From the NCBI GenBank assembly GCA_035709005.1, contig DASTFB010000076.1, positions 1-53,458 on the forward strand: DNA of 53,458 nucleotides. The letters run 5' to 3'. Below the pieces are notes generated by a model, which did not search any database, was not told the origin of the DNA, and saw only the letters and a list, made by a program, of their open reading frames with translations. Of the stretch, positions 1-53,458 are shown one piece after another. The DNA comes from Candidatus Methylomirabilota bacterium. Its GTDB lineage: Bacteria > Methylomirabilota > Methylomirabilia > Rokubacteriales > CSP1-6. Numbering within the stretch: the stretch's first letter is position 1; each line of letters starts with the position of its first letter. Made by a program: the position numbers and the translations under genes.

Positions 1-279
1 GCCACCGCGAAAGCCGGGCCCGGGCTGGGTCCGCGGCGGAGCCTCCCGGTTCACCAGCATCACGCCGTCGACGACACGCACCTTGTGGGAGTGCACGTCG
101 GCGGGGATGGTGAGCTCGGCCAGCTTGCGGGGGCGGGCGGGGTCGCTGACGTCGACGATCGTCGTCCCGTGGGGCGCCTTCATGTGGGCGACGTAGGCCC
201 TCGTGCCGCTGACCACGACCTGACCACCGCCCGGGCAGTCGAGAAAGCCGACGGACCGCAGACCGCGCGCCTGTGCCAT
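1..279 (-). CDS. LVIVD-repeat-like protein, N-terminal part (cut by window edge)
   Basis: The frame starts at an ATG (277-279, read on minus) and runs off the window start, so only the first 93 residues are visible. They include the phrases GGGQVVVSGTRAYVAHM and TTIVDVSDPARPRKLAEL, a beta-rich pattern in which 'variable - AYVA - IVDVSDP - P - LAEL' repeats. This is the hallmark of LVIVD/beta-propeller-like repeat proteins, which are usually of unknown function. There is no signal peptide at the N-terminus. It lies 13 bases downstream of the methyltransferase gene on the same strand and may be the distal gene of the purU operon. The biochemical role cannot be stated from this fragment. Confidence 0.6.
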   Translation of the reverse strand, partial: MAQARGLRSVGFLDCPGGGQVVVSGTRAYVAHMKAPHGTTIVDVSDPARPRKLAELTIPADVHSHKVRVVDGVMLVNREAPPRTQPGPGFRGG

Positions 280-292
280 GTCTCGCTCCTGC

Positions 293-1435
293 TTACCAGA
301 GCTCGCGGGAGGCCAGGCGGGCGCCGGCGGCCAGGCTCGCCAGCTTGGCCCACACGATGTCGGGATCCACGGCGGCCTGGCCCACCCACGTGCCGAATCC
401 ACAGTCCGTACCCGCGATGACGTTGTCACGGCCGACCAGTCGCGCGTAGCGCCCGATGCGCTCGGCGACGAGCTCGGGATGCTCGATGAAATTGGTGGTG
501 GAATCGATGACGCCGGGGATGATGACCTTGCCGGCCGGCAGCTTCACGCGCTCGAAGACTTTCCACTCGTGGCCGTGACGGGGATTGGCGGCCTCGAAGG
601 AGATGCCGTTCGGTCGGGCCGTGAAGACGACGTCGATGATGTCGGCCAGCGGGACGTCGTGGTGGTGCGGGCCTTCGTAGTTGCCCCAGCACAGGTGCAG
701 GCGCGCCTGGTCCGGCGGGACGTTGGCCAGGGCGTGGTTGAGAGCCTCGATGTGCAGGCGGGCCATGCGCCGGAAGTCGTCGAGGGAGAGGGCGGCGAAC
801 TGGATGTGGCGGCCCATGGCCAGGTCCGGGCAGTCGACCTGGAGCACGATCCCGGCCCGGGCCACGGTCTCGTACTCGTGCCGCATGGCCTCGGCGATGG
901 CGAAGAGATAGGTCTCGTGGCTGGGGTAGTGATCGTTGCGGAAGAACAGGGAGACGACCCCCGGCGAGGCGGCGGTGAGGAAGGCCTCGGCGGCCCCGGC
1001 CTGGGCCAGCGCCGCTTTCAGATTGTCGACGTCGACCTGGGCCGCGCTGGCGTCGCGCACGCTGATGGGCCCCGTGCAGGCCGGCGTCTTGCGCCGGGAC
1101 CGGCCGGGATCGCCGAACACACGGCGGGCCATGCCCGGAAAGTCGACCAGATCCTGATACTGCAGGGGCTGGCTGGTGCCGTCGAACCCGTTCAGCCGGT
1201 CCTTGATGTAGGTGGCGTAGCTCGGCTTGCTGAGCTCGCCGTCGTTGACGACGTCGAGGCCGGCCTGGACCTGCTTACCCACCACCTCGGCCACCCCGGC
1301 GCGGACGCGCGCGCCGACCGCCGGGGCGTCGACGGGCACGCCTTCCTCCCTGGCGAACATCATCCGGATCAGGTCGTCCGGGCGGGGGAGGCTGCCCGTG
1401 TGCGTGGTGAGGACGTGTGTCGTGCTGCGTCGCAT
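293..1435 (-). CDS. Cobalamin-independent methionine synthase (MetE C-terminal domain) family protein
   Basis: The 380-residue protein corresponds in length to a stand-alone MetE C-terminal TIM barrel, the family that includes archaeal short MetE proteins and epoxyalkane:coenzyme M transferases. The zinc-ligand set is visible: H247 and C249 in LHLCWGNYEGPHHHD, E281 in GISFEAANP and C345 in AGTDCGFGTW. It therefore very probably uses zinc to activate a thiol for methyl or alkyl transfer. The N-terminal folate-binding half of full MetE is absent, so the methyl donor is unknown. The start ATG is two bases past the end of purU (1-nt spacer after the stop) with no clear SD, which implies translational coupling. 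Pairing with a folate one-carbon enzyme is consistent with one-carbon metabolism, but true methionine synthase activity is uncertain. Confidence 0.85.
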   Translation of the reverse strand: MRRSTTHVLTTHTGSLPRPDDLIRMMFAREEGVPVDAPAVGARVRAGVAEVVGKQVQAGLDVVNDGELSKPSYATYIKDRLNGFDGTSQPLQYQDLVDFPGMARRVFGDPGRSRRKTPACTGPISVRDASAAQVDVDNLKAALAQAGAAEAFLTAASPGVVSLFFRNDHYPSHETYLFAIAEAMRHEYETVARAGIVLQVDCPDLAMGRHIQFAALSLDDFRRMARLHIEALNHALANVPPDQARLHLCWGNYEGPHHHDVPLADIIDVVFTARPNGISFEAANPRHGHEWKVFERVKLPAGKVIIPGVIDSTTNFIEHPELVAERIGRYARLVGRDNVIAGTDCGFGTWVGQAAVDPDIVWAKLASLAAGARLASRELW

Positions 1436-1436
1436 G

Positions 1437-2291
1437 TCAGTCGAACACGACGGTGCGATTGCCGCAGGGCAGGACCCGGCCCTGGAGGTGCAAGTGTACG
1501 GCCCGCGCCAGCACGATGCGCTCGAGGTCCCGGCCTTTGCGCACGAGGTCTTCCACGGTCTCCCGGTGGCTGACCCTGATCGTGTCCTGCTCGATGATGG
1601 GCCCCTCGTCGACGAGTGCGGTCACATAGTGGCTGCTGGCGCCGATGATCTTGACGCCGCGGGCATGGGCCTGCGCGTAGGGCCGGGCGCCGCTGAACGC
1701 GGGCAGGAACGAGTGGTGGATATTGATGATCCGGTTCGGGAACCGGGCGATGAAGTCGGGCGTGAGGATCTGCATGTACCGCGCGAGGACGACGAGGTCC
1801 GCGCGGAGGTCGGCCAGCAGCGCGAGCTCCTGATCCTCTTGCCGCCGTTTGGTCTCGGCCGTGATCGGGAAGACGTGGAAGGGAATCCGGTAGCGCTCGG
1901 CGATGGGTCCGAGATCGGGGTGGTTGCTCACGACAGCCACGACCTCGGTGGACAGCTCCCCGATGGCATGGCGGTGCAGCAGGTCGACCAGACAATGGTC
2001 CAGCCGCGACACGAAGATGGCCGTGCGCAGCGGCCGGTCCGAGAACCGCACCTCCCAGCGCATCTCCAGCTCGTCGGCCAGGCGCGTGAAGGCGCGCGCG
2101 GTCTCGGGCGGCGACAGCCGGAAGCCGTCGAGGTCCCATTCGACCCGGGACAAAAACAATCCCGTCTCGAAGTCGATGTGGTGGTCGGCGTGCAGGATGT
2201 TCCCCTGGTGGCGGAAGATGAACTCGGAGATGCGGTAGACGAGCCCTTTCTGGTCTTTGCCCGTGACGATCAGGGTGGCCGTCTGCCTCAC
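1437..2291 (-). CDS. purU: Formyltetrahydrofolate deformylase
   Basis: The 284-residue protein has the two-domain PurU layout: an N-terminal ACT domain (about residues 5-85, beginning with TATLIVTGKDQKGLVYRISE) and a C-terminal formyl-transferase fold. Catalytic residues are visible: N190 and H192 in NIHHSFLPAF, and D228 in ALVDEGPIIEQD. It hydrolyses 10-formyl-THF to THF and formate in the cytosol, balancing the C1-folate pool. The start is a GTG with no nearby SD; a TTATAG hexamer ends 9 nt upstream, so the mRNA may be leaderless. It is the first gene of a minus-strand operon with the MetE-like protein and is divergent from the NIPSNAP gene. Confidence 0.93.
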   Translation of the reverse strand: MRQTATLIVTGKDQKGLVYRISEFIFRHQGNILHADHHIDFETGLFLSRVEWDLDGFRLSPPETARAFTRLADELEMRWEVRFSDRPLRTAIFVSRLDHCLVDLLHRHAIGELSTEVVAVVSNHPDLGPIAERYRIPFHVFPITAETKRRQEDQELALLADLRADLVVLARYMQILTPDFIARFPNRIINIHHSFLPAFSGARPYAQAHARGVKIIGASSHYVTALVDEGPIIEQDTIRVSHRETVEDLVRKGRDLERIVLARAVHLHLQGRVLPCGNRTVVFD

Positions 2292-2322
2292 GTCGTCGCT
2301 CTATAACACAGATCCTTCCTCC

Positions 2323-2351
2323 TTGCGATCCCGGAACCGGCTCGGTATAGT
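2323..2351 (+). promoter_or_regulatory. Sigma-70-like promoter for the NIPSNAP gene
   Basis: TTGCGA (2323-2328) and TATAGT (2346-2351) are separated by exactly 17 bases in an otherwise GC-rich 138-base divergent intergenic region. The predicted start of transcription is near 2358, which leaves a leader of about 70 bases before the GTG at 2430. Confidence 0.5.
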
Positions 2352-2429
2352 CTCGCCCACTCGAGTCGCGTGTCTTTCGCCGGGGCGCCTGCCGCTCATC
2401 CGCCCCAATGCACGGAAAGGAGCGCACCA

Positions 2430-3047
2430 GTGATCTACGAGATCCGCACCTATCGCATCGCCCCCGGGAGCCTGGCCGAAGTGGAGAAGCGGTTCGGCGA
2501 AGCCTACGAGTACCGCAAGAAGTACTCGGAGCTCACCGCCTTTCTGCACACCGAGATCGGGCCGCTCAACGAGATCGTGCACATCTGGGGGTACCAGGAC
2601 CTGGCCGAGCGCGCGCGCATCCGGGCCGAGGCGGCCAAGGACGCGAACTGGCCGCCCAAGATCGGTGAGTTCATCCGCGAGATGCGCTCGGAGATCGTGG
2701 CGCCCTTCGCGTTCCTGCCTCCGGTGCGTCCCGGCAAGGTCGGCCCGATCTTCGAGCTCCGCTACTACACCCTCAAGCCCGGCACGCTGCCCGATCTGGC
2801 CAAGGGCTGGGAGGCCAAGATCCCGGAGCGCACGAAGCTGTCGCCCCTGGTGCTGGCCGGCCCGGTGGAGTTCGGCAAGGCCAACGGCTTCATCCACATC
2901 TGGGCGTACGCCGGCCTCGATCAGCGGGCCAAGGTCCGCGACGAGGCGCGGGCCAAGGGCGTGTGGCCGCCGCCGGGCGGCGGCGACCGGCTGCTCACGC
3001 AGGAGAACAAGGTCCTGCTTCCCGCGGCGTTCTCCCCGCTGCAGTAA
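2430..3047 (+). CDS. NIPSNAP family protein, two tandem domains
   Basis: From the GTG at 2430 the product is 205 residues. That start is chosen because a GGAAAGGAG Shine-Dalgarno sits about 7 bases upstream and the protein begins directly with the family signature MIYEIRTYRI. Two ferredoxin-like alpha/beta barrel (NIPSNAP) modules are visible: residues 1-100 (EIRTYRIAPGSL ... IVHIWGYQDL) and 108-205 (FELRYYTLKPGTL ... FIHIWAYAGL). Family members bind hydrophobic ligands, and a few bacterial ones neighbour catabolic enzymes; no reaction is established. No catalytic residues can be assigned. It is a single-gene unit, ending 12 bases before a strong hairpin. Confidence 0.85.
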   Translation: MIYEIRTYRIAPGSLAEVEKRFGEAYEYRKKYSELTAFLHTEIGPLNEIVHIWGYQDLAERARIRAEAAKDANWPPKIGEFIREMRSEIVAPFAFLPPVRPGKVGPIFELRYYTLKPGTLPDLAKGWEAKIPERTKLSPLVLAGPVEFGKANGFIHIWAYAGLDQRAKVRDEARAKGVWPPPGGGDRLLTQENKVLLPAAFSPLQ

Positions 3048-3059
3048 CGTCGCCTCGTT

Positions 3060-3093
3060 GCCAGGCGCCGGCCGCATCGGGCCGGCGCCTGGC
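3060..3093. terminator. Strong hairpin between convergent genes (likely bidirectional terminator)
   Basis: A perfect 14-bp inverted repeat (3060-3073 with 3080-3093) flanks a 6-base loop (3074-3079). It lies exactly in the 50-base gap between the convergent NIPSNAP and VOC genes. No U-tract follows on either strand, so the termination role is inferred from position and stem strength. Confidence 0.55.
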
Positions 3094-3097
3094 GCGC

Positions 3098-4141
3098 TCA
3101 CCCCAGCGGTCCCTGGAATACCTGATCCACGTAGGTGTCGGAGAGCGGCTCCAGGGTCTGGGGCCATACCGCCGTGACGGCGCGCCGCTGGCCGGGCGTG
3201 CGGACCCGTCCGTCCCAGCCCACCTGCTCCATGTAGTAATAGAGCTGGAGGCAGTGTCCGTCGGGATCCACGGCGAACGCCGCGTAGTCGATGCCGGGAT
3301 ACAGCTCGGGCGGGATCGCGTCGATGAAAGTCACCCCCTGCGACTTCAGGAAGGCGACCGCCTCGCGCAGCTGCGTGTAGCTGCCCACCTCGATGCCGAA
3401 GGACATGCACGTCGTGTGCTCGGCGAGCCCGAGCCGGGCCCGGAGCTCCTTGGGAAAAAGCCCCAGGCTGTGGTGCTCGGCGCCGCAGCGGAGGAACACG
3501 CAGCGCGCCCCGCCGTAGCTCGTCGCCTCGGTGGTCACGAACCCCAGGCGCTCGGTGTAGAAGCGCTCGGCGCGCTCGACGTCGCTCACGAAGAGCCCGA
3601 CCGGACCGGTCTTCGTGATCTTGAAGGGCCGGGGCAGCCACACGCCTTCCACGTCGTAGGTCTCGGGCAGCGCCTCGCGCGAGCGGTGGCCGGAGAAGAT
3701 GTCCAGCCCCTTGTCCAGAGCCTCGGCGACCTCAGAACTCTCCGACATCTGGGGCAGCGACGGGCTCTCGCGAAAGCCGCGATAGTACATGGCCACCGGC
3801 TTGCTCATCTGCTGCCAGCCGATCTGCTCGATGCCGTAATAGAGCTCGCTGGTGTGGCCGTCGCGATCGTACACGTAGACGTGCCAGTTCGATCCCGGCA
3901 TGTCGCGGCCGGCGCGCTGGATGGGGATAGCGGCGTCCTGGAAGTAGGCGTGGGCGTCCACGATCTCCTTCAGGCTGCCGCACTGCCAGGTGATCTGGTT
4001 GATGGTCACGTCGGGTCCGAACCGCCGCCGGTCCGGGCGGTGGGCCAGGACTTTCCGGTTGAAGATCACGAAGGCGTGATGATCCGTCCCGTGGCGCGTG
4101 AAGTAGCCGCAGGTATCGCCGAGGTCGGTGTCCTTGGGCAC
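3098..4141 (-). CDS. VOC family extradiol-dioxygenase-like protein, body of a broken gene
   Basis: This 347-residue frame holds most of a two-module vicinal-oxygen-chelate protein. Module 1 is incomplete (TCGYFTRHGTDHHAF ... DGHTSELYYGIEQ); module 2 is complete (PRPFKITKTGPVGLFVSD ... DPDGHCLQLYYYMEQ). The HH and E of a metal site are visible in module 1, but the segment that should supply the first beta strand and helix is gone. The apparent GTG start at 4141 is not credible: the true ATG with its SD lies at 4205 in another frame (see next entry). By family, it would cleave catechol-type rings or act on related substrates. It is the last gene after the peptide-transporter operon, so it may be cotranscribed with it. 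As it stands the product is probably non-functional unless the break is a sequencing or assembly error. Confidence 0.75.
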   Translation of the reverse strand: MPKDTDLGDTCGYFTRHGTDHHAFVIFNRKVLAHRPDRRRFGPDVTINQITWQCGSLKEIVDAHAYFQDAAIPIQRAGRDMPGSNWHVYVYDRDGHTSELYYGIEQIGWQQMSKPVAMYYRGFRESPSLPQMSESSEVAEALDKGLDIFSGHRSREALPETYDVEGVWLPRPFKITKTGPVGLFVSDVERAERFYTERLGFVTTEATSYGGARCVFLRCGAEHHSLGLFPKELRARLGLAEHTTCMSFGIEVGSYTQLREAVAFLKSQGVTFIDAIPPELYPGIDYAAFAVDPDGHCLQLYYYMEQVGWDGRVRTPGQRRAVTAVWPQTLEPLSDTYVDQVFQGPLG

Positions 4142-4205
4142 CCAGGATCTTGAACGGCCGCGGCAGCAGCACGCCGCCCACCCTGTAGCGTCTCACGCTC
4201 GCCAT
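4142..4205 (-). pseudogene. Detached 5' end of the VOC gene (start codon and first ~21 codons)
   Basis: An ATG at 4203-4205 follows a consensus GAGGAGG ribosome site and encodes MASVRRYRVGGVLLPRPFKI, then loses the frame at about 4142. The phrase LLPRPFKIL repeats the WLPRPFKIT that opens module 2 of the same protein. This shows that it is the real N-terminus of module 1. By comparison with module 2, about 27-36 residues are missing at the junction and the frame shifts by one. Confidence 0.75.
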
Positions 4206-4240
4206 GGTGGCTTCCTCCTCGGTGGTGACCGCCCCGAGCG

Positions 4241-5206
4241 TCAGTAGAGATGACAGGCGACCTGATGCCCGGGGCTCTGCTCGACCAACTCGGGCTCCTC
4301 CTCCGAGCAGCGCGGCATGACGAAGGGACAGCGCGGGTGGAAGTGGCAGCCGCGCGGCGGGTTGAGGGCGCTGGGCACCTCTCCGCTGAGCACGATCTCG
4401 TCCTTGCGCTCGTCCGGATGGGACGGCAGGGACGCGGCGAAGAGCGCCTGGGTGTAGGGGTGCAGCGGCCTGGCGCAAAGCTCCAGGCTGTCCGCAACCT
4501 CGACGAGCTTGCCCAGGTACATCACCGCCGTCTGCTGGCTGAGATGGGACACCGCGGCCAGGTCGTGGGCGATGAAGAGATAGCTCACCCCCAGCCGCGC
4601 TTGGACGTCCTCCAGGAGGCCGATGATGTGCGCCCGGATGGACACGTCCAGAGCCGACACGGGCTCGTCGAGCACGATCAACCGCGCGTTCGTGGACAGG
4701 GCGCGGGCGATGGCCAGCCGCTGCCGCTGCCCGCCGCTGAACTCGTGGGGGAAGAGCCGGGCCGCATCGGGTCGGAGACCGACCATGGCCAGCAGCTCCT
4801 GCACCCGGGCCTGCACCGCGCGCCGGGGGATCGCCTCGTGGGTCTCGATCGGCTCGGCGATGATGCTGCCTACCCGCATGCGAGGGCTGAGCGAGCTGAA
4901 GGGGTCCTGGAACACGACCTGAACCTTGCGCCGGTAGTCCATCCGGGCCCGGGGGTCGAGCGCGGCGATGTTCTTTCCTTCGAACTCGATGGTGCCGGCG
5001 GTCGGCTCCTCGGCGGCCAGCACGAGCTTGGAGGTCGTGGTCTTGCCGCAGCCGGACTCGCCGACGAGCCCCAGGGTCTCCCCGCTGTTGATCGTGAAGC
5101 TGATGCCGTCCACGGCCTTGACCCAGCCCTGCGGCCGCCCGAGCAGCGAGATGCCGACCGGGAAGTGCTTCGTGAGGTCGCGCACCTGCAGCACCGGCTC
5201 ACCCAC
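4241..5206 (-). CDS. Oligopeptide/dipeptide ABC transporter ATP-binding protein (DppF/OppF type)
   Basis: The 321-residue ATPase has Walker [13 protein letters not shown], signature [10 protein letters not shown], Walker [13 protein letters not shown] and the switch His in FIAHDL. The C-terminal oligo/dipeptide-transporter extension contains the usual Cys cluster ([14 protein letters not shown]). It energises uptake together with the partner ATPase immediately upstream. Its ATG overlaps the stop of that gene by 8 bases, indicating translational coupling. It is the fifth gene of the importer operon; substrate cannot be deduced from the ATPase. Confidence 0.93.
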
Positions 5207-6188
5207 GAGTGGTCTCCGCCGCGAGCAGCCAGCAGGTGGCGACGGTCCCGTTGCCGGCCACCGAGAACTCCGGAGGCGCTTCGCTGCGGCAGCGATCCAT
5301 GGCCTGCGGGCAGCGGGGATGGAAGGCGCACCCCGGGGGCAGGGCCGACAGGTCGGGAGGCTGGCCGGGAATCGCGTACAGCGGCTCCTTGGTGCCGAGC
5401 TTCGGGATGGAATCCAGCAAGGCGCGGGTGTAGGGGTGTCGCGGGTGGTAGAAGAGCCCTCGCACCGACTGCAGCTCCACGATCCGACCCGCGTACATCA
5501 CGGCGACCTTGTCGCACATCTTGGCCACGATCCCCAGGTTGTGGGTGACGAAGATCAGGGCCACCCCGGTGGCGCGCTGCAGGTCCTTCAATAGGTTCAG
5601 GTACTGGAGCTGAATGGTCACGTCCAGGTTGGTGGTGGGTTCGTCGGCGATGATGAGCTGGGGGACGCCCGCCTGCGCGATGGCGCCGACGATCCGCTGG
5701 CGCATCCCCCCGCTGAGCTGGTGGGGGAAGTTCTTCATCCGCGCCTCCGGCGAGGGGATGCGCACGGCGGTCAGCAGCTCGGCCACCCGCCGGCGCAGGG
5801 TCTGGCCCCGGAGCGCGCGGTGGTAATAAGCGGGCTCGGCCACCTGATCGTAGATGGAGAACAGCGGGTCCAGCGAAGCCATGGGATCCTGCAGGATCGT
5901 GGCGATCCGCCGCCCGCGGATCTCGCGCATCTCCGCCGGACGCTTGGCCAGCAGGTCTTCGCCGTCCAGCTCGATCCGCCCGCGCAGGATCCGGGCCGCC
6001 GAGGGCAGCAGGCGCACGAGCGAATAGCAGGTCGTGGTCTTGCCGCAGCCGGACTCCCCCACCAGGCCCAGGGTCTCCCCCGCCTGCAGCGTGAAGCTGA
6101 TGCCGTCCACAGCCTTTACCACGCGCGTGCCCCGGAACCCGACGTAGTGGGTGTGGAGGTCGGTGACGCGCAGCAGCGGCGGGGACAC
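5199..6188 (-). CDS. Oligopeptide/dipeptide ABC transporter ATP-binding protein (DppD/OppD type)
   Basis: Starting at GTG 6188 the protein is 329 residues and opens with [15 protein letters not shown], the normal beginning of a DppD ATPase. The frame is open far upstream, but that stretch is antisense-like shadow of dppC. Walker [14 protein letters not shown], signature LSGGMRQR, Walker [13 protein letters not shown] and H-loop FVTHNL are present, and the C-terminal [14 protein letters not shown] cluster is typical. The LSGGMRQR signature (M for Q) is the usual DppD variant. It lies 11 bases after dppC and overlaps dppF. Confidence 0.92.
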
Positions 6189-6199
6189 GCGATCCGGAC

Positions 6200-7147
6200 C
6201 TACCGGTTGCGCAGTTGCGGGTCCAGGCGCACGCGCAGCCAGTCGCCCAGCATGTTGGCCGACAGCACGAGCATCGTGATGCAGACGCCGGGAAACACCG
6301 CCAACCACCACTTGCCGACCATCAGCATCTCGCGTTCCTGGGCCATCATGAGACCCCACGACGGCTCGGGGGGAGGCACCCCGACGCCCAGGAAGCTGAG
6401 CGAGGCCTCGATGATGACGGCCACCCCGACCTGCAGGCTGAAGAGCACCATGACGGTGTTCATGACGTTGGGCAGCAAGTGTCGGCGAATGATCCTGAGC
6501 CGTTTGACCCCGTTGATCTCGGCCAGCTTCACGAAGTCGCGCTCCCGGAGGCTCAGCACCTCGCCCCGAACTGCGCGCGCGTAGCGGCTCCAGAACACCA
6601 GGGCCAGGATGATGACCACGTTCCACAGGCCGGGACCCCGCACGCTGGACAAGAGAATCGCAAAGACCAGCGAGGGCAGCGTCAGCCAGGCATCGGTGAC
6701 GCGCATGATGATCTGGTCCCACCACTTCCCCATGTACCCGGCGAGCATGCCCAGCAGGGTGCCGATGGCGCCGGCAGCCAGCGTGCCGGTCAGGGCGACG
6801 ACGAGAGAGATCTGGGCGCCGTACATCAGCCGACTCAGCACGTCGCGGCCCAGCGAGTCGGTCCCCAGCGGGGTGGCGAGGTTGCCGGTGCCGGTCCAGA
6901 ACGGCGGGACGTTGTCGATATAGGGACAGCTGGCCGTACCGAACGCCGCCAGGCACTGCGCCTGGGCGGGAGGCACGGGGTCGAGCTTGCTGTGAGGCGC
7001 CAGGACTGGGGCCAGAATCGCCACGCTGGCGAGCAGGCCCAGCACGAGCAGCGGGACGAGCGGCAGCTCGCGGGCCACACCATAGCTCCGCCGGGCGGCC
7101 CGGGAGACCCCACCCAGCGAGGGCGCGCGCGTCAGGATCGTGGCCAT
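6200..7147 (-). CDS. Peptide-type ABC transporter permease (DppC/OppC family)
   Basis: I take the ATG at 7147 (315 residues), because an AGGAGG sits 8 bases upstream; an in-frame GTG at 7156 would overlap that SD. One TM helix near residues 30-48 (PLLVLGLLASVAILAPVLAP) is followed by a periplasmic loop. The DppC landmark LGTDSLGRDVLSRLMYGAQ and the five-helix permease core with the EAA loop (LAEINGVKRLRIIRRHLLPN) come next. The periplasmic insertion around residues 55-90 contains two Cys residues (QCLAAFGTASCPY), a variation sometimes seen in this family. It pairs with the DppB homologue directly upstream to form the inner-membrane channel. Confidence 0.92.
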   Translation of the reverse strand: MATILTRAPSLGGVSRAARRSYGVARELPLVPLLVLGLLASVAILAPVLAPHSKLDPVPPAQAQCLAAFGTASCPYIDNVPPFWTGTGNLATPLGTDSLGRDVLSRLMYGAQISLVVALTGTLAAGAIGTLLGMLAGYMGKWWDQIIMRVTDAWLTLPSLVFAILLSSVRGPGLWNVVIILALVFWSRYARAVRGEVLSLRERDFVKLAEINGVKRLRIIRRHLLPNVMNTVMVLFSLQVGVAVIIEASLSFLGVGVPPPEPSWGLMMAQEREMLMVGKWWLAVFPGVCITMLVLSANMLGDWLRVRLDPQLRNR

Positions 7148-7162
7148 CGCTGACACCTCCTC

Positions 7163-8137
7163 CTAACGCGACAGGCGGATGCGCGGGTCCACGTATCCAT
7201 AGAGCGTGTCGATGACAAAGTTGAGCACCACGATGAATAGCCCGGACATGATCACGACCCCCTGGACCATGGGGAAGTCGCGGTTGCTCAAGCCGTCGTA
7301 CAGCAACTGGCCGACGCCGGGCCAGTTGAAGATAACCTCGACCACGACGGCCACGTTGACCATCACGAGCAGGTTCAGCCCGGCCAGCGTGAGGACGGGG
7401 ATCAGGGAGTTCTTCAGGGCGTGCTTCACCACGACCATGCGCTCGGGCACGCCCTTGAGACGAACGAGCTTGATGTAGTCGCTGCCCAGCACCTCGAGCA
7501 TGGCGGAGCGGGTGATGCGCACCATGGCGCCAGAGAAGTACCAGCCCAGGGCGAAGGCCGGCATGGCCAGATGGGACCAGTCCCGGAACCAGAACGTCAT
7601 CCAGGTGAGCGGGTCGTGCCAGACGAACGCGCTGGGCCCCTTGCCCAGAACGGGGAGCCAGCCTAGCTGGACGCCGAAGACGAGGATCAGGACCAAGCCC
7701 ACGAAGAAGCCCGGGATGGAGAGCCCGAGCAGGGCCACGGCCTTGCCGGCATTGTCCCAGAAGGTGTTCACCTTCAACGCCGACAGCATCCCGAGCGGCA
7801 CCCCCAGTAGCATCGAGATCAGGAATGCTGCGAAGCCCAGTTTGAGCGAGTTGGGCAACCGCTCGAAGTAGATCGTGCTGACGGGCAGGGATTTCTCGAA
7901 GGAGTGGCCGAAATCGCCCGTGAGCAGATTCCCCATGAAGCTCAGGTACTGCGCGTGGAGCGGCTGGTCGAGGCCCCAGTCACGCCGGATCTGGTCCAGG
8001 AACGCCGCATCCGCGCCTACCTCGCCGCGCATCTTGACCGGGTCGCCGGTGAGCCGGACCATCCCGAAGATGATGGTGACCAGCAGCCAGAGCGTGATGA
8101 GGCTATAGACGATCCGGGCCAGGAGATACCGCTTCAT
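7163..8137 (-). CDS. Peptide-type ABC transporter permease (DppB/OppB family)
   Basis: The 324-residue protein begins with the DppB signature MKRYLLARIVYSLITLWLL as first TM helix. It continues with the periplasmic segment FMGNLLTGDFGHSF and five more helices. The EAA loop is KLVRLKGVPERMVVVKHALKN, and it ends with VIDTLYGYVDPRIRLSR, the usual C-terminus. The start codon lies 6 bases past the stop of the binding-protein gene, so the two are coupled. It is the membrane partner of the DppC homologue. Confidence 0.93.
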   Translation of the reverse strand: MKRYLLARIVYSLITLWLLVTIIFGMVRLTGDPVKMRGEVGADAAFLDQIRRDWGLDQPLHAQYLSFMGNLLTGDFGHSFEKSLPVSTIYFERLPNSLKLGFAAFLISMLLGVPLGMLSALKVNTFWDNAGKAVALLGLSIPGFFVGLVLILVFGVQLGWLPVLGKGPSAFVWHDPLTWMTFWFRDWSHLAMPAFALGWYFSGAMVRITRSAMLEVLGSDYIKLVRLKGVPERMVVVKHALKNSLIPVLTLAGLNLLVMVNVAVVVEVIFNWPGVGQLLYDGLSNRDFPMVQGVVIMSGLFIVVLNFVIDTLYGYVDPRIRLSR

Positions 8138-8143
8138 AGGCGC

Positions 8144-9790
8144 TTATTCTTTGACCGCCCACACCTCCCACGGCCACGGGTAGGGGGCGTGGAGGGTATC
8201 CCAGTACCGATGGATTCCCTTGCCCTCGGGAAGTACCTTCGGCCCCACGGCGGAAACGAAGGGGTTCAGGTAGATGGGCACGACGTAGTATTCCTCGATG
8301 ATGATGCGCTGCATCGTCTTGAGAAGCTGGTTCCGCTCCTCGGGGTTGATGCTGGCATCGTACTTCGCCCACGCTGCGTCGATCCGCTCGTCGCAGATGA
8401 ACGAGGCCGAGGAGGTGCAGAGGGCAAAGACGCCGATGCCCGACCTGACTCCCGGCCGCGGGTCGATGTTCTGCACGATGGTCCGGTTGCCGCTGTAGCC
8501 CTTGCGACCCCGCAGGATCATGGACCGAAAGGCCGGGCCCTCCAGGCTCATGAGCTTGCCCCGGATGCCGACGCCCCGGAGGTCGGTGAGGATGCGCTCG
8601 CCCATGTCGAAGTAGGGGACGAAGGGCACGTACCAGTCGAAGTCGAAGCCGTTGGGGAACCCGGCCTGAGCCAGGAGCTGCTTGGCCTTCGCCGGATTGT
8701 GCTCGGGGACCGGCAGATCCGTCCCGTCGCCCTTCAAGGCTTCCGGATTTTCTGGCGTGAACCAGTTCCCCATGGGGACGCCGATCCCCTGACTCTCCTG
8801 CTTGGCCAGGAACGGTCGGTTGATGGCCAGGCTCACCGCCTGGCGCACCCGCTTGTCGTGGAAGGGGCTGTCCTTCTCGGTGTAGCCGGGGAACTTCAGA
8901 TACCAGACGGCCGTGAAGTTGCGATCCCACCGGAGCTTGGGGTCGGACATCACCCGGGGCAGGAGCTTGCCCGTCATGCCGTAGACCAGGTCCAGCTCGC
9001 CGGTCTGGAGCCCGGCCAGGCGGGTCGCGGGATCGCGGATGCCTTTGACGACGATGGTCTTGGTGGCCGGGATCCGGCGCCAGTAGCCATCCCAGGCCTC
9101 GAAGACCATCTGCACGCCGGCCTGCTGGCTGACGAACTTGTACGGCCCCGCGCCGATGGGATGGCTCCGGAACGCGTCCTTGCCGACCTTCTCGTAGTGG
9201 TGCTTGGGGACGATCCAGGCGATGCCACTGGCCCCACCGTGGAAGAGGTCCAGAAAATCCAGGAAGGGCTTCTTGAAATGGAAGATGATCGTGCGATCAT
9301 CCACGACCTCGATGCGCTGGAGCCGGTCGTGGAAGGTCTTGAAGTGGATGCCCCGGTAGTTCTCGTACGTCCACTTCACGTCCGCGGTGGTGAGGGGCTT
9401 CCCGTCGTGGAACGTGAGGCCGGGACGCAGGCGAAAGCCGGCTTTGCTGAAGTCGACGGCGATCTCGGCGTGCTCGGCCAGGCTATAGGTGTGGATGCCC
9501 TGCGGCATCGGCTTGATCAGGGCGTCGTGGACCAGGTAGTCGTAATGCTGCTGGGTCAGGGCGGTGATGTGGTTCTGGGGATCCAGCCAGCCGGGGTCCA
9601 GGGCAAAATGTTGGGCGATGGTGAGCGTGCCCTTGGCCGGGCCCGTGTTCCTCTCGATCACGGCCGGCTTGATGTCCAGCCTGGCCAGAGGCCCGGACAG
9701 GATCGGCTTCTGGGCGAGCGCCGCGCCGCCGGTCGTGAGGAGCAGGGTCAGCGCGGCAGCGACAGCCAGGAATCCCTTGACGATGATCAT
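8144..9790 (-). CDS. ABC transporter substrate-binding protein, family 5 (peptide/nickel type)
   Basis: With the ATG at 9790 (SD GAGGAGG, 6 bases away) the product is 548 residues. Its first ~27 residues form a Sec signal peptide, MIIVKGFLAVAAALTLLLTT then GGAALA-Q. The mature part shows the SBP_bac_5 fold: LTIAQHFALDPGWLDPQNH, RLRPGLTFHDGKPLTTADVKWTYE, and VRQAVSLAINRPFLAKQ. It is the periplasmic receptor of the dppBCDF-like importer encoded downstream. Family members bind di- and oligopeptides, nickel chelates, opines or sugars, so the ligand is open. A good sigma-70 promoter precedes it. Confidence 0.92.
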   Translation of the reverse strand: MIIVKGFLAVAAALTLLLTTGGAALAQKPILSGPLARLDIKPAVIERNTGPAKGTLTIAQHFALDPGWLDPQNHITALTQQHYDYLVHDALIKPMPQGIHTYSLAEHAEIAVDFSKAGFRLRPGLTFHDGKPLTTADVKWTYENYRGIHFKTFHDRLQRIEVVDDRTIIFHFKKPFLDFLDLFHGGASGIAWIVPKHHYEKVGKDAFRSHPIGAGPYKFVSQQAGVQMVFEAWDGYWRRIPATKTIVVKGIRDPATRLAGLQTGELDLVYGMTGKLLPRVMSDPKLRWDRNFTAVWYLKFPGYTEKDSPFHDKRVRQAVSLAINRPFLAKQESQGIGVPMGNWFTPENPEALKGDGTDLPVPEHNPAKAKQLLAQAGFPNGFDFDWYVPFVPYFDMGERILTDLRGVGIRGKLMSLEGPAFRSMILRGRKGYSGNRTIVQNIDPRPGVRSGIGVFALCTSSASFICDERIDAAWAKYDASINPEERNQLLKTMQRIIIEEYYVVPIYLNPFVSAVGPKVLPEGKGIHRYWDTLHAPYPWPWEVWAVKE

Positions 9791-9860
9791 GATGTCCTCC
9801 TCACCCACACCGAATCGGTCGAGAGCACGAGAAGGAGCGAAACCGCCGGGAAGTTGCATC

Positions 9861-9888
9861 ATTATCCGCTAGCGTCCGGGCTTGTCAA
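9861..9888 (-). promoter_or_regulatory. Near-consensus sigma-70 promoter of the peptide-importer operon
   Basis: On the minus strand TTGACA (9888-9883) is followed after 16 bases by GATAAT (9866-9861), 11 of 12 consensus bases. Transcription would start near 9854 and give a leader of about 64 nt to the binding-protein ATG at 9790. The -35 box overlaps the stop codon of the upstream 59-residue membrane-protein gene. Confidence 0.7.
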
Positions 9889-10064
9889 TCGCCCTCGGCC
9901 CGGCCGGTCGCCGTCACGACGAACACGGTGACCGTCAACACGGCCAGCCCCAGCACGGTGGCCAGGAACACGTCGAAGTGCCGATGGTGGAAGCCGGTCG
10001 CCCCGAGGGCGTACAGGATGACGCCCGTAGCGGCGAGGCTAATCGACCTGAGCGCCGACCGCAT
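9885..10064 (-). CDS. Small two-helix membrane protein overlapping the TRAP permease gene
   Basis: A 59-residue frame starts at ATG 10064 inside the last codons of the TRAP permease (26-base overlap, different frame) and stops at 9885. The sequence has two clear hydrophobic stretches, about residues 8-24 (ISLAATGVILYALGATG) and 32-52 (VFLATVLGLAVLTVTVFVV), separated by a His-rich turn FHHRHFD, and a short charged tail. The hydrophobic periodicity and position in the TRAP operon argue for a real gene, perhaps an accessory subunit of the transporter. No SD is obvious, so translation would depend on coupling. I do not recognise a named family. Confidence 0.55.
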   Translation of the reverse strand: MRSALRSISLAATGVILYALGATGFHHRHFDVFLATVLGLAVLTVTVFVVTATGRAEGD

Positions 10065-11982
10065 GGACCGGTTCCCGAGGCCTGCGGGACATCTGCAGCG
10101 CGAGGGCGGCGACCAGCAGGCCGATGCCGGCCATGTCGGTGTAGAGGCTGGGACTGATCAGGGCAGCCGCCGCGCCCAGCAGGAGCGCGCGCTCCACCGG
10201 GGTGGCGGCTCGCCGCAGCCAGCCCTGCAGGCCGGCGGCCAGGCAGAAGATGCCGAGCGCCGCCGTGAGCGTGGCCAGGACGATGTCCGGCAGCGAGCCC
10301 ATCGCCAGTAGCGCGGGCGAGTACACGAACATGAACGGCACGATGTAGAGCACCGCGCCCAGGCGCATGGCCTGCCATGCCGTGGCCATGGGCGGCGAGC
10401 CGGCGATGCCGGCGGCCGCGAACGGCGACAGACAGGTCGGCGGTGTGAGGTCCGACGTCACCCCCATGTAGAGGATGAACATGTGCGCGGCCATCTTGGG
10501 TACCCCCATCTGGACCAGGCCGGGCGCCACGATGATGGCCAGGGTCAGATAGACGGCGGTGGTCGGCAACGACAGCCCCAGGATGAAGGCGGCGAAGGCC
10601 GTGTACACCAGGGCCAGCCACAACTCCCCGCCCGAAAGCTTGATCAGCACGAAGGAGAACTGCATCCCGATCCCGGACAGGAACACGCACCCGATGATGA
10701 GGCCGGCCGCGGCCACCGCCATGGCCACGGTGACGGACGCCCGCGCGCCGGTCTCGAACGCTCTCAGAAGCCGTTCCGGTCCGAGCCTCGAGCGACGGCG
10801 GACGAAGCTGACCAGGAACGTGGTGGCGATGGCCATGAGTCCCGCCGTCTCCTCGGTGAAGCCCTGGTAGAGGTACCAGAGCAGCGCGACGATCGGCAGC
10901 AGCAGGTAGCCGTCCTGCCGGAGGGTGCCGGGCAGGCTCGGCATCTCTTCCCGGGGGACCTTCCGCAGGCCTAGGCGCCGGGCCTCGAAATGGACGGTCA
11001 TGAACACACAGAAGAAATAGAGGATCGCCGGGATCGCCGCCGCGAGCGCCACCTGGCGGAACGGCACCCCCACGAAGTCCGCCATGATGAACGCGGCCGC
11101 CGCCATGATGGGGGGCATGATCTGCCCCCCGATGGACGCGGTGGCCTCGACCGCCGCGGCGAAGGTCGCCCGGTAGCCGGCCCGTTTCATCATGGGGATG
11201 GTGAACACGCCGTCCATCAGCACGTTGGCCACGCCACTGCCCGAGATGGTGCCCAGGAACGCGCTGGAGAACACCGAGACCTTGGCCGGGCCGCCGGTCA
11301 GGCGTCCGGCCAGCGCGGTAGCCAGCCGGACGAAGAACTCCCCGATCCCCGTCGTGGCCAGAAAGGCGGAGAAGAGGATGAAGAGGATGAGGACCGAGCT
11401 CATGATCGCCGTGGGAATGCCGTAGAGCCCTTCCTCTTTGCCGAAGAAGCTCTCGACCATCGTCCGCCAGGGCGTGGGCGGCCCGTAGAAGATCCAGAAG
11501 AACCAGTCGGCGTGCAGGGTCTGCAGGATGAAGAAGACGGCGGTGAGGGTCAGGCCCCACCCCACGGTCCGGCGCGTGCCCTCCAGCACGGCGAGGATGA
11601 GGAGGGTGCCGATCACCACATCGGCGGTGGTGGCCGTGTAGCCCGGATCGACGAAGCGATCGATGTGCAGCAGCGTCCACACCTGCGCTCCCAGGACGAT
11701 TGCCATCGCGGCCAGGTCGATGGCGAAGTGCCACGTCAGCGAGTCGGCGAAGCTCTTGCGCCCGAGCGGGAAGACCAGGAACGCGAGCAAGCTCATGAGG
11801 GCCAGGCTCGTGGAACGATGGGTGTGCCCCTCGGCCTGGCCGAACAGCGTGCTGTAGAAGTGGAAGAGACCGAGCCCGACCGACAGGACGACGATGACGA
11901 ACGCGATCCCGCGCTGAGGACCGCGGCCCCGCCCGAGGAGCCAGTCGACGGCCGACCGTTCGACGGGCGGGGCGTCGGTCAT
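10039..11982 (-). CDS. TRAP transporter fused permease (DctQ-DctM type, TAXI system)
   Basis: The 647-residue polytopic protein is of the length typical for fused 4TM/12TM permeases of TAXI-TRAP transporters. The N-terminal ~180 residues carry the small-subunit-like helices (e.g. IAFVIVVLSVGLGLFHFYS). The rest is DctM-like, with hallmark loops FLGTISGSGVANVLMDG, EATASIGGQIMPPIMAAAAF, GLSLPTTAVYLTLAI and DLTPPTCLSPFAAAGIAG. It uses an ion gradient to import organic acids or similar small solutes delivered by the periplasmic receptor encoded 23 bases upstream. Substrate cannot be predicted from the permease. Confidence 0.94.
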   Translation of the reverse strand: MTDAPPVERSAVDWLLGRGRGPQRGIAFVIVVLSVGLGLFHFYSTLFGQAEGHTHRSTSLALMSLLAFLVFPLGRKSFADSLTWHFAIDLAAMAIVLGAQVWTLLHIDRFVDPGYTATTADVVIGTLLILAVLEGTRRTVGWGLTLTAVFFILQTLHADWFFWIFYGPPTPWRTMVESFFGKEEGLYGIPTAIMSSVLILFILFSAFLATTGIGEFFVRLATALAGRLTGGPAKVSVFSSAFLGTISGSGVANVLMDGVFTIPMMKRAGYRATFAAAVEATASIGGQIMPPIMAAAAFIMADFVGVPFRQVALAAAIPAILYFFCVFMTVHFEARRLGLRKVPREEMPSLPGTLRQDGYLLLPIVALLWYLYQGFTEETAGLMAIATTFLVSFVRRRSRLGPERLLRAFETGARASVTVAMAVAAAGLIIGCVFLSGIGMQFSFVLIKLSGGELWLALVYTAFAAFILGLSLPTTAVYLTLAIIVAPGLVQMGVPKMAAHMFILYMGVTSDLTPPTCLSPFAAAGIAGSPPMATAWQAMRLGAVLYIVPFMFVYSPALLAMGSLPDIVLATLTAALGIFCLAAGLQGWLRRAATPVERALLLGAAAALISPSLYTDMAGIGLLVAALALQMSRRPREPVHAVGAQVD

Positions 11983-12005
11983 CGCGCCGACGACCTACCC
12001 GCGGC

Positions 12006-12989
12006 CTACCGAGCGACCCCGATTTCCTTGTAGTAGCGCAGCGCCCCGGGATGGAAGGGGATCGTGGCGCCTTCCATGGCCGTCTTGACGTCGGACTGGG
12101 CGAGGCTGGGGGCGATCTCCCCGATCTCCTTCGCCCGCTCCCACCACAGCTTGGTCAGCCGGTAGACCACTTCGTCCGAGAGGCCGGCATCGACGATGAG
12201 CTGCTGGAGAAACCCGGGCGAGGGCAGGTCCTCCTTCACGACGCCGTAGAGTCCCTTCGGGACCTTGGCCCGGGAGAGGCCGCCCATAATCGACAGCGTG
12301 CGCTCCACGGCGTCCGTCGGCAGGGGAATCGCCCGGATACCGACCGCCTGCTGGACCGCCATGAGGTCCGGGTAGGTCACCTGGCCCGGAATGAAGATGG
12401 CGTCGACGTTCCGGTCCTGAAGCGCCTTGGAGCGGTCGGTGATCGAGGTGTAGCTGATGGTCCCCCCCTCCGCCTTGAACCTGTCGGGCGGCATGCCGGC
12501 GGCCGTCATGACGGCCTCGGCCAGCTCGGTGGTGCCCCAGCCGCGGTCGCCGGGCACGATCCGCTTGCCCTTGATGTCCTGAAAGGTCTTGATCGGGCTG
12601 TCCTTGATCACGAACAGCGCGATGACGACCGAACGGCCGATATTCGAGGCGATCAGGCGCACGTTCTTGTACGGCTCCTTGTACTTGCCGCGGCCGTTGT
12701 ACCCGTCCTCGGGGTACGGGGTGAGCGCAAAGGCGATCTGGGCCTCGCCCTTGCCCACCTTCGTCACGTTGACCACGCCCCCACCCAGGAGGGTGCCTGC
12801 CGACACCCCGGGCAAGACCTCCGGGATCATGGTCGAGAGCTTTGCGCCGCCACGGAACCAGTCGCCGCCGGCGCTGGAGACGCCGATCTTGATGAATTTC
12901 ACGTCGGGCTTCCACTGCTGGGCGAAGGCCGGCGTGGCGAGGCCGAAAGCGAGGGCGAGCGCAGGGACCAGGGCAAGCATCTTGTGCAT
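12006..12989 (-). CDS. TAXI family TRAP transporter solute-binding protein
   Basis: The 327-residue protein starts with a signal peptide (MHKMLALVPALALAFGLATP, cleavage after AFA-Q). It then has the TAXI fold landmarks KIGVSSAGGDWFRGGAKL, GEAQIAFAL, GKRIVPGDRGWGTTELAEAV and DAIFIPGQ. It is the extracytoplasmic receptor for the fused permease downstream. An SD (GGGGAGGATC) lies 8 bases before the ATG. Upstream on the same strand a perfect TTGACA (13062-13057) is followed at 17 bases by a poor -10 (GAGTCT), so that promoter is only tentative. The gene is divergent from the molybdenum hydroxylase gene. Confidence 0.93.
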   Translation of the reverse strand: MHKMLALVPALALAFGLATPAFAQQWKPDVKFIKIGVSSAGGDWFRGGAKLSTMIPEVLPGVSAGTLLGGGVVNVTKVGKGEAQIAFALTPYPEDGYNGRGKYKEPYKNVRLIASNIGRSVVIALFVIKDSPIKTFQDIKGKRIVPGDRGWGTTELAEAVMTAAGMPPDRFKAEGGTISYTSITDRSKALQDRNVDAIFIPGQVTYPDLMAVQQAVGIRAIPLPTDAVERTLSIMGGLSRAKVPKGLYGVVKEDLPSPGFLQQLIVDAGLSDEVVYRLTKLWWERAKEIGEIAPSLAQSDVKTAMEGATIPFHPGALRYYKEIGVAR

Positions 12990-13103
12990 AGCCGATCCTC
13001 CCCGGGTTGGATGAGGCCTGCTCGTGTGACGGGAGACTCCGCTGTTCCGCGGCCGCTGTCAAGGGGGCCCGCCGGCGCGTGGCCTGCGCTATCATCCGCC
13101 ACG

Positions 13104-15407
13104 ATGGCCGAACACGCCGGGCAGGTGATCCGCCGCCGAGAGGACCCCCGGCTCATCACCGGCGCCGGCCAGTTCATCGACGATCTGCGGCTGGGCGACT
13201 GTCTGCACGTGGCCATCGTCAGGTCGCCGCACGCCCATGCCCGCCTCCGCGCCATCGACACGGCGGCTGCGGCGAAGGCGCCGGGCGTCGTAGCCGTGAT
13301 GACCGGCGCCGATCTCGGCGCTGCCAATGCGCCCCTTCCCGTCTTCAACGAGCATCCCGGACTACCGCGCCCGTGCGGGATCAGGCCCCTGGCCGGCGAG
13401 CGAGTCCGATTCGTCGGCGAGCCGGTGGTGGCCGTCGTAGCGGCGGACCGCTACCTGGCCCAGGACGCCGCCGAGCTGGTCGTCGTGGACTACGAGCCGC
13501 TACCCGCGGTCGCCGACGTCACCGCGGCGGCGGCGGCCGGCGCTCCGCTGGTGCACGAAGCCCTGGGGTCCAACGTGGCCGCCCAGTGGCGCCAACAGGT
13601 GGGCGATCCGGACGCGGCGTTCCGCCAGGCCGAGGTCGTCGTGCGGGCCACCTTGCGGCTGGCTCGCGGCGGCGCCCAGCCGCTCGAGACACGGGGCCTG
13701 ATCGCCCACTGGCAGGACGACCGGCTCACGGTGTGGGCGGCCATCCAGATGGTCCATCGCCACCGCCGCTTCGTCGCCCGGCAGCTCGGCCTGCCCGAGG
13801 AGCGCGTGCGCGTCATCGCCCCGCCCGACGTGGGCGGTGGCTTCGGCACCAAAGGGCAGTTCTACCCGGAGGACATCATCGTGGCAGCGCTGGCCCGGCG
13901 GCTCGGCCGGCCGCTGAAGTGGATCGAGGATCGCCGCGAGCACCTGGCGTGCTCGTGGGTGGAGCGCGAGCAGGTGCACGAGATCGAGGTGGCGGCCACG
14001 CGCGAGGGTCGGCTCCTCGCGTTGCGCGACCGGTTCGTCCACGAGCTGGGCGCCTATACCGTCTCCGGGCTCAACCTCCCCCAGAACACGATGATCCACT
14101 CCCTCGGCCCGTACCGCGTGCCCCACGTGGAGCTGGCCATGCGGGGCGTCCTCACCAACACGACTCCGGTCGGCTCCTACCGGGGCGCCGGCCGTCCCCA
14201 GGGCGCCTTCGTGGCCGAGCGCGCGGTGGACGCGGTGGCCCGCCAGCTCGGACTCGATCCCGTCGAGGTTCGGCGGCGCAACCTCATTCCCGCCGGTGCG
14301 CACCCGTACGACACGGGGCTCACGACCGTAGGGCGAGGGCCCGTGGTCTACGACAGCGGCGACTACCCGCGGTGCTTCGAGCTGGCGCTGGAGGCGCTCG
14401 ATTACCCGGCCGTGCGCCGGGAGCAGATCCGGCTGAGGAGCCAGGGCCGCTGGCTCGGCGTCGGGGTCGTCAACTACATCGAGGCGACCGGCACGGCGCC
14501 CCTCGAGAGCGTGGCGGTGCGGGTGGGCGCCGACGGTGGCATCACCGTCATCACCGGAGCCTCGCCCCAGGGCCAGGGCCACGTCACCATGCTCTCCCGC
14601 CTGGTCGGTGAGCTGCTCGGTGTCGACCCCGCCGCCATCGACGTGCTGACCGGCGACACCAGCCTCATCGCCACCGGCGGCGGCACCTTCGGCAGCCGGA
14701 GCACCGCGCTGGCCGGGAGCGCCGCCGTGCTGGCCTCGCGCGCGGTGCACGACAAGGCGCGCCGTATCGCCGCGCATCTGCTCGAGGCCGCCGCCGAGGA
14801 CGTCGTGGGCGCGGCCGGACGGTTCGCCGTGCGCGGCTTCCCGGACCGGACGGTCGGCTGGGGCGAGATCGCCGCGGCCGCCCACGCCGGGCGCGCGCCC
14901 GGGGAAGCTCCGGGGCTCGAGGACACCCAGGTGTTCACCGTGTCGCGATCGACGTTCGCCAACGGCACGCACGCGGCGGTCATCGAGGTCGATCCCGCGA
15001 CGGGCGCGCTGCGCATCCTGCGCTGGGTCGTCGCTCACGACTGCGGCCGCGTCCTCAATCCGGGCCTCGTCGACGGCCAGATCCACGGCGGCGTGGTCCA
15101 GGGGTTGGCCGATGCCCTCAACGATCAACTCGTCTACGACGGTGGCGGACAGCGCCTGACCGCCACGCTGATGGACTACGCGCTGGCCACGGCGGCCGAC
15201 GCGCCACCCACGTTCGAGATCCGCCATCTGGAGTCCCCGACGCCGCTGAACCCGCTGGGGGCCAAAGGCGCCGGCGAGGGCGGGATCATGCCGGTGCACC
15301 CCGTCATCGCCCAGGCCGTCGAGGACGCCCTGGCCCCGTTCGGCGCCCGGGTCACCCGGGTTCCGGTGACCCGGACCGATATCGTGGCCATGGCCCAGCG
15401 GCGATAG
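13104..15407 (+). CDS. Xanthine dehydrogenase family molybdopterin-binding subunit (CoxL/XdhB-like)
   Basis: The ATG at 13104 gives 767 residues, the normal size of this subunit; the upstream open frame is a shadow of the TAXI gene. Landmarks in order are RREDPRLITGAGQFIDD, VRFVGEPVVAVVA, the cofactor loop PPDVGGGFGTKGQFYPED, SYRGAGRPQGAF, ASPQGQGHVT, and the C-terminal GAKGAGEGG carrying the catalytic Glu (E725). It would hydroxylate a carbon centre at a Mo-MCD site. The SYRGAGRP loop lacks the Cys of true CO dehydrogenase (form I), so CO is unlikely as substrate. No FAD or iron-sulfur subunit gene is adjacent. No SD is seen; TATCAT ends 8 bases before the ATG. Confidence 0.9.
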   Translation: MAEHAGQVIRRREDPRLITGAGQFIDDLRLGDCLHVAIVRSPHAHARLRAIDTAAAAKAPGVVAVMTGADLGAANAPLPVFNEHPGLPRPCGIRPLAGERVRFVGEPVVAVVAADRYLAQDAAELVVVDYEPLPAVADVTAAAAAGAPLVHEALGSNVAAQWRQQVGDPDAAFRQAEVVVRATLRLARGGAQPLETRGLIAHWQDDRLTVWAAIQMVHRHRRFVARQLGLPEERVRVIAPPDVGGGFGTKGQFYPEDIIVAALARRLGRPLKWIEDRREHLACSWVEREQVHEIEVAATREGRLLALRDRFVHELGAYTVSGLNLPQNTMIHSLGPYRVPHVELAMRGVLTNTTPVGSYRGAGRPQGAFVAERAVDAVARQLGLDPVEVRRRNLIPAGAHPYDTGLTTVGRGPVVYDSGDYPRCFELALEALDYPAVRREQIRLRSQGRWLGVGVVNYIEATGTAPLESVAVRVGADGGITVITGASPQGQGHVTMLSRLVGELLGVDPAAIDVLTGDTSLIATGGGTFGSRSTALAGSAAVLASRAVHDKARRIAAHLLEAAAEDVVGAAGRFAVRGFPDRTVGWGEIAAAAHAGRAPGEAPGLEDTQVFTVSRSTFANGTHAAVIEVDPATGALRILRWVVAHDCGRVLNPGLVDGQIHGGVVQGLADALNDQLVYDGGGQRLTATLMDYALATAADAPPTFEIRHLESPTPLNPLGAKGAGEGGIMPVHPVIAQAVEDALAPFGARVTRVPVTRTDIVAMAQRR

Positions 15408-15421
15408 TAGAATTCTCGCCG

Positions 15422-16498
15422 ATGCGCCTCGGCTACTTCGCAATGCCCCTGCATCCGCCCGGCGCCGATCCGGCCCAGACCATGGACGAGGATCTCGAGC
15501 AGCTCGCCACGCTCGACCGGCTGGGCTTCGGCGAGGCGTGGATCGGCGAGCACTTCACCGCCGAGTGGGAGAACATCCCGTGCCCCGATCTGTTCATCGC
15601 GCGGGCCCTGGGCGTGACGCGGAGGATGAAGCTGGCGACCGGCGTGTCCTGCCTGCCGAACCACAACCCGCTCATGCTGGCCCAGCGCATCGCCCAGCTC
15701 GATCAGATGGCCCGCGGCCGCTTCTACTGGGGCGTGGGCTCGGGGGGGTTCCCCGGCGACTTCGAGCTCTTCGGGATCGACCCGAAGAGCGGCAAGCAGC
15801 GCGGGATCACGCGGGCCGTGCTCGACCTCGTGCTCGAGCTGTGGAACGATCCCAAGCCCGGCCTCTACAAGTCGAAGCACTGGCGCTTCCAGATCCCCGA
15901 GCCGCAGGAGGACATCGGTCTACGGCTGCACCTCAAGCCCTATCAGCGTCCCCATCCGCCCATCGCGGTGGCGGGCGTGACGCCGAAGTCGGAGACCCTG
16001 ATGCTGGCCGGCGAGCGCGGCTACCTCCCCATGAGCATCAACTTCGTCCCGACCCGCGTGCTCCGCACGCACTGGGAGGCCGTGGAGCAGGGCGCCGAGC
16101 GCGCCGCCCGGGTCGCCGACCGCAGCGAGTGGCGGATCGCCCGCGACGTGCACGTCTCGGACACGGACGCCCAGGCCCGGCGCGAGGCGCTGGAGGGCCC
16201 GCTGGCGCGCGACTACCGCGACTACTTCCTGCCGCTGCTCAAGAAGATCCGGGGATTCGACATCCTCAAGGTCGATCCGGCCATGCCGGATGCCGACATC
16301 ACGCTGGACTATCTCCTGGAGCACATCTGGATCGTGGGCAGCCCCGACACGGTCACGGCGCGCCTGGCCGAGCTGCGCGAGGAGGTGGGCGGCTTCGGGA
16401 CCCTGCTCGTCATCGCGCACGAGGGACGCCCGCGGACGTCGTGGGAACGCTCGATGACGCTGCTCCGGCACCGGATCCTGCAGCGCCTGGGCGACTGA
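15422..16498 (+). CDS. LLM class (luciferase-like) flavin-dependent oxidoreductase
   Basis: The 358-residue protein has the bacterial-luciferase TIM-barrel pattern: MRLGYFAMPLHPPG start, LDRLGFGEAWIGEHFT, TGVSCLPNHNPLMLAQRIAQLD, GRFYWGVGSGGFPGDFELFG, and near the C-terminus IVGSPDTVTARLAELREEVG. Such enzymes use FMNH2 (or F420H2) and O2 to monooxygenate diverse organics. The long insertion after PDLF and the limonene/alkanal-type N-terminus suggest a monooxygenase rather than an F420 enzyme, but this is inference. It starts 14 bases after the upstream molybdenum subunit without an SD; TAGAAT ends 8 bases before the ATG. It converges base-to-base with the next gene. Confidence 0.9.
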   Translation: MRLGYFAMPLHPPGADPAQTMDEDLEQLATLDRLGFGEAWIGEHFTAEWENIPCPDLFIARALGVTRRMKLATGVSCLPNHNPLMLAQRIAQLDQMARGRFYWGVGSGGFPGDFELFGIDPKSGKQRGITRAVLDLVLELWNDPKPGLYKSKHWRFQIPEPQEDIGLRLHLKPYQRPHPPIAVAGVTPKSETLMLAGERGYLPMSINFVPTRVLRTHWEAVEQGAERAARVADRSEWRIARDVHVSDTDAQARREALEGPLARDYRDYFLPLLKKIRGFDILKVDPAMPDADITLDYLLEHIWIVGSPDTVTARLAELREEVGGFGTLLVIAHEGRPRTSWERSMTLLRHRILQRLGD

Positions 16499-18856
16499 TC
16501 AGCGCGTCGCGGCGTCGGCGCGGGCGGCCTGGACGGCCGTCCACACTCGAGCCGGCGTGAGCGGCATGTCCAGATGCGTCACGCCCAGCGGCGCCAGCGC
16601 GTCGAGGACGGCGTTGACCACCGCGGGCGTGGCCCCGATCGTGCCCGCCTCCCCGCAGCCCTTGGCGCCCAGCGGATTCACGGGGGTTGGCGTCTCGACC
16701 CGGTCGAGCACGAAGGCGGGCAGCGCGTCGGCCCGGGGCGCCGCGTAGTCCATGAGCGATGCCGTGAGGCACTGCCCGGAGCCTTCGTAGATCATGTGCT
16801 CCCAGAGCGCCTGGCCGATGCCCTGGGCCAGGCCTCCGTGGATCTGGCCCTCCACGAGCATCGGGTTGATGACGCGGCCGCAGTCGTCGACGGCCACGAC
16901 TCGCTCCAGCTTCACGGCGCCGGTGTCCGGATCGACCTCCACGATCGCGATGTGACAGCCGGACGGATACGTGAAGTTCTCGGGGTCCCAGACGGTGGAC
17001 GCTTCCAGGCCCGGCTCCATGCCCGCCGGCAGCGCCCGGCCCGCGTGGGCGGCGGCCGCCACCTGGGCCAGCGTTACATGGCGGCCCGGCACGCCGCGCA
17101 CCACGAAGCGCCCCTGGTCCCACACGACGTCTTCGGCCGCCGCCTCCAGCAGCGCCGCCGCGATCCGGCGGCCCTTGTCCAGCACCTTCTGGACGGAGGC
17201 GGCGACGGCGGGACCGCCGACGGCGACGGAACGGCTGCCGAAGGTGCCGACACCGGTCGCGACGATGGCCGTGTCGCTGTGGAGCACCGCCACGTCCTCG
17301 AACGCCACACCGAGCTGGTCGGCCACGATCTGGGCGAAGACGGTCTCCAGCCCCTGGCCATGCGGGCTGGTGCCGGTGAGCACGGTCACTTTGCCCGACG
17401 GCTCGACGCGCACGGAGCCGCTCTCCCAACCCGGGATGGGCGCCGTCCGGGACGGTCCCACGCCGGCGGTCTCCATGAACGTCGACAGCCCGACGCCGAT
17501 CAGGCGCCCCGTGATGCGCGCCCGGCGCTGTCGCTCGCGGAGCGCCGCGTAATCCGCCAGCTCCAGGGCGCGATCCAGGGCGAGCTCGTACTGGCCCGAG
17601 TCGTAGACGAGCCCCGAAGGCGCCCGGTAGGGAAACGCCGCGGCCGGGATGAGATTGCGGCGGCGGACGTCCGCGGGATCCAGGCGGCAGACGCGGGCGA
17701 CGGCGTCCATCACGCGCTCGAGCAGGTACGAGGCCTCCGGCCGGCCGGCCCCGCGATAGGGCGCGGTGGCCATGGCATTGGTGAAGACGCTCACCAGCTC
17801 GTAGCGCGCGGCGGCGATCCGGTAGGGGCCCGTCAGGAGCCGGCCCGTGAGCATCGCCGGGTACGGCGTGAGGGATTCCAGATACGCGCCCAGGTCCGCG
17901 ATGGTCCGGCAACGCAGGGCGAGCACGGTGCCGTCCTCGGCCGCGGCCGCCTCGATCTCGTTGACCTGGCCGCGCCCCTGCGTGGTGGTCAGGAAGTCTT
18001 CGCGCCGGGTCAGCACCAGCCGCACCGGGCGGCCCACGCGCAGCGCGGCCAGGGCGCAGAGCGTCTCGTCCGCGTAGTAGCCGATCTTGCATCCGAAGCC
18101 GCCGCCGATGTTGGGAGCGATGACGCGCACCGCCGATTCGGGCAGGCGCAGGATCTGGGCGAGCCCCGAGCGCAGCCGATGCGGCGTCTGCGTGCCCGCC
18201 CACACCGTGAGCATCCCGTTCCGCCATTCGGCCAGGCAGCCGCGTGGCTCCATCGCCATCCCCGCCACCCGCTGGTTCACCAGGCGCAGGCCCACCCGGT
18301 GGCGAGACCCGGCAAAGGCGCCGTCCACATCGCCGTGCGTCCACTCCCAGCGCAGCGCCACGTTGTCGGGAAACGACTCGTGCACGCGCGGCGCGCCGCC
18401 CGCCAGCGCGCTCTCGGGATCGCCGACCGCGGGCAGCGGCTCGTAGTCGACCGCGATGGCCTCGCAGGCGTCCGCCGCCACGTCCCGCCGCTCGGCGACG
18501 ACGACCGCGATCGGCTCGCCCACGTAGCGCACGATGTCGGCGGCGAGGAGCGGGCGAGCGGGGTGTCGGGCGCCGGGGGGGATGCCGACGGCGGGCTCGG
18601 GATCCACCTGCCCCTGCACGTCGGCCGCCGTGAGCACGGCCAGCACGCCGGGCAGCGCCGCCGCGCGCTGCACGGCGACTCGCCGCAGCCGAGCGTGGGC
18701 GTGAGGCGAGCGCAGCACCGCCATGACGGCGGTCCGCGGTAGCAGGAGATCGTCGACGAACCGTCCGGCGCCCTGGACGAGCGTGGGGTCTTCTCGTCTC
18801 CGCACCTCGGCGCCGATCAGCGTGCGAAGGGGCGCCGCGGCCGCGTGGGCAGCCAT
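16499..18856 (-). CDS. Xanthine dehydrogenase family molybdopterin-binding subunit (second copy)
   Basis: The 785-residue protein has the full large-subunit architecture: RREDPTLVQGAGRFVDD, VRYVGEPIAVVVAE, IAPNIGGGFGCKIGYYADE, PYRGAGRPEASYLLE, TSPHGQGLETVFAQ, DDCGRVINPMLVEGQIHGG and GAKGCGEAG with catalytic Glu E736. It is closer in motif detail to the 42831 copy than to the neighbouring 13104 copy (shared LDALAPLGV-HLDMPL ending). Partner FAD and 2Fe-2S subunits are absent from the window. Its stop codon abuts the stop of the luciferase-like gene. It has its own promoter candidate 9 bases upstream of the ATG and no SD. Confidence 0.9.
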   Translation of the reverse strand: MAAHAAAAPLRTLIGAEVRRREDPTLVQGAGRFVDDLLLPRTAVMAVLRSPHAHARLRRVAVQRAAALPGVLAVLTAADVQGQVDPEPAVGIPPGARHPARPLLAADIVRYVGEPIAVVVAERRDVAADACEAIAVDYEPLPAVGDPESALAGGAPRVHESFPDNVALRWEWTHGDVDGAFAGSRHRVGLRLVNQRVAGMAMEPRGCLAEWRNGMLTVWAGTQTPHRLRSGLAQILRLPESAVRVIAPNIGGGFGCKIGYYADETLCALAALRVGRPVRLVLTRREDFLTTTQGRGQVNEIEAAAAEDGTVLALRCRTIADLGAYLESLTPYPAMLTGRLLTGPYRIAAARYELVSVFTNAMATAPYRGAGRPEASYLLERVMDAVARVCRLDPADVRRRNLIPAAAFPYRAPSGLVYDSGQYELALDRALELADYAALRERQRRARITGRLIGVGLSTFMETAGVGPSRTAPIPGWESGSVRVEPSGKVTVLTGTSPHGQGLETVFAQIVADQLGVAFEDVAVLHSDTAIVATGVGTFGSRSVAVGGPAVAASVQKVLDKGRRIAAALLEAAAEDVVWDQGRFVVRGVPGRHVTLAQVAAAAHAGRALPAGMEPGLEASTVWDPENFTYPSGCHIAIVEVDPDTGAVKLERVVAVDDCGRVINPMLVEGQIHGGLAQGIGQALWEHMIYEGSGQCLTASLMDYAAPRADALPAFVLDRVETPTPVNPLGAKGCGEAGTIGATPAVVNAVLDALAPLGVTHLDMPLTPARVWTAVQAARADAATR

Positions 18857-18865
18857 CCCGGCGCA

Positions 18866-18894
18866 CTATTCCACAGCCGAACGAACGGCGTCAA
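18866..18894 (-). promoter_or_regulatory. Sigma-70-like promoter placed for leaderless start of the second molybdenum subunit
   Basis: On the minus strand TTGACG (18894-18889), a 17-base spacer, then GAATAG (18871-18866). The -10 box ends only 9 bases before the ATG at 18856, so transcription should begin at or within a few bases of the start codon. Confidence 0.55.
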
Positions 18895-19027
18895 ATCGAC
18901 GGGCCGGGGACTTTCTGGCCCAACCGGTGCGGCGGCCGAGCCACCCTCGCGCTGCAATCTCGTTCGAAAACGTGCCGTTATCGCCCGGGGAGGTCTGGTA
19001 CCGGGGTTGCACTCTGCCTCCGCCGTG

Positions 19028-19837
19028 ATGACGACGATCGCCAGACGCGCACTGATCGGAGGCAGCGGCAAGCTCGGCGCGCTGATCGCGGCGAGCCTGC
19101 TGGGAGGCTGCGCCGCCCTCTCCCAGCTCGTCGGCCCCGCCGCCGAGCGCGACCACGGGGCTCAGGACCGTGCGGCACAGGACCGCGCGGCCCGCGAGCG
19201 AGCGACGGCGACCGAGCAGCTGCGGCGGCAGGCCGCCAGCAATCAGGAGCTGGAGCTGCAGCTGGCCCGGGCCCACCTGGCCGTCCTGGAGCGCGAGGCC
19301 CAGATCCGCGCCCTGCAGGAGAAGCTGGACCTGGCCACGCTCGAGGTCGTCCGCGCCATGGGTAAGCTGCGGGGGGTCGAGAGCAAGGCCGAGGCGGCCG
19401 CCAACTTCGCCGAGGCCGAGATCGCGTTGCGGCAGCTCGAGAAGGAGGCGGCCGGCCGGGGACGGGACCAGGAGGTGCAGCAGGCCCGGCAGCTGATGAG
19501 CATGGCGACCGCGGAGTTCAAGAAATCGAACTATGCGGGCACGATCTACCTGAGCGGCCGGGTCAAGGCGCTGAGCGCCAGCGGACAGTCACGAGCGGCG
19601 AGCCCCGGGACCATGCTCCGCCTGGACGGGGAAACCGGCTTCGCCTTCCCGCTGCCGCTCAAGGCCGTGAGCCGGAGCAACGTGCGCGAGGGCCCGGCCC
19701 TCAACCAGAAGATCGCCTTCGTCGTCGAGGATGGCGGCGCCCTCACCGGATACTCGCAGAAAGACCTGTGGGTGCGGGTGAGCCGGGAGGACGGCCGCTC
19801 GGGCTGGATCTACTACAACCGGATCGGCCTCCGCTGA
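19028..19837 (+). CDS. Lipoprotein with coiled coil and C-terminal SH3-like domain
   Basis: From ATG 19028 (a GTG lies one codon earlier) the product is 269 residues. The N-terminus has basic residues, a hydrophobic stretch and a lipobox (ASLLGGC, Cys at about residue 28), so it should be a lipoprotein. Residues ~45-165 are rich in A/E/Q/R with heptad-like spacing (ELELQLARAHLAVLEREAQI), a likely coiled coil. The last ~60 residues match a bacterial SH3 domain: SRSNVREGPALNQKIAFVV ... WVRVSREDGRSGWIYYNRIGL. SH3b domains usually bind peptidoglycan. A role in the cell envelope is inferred. The specific function is unknown. Confidence 0.75.
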   Translation: MTTIARRALIGGSGKLGALIAASLLGGCAALSQLVGPAAERDHGAQDRAAQDRAARERATATEQLRRQAASNQELELQLARAHLAVLEREAQIRALQEKLDLATLEVVRAMGKLRGVESKAEAAANFAEAEIALRQLEKEAAGRGRDQEVQQARQLMSMATAEFKKSNYAGTIYLSGRVKALSASGQSRAASPGTMLRLDGETGFAFPLPLKAVSRSNVREGPALNQKIAFVVEDGGALTGYSQKDLWVRVSREDGRSGWIYYNRIGLR

Positions 19838-19862
19838 AAGATCGAAGGGGGCACCTCACAGG

Positions 19863-19933
19863 CGCGCCCTGTGGGGCGCGACGGCCCCCTCCGAGCGCCC
19901 CCCAGACCGGGATTGCGGCGGCAAAGCCGCCGC
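19863..19933. terminator. Two hairpins between convergent lipoprotein and GGDEF genes
   Basis: The 121-base gap holds two perfect inverted repeats: a 7-bp stem (19863-19869 with 19874-19880, 4-base loop) and an 8-bp stem (19915-19922 with 19926-19933, 3-base loop). Both are very GC-rich and without a clear U-run. A bidirectional termination role is inferred from location. Confidence 0.45.
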
Positions 19934-19958
19934 TCGAACCGAGTTGTTTTCCGATCGT

Positions 19959-21644
19959 TCAGCGGGCCACGCGCGCAGAGGCGCGGCCACTGGCCAGCGC
20001 GATCCGGTTGCGGCCCGTCTTCTTGGCCTCGTACAGCGCAGCGTCCGCGCGCGCGATCACGGCCTCGGGCGTCTGCCCGTGGGTGGGAAACGCGGCCACC
20101 CCGATGCTCACGGTGACGCCCTCGTGACGGCCCGCCGGCCGGCCCTGGGCCACGTGGGCCTGCAGCCGCTCGGCGATGGGCACGGCGTCGGTGTGACCGG
20201 TCGCTCGGAGCAAGACGAGGAACTCGTCTCCGCCGTAGCGCGCGGCATAGTCGTCGTCGCGGATCGCCCCCATGAACTGGGTGGCGACCCACACCAGCAG
20301 GGCGTCGCCCGCCAGATGCCCACGGCTGTCGTTGTATTGCTTGAAGTGATCGATGTCGATCATGAGGACCGAGACCGGATAGAGCTCGCGGGCCCGCTCG
20401 ACCTCGAGGGCGAGCGTCTCCATGAGGTGCCGCCGGTTGTAGAGGCCGGTGAGGGGATCGGTGATCGAGAGCTTCTGCAGCTCCTCCCGCCCGTGGCGTA
20501 GCCGGCTGACCATGCGGTTGAACACCGCCGTGAGATAGCCGACCTCGCCGCGGCTCACGACGGGGAGATCGACCTCGAGGTCGTCGGCCGCCACCCGGGC
20601 TGCCGCCGCCGTCAGCCGGTTCAGCGGCTGCACGATCGTCAACGCCAGGAGGTACGCGGTGAGCCCGATCCCGACGAGCACGCTGCCGATGAGGGCGAGC
20701 GTCACGTTGCGCATCCGCGCGATCGTCGCGTAGGCGGCCTGGCGCCCTACCTCCGCCGCCACGCCCCACCGCATCAGGGACATCGGCGCGACCTGTCCGA
20801 CCACCGCCCGGCCCCGATAGTCGGCGTACTCGACCGAGCTGCCCACCGTGTCGAACAGCGCGGGCACAGCCTCGACCCGGGTGCTCAGGCGACCTGCCGC
20901 CTCCGGGCGCGGGCTGACGAGGACCGTCCCATCGCGTCGGACCAGATAGGCGTGGCCCTCGGGGCCCGGGTCCAGGCTCGCCAGCATCCGCTCCACGGCG
21001 CCGAAGTTGACGGTACCCGCCAGCACCCCGAGCAGGGCGCCGTCGACGGCGGTGATCGGCACGCCGATCCCCAGGACCGCTTTGCCACGCGCCTGGTCCC
21101 AGTGCGCCTCGCCGAGGATCGGCTGGTCGGCCCGGGCCAATTTCAGCCAGTCCGGCGGCAGCCGCAGCGCGCCCGGGCGCGCCGCCGTGCTGACCAGGGC
21201 CGTCCCCGACGGGTTGACCACCAGCAACTCGTCGTAGTCGGAGAATTTCGCCCGGACCGAGCCCAGGAACTGGGCCAGCCGGCGCCGGGGCTCGGCCCGG
21301 CGGGCCGCCGCCCGGCGTCCGCCCCCGAGCTTCTCGAGGTTCTCGGTCACCTCGTAGGACGACGAGAACACCCGCATCTCGTACAAACGTTCCTTGAGCC
21401 AGAGATCGATCTCCCGGGCCGTCTGACCGGTGATCGTTCTCAGATCGCCCGCGATCTTCTCGGTCACGAACGCCTGGTTGAGCACGTAGGACCGCCAGCC
21501 CAGGGCCAGCGAGGGCAGGAGCGTCGCCAGCAGGGCGAAGACCAGGAGCTTCGTCTTGATGCTGTCCATGCCGACGCGGTGGGCGAGCGTCTCGACGGCC
21601 TTCATCCACGAGGGGAGCCGGCCCACCGGACGCATGGCTTCCAT
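19959..21644 (-). CDS. Membrane diguanylate cyclase: Cache-like sensor, HAMP, GGDEF
   Basis: The 561-residue protein has TM1 (about residues 32-50, LLVFALLATLLPSLALGW). A periplasmic Cache-type sensor follows (about 55-300; GKAVLGIGVPITAVDGALLG and LVRRDGTVLVSPRPEA are typical). TM2 (VTLALIGSVLVGIGLTAYLL) leads to a HAMP segment starting IVQPLNRLTAAAARVA and a GGDEF domain opening with ITDPLTGLYNRRHL. The active-site loop is RYGGDEFLV, so it should make c-di-GMP. An RDDD inhibitory-site motif sits exactly five residues before GGDEF, indicating product inhibition. CATAAT at 21648-21643 could serve as -10 for a leaderless start at the fourth codon (21635), which opens MRPVGRLPSW. Ligand unknown. 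Confidence 0.92.
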   Translation of the reverse strand: MEAMRPVGRLPSWMKAVETLAHRVGMDSIKTKLLVFALLATLLPSLALGWRSYVLNQAFVTEKIAGDLRTITGQTAREIDLWLKERLYEMRVFSSSYEVTENLEKLGGGRRAAARRAEPRRRLAQFLGSVRAKFSDYDELLVVNPSGTALVSTAARPGALRLPPDWLKLARADQPILGEAHWDQARGKAVLGIGVPITAVDGALLGVLAGTVNFGAVERMLASLDPGPEGHAYLVRRDGTVLVSPRPEAAGRLSTRVEAVPALFDTVGSSVEYADYRGRAVVGQVAPMSLMRWGVAAEVGRQAAYATIARMRNVTLALIGSVLVGIGLTAYLLALTIVQPLNRLTAAAARVAADDLEVDLPVVSRGEVGYLTAVFNRMVSRLRHGREELQKLSITDPLTGLYNRRHLMETLALEVERARELYPVSVLMIDIDHFKQYNDSRGHLAGDALLVWVATQFMGAIRDDDYAARYGGDEFLVLLRATGHTDAVPIAERLQAHVAQGRPAGRHEGVTVSIGVAAFPTHGQTPEAVIARADAALYEAKKTGRNRIALASGRASARVAR

Positions 21645-21751
21645 TATGTCCGCCGAGGCTCGGCGAAACGAATTGTGGTAAGAGTTGAGGTCGCCGCGGG
21701 CCGGCTGCTGGCGCCGGCGCGCGGGAGACGGCTACCCGTGGGAGGCAGACC

Positions 21752-22762
21752 ATGATGCATGCACTGGCTGTGGCACTCGCGACCGCGCTGCTGGCCATGG
21801 GCGGCCCAGCCCTGGCCAAGGCGCCCACGCCCCTGGCGGCCGCCGTGGGCGGCAACATGAACCACATCCCCAGCTTCGTGGGCGTGGAGAAGGGCATCTT
21901 CCTCAAGCACGGGATCGACCTGAAGCTCAAGGTGTTGAACACCGGGCAGGAGATGTCCAAGGCCCTGCAGGCCGGCGAGGTGCAGATCATCGGCGCGGCC
22001 TACTCCAACTTTCCCGTCGCCGTCGAGCGGGGGATGGAGGCCAAGGGCGTGGTGGGGCTGATGGGCGACCGGACCACCCGTCACTCCGACTCGCCGGTCA
22101 GCATCTGGACCCGCAAGGGGACCGGGATCACGAAGGTCGCCGACCTCGCCGGCCGCAAGGTCGGCACGCCGGTCGGCGGGACCGCCGACGAGTACCTGCG
22201 GGTGGCGGCCAAGAATGCGGGGATCACCCGCGACAAGATCTCCGTCCTCAACGTGCCGCCGGGGAACCTCGTGTCGGCCCTGCAAGGCGGGGGCGTCGAG
22301 GCCGTCTCGTGCTGGGAGCCGTTCGGTACGCTGGTGCAGGCCCGGATCCCCGACGCCGTCCTGGTGTCGCGAGGGGGCGGGAACATCGGCTACTACATCA
22401 ACATGTCGTTTCGCACCGATGTGATCGAGCAGAAGCCGGAGCTGGTCGAGCGCTACGTGATCGCGATGGCCGAGGCCTCCCAGTACACCCGCCAGCATCT
22501 CGACGAAGCGGCCCAGATCGCCACGCGTTGGGTCCGGGGCCTGGACGAGGAAGTGGCCAAGCAGTCGATCCGCCACATGGTCTACGATTCCCGCATCACC
22601 AAGCACACGATCGCCGCGTGGGAGGAGAACGTCGGGATCCTGATCGAGCAGAAGAAGCTGCGGAAGCCCGTGCCCTGGCAGCAGGGCGTCGAGCCCCGGT
22701 TCATCGAGAAGGTGATGAAGAGTCACCCGCAGTTCTTCTCCGACCTCAAGCCGGTGCCCTGA
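21752..22762 (+). CDS. ABC transporter substrate-binding protein (NMT1/SsuA/TauA type)
   Basis: The 336-residue protein has a signal peptide (MMHALAVALATALLAMGGPALA) and the periplasmic fold of nitrate/sulfonate/taurine/thiamine-precursor receptors: FVGVEKGIFLKHGIDLKLKVLNTG, MSKALQAGEVQIIG, LAGRKVGTPVGGTADEYLR and LVSALQGGGVEAVSCWEP. An SD-like GGGAGG lies about 6 bases upstream of the tandem ATGs. It is the first gene of a six-gene operon with ATPase and two permeases. The ligand could be a sulfonate, nitrate, pyrimidine or aromatic acid; the sequence does not decide. Confidence 0.9.
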   Translation: MMHALAVALATALLAMGGPALAKAPTPLAAAVGGNMNHIPSFVGVEKGIFLKHGIDLKLKVLNTGQEMSKALQAGEVQIIGAAYSNFPVAVERGMEAKGVVGLMGDRTTRHSDSPVSIWTRKGTGITKVADLAGRKVGTPVGGTADEYLRVAAKNAGITRDKISVLNVPPGNLVSALQGGGVEAVSCWEPFGTLVQARIPDAVLVSRGGGNIGYYINMSFRTDVIEQKPELVERYVIAMAEASQYTRQHLDEAAQIATRWVRGLDEEVAKQSIRHMVYDSRITKHTIAAWEENVGILIEQKKLRKPVPWQQGVEPRFIEKVMKSHPQFFSDLKPVP

Positions 22763-22784
22763 GCGGCGCGGGTCGCGGGCCGGC

Positions 22785-23573
<789 letters not shown>

Positions 23574-24341
23574 ATGGTGCGCTGGGAGCTCGCCGCCACG
23601 TGGGTGGTCTTTCTGGGCGGCGCGCTGGTCGCGTGGAGCCTGGCCGCGGCCACACTGCCGTTGCCCCCGTACTACCTGCCCTCGCCGCTCACCGTGCTTT
23701 CCTCGGGCACCGAGCTGGTCGTCAACGGGATCCTCCCCATGTACGTGGGCGAGAGTCTGCGCCGCATCGTCCTGGCCGCCGGCGTGGCCATGCTGATCGG
23801 GGTGCCGGTGGGGCTGGTGCTGGGGCTCAGCCGGCGCATCGCCGATCTCATGTACCCGCTCCTGAACTTCTTCCAGTCGGTGTCGGGCATCGCCTGGCTG
23901 CCGCTGATGCTGGTGTGGTTCGGCTTCGGCGAGCGCACCATCCTGGCGGCGGTCAACTACACCGTCCTGTTCCCCGTCATCTTCAACGCGATGCTGGGGG
24001 TGCGCAGCGTGCCTCGCATCTACGTCAATGCCCTGCGTACGCTGGGCGGCTCGCGCTGGCGGATCGTGCGGGACGTGTTGCTGCCGGGGGCGCTGCCCAG
24101 CATCGCCACGGGCATGCGCCTGGGGCTGGCCTACGGCTGGCGGGCCCTCATCGCCGCGGAGATGCTGGTCGGGGCCCACGGCCTCGGCTTCATGATCTTC
24201 AACGCCCAGAACTTCCACCTGACCGCGCGCATCATGCTGGGTATGGCGATCATCGGGCTCCTGTGGCTGCTCCTGGACTACTTCGTGCTGCGGCCGATGG
24301 AAGAGGCCACCATCGCGCGCTGGGGGCTGGTGCAGCGGTGA
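23574..24341 (+). CDS. ABC transporter permease (SsuC/TauC type), first of two
   Basis: The 255-residue protein has six hydrophobic segments, beginning LAATWVVFLGGALVAWSLAA. It has the family core FFQSVSGIAWLPLMLVWFGFG and the EAA loop NALRTLGGSRWRIVRDVLLPG, followed by IATGMRLGLAYGWRALIAAEM. The start codon directly abuts the ATPase stop. A second permease overlaps its end, so the membrane domain is probably a heterodimer. Confidence 0.92.
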   Translation: MVRWELAATWVVFLGGALVAWSLAAATLPLPPYYLPSPLTVLSSGTELVVNGILPMYVGESLRRIVLAAGVAMLIGVPVGLVLGLSRRIADLMYPLLNFFQSVSGIAWLPLMLVWFGFGERTILAAVNYTVLFPVIFNAMLGVRSVPRIYVNALRTLGGSRWRIVRDVLLPGALPSIATGMRLGLAYGWRALIAAEMLVGAHGLGFMIFNAQNFHLTARIMLGMAIIGLLWLLLDYFVLRPMEEATIARWGLVQR

Positions 24342-25111
24342 AGTCCCTGGCCACGGCCATCCGGGGGCTGGTGCCCTTCGTGGCCCTCATCGCGGCCTGG
24401 ACTCTGGTCAGCCGTACGGGAGTGGTGCCGGTCCTGTTCCTGCCGCCCCCGACCGACGTGGCGCGGATCGCCTGGGAGCTGGGGCGCGACGGCTCGCTGT
24501 GGGTCAACATCGGGGCCAGCCTGGGGCGCGTGCTCATCGGCCTGGTGGTGAGCGTGCCGCTGGCCGTGGGGCTGGGCGTGCTGGTCGGGCTGAACCGGTG
24601 GTTGGCCCCGATCGTGGAGCCGGTGGTGGGTTTCTTCAACGCGCTCTCGGGCATCGCCTGGCTGCCCCTGGCCATCACCTGGTTCGGCCTGGGCTGGGTC
24701 AGCGTGACCTTTATCATGTTCAATACGATCTTCTTCCTGGTGTTCTTCAACACGCTGGTCGGCGTGCGCACGGTGCCCAAGATCTTCGAGAATGCCGTGC
24801 TGACGCTGGGCGGCGGCCGGCGCCACGTGATCTTCGAGGTGCTGCTCCCCGGCGCCATGCCCAGCATCGTGACGGGCATCCGCATGAGCATCGGCTTCGG
24901 CTGGCGGGCCCTCATCGCCGCCGAGATGATCGCCACGACGACCGGGCTCGGCTTCCTCATCTACGACGCGTCCAACTTCCATCAGACCGACACCATCCTG
25001 GTGGGCATCCTGACGATCGGCACGCTCTGGCTGGCCACCGACCGGCTCGTGTTGCAGCCCCTGGAGCGGCGGACGATCGAGCGCTGGGGTCTGGTGTCCA
25101 CGGGGCCGTGA
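24338..25111 (+). CDS. ABC transporter permease (SsuC/TauC type), second of two
   Basis: The GTG at 24338 overlaps the previous stop (GTGA) and gives 257 residues; the frame remains open upstream only as shadow of the first permease. The core FFNALSGIAWLPLAITWFGLG, the EAA loop NAVLTLGGGRRHVIFEVLLPG and IVTGIRMSIGFGWRALIAAEM mirror the first permease, showing an ancient duplication. Both copies end with '.. ATIARWGLVQR / RTIERWGLVSTG'. A heterodimeric permease with one ATPase is inferred. Confidence 0.92.
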   Translation: MKSLATAIRGLVPFVALIAAWTLVSRTGVVPVLFLPPPTDVARIAWELGRDGSLWVNIGASLGRVLIGLVVSVPLAVGLGVLVGLNRWLAPIVEPVVGFFNALSGIAWLPLAITWFGLGWVSVTFIMFNTIFFLVFFNTLVGVRTVPKIFENAVLTLGGGRRHVIFEVLLPGAMPSIVTGIRMSIGFGWRALIAAEMIATTTGLGFLIYDASNFHQTDTILVGILTIGTLWLATDRLVLQPLERRTIERWGLVSTGP

Positions 25112-25115
25112 AGAG

Positions 25116-25430
25116 ATGCCGCGTCGCACCGTCGTGTTCCTGACCGTGGCCCTCGCGGCCTGGCTCGGCTGGGAGGCCTTCTTGCGCCTGTCGGCCCCGG
25201 GCCGGATCGACGACGCGCTGGAACGCGCGCTCCGGCAGGGGACTCCGGTCGACATCGCGGTGACGCTGCCGTTCGCTCCCGAGGACTTCCACATCCGCCT
25301 GTTCCAGAGCTACGGCGTCGTCAGCGGCGTGCAGGGCACGACCGTCCTGATCAATCGCGTGGCCGCCGCCGACGTCTGGCGGATCGCGCGCACGTACTGG
25401 GTACGGCGCATCGCGCCGCAGGGAGGATAA
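25116..25430 (+). CDS. Small membrane-anchored protein of unknown function
   Basis: The 104-residue product starts 4 bases after the second permease stop and ends 5 bases before the hydrolase start, so it is embedded in the transporter operon. Residues ~6-24 (VVFLTVALAAWLGWEAFL) form one TM helix or uncleaved signal. The rest is a small soluble domain (RIDDALERALRQGTPVDIAV ... RIARTYWVRRIAP) with no motif I recognise. Tight packing and coding character support a real gene; it may be an accessory factor for the transporter or the hydrolase. No function is assigned. Confidence 0.7.
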   Translation: MPRRTVVFLTVALAAWLGWEAFLRLSAPGRIDDALERALRQGTPVDIAVTLPFAPEDFHIRLFQSYGVVSGVQGTTVLINRVAAADVWRIARTYWVRRIAPQGG

Positions 25431-25435
25431 CGCCG

Positions 25436-26140
25436 ATGAAGCCACCGGTGGAGTTTCAGGATCGCAATGCCTACAAGGACGCCATGAACGCGCTGCTGAA
25501 GATCGACCCCCGCCGCACGGTCGTCATGACGGTGGACATGCAGCGTGACTACCTCGACCTCGAGGTGGGCGGCGCCCCGGTAGCCGCCGACGACGCCGAG
25601 CGCGTGCTCAAGTACAGCCGCGATCTGCTCGACTTCGCGCGCAGCGAAGGCCTGCCGGTGGTGCACGCCTATGTCCGGCGGCGGGCGGTGGAGCTGCAGA
25701 GCGCCCTGTCCGGACAGTCGATGCGGGTGAGCCGCGAGCACGGGCTCAGCCAGAACGCCCAGGCGCCCGTGCGGCGCATCCCCGATCGCAGGGAAGGCTC
25801 GCCCCAGGCCGAGGTGCCAGCCATCCTGGTCGCGCCCGACGACGTCCACGTCACCAGCAAGAAATCGCTCGACAGCTTCCTCTATACCGATCTCGACGCG
25901 CTGCTGGGACGCGTGTACCGCGCCGAGACGGTGGTGCTGGCGGGGATCAACACCGATACCTGCGTGTACTCCACGGCCTTCTCGACGTCCAACCGCGGCT
26001 ACCAGACCGTGGTCATCTCGGACTGCGTGGCCAGCATGCGCGGCAAGGACCACCACTGGATGGCCCTGGAGCTGATGGGGCGCACGATCGCCTGGGTGCT
26101 CACGGTGGAGCAGTTCAAGGACAAGGTGCGCGCGGCCTGA
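25436..26140 (+). CDS. Isochorismatase-family cysteine hydrolase
   Basis: The 234-residue protein carries the Asp-Lys-Cys triad of this family: D34 in VMTVDMQRDYL, K142 or K143 in VTSKKSLDSFLYTDL, and C176 in LAGINTDTCVYSTAF, with the cis-peptide region G170-I171-N172 before it. The family includes N-carbamoylsarcosine amidase, nicotinamidase, ureidoacrylate hydrolase and biuret hydrolase. Its place at the end of a nitrate/taurine-type importer operon suggests hydrolysis of the imported amide or carbamoyl compound, which is inference. It carries a ~15-residue N-terminal extension before the core. Confidence 0.9.
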   Translation: MKPPVEFQDRNAYKDAMNALLKIDPRRTVVMTVDMQRDYLDLEVGGAPVAADDAERVLKYSRDLLDFARSEGLPVVHAYVRRRAVELQSALSGQSMRVSREHGLSQNAQAPVRRIPDRREGSPQAEVPAILVAPDDVHVTSKKSLDSFLYTDLDALLGRVYRAETVVLAGINTDTCVYSTAFSTSNRGYQTVVISDCVASMRGKDHHWMALELMGRTIAWVLTVEQFKDKVRAA

Positions 26141-26149
26141 GCGCGAAGC

Positions 26150-26355
26150 TCACAGCGGACGCCAGTCCTCACGGCGGCTCCACTGGTCGAAGATGCGCTT
26201 GGCCGCCCCGGTTGAGCGCGCCTCGCACGTGGACTTCGACTTCCTCGGGAAGATCCTGGGCGGCCGCAGTGGCGATGACGATCAGCTCACGCATCTTCAG
26301 ATCGAGGTGAGGGCGGTCCCAGATGGTGCCGAAGCGCCGTGCGGTCGTCGCTCAC
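26150..26355 (-). pseudogene. Decayed carboxymuconolactone decarboxylase (CMD) family gene
   Basis: The minus strand of this gene-free gap holds three recognisable pieces in three registers. The first is a GTG start with AGGAGG upstream and ~7 codons (VSDDRTA). The second is the core RRFGTIWDRPHLDLKMREL then IVIATAAAQ, followed by EVEVHVRGALNRGG. The third is the tail AAKRIFDQWSRREDWRPL with a stop at 26150-26152. The middle piece is the CMD-domain signature (R-ELI---AA---E---HVRGALN-G). The pieces are joined by deletions that shift frame twice, so no full product can be made. Confidence 0.7.
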
Positions 26356-26397
26356 GGGCGCACCTCCTGGTGGCCGGAGTAGGGTATCCTGCCCGGC

Positions 26398-27477
26398 GTG
26401 ACGACGCCCAGACAGATCGGCGTGGCGGTCGTGGGCTCGGGCCGGATCGGAACCCTCCGCGCGCACATGGCGGCGCGCCATCCCTCGGTTCGCTTCCTGG
26501 CCGTCTCCGACAAGGACCCCGAGCGGGCCCGGGCCCTGGCCCAGGCTGTGGGCGCCCACCTCGCCTCCGGCAGCAACCGCGACGTCCTGGCCCACCCCGA
26601 GGTCGACGCCGTCATCGTCGCCACCAGCGAGCACGAGCACACCGAGCCCTTGCTGCAGGCGATCGAGCTCGGCAAGCCGATCCTGGTGGAGAAGCCCCTG
26701 GCCTTGCGACTGGAGGATGCCGATCGGGTCGTGGCCGCCGCCGAGCGCCGGGGCGTGGACATCCGCATCGGCTACTCGCGCCGCCACGACCGCCGCTGGA
26801 TGCTGGCCAAGGAGCAGATCCTCCAGGGACGGCTGGGCCAGATCGTGGGGGCCACGGCCCGCGTCTACAACAGCCGGGCCCAGATGTTCGAGATCCTCAA
26901 GCGCTCGCCCGAGGCCTCGCCCATCACCGACGTCCTCACGTACTACGTGGACATGGCCTGCTGGTTCCTGGAGGGCCACCGGCCGGTCGAGGTAGTGGCC
27001 CGAGGCCAGTGGAAGCTCTTCAAGGAGAAAGGCTACAGCGCGCAGGACGTCACCTGGGCCATCCTCACCTTCGAGGACGGCGCCGTGGTGAACCTGGGCG
27101 TCTGCTACATCCTGCCCGCGCTCTACCCGACCTACGGCCAGAGCGCGCGCTTCGAGGTGCTGGGCACGGAAGGCGTGATCCTGCTCGACATGGACAATAA
27201 AGACAGCGTGCTCTTCACCGACCGGGGCGTCCCCCACGCCTACGTGCCGGGCCACTCCGCGCCGATGCTGTTCATGCAGAGCAACTCGTCGGGGGACTGG
27301 GCGGTGGGGGACTACTGGGGCCCCATCGCCAACGAGACGCGCACCTGGCTCGACCACCTCGTCACGGGCCGTCCCTGCGCGCACACGACGCTGCGCGAGG
27401 GCCGGCTGACGCTCGAGGTGACGCTGGCCATCGAGCACTCGGCCCGGACGGGCGAGGCGGTGAAGCTCAGCTCCTAG
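26398..27477 (+). CDS. Gfo/Idh/MocA family NAD(P)-dependent oxidoreductase
   Basis: The 359-residue protein starts at GTG 26398, which is preceded by TATCCT 7 bases upstream and no SD (possible leaderless mRNA). The Rossmann fingerprint VAVVGSGRIGTLRAHMA and the catalytic-lysine motif E98-K99-P100 (ILVEKPLAL) are intact, followed by the alpha/beta domain with DVLTYYVDMACWFLEG. Members oxidise or reduce sugars, inositols and related polyols. The C-terminal part resembles myo-inositol-2-dehydrogenase-type proteins, but the substrate is unknown. Its stop codon overlaps the stop of the convergent MmgE/PrpD gene. Confidence 0.9.
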   Translation: MTTPRQIGVAVVGSGRIGTLRAHMAARHPSVRFLAVSDKDPERARALAQAVGAHLASGSNRDVLAHPEVDAVIVATSEHEHTEPLLQAIELGKPILVEKPLALRLEDADRVVAAAERRGVDIRIGYSRRHDRRWMLAKEQILQGRLGQIVGATARVYNSRAQMFEILKRSPEASPITDVLTYYVDMACWFLEGHRPVEVVARGQWKLFKEKGYSAQDVTWAILTFEDGAVVNLGVCYILPALYPTYGQSARFEVLGTEGVILLDMDNKDSVLFTDRGVPHAYVPGHSAPMLFMQSNSSGDWAVGDYWGPIANETRTWLDHLVTGRPCAHTTLREGRLTLEVTLAIEHSARTGEAVKLSS

Positions 27478-28919
27478 CCGGGCAGGGTCAAGCGGACGAC
27501 GTCGTCCACCGACGCGGCCGCGTCGAGCCCGGCGATGGCGGCGACGAGCTTGTCGTACTGCGCGGGCGGGATGGGCAGGCCGGGCTGAAACCGACGTAGC
27601 TCGGCGGCGTCGCGGGCGAAGTCCCACATGAGCTCACGGCCGTGGTATTCACCGCTCAGCCGGCGCCCGTCGCGCAGGACCACCGTCATCCGGGGCGCGA
27701 AGCACTCCCGGCCGACCACGCCGAGGACCTCCACGCGCTTCTGCAGCGCGGCCACGCGCCCCGCCACATCGGCGCGGGCGGCGGCTCCCGCATCGTGGGG
27801 GTCCTCCACGTTCTTCTCCAGCACGGGATAGTCGCCGGTGACCACCGTGTAGGCCAGCATGTAGGCGGTGCGGCCGAAGCCGCTGCCGTCGGCAGCGGCC
27901 GGGCGGGGGAAGCGGGGCGAGGGATAGAGCGTCTCCAGGTAATTCATCTCGAGCGTGACGCGCTCGATCGCCTCGGCCTCGAGGGCGTGGTTGGCGGTCA
28001 TCTCGCGGGCCAGCCAGATCACGGGCTGGTTGAAGCCGGGCGTGGGGTAGATCTTGAACTTGACGTCCAGCATCTCCCAGCGCCGGCCGAGGTCGGCCAC
28101 GACCTGGTCGAGATCGGCCGTGAGGGGGCCCGTGAAGCTGTAGGTCAGGTCACCGCGGTGACTGCCGGTGAACGCGTTGTAGAAGCCGCCCGGGCCTTCG
28201 AGCGCCGTCAGCGGGCCGTAGAAGCCCTGGCCGGCGAGCGTGGCGGCCCACATGCCGCTGCGGGCGGCCTGGGCCTCGGCGAAATCGGCGTCGCGCGCGC
28301 CGGTGCGCTGGCCCTCGATGAGGCTGCCCGCGAAGCTCGCCGCCAGCGCAATGGCGCTGACGGTCGGCGCCGCATCGAGCCCCAGGAGCTTGGCGGTGGT
28401 GGCCGCGCAGCCCAGGATGCCGTAGACGGGGCTGGCCCGGAACCCTCGAGCGGGCGTGGAGGGGATGAAGTCGCGCGCGCACCGGCACTGGACCTCGTAG
28501 CCGGCCACGAGCGCGGTCAGCAGCTCGCGGCCCGTCCGCCCCTCGCCCTCGGCCGTGGCCAGGCCCGCGGGGACGATCAGCACGCCGGGGTGAGTCAGCA
28601 TGTGGTACGAGTCGCACTGGTTGTTGACGGCCACCGCGACGCCGTTGGCGAAGGCGGCGCCGATGCGGGTCACCCGGGCGCCGTCCACCCACACCGTCGC
28701 GCCCTGGCCGCGTCCCACCCGGCGGTCGCCGAGACGCTCGTGCTCGAGCACGGCCCGCCGCGCCGCGTCGGCTCGCGGGTTGCCGAAGCCGGCCATGGCG
28801 ACGGTGAGGGCGTGATTGACGACCGCCCGGGCCTTGTCGACGACCGCCGGCGGCAGATCCTCGAAGCGGAGCCGGGCGACGAAGGCCCCGAGTTGGGCGG
28901 CGAGCGGAGTCGTGTCCAT
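27474..28919 (-). CDS. MmgE/PrpD family protein (2-methylcitrate dehydratase-like)
   Basis: The 481-residue protein has the family pattern: DTTPLAAQLGAFVARLRFEDLP start, DKARAVVNHALTVAMAG, AAFANGVAVAVNNQCDSYH (the metal/substrate loop is usually DFDDT or similar), LLTALVAGYEVQCR, and FKIYPTPGFNQPV in place of the usual KP-PCC--HA--DA. PrpD enzymes dehydrate 2-methylcitrate, but most soil paralogues act on unknown substrates. The NQCDSYHML loop differs from catalytic PrpD, so activity is uncertain. It is a stand-alone minus-strand gene, divergent from the aminotransferase. Confidence 0.88.
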   Translation of the reverse strand: MDTTPLAAQLGAFVARLRFEDLPPAVVDKARAVVNHALTVAMAGFGNPRADAARRAVLEHERLGDRRVGRGQGATVWVDGARVTRIGAAFANGVAVAVNNQCDSYHMLTHPGVLIVPAGLATAEGEGRTGRELLTALVAGYEVQCRCARDFIPSTPARGFRASPVYGILGCAATTAKLLGLDAAPTVSAIALAASFAGSLIEGQRTGARDADFAEAQAARSGMWAATLAGQGFYGPLTALEGPGGFYNAFTGSHRGDLTYSFTGPLTADLDQVVADLGRRWEMLDVKFKIYPTPGFNQPVIWLAREMTANHALEAEAIERVTLEMNYLETLYPSPRFPRPAAADGSGFGRTAYMLAYTVVTGDYPVLEKNVEDPHDAGAAARADVAGRVAALQKRVEVLGVVGRECFAPRMTVVLRDGRRLSGEYHGRELMWDFARDAAELRRFQPGLPIPPAQYDKLVAAIAGLDAAASVDDVVRLTLPG

Positions 28920-29056
28920 GGCGTCGGGGCAGCACGATCGCGCCTGGCGCCGACCAAAGTCAAGCGCCGGCCGAGATTCGCGGGATGCTACAGTCTGGGG
29001 AGCCGGAGCGTGGGCCGTGGCGCACCGACGCCGCCGGGCCCGGGAGGAGGAGCCGG

Positions 29057-30046
29057 ATGCCAGCGACGACCACCCTTCGCATCCTGACCGCCGACGACGT
29101 GGTGCAGCAGCTCCGGGCCCTGCGGACCCGGCAGCCGGTGACCTACTCGGCCTTCTATTCGAGCCAGCTCGGTGGCATCGTCACCGACCCCGGGCTCATG
29201 ATCATCCCGTTCGACGACCACATGGTGCACCGCGGCCACGGCATCTTCGACACGGCCGCCATCGTGGGGGGCAAGATCTACGACCTGGAGGCGCACCTCG
29301 ATCGCTTCGTCCGGTCGGCGCGCAACGCCAGGCTAAGACTCCCGGCCCGCGACGAGATGCGCGACATCATCGTCCGGACCACGGTGGCCAGCGGCCGGCG
29401 AGACGGCTCCATTCGCTATTGGGCGTCGGCGGGGCCGGGCAATCTGAGCCTCACCCCGGCGGCGGGCGCCCAGCCCGGGTTCTTCGTCATCATCTTCGCC
29501 GGCCTCGTCTACCCCGAGGCCTGGTACCGGGACGGCCTGCGGGTCATGACGACGACCTATCCGATCAAGCCGCCGCTCTACGCCGTCACCAAGAGCACCA
29601 ACTACCTGCCCAACGTCCTCATGCAGATGGAAGCGCAGGAGGCCGGCCTGGACAACGGCATCTTCGTCGACGATACCGGGAACGTGGGCGAGAGCTCCAA
29701 CATGAACGTGGCCTTCGTGAGCGCCGACGGGGTGCTGAAACACCCGAAGTTCGACCACATCCTCTCCGGGTGCACGTCGCTGCGCCTGCTCGAGCTAGCT
29801 CCGACCCTGCAGACCCGCAAGCTCATCACCGGCGTTCAGGTATGCGACATTCCGGTGGGCGAGGCCCGGGCGGCCCGGGAGATGATGCTGATCGGCAGCT
29901 CCATCGAGGTCGCGCCCATCGTCGAATGGGATCGCAAGCCCATCGGGGACGGCAAACCCGGCCCCGTGGCTCGCGCGCTGCGCGGGCTGCTCCAGGAGGA
30001 CATGCGCTCGGGGCGCGACCGGCTGATCGACGTGCCCTACGCCTGA
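29057..30046 (+). CDS. Class IV PLP-dependent aminotransferase (BCAT / D-amino acid transaminase family)
   Basis: The ATG at 29057 is preceded by GGAGGAGGAG and gives 329 residues; the open stretch before it has no coding character. PLP-binding K179 lies in YAVTKSTNYLPNVL, and the family's E-x-x-x-x-N motif is DDTGNVGESSNMNVAFV. The N-terminal domain carries VHRGHGIFDTAAIVGGKIYDLEAHLDR, where R (about 83) is a PLP-phosphate or substrate contact. It transfers amino groups between amino acids and 2-oxo acids; branched-chain, D-amino acid or aryl-amine substrates are all possible. Convergent with the transglutaminase-like gene, with adjacent stop codons. Confidence 0.9.
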   Translation: MPATTTLRILTADDVVQQLRALRTRQPVTYSAFYSSQLGGIVTDPGLMIIPFDDHMVHRGHGIFDTAAIVGGKIYDLEAHLDRFVRSARNARLRLPARDEMRDIIVRTTVASGRRDGSIRYWASAGPGNLSLTPAAGAQPGFFVIIFAGLVYPEAWYRDGLRVMTTTYPIKPPLYAVTKSTNYLPNVLMQMEAQEAGLDNGIFVDDTGNVGESSNMNVAFVSADGVLKHPKFDHILSGCTSLRLLELAPTLQTRKLITGVQVCDIPVGEARAAREMMLIGSSIEVAPIVEWDRKPIGDGKPGPVARALRGLLQEDMRSGRDRLIDVPYA

Positions 30047-30739
30047 TCAGCGCCCGGCGGTCGGTTCTCTCGCGAAGTCTCCCTGCTCGCCGCGCGCGCG
30101 GACCTCGAGCCAGCGGGGGTGCGCCAGCTTGAAGTCGGCCACGATGGTGGCGTAGGGCACGTCCGGGTAGGATCCGCGCTCCCTGACGTACTCCATGTGC
30201 CGGCGGCCGGCCCGGTCGTATTCGTGGAAGAGCGAGTCGTGGCGTCCGTCGAACTCCAGCGGCCGGACGCCGAAGCGCTCGCACAGGGTCAGGTTGAAGG
30301 CCGGCGTGGCCTTCACCCAGTTTCCCTCCAGGTAAAGCTCCGTGTAGCCGTGCCAGACGAACAGATCGGTCCCGACGAGGTCGAGGAGCTTCTTCGTCGC
30401 CAGGTGGTTGCGGACGTCGGCGTAGCCGACGCGGGCGGGAATGCCGCTGGCCCGGGCCGCGGCCGCCAGCAGGGCCGCCTTCGGGATACAGAAGCCGCGC
30501 TTGGCCCGCAGGCAGTCGCTGGCCCGGTAGTAGGCGGGGGCCTCGCCCACCCAGTAAGGGTCGTAGAGGATCCCGTCGCGAACGGCGTAGTAGAGCTTCA
30601 CGCCCCGGGCGAGGGCATCGACGGCGCCGGCGGTCGTCTCTTCGGCGAACGCCCGGATCGCCGGGTGGCCGCTGTCGACGAACTCGCCCGGCGCCAGGGC
30701 GAGCTCGGGTCCCCAAGGGGCCAAAGTGGAGGTGCTCAC
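30047..30739 (-). CDS. Transglutaminase-like domain protein
   Basis: The 230-residue protein shows a transglutaminase/protease-like core: nucleophile C84 in AKRGFCIPKAALLAAAARASG, IPARVGYADVRNHL, and H130 in LFVWHGYTELYLEGNW. The third residue of the triad is normally the Asp of a W-x-x-x-D-P-T motif. Here the equivalent is KATPAFN (T145), so the canonical Asp is absent and another acid must serve or the fold is non-catalytic. The start is GTG, with no SD; an AAGGTA/TACCTT element is 10 bases upstream. Probable cytosolic amidase or ligase-like enzyme of unknown substrate. Confidence 0.82.
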   Translation of the reverse strand: MSTSTLAPWGPELALAPGEFVDSGHPAIRAFAEETTAGAVDALARGVKLYYAVRDGILYDPYWVGEAPAYYRASDCLRAKRGFCIPKAALLAAAARASGIPARVGYADVRNHLATKKLLDLVGTDLFVWHGYTELYLEGNWVKATPAFNLTLCERFGVRPLEFDGRHDSLFHEYDRAGRRHMEYVRERGSYPDVPYATIVADFKLAHPRWLEVRARGEQGDFAREPTAGR

Positions 30740-30777
30740 GTCAGGCCAGAAGGTACCACAAGGCCCGGGCAGCCGGC

Positions 30778-30807
30778 TTTACGCTCCGGCGGAGTCTCGG
30801 GTACAGT
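30778..30807 (+). promoter_or_regulatory. Promoter candidate for the 2-oxoacid dehydrogenase operon
   Basis: TTTACG (30778-30783) and TACAGT (30802-30807) are spaced by 18 bases in a GC-rich intergenic region. Transcription would start near 30814, before the SD-like GAGAGGGA that precedes the ATG at 30847. Confidence 0.4.
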
Positions 30808-30846
30808 GGGGGCCCTGAAACTCCGATGACGCGAGAGGGACCGGCG

Positions 30847-31830
30847 ATGACGACCCGAACGATCGAGCCCCGGATGGAGCTGGAGCAGAACCTGCACCTC
30901 TACCGCCAGATGGCGAAGATCCGAGCCTTCGAGGAGCAGGTGCACGAGCTGTACAAGAGCGCCAAGATGCCGGGCCTGGCCCACCTCTACACCGGGGAGG
31001 AGGCCGTGGCCGTCGGCGTCTGCGAGGCCCTGCGCCGCGACGACTTCATCACCAGCACGCATCGCGGGCACGGCCACTGCCTGGCCAAAGGGGCCTCGGT
31101 CAACCGCATGTTCGCCGAGCTCCTCGGCAAGGAGCCGGGCTACTGCCGGGGCAAGGGCGGCTCGATGCACATCGCCGATCCCGAGACGGGCAACCTGGGG
31201 GCCAATGCCATCGTGGGCGGCTCCGCCGGCATCGCCACCGGCGCCGCGCTGTCGGCCCGGATGCGGGGCAGCGACCAGGTCGCCGTCTGCTTTTTCGGCG
31301 ATGGCGCGCTGGGCCAGGGCCTGCTCTACGAGGCGATGAACATGGCGGCGCTCTGGAAGCTGCCGGTCATCTACGTCTGCGAGAACAACCTGTACGGAGA
31401 GTACACGCCGTGCGGGGAGACCGTCGCCGGCGAGATCCTGGCCCGGGCCCGGGCCTTCGGCATCCACGCCGAGACCGTCGACGGCCAGGACGTCCAGGCG
31501 GTCCTCGCGACGATGCGCCGGCTCGTGGAGCGCGCGCGGGGGGGCGAGGGCCCGGGCTTCCTCGAGTGCAAGACCTACCGCTACTTCGGCCACCACGTCG
31601 GGGATGTCAACCGCGAGTATCGCTCCCGGGACGAGGAGCAGGAGTGGATGACCCGGCACGATCCGCTGCAGACCCTGACCGGGCGGCTCATGGCCCAGGG
31701 GCTCGTCGACGCCAGCGTCTTCGAGCGCATCCTCACGGACGTGAAGGCGGAGATCGACGGCGGGGTGCAGTTCGCGCTCGCGGCGCCGTACCCGGCGCCG
31801 GACCAGGTCGATCAGGACGTCTACGCGTGA
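30847..31830 (+). CDS. acoA: ThDP-dependent dehydrogenase E1 alpha subunit (acetoin/2-oxoacid type)
   Basis: I prefer the ATG at 30847 (327 residues) because GAGAGGGA lies 6-10 bases upstream; an in-frame ATG at 30826 is possible. Features are YRQMAKIRAFEEQVHELYKS, HLYTGEEAVAVGVCEAL, STHRGHGHCLAKGA and GKGGSMHIAD. The thiamine-diphosphate motif runs from FFGDGALGQG to VCENNLYGEYT. The overall pattern and short length match acetoin dehydrogenase and related E1 alpha subunits. It forms an alpha2beta2 E1 with the subunit encoded at 34064, although three genes intervene. The AcoA assignment is a best guess; a branched-chain or pyruvate role is possible. Confidence 0.88.
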   Translation: MTTRTIEPRMELEQNLHLYRQMAKIRAFEEQVHELYKSAKMPGLAHLYTGEEAVAVGVCEALRRDDFITSTHRGHGHCLAKGASVNRMFAELLGKEPGYCRGKGGSMHIADPETGNLGANAIVGGSAGIATGAALSARMRGSDQVAVCFFGDGALGQGLLYEAMNMAALWKLPVIYVCENNLYGEYTPCGETVAGEILARARAFGIHAETVDGQDVQAVLATMRRLVERARGGEGPGFLECKTYRYFGHHVGDVNREYRSRDEEQEWMTRHDPLQTLTGRLMAQGLVDASVFERILTDVKAEIDGGVQFALAAPYPAPDQVDQDVYA

Positions 31831-32561
31831 ACGCCCCGAGCGCCGTGACCCCGGCGAGGTTCGCCCGCGGCATGACGTTCGACGCGTACGTGACGTACAC
31901 CGCCAGTCCCGAGAACCTGGCCCGCGAGGCCTGGGGCGGATACTTTCCCGACGGCGGGTCCCGGCCCACGGCGCGCAAGGACAACAGCGCGGTGTTCCGC
32001 GAGCGCTACGCCCGGGCTCGTCTGAGCGAGCAACAGGCCGCCGCCATCCGCTGGCTCGCCGAACAGCCCGACGGTCCGGCGAGCATTTTGATGATCTCCG
32101 AGGACTGGTCGTCCGATTGCCGGCGCGACGTGCCCATGATGGCGCGGCTGGCCGAGGCCGGGGGCCTCGAGCTGCGCATCTTCAACCGCGACGGCAAGAA
32201 GATCCTCGCCACGCGGCGTCCCGATCCCGCCGCCCACCCCGACGGCAACCACGACCTCATGCTGGCGTTCATGAACGCCAAGAACGGTGGGGAGTGGGCG
32301 TCGGTGCCGGTGGCCGTCTTCTACACGAAGGATTTCCGCGAGCTGCACCGCTACATCGAGTATCCGGCCATCTATCACAAGGACCTGATCCGCGGCCACC
32401 AGCAGTCCGTCCGGGCCGGCGAGACGGAGACCCAGGCCAGGGAGCGCGATCAGCGAGAGTTCCTCGCCATGCAGCGATCGCCGTTCTTCGACGTCTGGGC
32501 CTCGGCGGCGGTCGACGAGGTCCTCAGCGCGCTGTTCGAGAAGCTGACCTTCAAACGGTAG
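31827..32561 (+). CDS. Thioredoxin-like family protein with modified active site
   Basis: Starting at the GTG that overlaps the E1 alpha stop (GTGA), the product is 244 residues. It belongs to the thioredoxin-fold group usually annotated 'thioredoxin family protein'. The strand SILMISEDWSSDCRRDVPMM matches the redox strand with W94-S95-S96-D97-C98 in place of W-C-x-x-C, so the N-terminal Cys is lost and only the resolving-position Cys remains. It cannot act as an ordinary dithiol oxidoreductase. The context, between E1 alpha and TauD with an overlapping start, suggests cotranscription with the dehydrogenase; function unknown. Confidence 0.8.
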   Translation: MNAPSAVTPARFARGMTFDAYVTYTASPENLAREAWGGYFPDGGSRPTARKDNSAVFRERYARARLSEQQAAAIRWLAEQPDGPASILMISEDWSSDCRRDVPMMARLAEAGGLELRIFNRDGKKILATRRPDPAAHPDGNHDLMLAFMNAKNGGEWASVPVAVFYTKDFRELHRYIEYPAIYHKDLIRGHQQSVRAGETETQARERDQREFLAMQRSPFFDVWASAAVDEVLSALFEKLTFKR

Positions 32562-32573
32562 GAGGCGACCGGC

Positions 32574-33473
32574 ATGCCCGTCACCATGCGTCGGATCGGC
32601 CCCTGCTTCGCCGCCGAGGTGGAGGGTCTGGACCTCACCAAGCCGCTCTCTCCCGCGGAGGTGGGCGCTATCCATGCCGGCATGAACGAGCATGCCGTCC
32701 TGGTGTTTCACGACCAGCCCATCGACGACGAGCAGCAGCTGGCCTTCAGCCGCAGCCTGGGCGAGCTCGAGCGCGCCGTGGGCACGAGCCTGCGCGCCCC
32801 GGACGAGTACCGGCTGCCCACCACCTTTGCCGACGTGTCCAACCTCGACAAAGACCACAAGCCGTTCGCCCGTGACGACCGCCGGCGACTGTTCGCCATC
32901 GGCAATCGGCTCTGGCACTCCGACAGCTCGTTCAAGGTGGTCCCGGCCAAGTACTCGATCCTCCACGCCCGCAGCATTCCGTCCCGGGGCGGCGACACCG
33001 AGTTCGCGGACATGCGCGCGGCCTACGACGCCCTCGATGGCGAGACCAAGGCCGAGATCGAGGACCTCCTCTGCGAGCATTCGCAGCTCTTCTCGCGCCA
33101 GCAGCTCGGGTTCACCGAGTTCACCGAGGAGGAGCGCCAGCGCTTCAAGCCGGTGCGGCAGCGCCTGGTCCGCACCCACCCGTCGACCGGGCGGAAGTCG
33201 CTGTACCTCTCCTCGCACGCGGGCAGCATCATCGGCTGGCCGGTCCCGGAGGCGCGGGCCTTCCTGCGCGACCTCGTGGAGCACGCGACCCAGCGCGAGT
33301 TCGTCTACGTCCACAAGTGGCGGGTCGGCGACCTGGTGATGTGGGACAACCGCCGGACCATGCACCGCGGCCGACCCTTCCCGGCGCACGAGCCGCGCGA
33401 CGTGCGCCGTACGACCCTCGTCGGCGACGGGCCGACGGTGGCGCAGGCCGCGGCCTCGGTGGCCGGAGGGTAG
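32574..33473 (+). CDS. TauD/TfdA family Fe(II)/2-oxoglutarate dioxygenase
   Basis: The 299-residue protein has the facial triad of this family: H115-x-D117 in RLWHSDSSFK, and distal H264 in DNRRTMHRGRPF, with a 2-oxoglutarate-binding Arg in DVRRTTLVGD. N-terminal GLDLTKPLSPAEV and HAVLVFHDQPI are characteristic. It oxidises an organic substrate with O2 and 2-oxoglutarate, releasing CO2 and succinate; TfdA-like (phenoxyacetate) and TauD-like (taurine) substrates are both possible. An AGGAGG motif lies 8 bases before the ATG. It is inside the E1/E2 gene cluster. Confidence 0.92.
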   Translation: MPVTMRRIGPCFAAEVEGLDLTKPLSPAEVGAIHAGMNEHAVLVFHDQPIDDEQQLAFSRSLGELERAVGTSLRAPDEYRLPTTFADVSNLDKDHKPFARDDRRRLFAIGNRLWHSDSSFKVVPAKYSILHARSIPSRGGDTEFADMRAAYDALDGETKAEIEDLLCEHSQLFSRQQLGFTEFTEEERQRFKPVRQRLVRTHPSTGRKSLYLSSHAGSIIGWPVPEARAFLRDLVEHATQREFVYVHKWRVGDLVMWDNRRTMHRGRPFPAHEPRDVRRTTLVGDGPTVAQAAASVAGG

Positions 33474-33477
33474 TGGC

Positions 33478-34041
33478 ATTCCCCGCGCAATCTGCTGGGC
33501 GCCCATCTGGGACACGCACCGCTCGGGCACGGGCCTCGAGCATCTCCTGCTCCGCGAGGGCTCGGCCGACAGCGTGCTGCTCGCCTTCGACGAGCAGGGC
33601 CGCCCGTTCCGGCTCGCCTATCAGCTCGCGTGGGATGCGGCGTGGCGGCTGGGCGAGGCGCGGCTCCAGGTGACGAGCGAGCACGGGACACGGTCGCTCC
33701 ATCTGCAGAGCGACGGCAAGGGGCGCTGGACCGACGGCGGAGGCCGGGCCTTGTCGGAGCTCGACGGCTGCCTGGACATCGACATCTGGCCGACGCCCTT
33801 CACCAACACGTTCCCGATCCGGCGGCAGCCCCTGGCCGTCGGCGAGCGGCGCGAGTTCGTCATGGCGTGGGTGTCGGCGCCGGCACTGACCGTCCGGCCC
33901 ATGCGGCAGGGCTACACACGGCTCGGCGACCGGCGCTATCTGTACGAGAACCTCGAGGGCAGCGGCTTTCGCGCCGAGCTGCCCGTCGACGAGGACGGTG
34001 TGGTGCTCGACTACCAGGGCGTGTTCCGGCGCGCGGCGTGA
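33478..34041 (+). CDS. Putative glycolipid-binding domain protein, apparent ATT start
   Basis: The domain pattern is that of the putative glycolipid-binding family (about 185-200 residues): PFRLAYQLAWDAAWRLGEARL, LDGCLDIDIWPTPFTNTFP, YLYENLEG and VDEDGVVLDYQGVFRRA. Homologous sequence continues upstream of the first ATG/GTG in frame (GTG 33574) as WAPIWDTHRSGTGLEHLLL. There is no ATG, GTG or TTG between the in-frame stop at 33337 and 33574. The only position with a good SD is ATT 33478, with GGAGGG 7 bases upstream (187 residues). The gene may use ATT, or the start codon may have mutated. Function in the family is not established. Confidence 0.7.
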   Translation: MPRAICWAPIWDTHRSGTGLEHLLLREGSADSVLLAFDEQGRPFRLAYQLAWDAAWRLGEARLQVTSEHGTRSLHLQSDGKGRWTDGGGRALSELDGCLDIDIWPTPFTNTFPIRRQPLAVGERREFVMAWVSAPALTVRPMRQGYTRLGDRRYLYENLEGSGFRAELPVDEDGVVLDYQGVFRRAA

Positions 34042-34063
34042 GCGCCATCGGCAGGAGAAAGTC

Positions 34064-35050
34064 ATGAGCGAGCGAGAGCTGACGTACGGTGAGGCGGTCC
34101 GGGAGGCGATCGCCGAGGAGATGCGGCGCGATCCACGGGTGTTCCTCATCGGAGAAGATGTGGCCGAGGCCGGCCACCCCTTCAAGACGCTGCTGGGACT
34201 CGTCCAGGAGTTCGGGACGAAGCGGGTCATCGACACCCCGATTTCCGAGCCGGGTTATGCCGGCATCGGCGTAGGGGCGGCCATGACCGGCATGCGACCG
34301 ATCGTCGACGTGATGTTCGGCGACTTCATCACGCTGGCCATGGACCAGATCGTGAACCAGGCCGCCAAGGTTCACTACATGTCGGGCGGCAAGCTGAAGG
34401 TGCCCATCGTCTTCCGCACCACGCTGGGAGCCACGCGGCGGTCCGCCGCCCAGCATTCCCAGTCGCTGCACGCCTGGGTCAGCCACATTCCCGGCCTCAA
34501 GGTGGCGCTGCCCTCGGGCCCCTATGAGGCCAAGGGGCTCATGAAGACCGCCATTCGCGACGACAGCCCGGTGGTGATCTTCGAGGACAAGATGATGTAC
34601 CGGGTGAAAGGCCCGGTGCCGGCCGAGGACTACACGATTCCCTTCGGGGTGGCCGAGATCAAGCGCGCCGGGACGGACGTCACCATCGTGGCCACCAGCA
34701 GCATGGTGGCGGTCGCGCTGGACGCGGCCAAGCTGCTCGAGGAGACCGGCATCAGCGCCGAGGTGATCGATCCGCGGACCACCTACCCACTGGACAAGCA
34801 GACCCTGATCGATTCGGCCAAGAAGACCTCGCGGGCCATCGTGGTGGACGAGGGGTACGAGCGCTACGGCACCACCGCGGAGATCGCGTCCGTGATCGCC
34901 GAGGGGGCCTTCTATCACCTCGATGCGCCGGTCAAGCGCATCGGCGCCAGAGACGTGCCGGTGCCGTTCTCGCCCGTGCTCGAGGACCTCACGGTGCCGT
35001 CGGACAAGATGGTGTTCGAGGCGGCCCGGACCCTCTGCGGAAAGGCCTGA
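34064..35050 (+). CDS. acoB: ThDP-dependent dehydrogenase E1 beta subunit
   Basis: The ATG at 34064 follows GCAGGAGAAAG and gives 328 residues. Signature segments are ELTYGEAVREAIAEEMRRDP, IGEDVAEAGHPFKTLLGL, DTPISEPGYAGIGVGAAM, MDQIVNQAAKVHYMSGGK and the C-terminal transketolase domain (IVDEGYERYGTTAEIASVI). The loop RSAAQHSQSLHAWVSHIPG contains the His that contacts ThDP/substrate in this family. It pairs with the E1 alpha subunit; the E2 gene follows 19 bases downstream. No E3 gene lies in the window. Confidence 0.92.
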   Translation: MSERELTYGEAVREAIAEEMRRDPRVFLIGEDVAEAGHPFKTLLGLVQEFGTKRVIDTPISEPGYAGIGVGAAMTGMRPIVDVMFGDFITLAMDQIVNQAAKVHYMSGGKLKVPIVFRTTLGATRRSAAQHSQSLHAWVSHIPGLKVALPSGPYEAKGLMKTAIRDDSPVVIFEDKMMYRVKGPVPAEDYTIPFGVAEIKRAGTDVTIVATSSMVAVALDAAKLLEETGISAEVIDPRTTYPLDKQTLIDSAKKTSRAIVVDEGYERYGTTAEIASVIAEGAFYHLDAPVKRIGARDVPVPFSPVLEDLTVPSDKMVFEAARTLCGKA

Positions 35051-35069
35051 GCGGGAGGACGCTTCGCCG

Positions 35070-36359
35070 ATGCCGACCAACGTCATCATGCCGGCCCTGG
35101 AGCTGGCCCAGGAGACCGGCAAGATCCTCAAGTGGCTCAAGGCGCCCGGCGACACGGTGAGCAAGGGCGAGCCTCTCGTCGAGATCGAGACGGACAAGGT
35201 CACCGTCGAGATCGAGGCGCCGGCCTCGGGCGTGCTGCGCGAGGTCAGCGCCCGGGCAGGAGACGTGGTGCCGGTGGGCCGGACGATCGCGCTGATCGCG
35301 GCGGCCGGTGAGGCGGGGTCCGGCCCGGCGGCGCCGGCGCCCGTCATCCCGGCAACCACCGCGGGCGGTGCCATCCCGTCGCCGTCTCCTGAGGTCAAGG
35401 CATCGCCGCTGGCCCGGAAGATCGCTCGAGAGCACGGGGTCGATCTCGCCCGAGTGAAGACCACCAGCGGACGGATCGAGAAGGCGGACGTCCTGGCTTA
35501 CCTCGACAGCCGCAAGACGGCCGGCGTCGCCGACGGCGTGGCCGCGCGCCTCACCGCGGCGTCCCCCAAGGCGCGGCGCCTGGCCGCCGAGCGCGGTCTG
35601 GACATCACGGCCCTGCACGGTTCGGGCCCCGGTGGCGCCGTCCTGGCCGCCGACGTCCCTGTCGCGAAAGCGACCGCCGCCCCGCAGCCGGCGGCGGCCG
35701 GCGCCAGCACCGTCTGGCGCATCATGGCCGAGCGCATGACCGCGAGCTGGACGACCGCCCCCCACTTCTATCTGGTTCGCGAGGTGAACGTGAGCCGCCT
35801 GGTCTCCTGGCGCCAGCGGTTGAGCAAGCCGCCCGGCACCCGGGTCACCTACACGGACCTGCTGGTGAGGCTGGTCGCCGCCGCGCTGTCGCAGCATCCG
35901 CGGGCGAACGCCTCGTGGAAAGACGGCGCCATCGTCCAGAACGCCGAGATCAACATCGGGTTGGCGGTGGCCGTCGAGGACGGGCTCGTGGTCCCGGTCC
36001 TCCATCGCGCCGACACGCTGGGCGTGGCCGAGATCGCCGCCCGTCGCGAGGATCTGGTGACGCGAGCCCAGGCGGGCAAGCTCCGTCCAGCCGACATCCA
36101 GGGCGGGGGGTTCACCATCAGCAACCTCGGCATGTTCGGCGTCGACGCCTTCAGCGCCATCGTCAACTCGCCCCAGGCCGCCATCCTCGCCGTCGGCCGC
36201 ATCGCCGACCGCGTCGTCGCCCTCAACGGCCAGCCGGCCGTCCAGCCCACGATGGTCCTGACGCTGTCCTGCGACCATCGCGCGCTCGACGGCGCGCGGG
36301 GCGCCCAGTTCCTGGAAGCGCTGGCCGATCTGATCGAGGAGCCGGCGCTCCTGGTGTGA
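35070..36359 (+). CDS. acoC: 2-oxoacid dehydrogenase E2 (dihydrolipoamide acyltransferase) with two E3-binding domains
   Basis: The ATG at 35070 gives 429 residues. Domains in order are one lipoyl domain (1-77, lipoyl K43 in VEIETDKVTVEI), a Pro/Ala linker, peripheral-subunit-binding domain 1 (111-146, ASPLARKIAREHGVDLARV), PSBD-like domain 2 (164-196, ASPKARRLAAERGLDITAL), and a second linker. The catalytic core follows from ~213 with H403-x-x-x-D407-G in CDHRALDG. E2 normally has one PSBD; the tandem here is unusual. It forms the core to which E1 and E3 bind. E3 must be supplied from elsewhere. The acoC assignment is provisional. Confidence 0.9.
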   Translation: MPTNVIMPALELAQETGKILKWLKAPGDTVSKGEPLVEIETDKVTVEIEAPASGVLREVSARAGDVVPVGRTIALIAAAGEAGSGPAAPAPVIPATTAGGAIPSPSPEVKASPLARKIAREHGVDLARVKTTSGRIEKADVLAYLDSRKTAGVADGVAARLTAASPKARRLAAERGLDITALHGSGPGGAVLAADVPVAKATAAPQPAAAGASTVWRIMAERMTASWTTAPHFYLVREVNVSRLVSWRQRLSKPPGTRVTYTDLLVRLVAAALSQHPRANASWKDGAIVQNAEINIGLAVAVEDGLVVPVLHRADTLGVAEIAARREDLVTRAQAGKLRPADIQGGGFTISNLGMFGVDAFSAIVNSPQAAILAVGRIADRVVALNGQPAVQPTMVLTLSCDHRALDGARGAQFLEALADLIEEPALLV

Positions 36360-36431
36360 GCGCGGAAGAGGCGTCTCGCGGCGTCGAATCTCAGTCAGCC
36401 GGAGGGAGAGTGACCCTCGGGTCAGACCCCG

Positions 36432-36903
36432 CCCGGTGCGGACGCCGAAGGCGCCTTCACCGGCGGCGCGCTCCACGCTCGCGGCCGGCACCTCGCCCCG
36501 CCAGTCCTCGGGCTTGAAGCTCCCGACGTACTCGCGGGTACGGCGGCCCACCGCGTCGCGATACTCGCGCAGCGCGGCGAGATCGATCTGCCGCGTCAGT
36601 TCCGTCACCTCGGCGCTCGTCACGCCGGCGCCGATGTCGCGGCGGGCGACGCCCAAGCGCTTGAGCCACCCGTCGTCCAGGACCTGCGCGCCCGGCCAGC
36701 ACCCGGTTGGCGACGACGTCCTCGGCGCGGGCGATGTGCCACAGCAACCACGCCAGGGAGTTGAGGTCCTCGCGCGGGCGGAGGCGCATCTGCTCGTCGC
36801 TCAGGCCGCCGAACGTGCGCTCGGCCGCCGATATCTTGTTGCCGCCCACCGCAGCCGAGTGCACGGCCGCGTGCTGCTCCAGAAACAGGTCTCGCGCGTC
36901 CAT
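36432..36903 (-). pseudogene. DinB-superfamily gene with 2-bp frameshift and lost 3' end
   Basis: The ATG at 36903 (SD GGGAGGAC) starts MDARDLFLEQHAAVHSAA, and the frame shows a DinB four-helix pattern (SLAWLLWHIARAEDVVAN) as far as VLAGRA at about 36685. The homologous continuation VLDDGWLKRLGVARRDIG ... YVGSFKPEDWRGEVPAAS lies in another frame. A run that reads GGGCGCGCAGG would restore the frame with two more bases. After GEGAFG (about 36445) the family-like sequence ends without the C-terminal helix with its usual His. The product would be metal-site-deficient. Confidence 0.7.
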
Positions 36904-36922
36904 GTCGTCCTCCCGAGCGGTC

Positions 36923-37714
36923 CTAGAGCACCGAGCGCACCAGGCCCCCATCCACCAGGATGGTAGTCCCGGTGATGTAGCTGGACTTCGCCGAGGCCAG
37001 GAAGGCCACCAGGTGCGCCAGCTCCCGGGGCTCGCCGATGCGGCCCACCGCCGTCTCCCGGGCGCGCTGGGCCAGCGCGTCCTCGAGCGAGATGCCGGAT
37101 TCCTTGGCCCGGGCCGCCGTGTTGGCGAGCATCCGCTCGCTCCGGATGACGCCCGGGCACACGTTGTTCACCAGGACGCCGTCGCGTCCGACTTCATCGG
37201 CCAGGCTCTTGGCGAACGCCACCACGCCCATCCGGGTGACGCCGGAGAGCGCGAGGTTGGGGATGGGCTGGAACACGGTGCTGGCCAGGATGTTGATGAT
37301 GCGACCGGCGCCTTGCCGTTTGAGATGGGGCAGCGCCTCCCGGGACATCCGGGCGAAGAACAGCAACGAACGCTGCACCGCGGTCGCCCACTGCTCTTCC
37401 GTGGCGGTCTGGGCGCGGGCCAGCGGGGGACCGCCGGAGTTGTTGACCAGGATGTCCAGACGCCCGAACCGGGCGACGGCGGCCGCGATCAGGTCGCGAA
37501 TGGTCTCGGGCCGATCCAGATCACCGGCGAAGGCCAGCGTCTCGCGCCCGGTCGCGTCGCGGATTTCCTGCGCGGCCTTGTCCAGGTCCGGCTTCGACCG
37601 GCTGCACATCGCCACCCGGGCGCCCTCCTGGGCCAGCACCTCCGCACAGGCGCGGCCCAGGCCTTTGCTGGCGCCACCGACGATCGCCACCTTGTCCGTC
37701 AGCTCGAGGTCCAT
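36923..37714 (-). CDS. Atypical SDR family oxidoreductase
   Basis: From ATG 37714 the protein is 263 residues and opens with the family phrase LTDKVAIVGGASKGLGRACAEVL (the NAD(P) loop as GGASKGLG). NNSGG (91-95) and the C-terminal SSYITGTTILVDGG are present. The catalytic Tyr-x-x-x-Lys is not: the equivalent region is PIPNLALSGVTRMGVVAFAK, with Ser157 and Arg161 at the expected spacing. Similar variants form an SDR subfamily, so it may be an atypical reductase or non-redox binding protein. A TTGACA-type promoter ends 7 bases before the start codon, supporting 37714 over upstream starts. Confidence 0.88.
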   Translation of the reverse strand: MDLELTDKVAIVGGASKGLGRACAEVLAQEGARVAMCSRSKPDLDKAAQEIRDATGRETLAFAGDLDRPETIRDLIAAAVARFGRLDILVNNSGGPPLARAQTATEEQWATAVQRSLLFFARMSREALPHLKRQGAGRIINILASTVFQPIPNLALSGVTRMGVVAFAKSLADEVGRDGVLVNNVCPGVIRSERMLANTAARAKESGISLEDALAQRARETAVGRIGEPRELAHLVAFLASAKSSYITGTTILVDGGLVRSVL

Positions 37715-37721
37715 GCGCGGT

Positions 37722-37750
37722 GTTATGCCGGGGGGCGTCGGACTTGTCAA
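37722..37750 (-). promoter_or_regulatory. TTGACA promoter with -10 ending 7 bases before the SDR start codon
   Basis: On the minus strand TTGACA (37750-37745), a 17-base spacer and CATAAC (37727-37722) precede the ATG at 37714 by only 7 bases. The transcript would begin at or next to the start codon, so there is no room for an SD. It also excludes an in-frame upstream start at 37780. Confidence 0.6.
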
Positions 37751-37806
37751 CGCATGCGAAAGAGGGTCACGCGATGCCATCGCATCGTGCTATGCTGCGG
37801 CCCACG

Positions 37807-37983
37807 ATGAGGCTTCGACACGCTGTCTGCCCCACCTGTGGGGCCGACGTCACTGTCACGTACTGGCCCTATAGTGTGCCCCTCTACACGGTGCACCTCG
37901 TCCGTGGCTCTCAGCGTGAATGCGGTAGCTCGCTGCGTCCGGTCGAGGGGCATTCCGAGAACGACGCCCGCCGGACCAAGTAG
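37807..37983 (+). CDS. Possible 58-residue Cys-containing protein
   Basis: The only candidate gene in the 332-base gap between the SDR and the next gene. A start at ATG 37807 has TATGCT 10 bases upstream and no SD; in-frame ATGs exist further up (37774, 37792). The product is MRLRHAVCPTCGADVTVTYW and continues to ECGSS, so it has one CPTC knuckle and one further Cys, an incomplete zinc-ribbon set. Coding evidence is weak and I assign no function. The rest of the gap holds only the divergent SDR promoter and an AGGAGG for the next gene. Confidence 0.35.
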   Translation: MRLRHAVCPTCGADVTVTYWPYSVPLYTVHLVRGSQRECGSSLRPVEGHSENDARRTK

Positions 37984-38411
37984 GCTTCATCCTCCTTCGT
38001 GCAGCACTGGGAGGAATTCCCTTCCCCCAGAACCAGGAGGCATCCCATGCAAGTACAGGCGCCATGGCTCAAACCAGCAGTCTGGGGCGCGATCGTCGGC
38101 TCGGTGGGAACAATGATCATCGGGTTTTCATGGATGGGATGGGTCCTCGGCGGCACTGCCGAGCGAATGGCGGCGGAGCGCTCCAACTCGGCTGTGATCG
38201 TCGCCCTCACCCCCGCCTGCGTCGCGCGCTTCATGCAACAGCCCAACGCGGCCCTGAAGCTCGCCGAGTTCCAGAAGATCGACTCGTGGAGGCAGGCGCA
38301 GTTCGTCGAAGAGGGCGGTTGGGCCACGCCGCGCGGAGGCACGACCCCGAACTCCGGAGTGGCGAATGCCTGCGCCGAGGAGCTCGGAAAGGCCAAGATC
38401 CAGCCGGTTCT

Positions 38412-41990
<3,579 letters not shown>

Positions 41991-42000
41991 GTCGGCGCCG

Positions 42001-42768
42001 CTAGAATAGCAGCGAGCGGAACATCCGGAATACCCGGAAGGCGGGCACGTCCACGCCCGGCAAGCGGGCGGGCCGGAAGCGCGCCGTGCCGCGGTCGAAG
42101 CTCACGACCCCGGGCGCCGTGGGATCGTTGGGATCGTACACCAGGAACTCCAGCGTGTCGGCGTCGGCAATCCGGTAGTCATAGGCCAGCACCGAGTGGT
42201 TCAGGCGCAGTCTCGGAAAGTCGGAGATCAGCAGCTGCAGGGGGCGGCCGGCTCTGAGCTCCTGCACGATGCTGACGGCCACCCGGAACTGCGCCGACCG
42301 GCGCGCGGGGTAGACGATGCGCCAGGTGGTCGGATGTACCAGCGTCCACAGGCGCCGGCCCAGCCCGGCCTTGACTGCCGGCTCCTCATGGCGGGACAGC
42401 TCGTACAGCGAGGCGAACCCCGGGATCACGACGCGGGCCGCCGGGCGTAGTGGCTCGCGCCAGACGCGATGAGCGACGACCCGCTGCACCAGGGCGGTAT
42501 AGGCACCCGGCTCCCGGCGGGGTGCGGCGGGCTCGAAGCGCGCGAATTTCAGGAACTGCGTGACGGCGCGGGCCAGCACGAAGCACCAGCTCGCGTAGAG
42601 ATCGGGCTTGCCCCGGTCGTGGATGCGGCTGTCGTTCCGGAAGGCGAAGGTGTCGACCTTGAACCGGAGCGTCGGACGCGGCGCCGTCTCGCCCGCCGGG
42701 CCCGGCAGCGGTTCCGTGGAGAGCGGCCCGACGAGGAGATCGAGCGCCACGGGCGGGGACTCTACCAC
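42001..42768 (-). CDS. Hypothetical protein with possible papain-like (C39-type) fold
   Basis: The 255-residue product begins at GTG 42768 and I know no named family for it. Three spaced residues suggest a cysteine-peptidase-like arrangement: C62 in DLYASWCFVLARA, H191 in RLRLNHSVLAYDYR and D212 in FLVYDPNDP. The combination 'N-H-S-V-L-A-Y' followed by 'L--YDPN-P' is typical of C39-type folds that bring a His and an Asp/Asn next to a Cys. No signal peptide is seen. It lies upstream of and next to the ABC exporter (9-base gap), so it is probably cotranscribed with it; C39-type domains often process exported peptides. All of this is inference. Confidence 0.6.
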   Translation of the reverse strand: MVESPPVALDLLVGPLSTEPLPGPAGETAPRPTLRFKVDTFAFRNDSRIHDRGKPDLYASWCFVLARAVTQFLKFARFEPAAPRREPGAYTALVQRVVAHRVWREPLRPAARVVIPGFASLYELSRHEEPAVKAGLGRRLWTLVHPTTWRIVYPARRSAQFRVAVSIVQELRAGRPLQLLISDFPRLRLNHSVLAYDYRIADADTLEFLVYDPNDPTAPGVVSFDRGTARFRPARLPGVDVPAFRVFRMFRSLLF

Positions 42769-42830
42769 GGTCGGTGGCCAGCAGCCGGCGGGCGGTCTAT
42801 GATGCGCGAAAAGGTGAAAGGAAGGTCCCC

Positions 42831-45149
42831 ATGGCCCTGGTCGGCGCCGAGGTCAAGCGCAAGGAAGATCCCCGGCTGATCACCGGCACCTCCGCGTATG
42901 TCGCGGACATCGGCGTGCCCGGTCTGCATTACGTGGCGTTCGTTCGCAGCCCTTACGCCCATGCCCGCATCCGGAGCATCGACACCTCGGCGGCGGCCCG
43001 GCTGCCGGGGGTGCGGCTGGTGCTCACCGGTCGCGATCTGCGCGGCCACTGCGCCGCCCTGCCGCTCGGCGGTAGCAGCAGCGAGGGCGGGGGCAGCGCC
43101 AATCCCGACAACGTGGGGCGCAAGCACTTTCCCCTCTCGACCGAGGTGGTGCGCCACGTGGGCGAGGCTGTGGCGGCCGTCGTCGCCGTCTCGGAAGCGA
43201 TCGCCGTCGACGCGGCGGCGGCGGTGGAAGTCGACTGGCATCCGCTGCCCGCCGTGGCCAATCCCTTCGACGCGATGGCGCCCGGCGCCCCACAGCTGTT
43301 CGACGACGCCCCCGGCAACGTCGAGCACAGCAAGGAGGTGCGGGCCGGCGATCCCGAAGCCGCCTTCGCGCGCGCCCACCGCGTGATCAAGCAGCGGATG
43401 GTCAGCCAGCGCCTGGCCGGGATCACGCTGGAGCCGCGCGCGGCCCTGGCCGCGCCCGATCCCCTGACCGGCGGCATCGTGGTGTGGGAGACCAACCAGG
43501 CGCCGCACAGCCTCCGCAACGACCTCGCGACCGCCCTGGGACTCAGCCAGAACATGGTGCGGGTGATCGCGCCCGAGGTCGGGGGCGGCTTCGGGGTGAA
43601 GTTCGGGCTCTACCCCGAGACGGCCACCCTGGCCGCCATCGCGCACCGACATCGCATTGCCGTGCGCTGGACGGAGACGCGGCACGAGCACATGAGCGCC
43701 ACGACCCACGGCCGGGCCCAGGTCACCGACCTGGAGGCCGCGGTGGAGCCCGACGGCACCATCACCGCGCTTCGTATGCGGGTGACGGCCGACGTGGGCG
43801 CCTATCCGATCTTCACCTTCATCCCCGAGCTCACGCTGTTCATGGGCATCGGCGTCTACCAGATCAAGCACATCGACCTCAAGGCGACCTGCGTCTTCAC
43901 CAACAGCACCTCGGTGGCCGCCTACCGGGGCGCCGGCCGACCCGAGGCGGCCTACTACCTCGAGCGCTTCGTGGACATCATTGCCGTCGACCTCAACCTG
44001 GCCCCCGAGGCGGTGCGCCGGAAGAACTTCATTCCGCCGTCGGCGTTTCCCTATGCCGCGCCTACCGGCCAGAACTACGACAGCGGCGAGTACGACCGGG
44101 CCCTGACCAAGGCGCTGGAGCTGGCTCGCGTCAAGGTCCTGCGCGACGAGCAGAAGCAGCGCCTGGAGCGCGGCGACGGCACGCTGCTGGGCATCGGCAT
44201 GGCCTGCTACGTGGAGATGTGCGGCTTCGGGCCGTTCGAGAGCGCGGTGGTGCGGGTGGAGCCGGGGGGGGACGTCACCGCCTACACGGGCACGTCGGCC
44301 CACGGGCAGGGTCACGAGACCACGTTCGCCCAGATCATCGCCGACCATCTCGGCGTGGACTTCAACCGGATCGTGGTGCGCCACGGCGACACGCTCAACA
44401 CGCCCATGGGCAACGGCACGGGGGGCAGCCGCAGCCTGGCCGTCGGCGGCTCGGCCATCCTGCGCGCCGCCACCGCCGTGCAGGGCAAGGCCCGCCGCCT
44501 CGCGGCCATCATGCTGGAGGCGGCCCCGGAGGACATCATCCTGGAAACCGGGCGTTACCAGGTGCGCGGCGCGCCGGGCCGGGCGCTCACGCTGGCCGAG
44601 ATCGCCGCCAAGGCCTACGGCGGGGACCTGCCGCCCGACACCGAGTCGGGGCTGGAGGCGACCGACTTCTTCCGGCCGCCCCAGCTCGTCTATCCCTTCG
44701 GCGCCCACGTAGCGGTCGTGGAGGTCGAGCGCGAGACGGGCGACGTGAGCGTGCGTGATTTCATCTCGGTGGACGACTGCGGCGTCCGGGTGAGCCCGGT
44801 GCTGGTGCGCGGTCAGGTGCACGGGGGGCTGGCTCAGGGCATCGCCCAGGCCTTGCTGGAGGAAGTCGTCTACGGCCAGGACGGCCAGCTCCTCACCGGC
44901 ACGCTGATGGACTACGCGGTCCCCCGCGCCGACAATCTGCCCTCGTTCGTCACCGCCGAGACCGTGACGCCCACGCCCCACAACCCCATGGGCGCCAAGG
45001 GCATCGGCGAGGCCGCGACCATCGGCTCGACGCCCGCCGTCGTCAACGCCGTGGTCGACGCGCTGCGGCCGCTGGGCGTGAAGCACCTGGACATGCCGCT
45101 ACGATCGGAACGGGTGTGGGGGGCGATGCAGGCCGGCGGCGCGCGCTGA
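42831..45149 (+). CDS. Xanthine dehydrogenase family molybdopterin-binding subunit (third copy)
   Basis: The ATG at 42831, with GAAAGGAAGG upstream, gives 772 residues. Landmarks are KRKEDPRLITGTSAYVADIG, EVVRHVGEAVAAVVA, IAPEVGGGFGVKFGLYPE, AYRGAGRPEAAYYLE, TSAHGQGHETTFAQ, DDCGVRVSPVLVRGQVHGG and GAKGIGEAA, with catalytic Glu E727. Substrate should be an aromatic heterocycle, aldehyde or similar. As with the other two copies, FAD and 2Fe-2S subunits are not adjacent. An 8-G run near 44265-44272 is in frame and does not break the gene. The downstream dipeptidase is 60 bases away. Confidence 0.9.
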   Translation: MALVGAEVKRKEDPRLITGTSAYVADIGVPGLHYVAFVRSPYAHARIRSIDTSAAARLPGVRLVLTGRDLRGHCAALPLGGSSSEGGGSANPDNVGRKHFPLSTEVVRHVGEAVAAVVAVSEAIAVDAAAAVEVDWHPLPAVANPFDAMAPGAPQLFDDAPGNVEHSKEVRAGDPEAAFARAHRVIKQRMVSQRLAGITLEPRAALAAPDPLTGGIVVWETNQAPHSLRNDLATALGLSQNMVRVIAPEVGGGFGVKFGLYPETATLAAIAHRHRIAVRWTETRHEHMSATTHGRAQVTDLEAAVEPDGTITALRMRVTADVGAYPIFTFIPELTLFMGIGVYQIKHIDLKATCVFTNSTSVAAYRGAGRPEAAYYLERFVDIIAVDLNLAPEAVRRKNFIPPSAFPYAAPTGQNYDSGEYDRALTKALELARVKVLRDEQKQRLERGDGTLLGIGMACYVEMCGFGPFESAVVRVEPGGDVTAYTGTSAHGQGHETTFAQIIADHLGVDFNRIVVRHGDTLNTPMGNGTGGSRSLAVGGSAILRAATAVQGKARRLAAIMLEAAPEDIILETGRYQVRGAPGRALTLAEIAAKAYGGDLPPDTESGLEATDFFRPPQLVYPFGAHVAVVEVERETGDVSVRDFISVDDCGVRVSPVLVRGQVHGGLAQGIAQALLEEVVYGQDGQLLTGTLMDYAVPRADNLPSFVTAETVTPTPHNPMGAKGIGEAATIGSTPAVVNAVVDALRPLGVKHLDMPLRSERVWGAMQAGGAR

Positions 45150-45209
45150 CGCCCGGCTCAGTCGGGCAGGGCGGCCAGGATGTCGTCGACGTGGTACCCT
45201 CGGCTGGCC

Positions 45210-46337
45210 ATGACCGAGCCCGCGCCGTGTTGTTGCCTGGCCAGCGACGCCACCAGACGGGCCTTCCTAATGTCGCTGTTGGGCGCCGTCGCGGCGGCGT
45301 GCGCCGGTCCCACCGCCACCGGGTCGGCGCAGCGCGAGCGCGACCTCATGGCGCAGGCGGCGTCGGTCGTGACCGGCTCTCCGACCGTCGATCTGCACGC
45401 GCACCCCGGCGGCTTCACGCGCGCCCGTACGGGTCAGCTCTCCACGACGGCCCTCGACGACATGCGGCGCGGCGGTGTCGACGCCGCGTTCTTCAGCGTG
45501 GTGACGGACGGGCCCGTCATCCGCCGGGAGCCGGGCGGCATCCGCACGTACCGGGAGCCGCGCCCGGGTGAGCTCTATCGCTCGGCGCTCGGCCAGGCCG
45601 AGCGGGTGCGAGTGCGCGCGCACGAAGGACGGCTCACGCTGCTGCTCGAGCCCGGCGACCTGGCCACGGCGCGTCGCGCCGGGTTGCCCGGCGCGCTGCT
45701 CGCCCTGGAAGGCGGCGACGCGCTGGAGGGCCGGGTGGCCCGCGTGCGCGAGTTCCACGCGCTCGGCGTGCGGTCCATCCAGCTCATGCACTACCGCATC
45801 AACGAGCTGGGCGACATCCAGACGGCGCCGGCGCAGCACGGGGGCCTCACCCCGCGTGGCCACGACGTGCTGGCCGAGATGAACCGGCTCGGCCTCGTGG
45901 TGGACGGCGCCCACGCCGCGCCGCAGACGCTGCGCGACATCCTCGCCGCCTCGCGCGCGCCGATCATCGTTTCCCACACGGGGCCGGCGGCCCTGCGGCC
46001 CTACGCCCGGCATCTCGCCGACGACCTCCTGCAGGCCGTTGCCGCCCGCGACGGCGTCATCGGCATCTGGCCGCTGTCGCGTGGCGGGCTGGGCTCGCTC
46101 GACCAGATGCTGGCGGACATCGAGCACGTGCGCCGCCTCGTGGGTCTCGACCACGTCGGGATCGGCACGGACATGGCCGGCCTGTCGAGGTTCACCGTGA
46201 TCCCGACCTACCGGGACTTCGCGCCGCTGCCGGCCGCGCTGCTGGCCCGCGGGTACGGCGAGAGCGAGCTGACCAGGCTCCTCGGAGGAAACGTCATGCG
46301 CGTGTTCGAGGCGGCGACCGCCGGGAAGATGACATGA
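45210..46337 (+). CDS. Membrane dipeptidase (M19 renal-dipeptidase-like) lipoprotein
   Basis: From ATG 45210 the protein is 375 residues. The N-terminus contains a twin-Arg motif and a lipobox-like Cys (ATRRAFLMSLLGAVAAACAG), so export by Tat and lipidation is likely. M19-type metal-site segments are visible: VDLHAHPGGF (HxH where the family usually has HxD), LALEGGDALEG, VVDGAHAAPQTL, IIVSHTGPAAL and VGIGTDMAGL. It should hydrolyse dipeptides or lactone-like compounds at the cell surface. The HxH replacement of HxD may alter metal binding. TACCCT lies 9 bases upstream of the ATG. Start and stop overlap with the next gene is ATGA. Confidence 0.85.
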   Translation: MTEPAPCCCLASDATRRAFLMSLLGAVAAACAGPTATGSAQRERDLMAQAASVVTGSPTVDLHAHPGGFTRARTGQLSTTALDDMRRGGVDAAFFSVVTDGPVIRREPGGIRTYREPRPGELYRSALGQAERVRVRAHEGRLTLLLEPGDLATARRAGLPGALLALEGGDALEGRVARVREFHALGVRSIQLMHYRINELGDIQTAPAQHGGLTPRGHDVLAEMNRLGLVVDGAHAAPQTLRDILAASRAPIIVSHTGPAALRPYARHLADDLLQAVAARDGVIGIWPLSRGGLGSLDQMLADIEHVRRLVGLDHVGIGTDMAGLSRFTVIPTYRDFAPLPAALLARGYGESELTRLLGGNVMRVFEAATAGKMT

Positions 46338-46771
46338 GCGACGCCAGGACGCGGCAGCTGGCCGTGGGGCTCAGGCACGTGCGCACGGTCACGGTCACGG
46401 ACGACATGACGCCCGCGCACCTGCGAGGCGAGCCGATTCGCGTGCTGTCCACTCCGGACATGATCCGGCTCATCGAGCAGACGGCCATCGAGGCGGTGCA
46501 GCCCTACCTGGCGGCCGGCCAGGCGACCGTGGGCACCCGGGTCGACGTCGCACACCTCGCGGCGACGCCGGTCGGGATGACCGTCACCATCACCATCGAG
46601 CTCACCGAGATCGACCGGCGGCGGCTGGCCTTCCGCGTGCAGGTCCGTGACGAGCTCGACGAGGCGGGCCGCGGCACCCACGAGCGGTTCATCGTCGACG
46701 GCGCCCAGCGGTTGCCGCGGCTTCAAGATAAGGTGAATCGCTGGAAGGCCACGGGAGGCAAGCCGACATGA
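46334..46771 (+). CDS. Fluoroacetyl-CoA thioesterase (FlK)-family hot-dog thioesterase
   Basis: The 145-residue protein is a single hot-dog domain with the FlK triad: T40 in VLSTPDMIRLIEQTA, E48 in the same helix, and H74 in VGTRVDVAHLAATPVG; RGTHERFIVD closes the fold. The family hydrolyses acyl-CoA thioesters, and FlK itself removes fluoroacetyl-CoA. The two lid phenylalanines of FlK are not at the equivalent positions (R31 and P34 here), so fluoro-specificity is not supported. Its ATG overlaps the dipeptidase stop, and the next ATG overlaps its own stop, which places it in an operon. Natural substrate unknown. Confidence 0.87.
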   Translation: MSDARTRQLAVGLRHVRTVTVTDDMTPAHLRGEPIRVLSTPDMIRLIEQTAIEAVQPYLAAGQATVGTRVDVAHLAATPVGMTVTITIELTEIDRRRLAFRVQVRDELDEAGRGTHERFIVDGAQRLPRLQDKVNRWKATGGKPT

Positions 46772-47814
46772 CCGACACGCCGATCCGCGTGGGATTCGTG
46801 GGCGCCGGAGCCAACTGCCGGCGTCACCATCTCCCGAAGCTCCAGGCCCAGCCCGGCGTGGAGGTGATCGCCGTGGCCAATCGCACCCGGGAATCGGGCG
46901 AGCGGGTGGCCAAGGAGTTCGGCATCGCGCGCGTGCACGACGACTGGCGGGCGGTCGTGGAGGCCCGGGACGTCGACGCCGTCTGCATCGGCACCTGGCC
47001 GTACATCCACTGCGAGGTCACGCTGGCGGCGCTGGCCGCCGGCAAGCACGTGCTGTGCGAAGCCCGGATGGCGATGAACGCGGCCGAGGGGCGGCGGATG
47101 CTGGAGGCCTCCCGGCGGGCGCCGCACCTGATCGCCCAGCTCGTTCCCGCCCCCCACACGCTGGAGCTGGATGGGACGCTCAAGCGGCTGCTGGCCGAGG
47201 GCTATGCGGGCGAGGTGCAAGCCATCGAGGTGCAGGCGACCCAGCAGGCGCGCTTCGCCGACCTGGGCGAGTCGCTGCACTGGCGGCAGGACATCCGGCG
47301 CAGCGGCCACAACATCCTCAACATGGGGATCTGGTACGAGGCGATGATGCGCTGGGTCGGTCCGGCCCGTCGCGTCATGGCCATGACCCGTATCGCCGTG
47401 CCGCGCCGCAAGGACGAGACCGGCGCCTGGCACGAGGTGAAGGTCCCCGACCACGTGGATATCCTGATCACCCTGACGACCGGCGCCGTCGGCCACCTGC
47501 GCTTCAGCGCCCTCACCGCTCTGGCGCCCCCGGCTGAAGCCTGGATCTTCGGCAGCGAGGGCACGTTGCGGATCGAGCCCGACGCCAGGCGGCTGTCGGG
47601 CGGCCGGGGCGGGGACAAGGCGCTGGGCGAGATCGCCATCCCGGCCGCCCAGCGAATCGGCTGGCGCGTCGAGGAGGAGTTCGTCAACGCCATCCGGGGC
47701 CGGGAGAAGGTCACCCACACGACCTTCGAGGACGGCGTCCGCTACATGGAGTTCACCGACGCGGTGGCCCGCAGCGCGGCCAGCGGCCAGGCCGTCGAGG
47801 TCGCCGAGCTCTGA
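46768..47814 (+). CDS. Gfo/Idh/MocA family protein lacking the catalytic Lys
   Basis: The 348-residue protein has the family Rossmann domain (VGFVGAGANCRRHHLPKL) and the long C-terminal alpha/beta sheet domain with a C-terminal helix (FVNAIRGREKVTHTTFEDG). The conserved E-K-P motif is replaced by E98-A99-R100 in HVLCEARMAMNA, so the usual Lys is missing. A standard hydride-transfer mechanism is therefore doubtful. It overlaps the thioesterase gene by 4 bases (ATGA), and the stop is 24 bases from the convergent amidohydrolase. The other Gfo/Idh/MocA protein of this window keeps EKP. Confidence 0.87.
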   Translation: MTDTPIRVGFVGAGANCRRHHLPKLQAQPGVEVIAVANRTRESGERVAKEFGIARVHDDWRAVVEARDVDAVCIGTWPYIHCEVTLAALAAGKHVLCEARMAMNAAEGRRMLEASRRAPHLIAQLVPAPHTLELDGTLKRLLAEGYAGEVQAIEVQATQQARFADLGESLHWRQDIRRSGHNILNMGIWYEAMMRWVGPARRVMAMTRIAVPRRKDETGAWHEVKVPDHVDILITLTTGAVGHLRFSALTALAPPAEAWIFGSEGTLRIEPDARRLSGGRGGDKALGEIAIPAAQRIGWRVEEEFVNAIRGREKVTHTTFEDGVRYMEFTDAVARSAASGQAVEVAEL

Positions 47815-47838
47815 GGCGATACGCCGCGGGCGCGGCCC

Positions 47839-48984
47839 TCAGGTCTGCTTGTAGAATCGGGCCGCGTTGTCCCAGAGCAACTTGCGCCTGGTGTCCGGCT
47901 TCAGGCTGGACCAGCGCAGGATGTTGTCCACGGAGTTGGGGAACTGGCATTCCGAATGCGGGAAATCGGAGCCGTACATGAGGATGTCGTCTCCCAGGAC
48001 GCTGGTCACGTAGTTGAACATGTCCTCACCCTCGTGCCGCTCGATGCTGCAGAAGAATCGCCCACTCGTGATGTACTCGCTGGGGGCGTGCTTGAGCGGC
48101 GCGATGCCGCCGACGTAGACGGCCTGCTCGTCCATGCGCTTGGCCCAGAAGGGAAGCCAGCCGAACCCGCATTCGAGGATGCCCATGCGCAGGCGCGGAT
48201 AGCGGTCCATGATGCCTCCTCCGATGAAGGCCGCCATGAACCGCATGCCGCCCCAGGGATGGGAGGCCAGACGCCCGAGGAAGATGTTGTCCCAGAGATC
48301 CTGGTAGCCGGGGAAGTAGGGGGCGTCCCAGGTCAAGCTGTGGTGCACCACGGCCAGGTCGTGTTCCTCCGCGGCCTGCCAGATGGGCTCCAGGTCCGGG
48401 TGGTCCACGGGAATGTCCTTGCCGAGCAGGGGCATGACCGCGGCCGCCCACTTCGAGGTGCCCCACCGGCGGATCTCGCGCACGCCCTCGTCGACGGCGC
48501 GGGTGGAGGCCACGATCGCGGTCTTGAGCCGCTCCGGAAACTGACCGCAGAACTCGGCAGCATGGCGGTGGTAGGCCCGAATCAGCCCGAGCTCGAGCTC
48601 GACGTCGGGCAAGCCGACGGCACTGAGCCAGAGGGTGGGGACCAGGAAATGGACGTCGGTGCCCTCGTCGTCCATGTCCTTGATACGGTTTTCGGCCCGA
48701 TCGTCCTGCACGCCCGGCCGGGGCTGCTGGGCGCCGCGCCAGGTGGTGCCGCGGCCGGTAAAGGTCTCGTGCGGGCCCGCCTGGCCCAGGACGCGCCGGA
48801 AGAACTTCGTGCCCACCCGGTACTGGTGGGTGTTCGGAGTCCCGCCGATCGGGCTGCCCGGCATTCGATAGGGCGCCAGCTCGGCCAGGCGCGGCCGGAA
48901 GCTCGTATCGACGTACCGCTCCAGGACTTCGGCGGCGGGGTTGACGTGCGTGTCGGCGTCGAACGCGCGAAAACCGTCTCGCAT
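47839..48984 (-). CDS. Amidohydrolase family protein (ACMSD/Amidohydro_2 type)
   Basis: I use ATG 48984 (381 residues) because GGGAGGAG is 7 bases away. The metal-binding segments are AFDADTHVNPAAEV (D-x-H), LAVVHHSLTW and MYGSDFPHSECQFPN. Family relatives are decarboxylases or hydrolases of aromatic or cyclic acids (e.g. 2-amino-3-carboxymuconate-semialdehyde decarboxylase, gamma-resorcylate decarboxylase). The C-terminal YGSDFPHSE motif fits that subgroup. Substrate unknown. TATAGT at 49036-49031 is a plausible -10 on this strand. Confidence 0.88.
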   Translation of the reverse strand: MRDGFRAFDADTHVNPAAEVLERYVDTSFRPRLAELAPYRMPGSPIGGTPNTHQYRVGTKFFRRVLGQAGPHETFTGRGTTWRGAQQPRPGVQDDRAENRIKDMDDEGTDVHFLVPTLWLSAVGLPDVELELGLIRAYHRHAAEFCGQFPERLKTAIVASTRAVDEGVREIRRWGTSKWAAAVMPLLGKDIPVDHPDLEPIWQAAEEHDLAVVHHSLTWDAPYFPGYQDLWDNIFLGRLASHPWGGMRFMAAFIGGGIMDRYPRLRMGILECGFGWLPFWAKRMDEQAVYVGGIAPLKHAPSEYITSGRFFCSIERHEGEDMFNYVTSVLGDDILMYGSDFPHSECQFPNSVDNILRWSSLKPDTRRKLLWDNAARFYKQT

Positions 48985-49064
48985 GGGCATCTCCTCCCGA
49001 GCCCGGGCGTCGTCCGCGCCCGGGGTCGCGACTATACGCCACTTTTCGCGGCCGGTGGGGGCTC

Positions 49065-50330
49065 GTGCCGGGGCCGGTGAAGTCCGCCGACCGGCTGCTT
49101 TCACCGGGCGCCGTCACCGCCCTGTTTCTCGAGCGCCAGCACCTGGCCCGGCCACGCGCGGCCCGGCTGACGGCCCGCCGCCTGGGCCGTTTCGTCGAGG
49201 ACGTGGGCGGGCTCCAGCTCGATTCCATCAACGTCCTCGACCGGGCCCACTACCTGACCGTGTGGAGCCGGTTCGGCCCGTACGATCGCGCGTGGCTCGA
49301 CGGCGTCGTGTATCGGCGTCGGCTGCTCTTCGAGTACTGGGCGCACGCGGCCTGCCTGGTGCCGACGACGATGTTGCCGTGGTGGCGCCGCGCCATGCTC
49401 GACTACCGCCTGCGACACACCGGCTGGTCCGATTACCTTCGCCGGAATCCGCGCGTGCTGGCCCGGGTGAAGGCGGAGGTGTCGGCCCAGGGCCCCATGG
49501 GTAGCGCCGACTTCGACGGGCGCCGCCCGTCCGGCGGAGGCGGGTGGTGGTCGTGGAAGCCGGTGCAGCACGCCCTGCACTATCTGTGGATGACGGGCGC
49601 GTTGACCGTCCACTCCCGCCGGCACTTCCACAAGCGCTACGACCTCCTGGAGCGCGCCCTTCCTGCCGTGCTGGGCTGCGCCCCGGTCTCGGCGCAGGAC
49701 TTCGCGCGCTGGCATCTCGAGCGCTCGCTGCACGCGATGGGCGCGGCGACGGAGCGTGACCTGGCCGCCTATCTGACGTTCCCGCGGTTCGGCCCGAGCG
49801 GGCGCCGGGCCGTGCTGCGCGCCATGCTGGCCGGCGGCGAGGTCACGGAGGTCGTGGTCGAGGGCCGGCCCGGCCGCTGGTTCGCGTTGACGCGCGACCT
49901 GCCGGCGCTGGCCCGCACGCGGCCGGGCGGTCCGCTCGCGGCCGGGACGACGCTGCTCTCGCCCTTCGACTCACTGCTCTGGTCGCGCGAGCGCGTCCGG
50001 CGCCTCTTCGACTTCGACTACCGCATCGAGGTCTACACTCCGGGCGACCAGCGGGTGCACGGTTACTACACGCTACCGATCCTCCACCGGGGGCGGCTCA
50101 TCGGGCGCGTCGACGCCAAGGCCCACCGCGCCGAGCGTCACCTGGAGGTTCGTCACGTGCACTTCGAGCCGTGGTTCCCCGCCGGCCTCGACCCGGACGA
50201 GGCGCTCGACGGGCTGGCCGAGGCCCTGCGATCGCTGGCCGGGTTCGTCGGTGGGGACGCCGTGGTGCTGCGCCGGGTGTCTCCCGCGCGCCTGCGGGCG
50301 GCGCTGGGGCGTGCGCTTTCGAGGCAATGA
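49065..50330 (+). CDS. Winged-helix YcaQ/AlkX-like protein (interstrand crosslink DNA glycosylase family)
   Basis: The 421-residue protein starts at GTG 49065 (GTG 49077 is an alternative). It has the HTH_42/YcaQ architecture, beginning with LSPGAVTALFLERQHL. The catalytic Q-x-D motif of the family is present as QLD in GGLQLDSINVLDRAHYLT. Long aromatic-rich stretches (FEYWAHAACLVPT, RRHFHKRYDLLERALP, LSPFDSLLWSRERVRRLFDFDYR, RRVHFEPWFP-like) match family blocks. YcaQ unhooks DNA interstrand crosslinks, and relatives resist azinomycin-type antibiotics. Activity here is inferred from the family. Confidence 0.87.
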   Translation: MPGPVKSADRLLSPGAVTALFLERQHLARPRAARLTARRLGRFVEDVGGLQLDSINVLDRAHYLTVWSRFGPYDRAWLDGVVYRRRLLFEYWAHAACLVPTTMLPWWRRAMLDYRLRHTGWSDYLRRNPRVLARVKAEVSAQGPMGSADFDGRRPSGGGGWWSWKPVQHALHYLWMTGALTVHSRRHFHKRYDLLERALPAVLGCAPVSAQDFARWHLERSLHAMGAATERDLAAYLTFPRFGPSGRRAVLRAMLAGGEVTEVVVEGRPGRWFALTRDLPALARTRPGGPLAAGTTLLSPFDSLLWSRERVRRLFDFDYRIEVYTPGDQRVHGYYTLPILHRGRLIGRVDAKAHRAERHLEVRHVHFEPWFPAGLDPDEALDGLAEALRSLAGFVGGDAVVLRRVSPARLRAALGRALSRQ

Positions 50331-50337
50331 CGCTACT

Positions 50338-51234
50338 ATGACGCCCGCCATGTACGAGGACTTCCGCCGCTTCGACATCCCGACCAGCGATCCCGAGGTC
50401 ACGATCCACGGCGTCGTGGGCGGTTCGGGGCCGGCCCTGCTCCTGCTCCACGGCAATCCGCTCACGCACATCCACTGGCGTCTGATCGCGCCCCGGCTGG
50501 CCCAGGAGTTCACCGTCGTGGCGACGGACTTGCGAGGCTACGGCGACAGCGGCAAGCCGCGCGGTCGGCCCGACCATGCCAATTACTCGTTCCGCCGCAT
50601 GGGGCTGGATCAGGTCGAGGTGATGGAGGCTCTCGGCTTCGCGCGGTTCATGGTGGCCGGTCACGATCGGGGCGCCCGCACGGCGTGCCGCATGGCCCTC
50701 GACCATCCGGACAGGATCCTCAAGCTCGCCGCCGTCGACATCCTGCCCACCCACCACGTGTGGACGCACGTGACGCGCGAGTGGGCGCTCAACTCCTACC
50801 ACTGGGCCTTCCTGGCCCAGCCCTACGACTTTCCCGAGCGGCTCCTGGCCGGGCACGAGGAGTACTACATCCGGCTCAAGCTCGGCTCCCACGGCATGGG
50901 CAAGGGCGGGATCGCCGAGGAGGCGCTCCGCGAGTACATCCGCTGCTGCACGGCCGAGAGCATCCACGGCGTGTGCGAAGACTACCGCGCCGCGGCCACC
51001 ATCGACTTCGAGCTCGACACCAAGGACTTCGAGGCCGGGCACCGGATCACGTGCCCGGTGCTGGTGCTGGTCGGCGGCCAGAGCCACACCGCCCGGCTGT
51101 TCGGCTACGAGAAGGCCTGGGCGGCCTACGTGAGCGACCTCGTGCGCTGCGTGGCCTTGCCGTGCGGACACTACCCCGCCGAGCAGGCTCCCGAGGAGAC
51201 GTACACGGAGCTTCGCGCGTTCTTCGAGGGCTGA
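50338..51234 (+). CDS. Alpha/beta hydrolase, haloacetate/fluoroacetate dehalogenase-like
   Basis: The 298-residue protein has a complete haloacetate-dehalogenase active site. Nucleophile D110 with R111 and R114 is in AGHDRGARTACRM, D134 in VDILPTHH, H155-W156 in NSYHWAFLAQP, Y216 in VCEDYRAAA and catalytic H278 in LPCGHYP. The set D-R-R-D-H-W-Y-H is that of fluoroacetate dehalogenase, in which H, W and Y hold the leaving halide, and the spacing is nearly identical. An epoxide hydrolase or another ester hydrolase remains possible. ATG 50350 (TACTAT 10 bases upstream, no SD) is an alternative start. Confidence 0.87.
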   Translation: MTPAMYEDFRRFDIPTSDPEVTIHGVVGGSGPALLLLHGNPLTHIHWRLIAPRLAQEFTVVATDLRGYGDSGKPRGRPDHANYSFRRMGLDQVEVMEALGFARFMVAGHDRGARTACRMALDHPDRILKLAAVDILPTHHVWTHVTREWALNSYHWAFLAQPYDFPERLLAGHEEYYIRLKLGSHGMGKGGIAEEALREYIRCCTAESIHGVCEDYRAAATIDFELDTKDFEAGHRITCPVLVLVGGQSHTARLFGYEKAWAAYVSDLVRCVALPCGHYPAEQAPEETYTELRAFFEG

Positions 51235-51237
51235 GCA

Positions 51238-51704
51238 TCAGTCGACGGGCGTCTCGGCCACGCGGCCGTGGGCCGTGCGGCGCCGCCACACGTCTCGCCT
51301 GCCTTCTCGGCGGCCGCTCCCTGAGCTCCCTCGCTTTCGAGCCACTCGATCACGCTCGCCAGGGCGGGACTGCGCCCGAGCACCTCGCGCCAGTGGCCGC
51401 TCTGCAGCTCCGTCTGCAGGAGCTTGATCCCGGTGCCCAGCTGGACCAGCAGCGTGCGGCCCACCAGAATGAGCGGCGTCACCACGCCCAGGCCGACGGC
51501 GGCCACGGCCAGGCCGGCCGCGCCGTCGCGCCAGCGGACGCGACGCTTGATGGCCCGATGCAGCGGGTGGGTCATCACGGCCAGCGCCAGGGCGAAGGCC
51601 AGGGCGGGCAGGAACGGTCGCACCAACAGGTAGCACAGATAGAAGGTGAGGATGGTGAGGCCGACGAGGATCAGGGCCAGCACGCGCTCGCGGGACACGC
51701 TCAC
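51238..51704 (-). pseudogene. AI-2E family transporter gene with large internal deletion
   Basis: Reading minus from GTG 51704, the first ~140 codons encode the start of an AI-2E/PerM transporter: RERVLALILVGLTILTFYLC, YLLVRPFLPALAFALALAVM, and GLAVAAVGLGVVTPLILVG, then TGIKLLQTELQSG. The sequence then jumps, in a different frame, to VWRRRTAHGRVAETPVD and a stop at 51238-51240, which looks like the normal C-terminus of such proteins (WRRRTA motif). The middle ~200 residues with most TM helices are missing. The product would be non-functional. The stop is 3 bases from the convergent hydrolase stop. Confidence 0.75.
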
Positions 51705-51835
51705 GGCGTCTCTCGTGGCAATGCCGTGCTGGTGAGTATCCGGCTTGACTTGTCTACCCTGCGGCTCCATGCTGCCAGCCGCCGGAAAACCCGCGACACG
51801 GAGGAACGGCTACGTGAAGATCAAGGGGAAGTGAC

Positions 51836-53458
51836 ATGACCGGCGGCGAGGCGATCGTCAAGACGCTGGTCCGGGAGGGCGCCCGGGTGGTGTTCGGGCT
51901 GCCCGGGGTGCAGCTCTACGGCATCATCGCCGCCCTGCGCGACGAGCCCGAGCTCCGATTCATCACCTGCCGTCACGAAGGAGCCACGAGCTTCATGGCC
52001 GACGGCTACGCCCGGGCGGGCGGCGGCGTGGGCGTGGCGCTGGTGGTGCCGGGGCCCGGGCTGCTGAACGCGGCGTCCGGGCTGAACACCGCGTATTCGG
52101 CGTCGTCCCCGGTGCTCATGATCGCGGGCGAGATCCCCCGTCATCAGATCGGCAAGCACATCGGGGTGCTCCACGAGCTGGACAACCAGCTCGACGCCAT
52201 GGCCGGCGTCAGCAAGTGGCGGGCGGGCATTCGTCAGGTCGCCGACGCCCCCCGCCTGGTGCACGAGGCCTTCGGCCAGCTCCGCACGGGCCGGCCGCGG
52301 CCGGTGATCGTCGACATGCCCTGGGACGTGATGGAAGACGAGGCCGAGGTGGAGCTGGTGGCTGCCGGCCACCCGCCCCGCCCGGCCGCGCCGGCCGCCG
52401 ACGTGGCCCGCGCCGCCGAGCTGCTGCTGGCCGCCCGGCGCCCCGTGATCTACGCGGGCGGCGGCATCCATCTCTCGGGCGCCCACGAGGCGTTGGCCGC
52501 CGTGGCCGGTTATCTGGAAGCCGGCGTGGCCACCACCGCCGAGGGCAAAGGCGCCGTCAGCGACGCCAGCGATCTGTCGCTGGGGGCCGGGCTCTGGCCG
52601 AAGAGTCCGCTGCGCGCGTATCTCGACGCCGCCGATGTCGTGCTGGCCGTGGGCAGCCGCCTGGCCCTGGCCGCGCTGCAACCGGCGCAGCAGCTGATTC
52701 AGATCGACGTCGATGGCGCGGAGATCGGCCGCAACCACGCCAAGACGGTCGGGCTCGTCGGCGACGCCCGGGCCACGCTCGAGCAGCTCCTCGAGCGACT
52801 GCGCGCGGGAGGAGCGGCCCGCACCACGCGCAAGGCCGAGCGCGAAGCGCTCCGGGCCGAGACCGCCTCGCACATGACGCAGGAGCCCAACACGTCGATC
52901 TTGAAATCGCTGCGGGCCGGGACGCCCGAGGACGCCATCGTCGTCGCGGGCATGACACAGATCGGCTACTTCTCACGCCCGTTCTGGCCGGTCTACCGGC
53001 CGCGGACGTATTTGACGTCGTCGTACTCCGGCAACCTCGGCTTCGAGTACCCGACCGCGCTGGGGGCCAAGGTGGCCTGCCCCCGCCAGCCCGTGGTGGC
53101 CATCTGCGGCGACGGGGGCTTTCTCTACAACGGCCAGGAGATGGCGACGGCGGTCCAGCAGCAGATCAACGTGGTCGCCGTCGTGTTCAACGACAACGCC
53201 CTGGGCAACGTCGGCCGGGACCTCGACGAGCACTGGGGCGGAAAGTTCGCCTCCGACCTGCACAACCCCGATTTCGTCCGCCTGGCCGAGGCCTACGGCG
53301 TCGTGGGCCGCCGGGCCAAGGAGCCGACCGAGGTCGGCCGGCTGGTGGCCGACGCCGTGCAGATGGACCGCCCGGTGCTCATCGAGGTGCCCGTCGGCCG
53401 CATGGCCCGGCCCGTGTTCTTCGGACCGCTCAAGACGCTGCCGCGGTACCGGCGCTAG
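51836..53458 (+). CDS. Thiamine-diphosphate-dependent decarboxylase/synthase family enzyme (acetolactate-synthase-like)
   Basis: The 540-residue protein is complete; its TAG is the last codon of the window. Domain order is the classic pyrimidine-PP-PYR: MTGGEAIVKTLVREGARVVFGLPG start, catalytic Glu in CRHEGATSFMADG, a central domain with AELLLAARRPVIYAGGG, and the ThDP loop CGDGGFLYNGQEM ending VVFNDNALGNV. Relatives include acetolactate synthase, benzoylformate decarboxylase, sulfoacetaldehyde acetyltransferase and oxalyl-CoA decarboxylase. The sequence does not decide among these. A TTGACT at 51745-51750 with a weak -10 (CATGCT, 17-base spacing) lies upstream. Confidence 0.9.
   Translation: MTGGEAIVKTLVREGARVVFGLPGVQLYGIIAALRDEPELRFITCRHEGATSFMADGYARAGGGVGVALVVPGPGLLNAASGLNTAYSASSPVLMIAGEIPRHQIGKHIGVLHELDNQLDAMAGVSKWRAGIRQVADAPRLVHEAFGQLRTGRPRPVIVDMPWDVMEDEAEVELVAAGHPPRPAAPAADVARAAELLLAARRPVIYAGGGIHLSGAHEALAAVAGYLEAGVATTAEGKGAVSDASDLSLGAGLWPKSPLRAYLDAADVVLAVGSRLALAALQPAQQLIQIDVDGAEIGRNHAKTVGLVGDARATLEQLLERLRAGGAARTTRKAEREALRAETASHMTQEPNTSILKSLRAGTPEDAIVVAGMTQIGYFSRPFWPVYRPRTYLTSSYSGNLGFEYPTALGAKVACPRQPVVAICGDGGFLYNGQEMATAVQQQINVVAVVFNDNALGNVGRDLDEHWGGKFASDLHNPDFVRLAEAYGVVGRRAKEPTEVGRLVADAVQMDRPVLIEVPVGRMARPVFFGPLKTLPRYRR

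Follow-up and report, generated by a model that had tools for sequence, protein, structure and literature searches.

Described fluoroacetate dehalogenases (FAcDs) include FA1 (1Y37), H-1/DehH1 of plasmid pUO1, RPA1163 (3R3U), NOS0089/Alr0039 of Nostoc (3QYJ) and DeHa4 of Delftia acidovorans D4B (9C9F). NOS0089 defluorinates both fluoroacetate and difluoroacetate (PMC11022551), and DeHa4 is reported to act on fluoroacetate (PMC12184663) and is named a fluoroacetate dehalogenase in the PDB title of 9C9F. Trp150 of FA1 is reported to be essential for removing fluorine, whereas dechlorination proceeds without it (PMC11022551). Two tryptophans, Trp156 and Trp185, sit in the active-site pocket of RPA1163 (PMC11465415), and Trp180, Gln245, Met246 and Ser147 line or point toward the active site of H-1 (PMC12955510). 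The pUO1 locus (L094 1762-5409) carries a SAM methyltransferase gene, a FlK-family (fluoroacetyl-CoA-thioesterase-family) gene and the H-1 gene, followed by an IS481-family transposase gene, with crcB downstream. An equivalent cluster is found in Caballeronia S22 (PMC11812338).

Fold and catalytic residues of the hydrolase

We analyzed a window of 53,458 nucleotides, in which an intact ORF on the + strand (50338..51234, from ATG 50338 to the stop at 51234) specifies an FAcD-family alpha/beta hydrolase of 298 aa, as judged from the reading frame, homology and a structure model. Because homologues begin at query residues 2-5, the ATG at 50338 is favored over an in-frame GTG upstream (50251). A 199-aa ORF on the opposite strand (51171-51770) overlaps the 3' end of the gene and weakly matches the start of an AI-2E transporter (E 5e-4); it may represent a truncated gene or an ORF that is open by chance. 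In HMMER searches, the hydrolase aligned over nearly its full length with Alr0039/NOS0089 (E 1e-82), FA1 (E 9e-76) and RPA1163 (E 6.5e-68). Its AlphaFold model has a mean pLDDT of 94, and the nearest folds include FA1, NOS0089, DeHa4 and RPA1163 (TM 0.93-0.95 to the query, rmsd 1.3-1.7 Å), with 40-48% identity to solved FAcDs in the fold alignment. NOS0089 resembles it closely (fold TM 0.94-0.97, 48% identity, all eight active-site residues shared), and RPA1163 shares the mechanistic residues and the fold at about 41% identity. This resemblance is far above chance, yet it is plain homology.

An earlier note on this DNA had listed D110, R111, R114, D134, H155, W156, Y216 and H278 as a complete FAcD active site and proposed an alignment with FAcD structures as a check. 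That alignment bears the list out: the query runs nearly full-length on the solved FAcDs, and all eight residues (numbered from Met1 of the query) fall on their catalytic counterparts. The Asp-His-Asp triad consists of Asp110, His278 (51169..51171, +) and Asp134 (50737..50739, +) as nucleophile, base and acid, respectively. The nucleophile and the two carboxylate-binding arginines, Arg111 and Arg114, lie in the motif GHDRGAR (50665..50679, +), and the halide pocket is formed by His155-Trp156 (50800..50805, +) and Tyr216 (50983..50985, +; Y219 in RPA1163, Y213 in H-1), with roles assigned after the characterized enzymes (PMC11022551). FA1 and H-1 share the triad, the Arg pair and the His/Trp/Tyr pocket.

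How much can be read from this set is another matter. We built a family alignment from the query, five PDB sequences and 101 relatives taken from genomes and plasmids. Of the 106 rows in which none of the eight columns is empty, 98 keep all eight residues. Since nearly all relatives carry it, the set marks the family and not fluorine use. W156, the counterpart of FA1 Trp150, permits fluoride release without proving it; its loss would have spoken against defluorination. Cif-like epoxide hydrolases (7JQX, 7JQZ) also have the alpha/beta hydrolase fold and a His-Tyr pair (PMC8244358), but their matches are much weaker (E about 1e-21, whereas FA1, RPA1163 and NOS0089 all reach 1e-67 or better). We thus reject membership of the Cif-type or soluble epoxide hydrolases: FAcDs are far higher in sequence similarity and nearer in fold. 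A placement inside that group, which the earlier note had named as grounds for abandoning its reading, was not seen.

Altered pocket positions and the Asn40 branch

Around the conserved set, the pocket departs from that of the best-characterized FAcDs at several positions. At the X of HG-X-P the query has Asn40 (50455..50457, +), and His185 (50890..50892, +) stands where verified FAcDs have a pocket Trp (W185 in RPA1163, W180 in H-1; PMC11465415, PMC12955510). Ser249-His250 (51082..51087, +) is a further branch signature, with His250 aligning with Ile253 of RPA1163 and Gln245 of H-1 (PMC12955510), and Thr251 replaces Ala/Met. Relative to H-1, the residues aligned with Trp180, Gln245, Met246 and Ser147 are His185, His250, Thr251 and Asn152. 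Phe or Tyr at 40 together with Trp at 185 is found in five of the six FAcDs compared (RPA1163, FA1, H-1, NOS0089 and DAR3835) and is typical of FAcDs, though not strictly defining: RPA1163, FA1 and H-1 have Phe40 and Trp185, while NOS0089 has a Tyr at the equivalent of 40, Trp at 185 and Gly-Ile in place of Ser-His. The sixth, DeHa4, resembles the query in lacking both Trp185 and the aromatic residue at 40, but has His40 and Arg185 instead and is placed in a separate branch of the tree. Because DeHa4 is a reported FAcD, the pocket changes of the query are compatible with fluoroacetate turnover. These substitutions, as placed by alignment, would probably give the query a larger and more polar pocket than FAcDs have.

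The three positions vary together across the family alignment. Among rows with Asn40, Trp185 occurs in 0/69 and Ser249-His250 in 65/69, whereas rows without Asn40 have Trp185 in 28/37 and Ser-His in 0/37; no row combines Asn40 with Trp185. In a tree of 74 sequences, from which the signature columns had been removed beforehand, the query falls in a group of 42 rows (support 100/96). This separate branch (100/96) joins the tree at a point where long branches meet, in a mixed region that includes FAcDs. Its members come from Rokubacteria, Betaproteobacteria and some Alphaproteobacteria, and we know of no assayed member. Close orthologues (72-82%) are found in Rokubacteria and in some betaproteobacterial-type bins. 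The Rokubacterial copies nest next to a betaproteobacterial copy (100/100), and this placement therefore suggests horizontal transfer. Of 95 genomes from the phylum, 34 encode a member of the family at E 1e-40; the window genome and the Rokubacteriota genome AR8 belong to the same GTDB family (locus L097 from G063 matches L009).

Other family members show further variation. In some Betaproteobacteria, a second FAcD-family paralogue (HGNPQN, CRDYRA) lies in tandem directly 5' of the orthologue (L032 4567-5949, L055 4594-5928). A FlK-family gene (L106 149-586, genome G044 contig 30) lies within ~1 kb of a gene for an FAcD-like protein with Pro in place of His155, and Pro occupies this position in four other FAcD-like loci (L107-L110). 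The window's own genome encodes a second FAcD-family protein (G000 C34:5147-6019; L002 1501-2370, − strand), 50% identical to the window hydrolase and with a canonical pocket (HGYPQT, His-Trp, Trp185, GHFL). To judge by its pocket, this paralogue is a better candidate FAcD than the window hydrolase.

Gene neighborhoods

The gene immediately upstream of the hydrolase encodes an AlkZ-like DNA glycosylase family protein (49065..50330, +) and ends 7 bp before it, making it a possible operon partner; a TPP enzyme gene lies downstream (51836-53458). A FlK-family gene (46334..46771, +) lies 3.6 kb upstream of the hydrolase. It overlaps with M19 peptidase and Gfo/Idh oxidoreductase genes in a separate upstream operon, which an amidohydrolase gene on the opposite strand divides from the hydrolase. 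The lid segment carrying Phe36 is taken as the mark of a FlK thioesterase. The window protein retains the FlK core (E 2.5e-21 to FlK structures) and shows a gap of six residues at the site of the pUO1 FlK lid, a region in which pUO1 FlK and S. cattleya FlK align without gaps. The FlK family is represented in 87 of 95 genomes of the phylum, and the window's genome has two such genes.

The window neighbors are not a constant feature of the orthologues. In single-sequence searches, the AlkZ, Gfo/Idh, M19 peptidase and TPP-enzyme neighbors were not conserved at 75 orthologue loci, with two TPP-enzyme hits as exceptions, and the search with the window's neighbor proteins also returned one weak amidohydrolase match. 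Single-sequence searches with the window's FlK-family protein and with FlK, Tam methyltransferase and CrcB of pUO1 found none of them near the same 75 loci. No fluoride riboswitch lies within the window; a CrcB gene and a fluoride riboswitch are located on another contig (C103) of the same genome. Unlike the H-1 gene, which adjoins methyltransferase, FlK-family thioesterase and CrcB genes, the window hydrolase is thus not part of a fluoroacetate utilization locus (methyltransferase, FlK, FAcD and CrcB), the window having only the lid-less FlK-family gene in another operon. As proof of an organofluorine context, this gene was rejected: it belongs to another operon and a near-universal family, has no lid and was not found near the 75 orthologue loci. 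The remark in the earlier note that there was no obvious organofluorine context overlooked the FlK-family gene at 46334-46771. Its suggestion that the residues imply fluorine-specific activity is not supported, given a set that is family-wide, a branch in which we know of no assayed member, other pocket positions that differ and a neighborhood without the fluoroacetate genes. Overall, that first interpretation is partly supported, for the FAcD catalytic and halide residues and not for fluorine specificity.

Branch loci outside the Rokubacteria have a different setting. Within ~6 kb of 55 such loci we counted TctC receptor genes at 36 and SMP-30/gluconolactonase genes at 22 (17 within 350 bp), followed by the isocitrate/isopropylmalate-dehydrogenase (15), TauD (14), aldehyde dehydrogenase (13), mandelate-racemase (12), MmgE/PrpD (9) and PdxA (8) families, all as raw counts uncorrected for background. 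TctC receptors are common in Betaproteobacteria. On two rhizobial plasmids, the branch member adjoins tartrate dehydrogenase and PdxA genes. These neighbors suggest a context of sugar-acid or hydroxy-acid metabolism for the non-Rokubacterial members; our literature search for a link between haloacetate dehalogenase and tartrate dehydrogenase found nothing useful. The Rokubacterial neighborhoods differ from these, and the window's own genes match those around the betaproteobacterial copies as little as those around the copies in other Rokubacteria.

Proposed reaction and alternative substrates

Based on these results, we propose, with a probability of roughly 0.6, that the hydrolase is an FAcD-family alpha/beta hydrolase of the branch with Asn40, a residue other than Trp at 185 and usually Ser249-His250, and that it uses its Asp nucleophile to hydrolyze a substituted carboxylic acid, possibly with a side activity on fluoroacetate. 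The analysis shows the fold, the residues, the place in the branch and the changes in the pocket; the chemistry that follows is our inference. Arg111 and Arg114 would grip the substrate carboxylate while Asp110 attacks the neighboring sp3 carbon in an SN2 reaction, the leaving group being stabilized by His155, Trp156 and Tyr216 during the attack. His278 and Asp134 would then activate a water molecule, which would hydrolyze the Asp ester. Because the pocket seems roomier and more polar, the best guess for the natural substrate is a substituted carboxylic acid of greater size or polarity, not fluoroacetate. Some turnover of halo- or fluoroacetate as a side reaction is plausible at slightly under even odds, and a preference for fluorine is quite unlikely.

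Could the protein nevertheless be a true FAcD, serving detoxification of or growth on fluoroacetate? The complete catalytic and halide set would fit, as would the defluorinating activity of NOS0089, its nearest solved relative, and the presence of one of the genome's just two FlK-family genes only 3.6 kb away, a spacing within 4 kb being expected by chance at about 0.7% for any such pair, judged post hoc. The altered pocket and the lid-less FlK-family protein from another operon and a family found throughout the phylum, however, speak against this, as do the lack of pUO1-type FlK, methyltransferase and CrcB homologues near the orthologues and the location of CrcB and the fluoride riboswitch on a different contig, and we consider it improbable. 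A general haloacid dehalogenase, with the family mechanism but no fluorine preference and with chloro, bromo or larger 2-halo acids as substrates, is a second alternative: in FA1 and H-1 the same residues handle chloroacetate and bromoacetate (PMC11022551), a smaller residue at Trp185 lets RPA1163 accept bulkier substrates (PMC12955510), and a Neorhizobium member is annotated, by annotation only, as a haloacetate dehalogenase. No halo-acid genes were recognized beside any orthologue, however, and we regard this as possible, if on the unlikely side.

The remaining alternative is that the enzyme serves hydroxy-acid catabolism by hydrolyzing an electrophile with a carboxylate but no halogen, for example an epoxy acid or a lactone. 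Here His155 and Tyr216 would act like the ring-opening His-Tyr pair of Cif-type epoxide hydrolases, which are closely related to FAcDs (PMC8244358), and the lactonase, tartrate-dehydrogenase and PdxA families adjoining part of the branch would find a place. Yet the protein is closer to FAcDs than to epoxide hydrolases in both sequence and fold, and no such neighbors turned up in the Rokubacteria that we examined, which leaves this idea possible but somewhat unlikely.

Returning to the proposed hydrolase of a substituted carboxylic acid, it is conceivable, though less likely than not, that the Asn40/non-Trp185/Ser-His branch is a distinct enzyme group of soil and freshwater bacteria that applies the defluorination machinery to another natural class of carboxylic acids. 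If so, it would reveal the enzymes from which FAcDs arose or to which they gave rise. Few enzymes can cleave C-F bonds, and they are in demand for dealing with fluorinated pollutants. Candidate screens based on the eight catalytic residues would take in the whole Asn40 branch, as these residues fail to split fluorine-acting members from the others. Asn40, position 185 and Ser249-His250 provide testable criteria for sorting the family, and the Asn40 branch is a natural experiment on the pocket residues that count for fluoride release.
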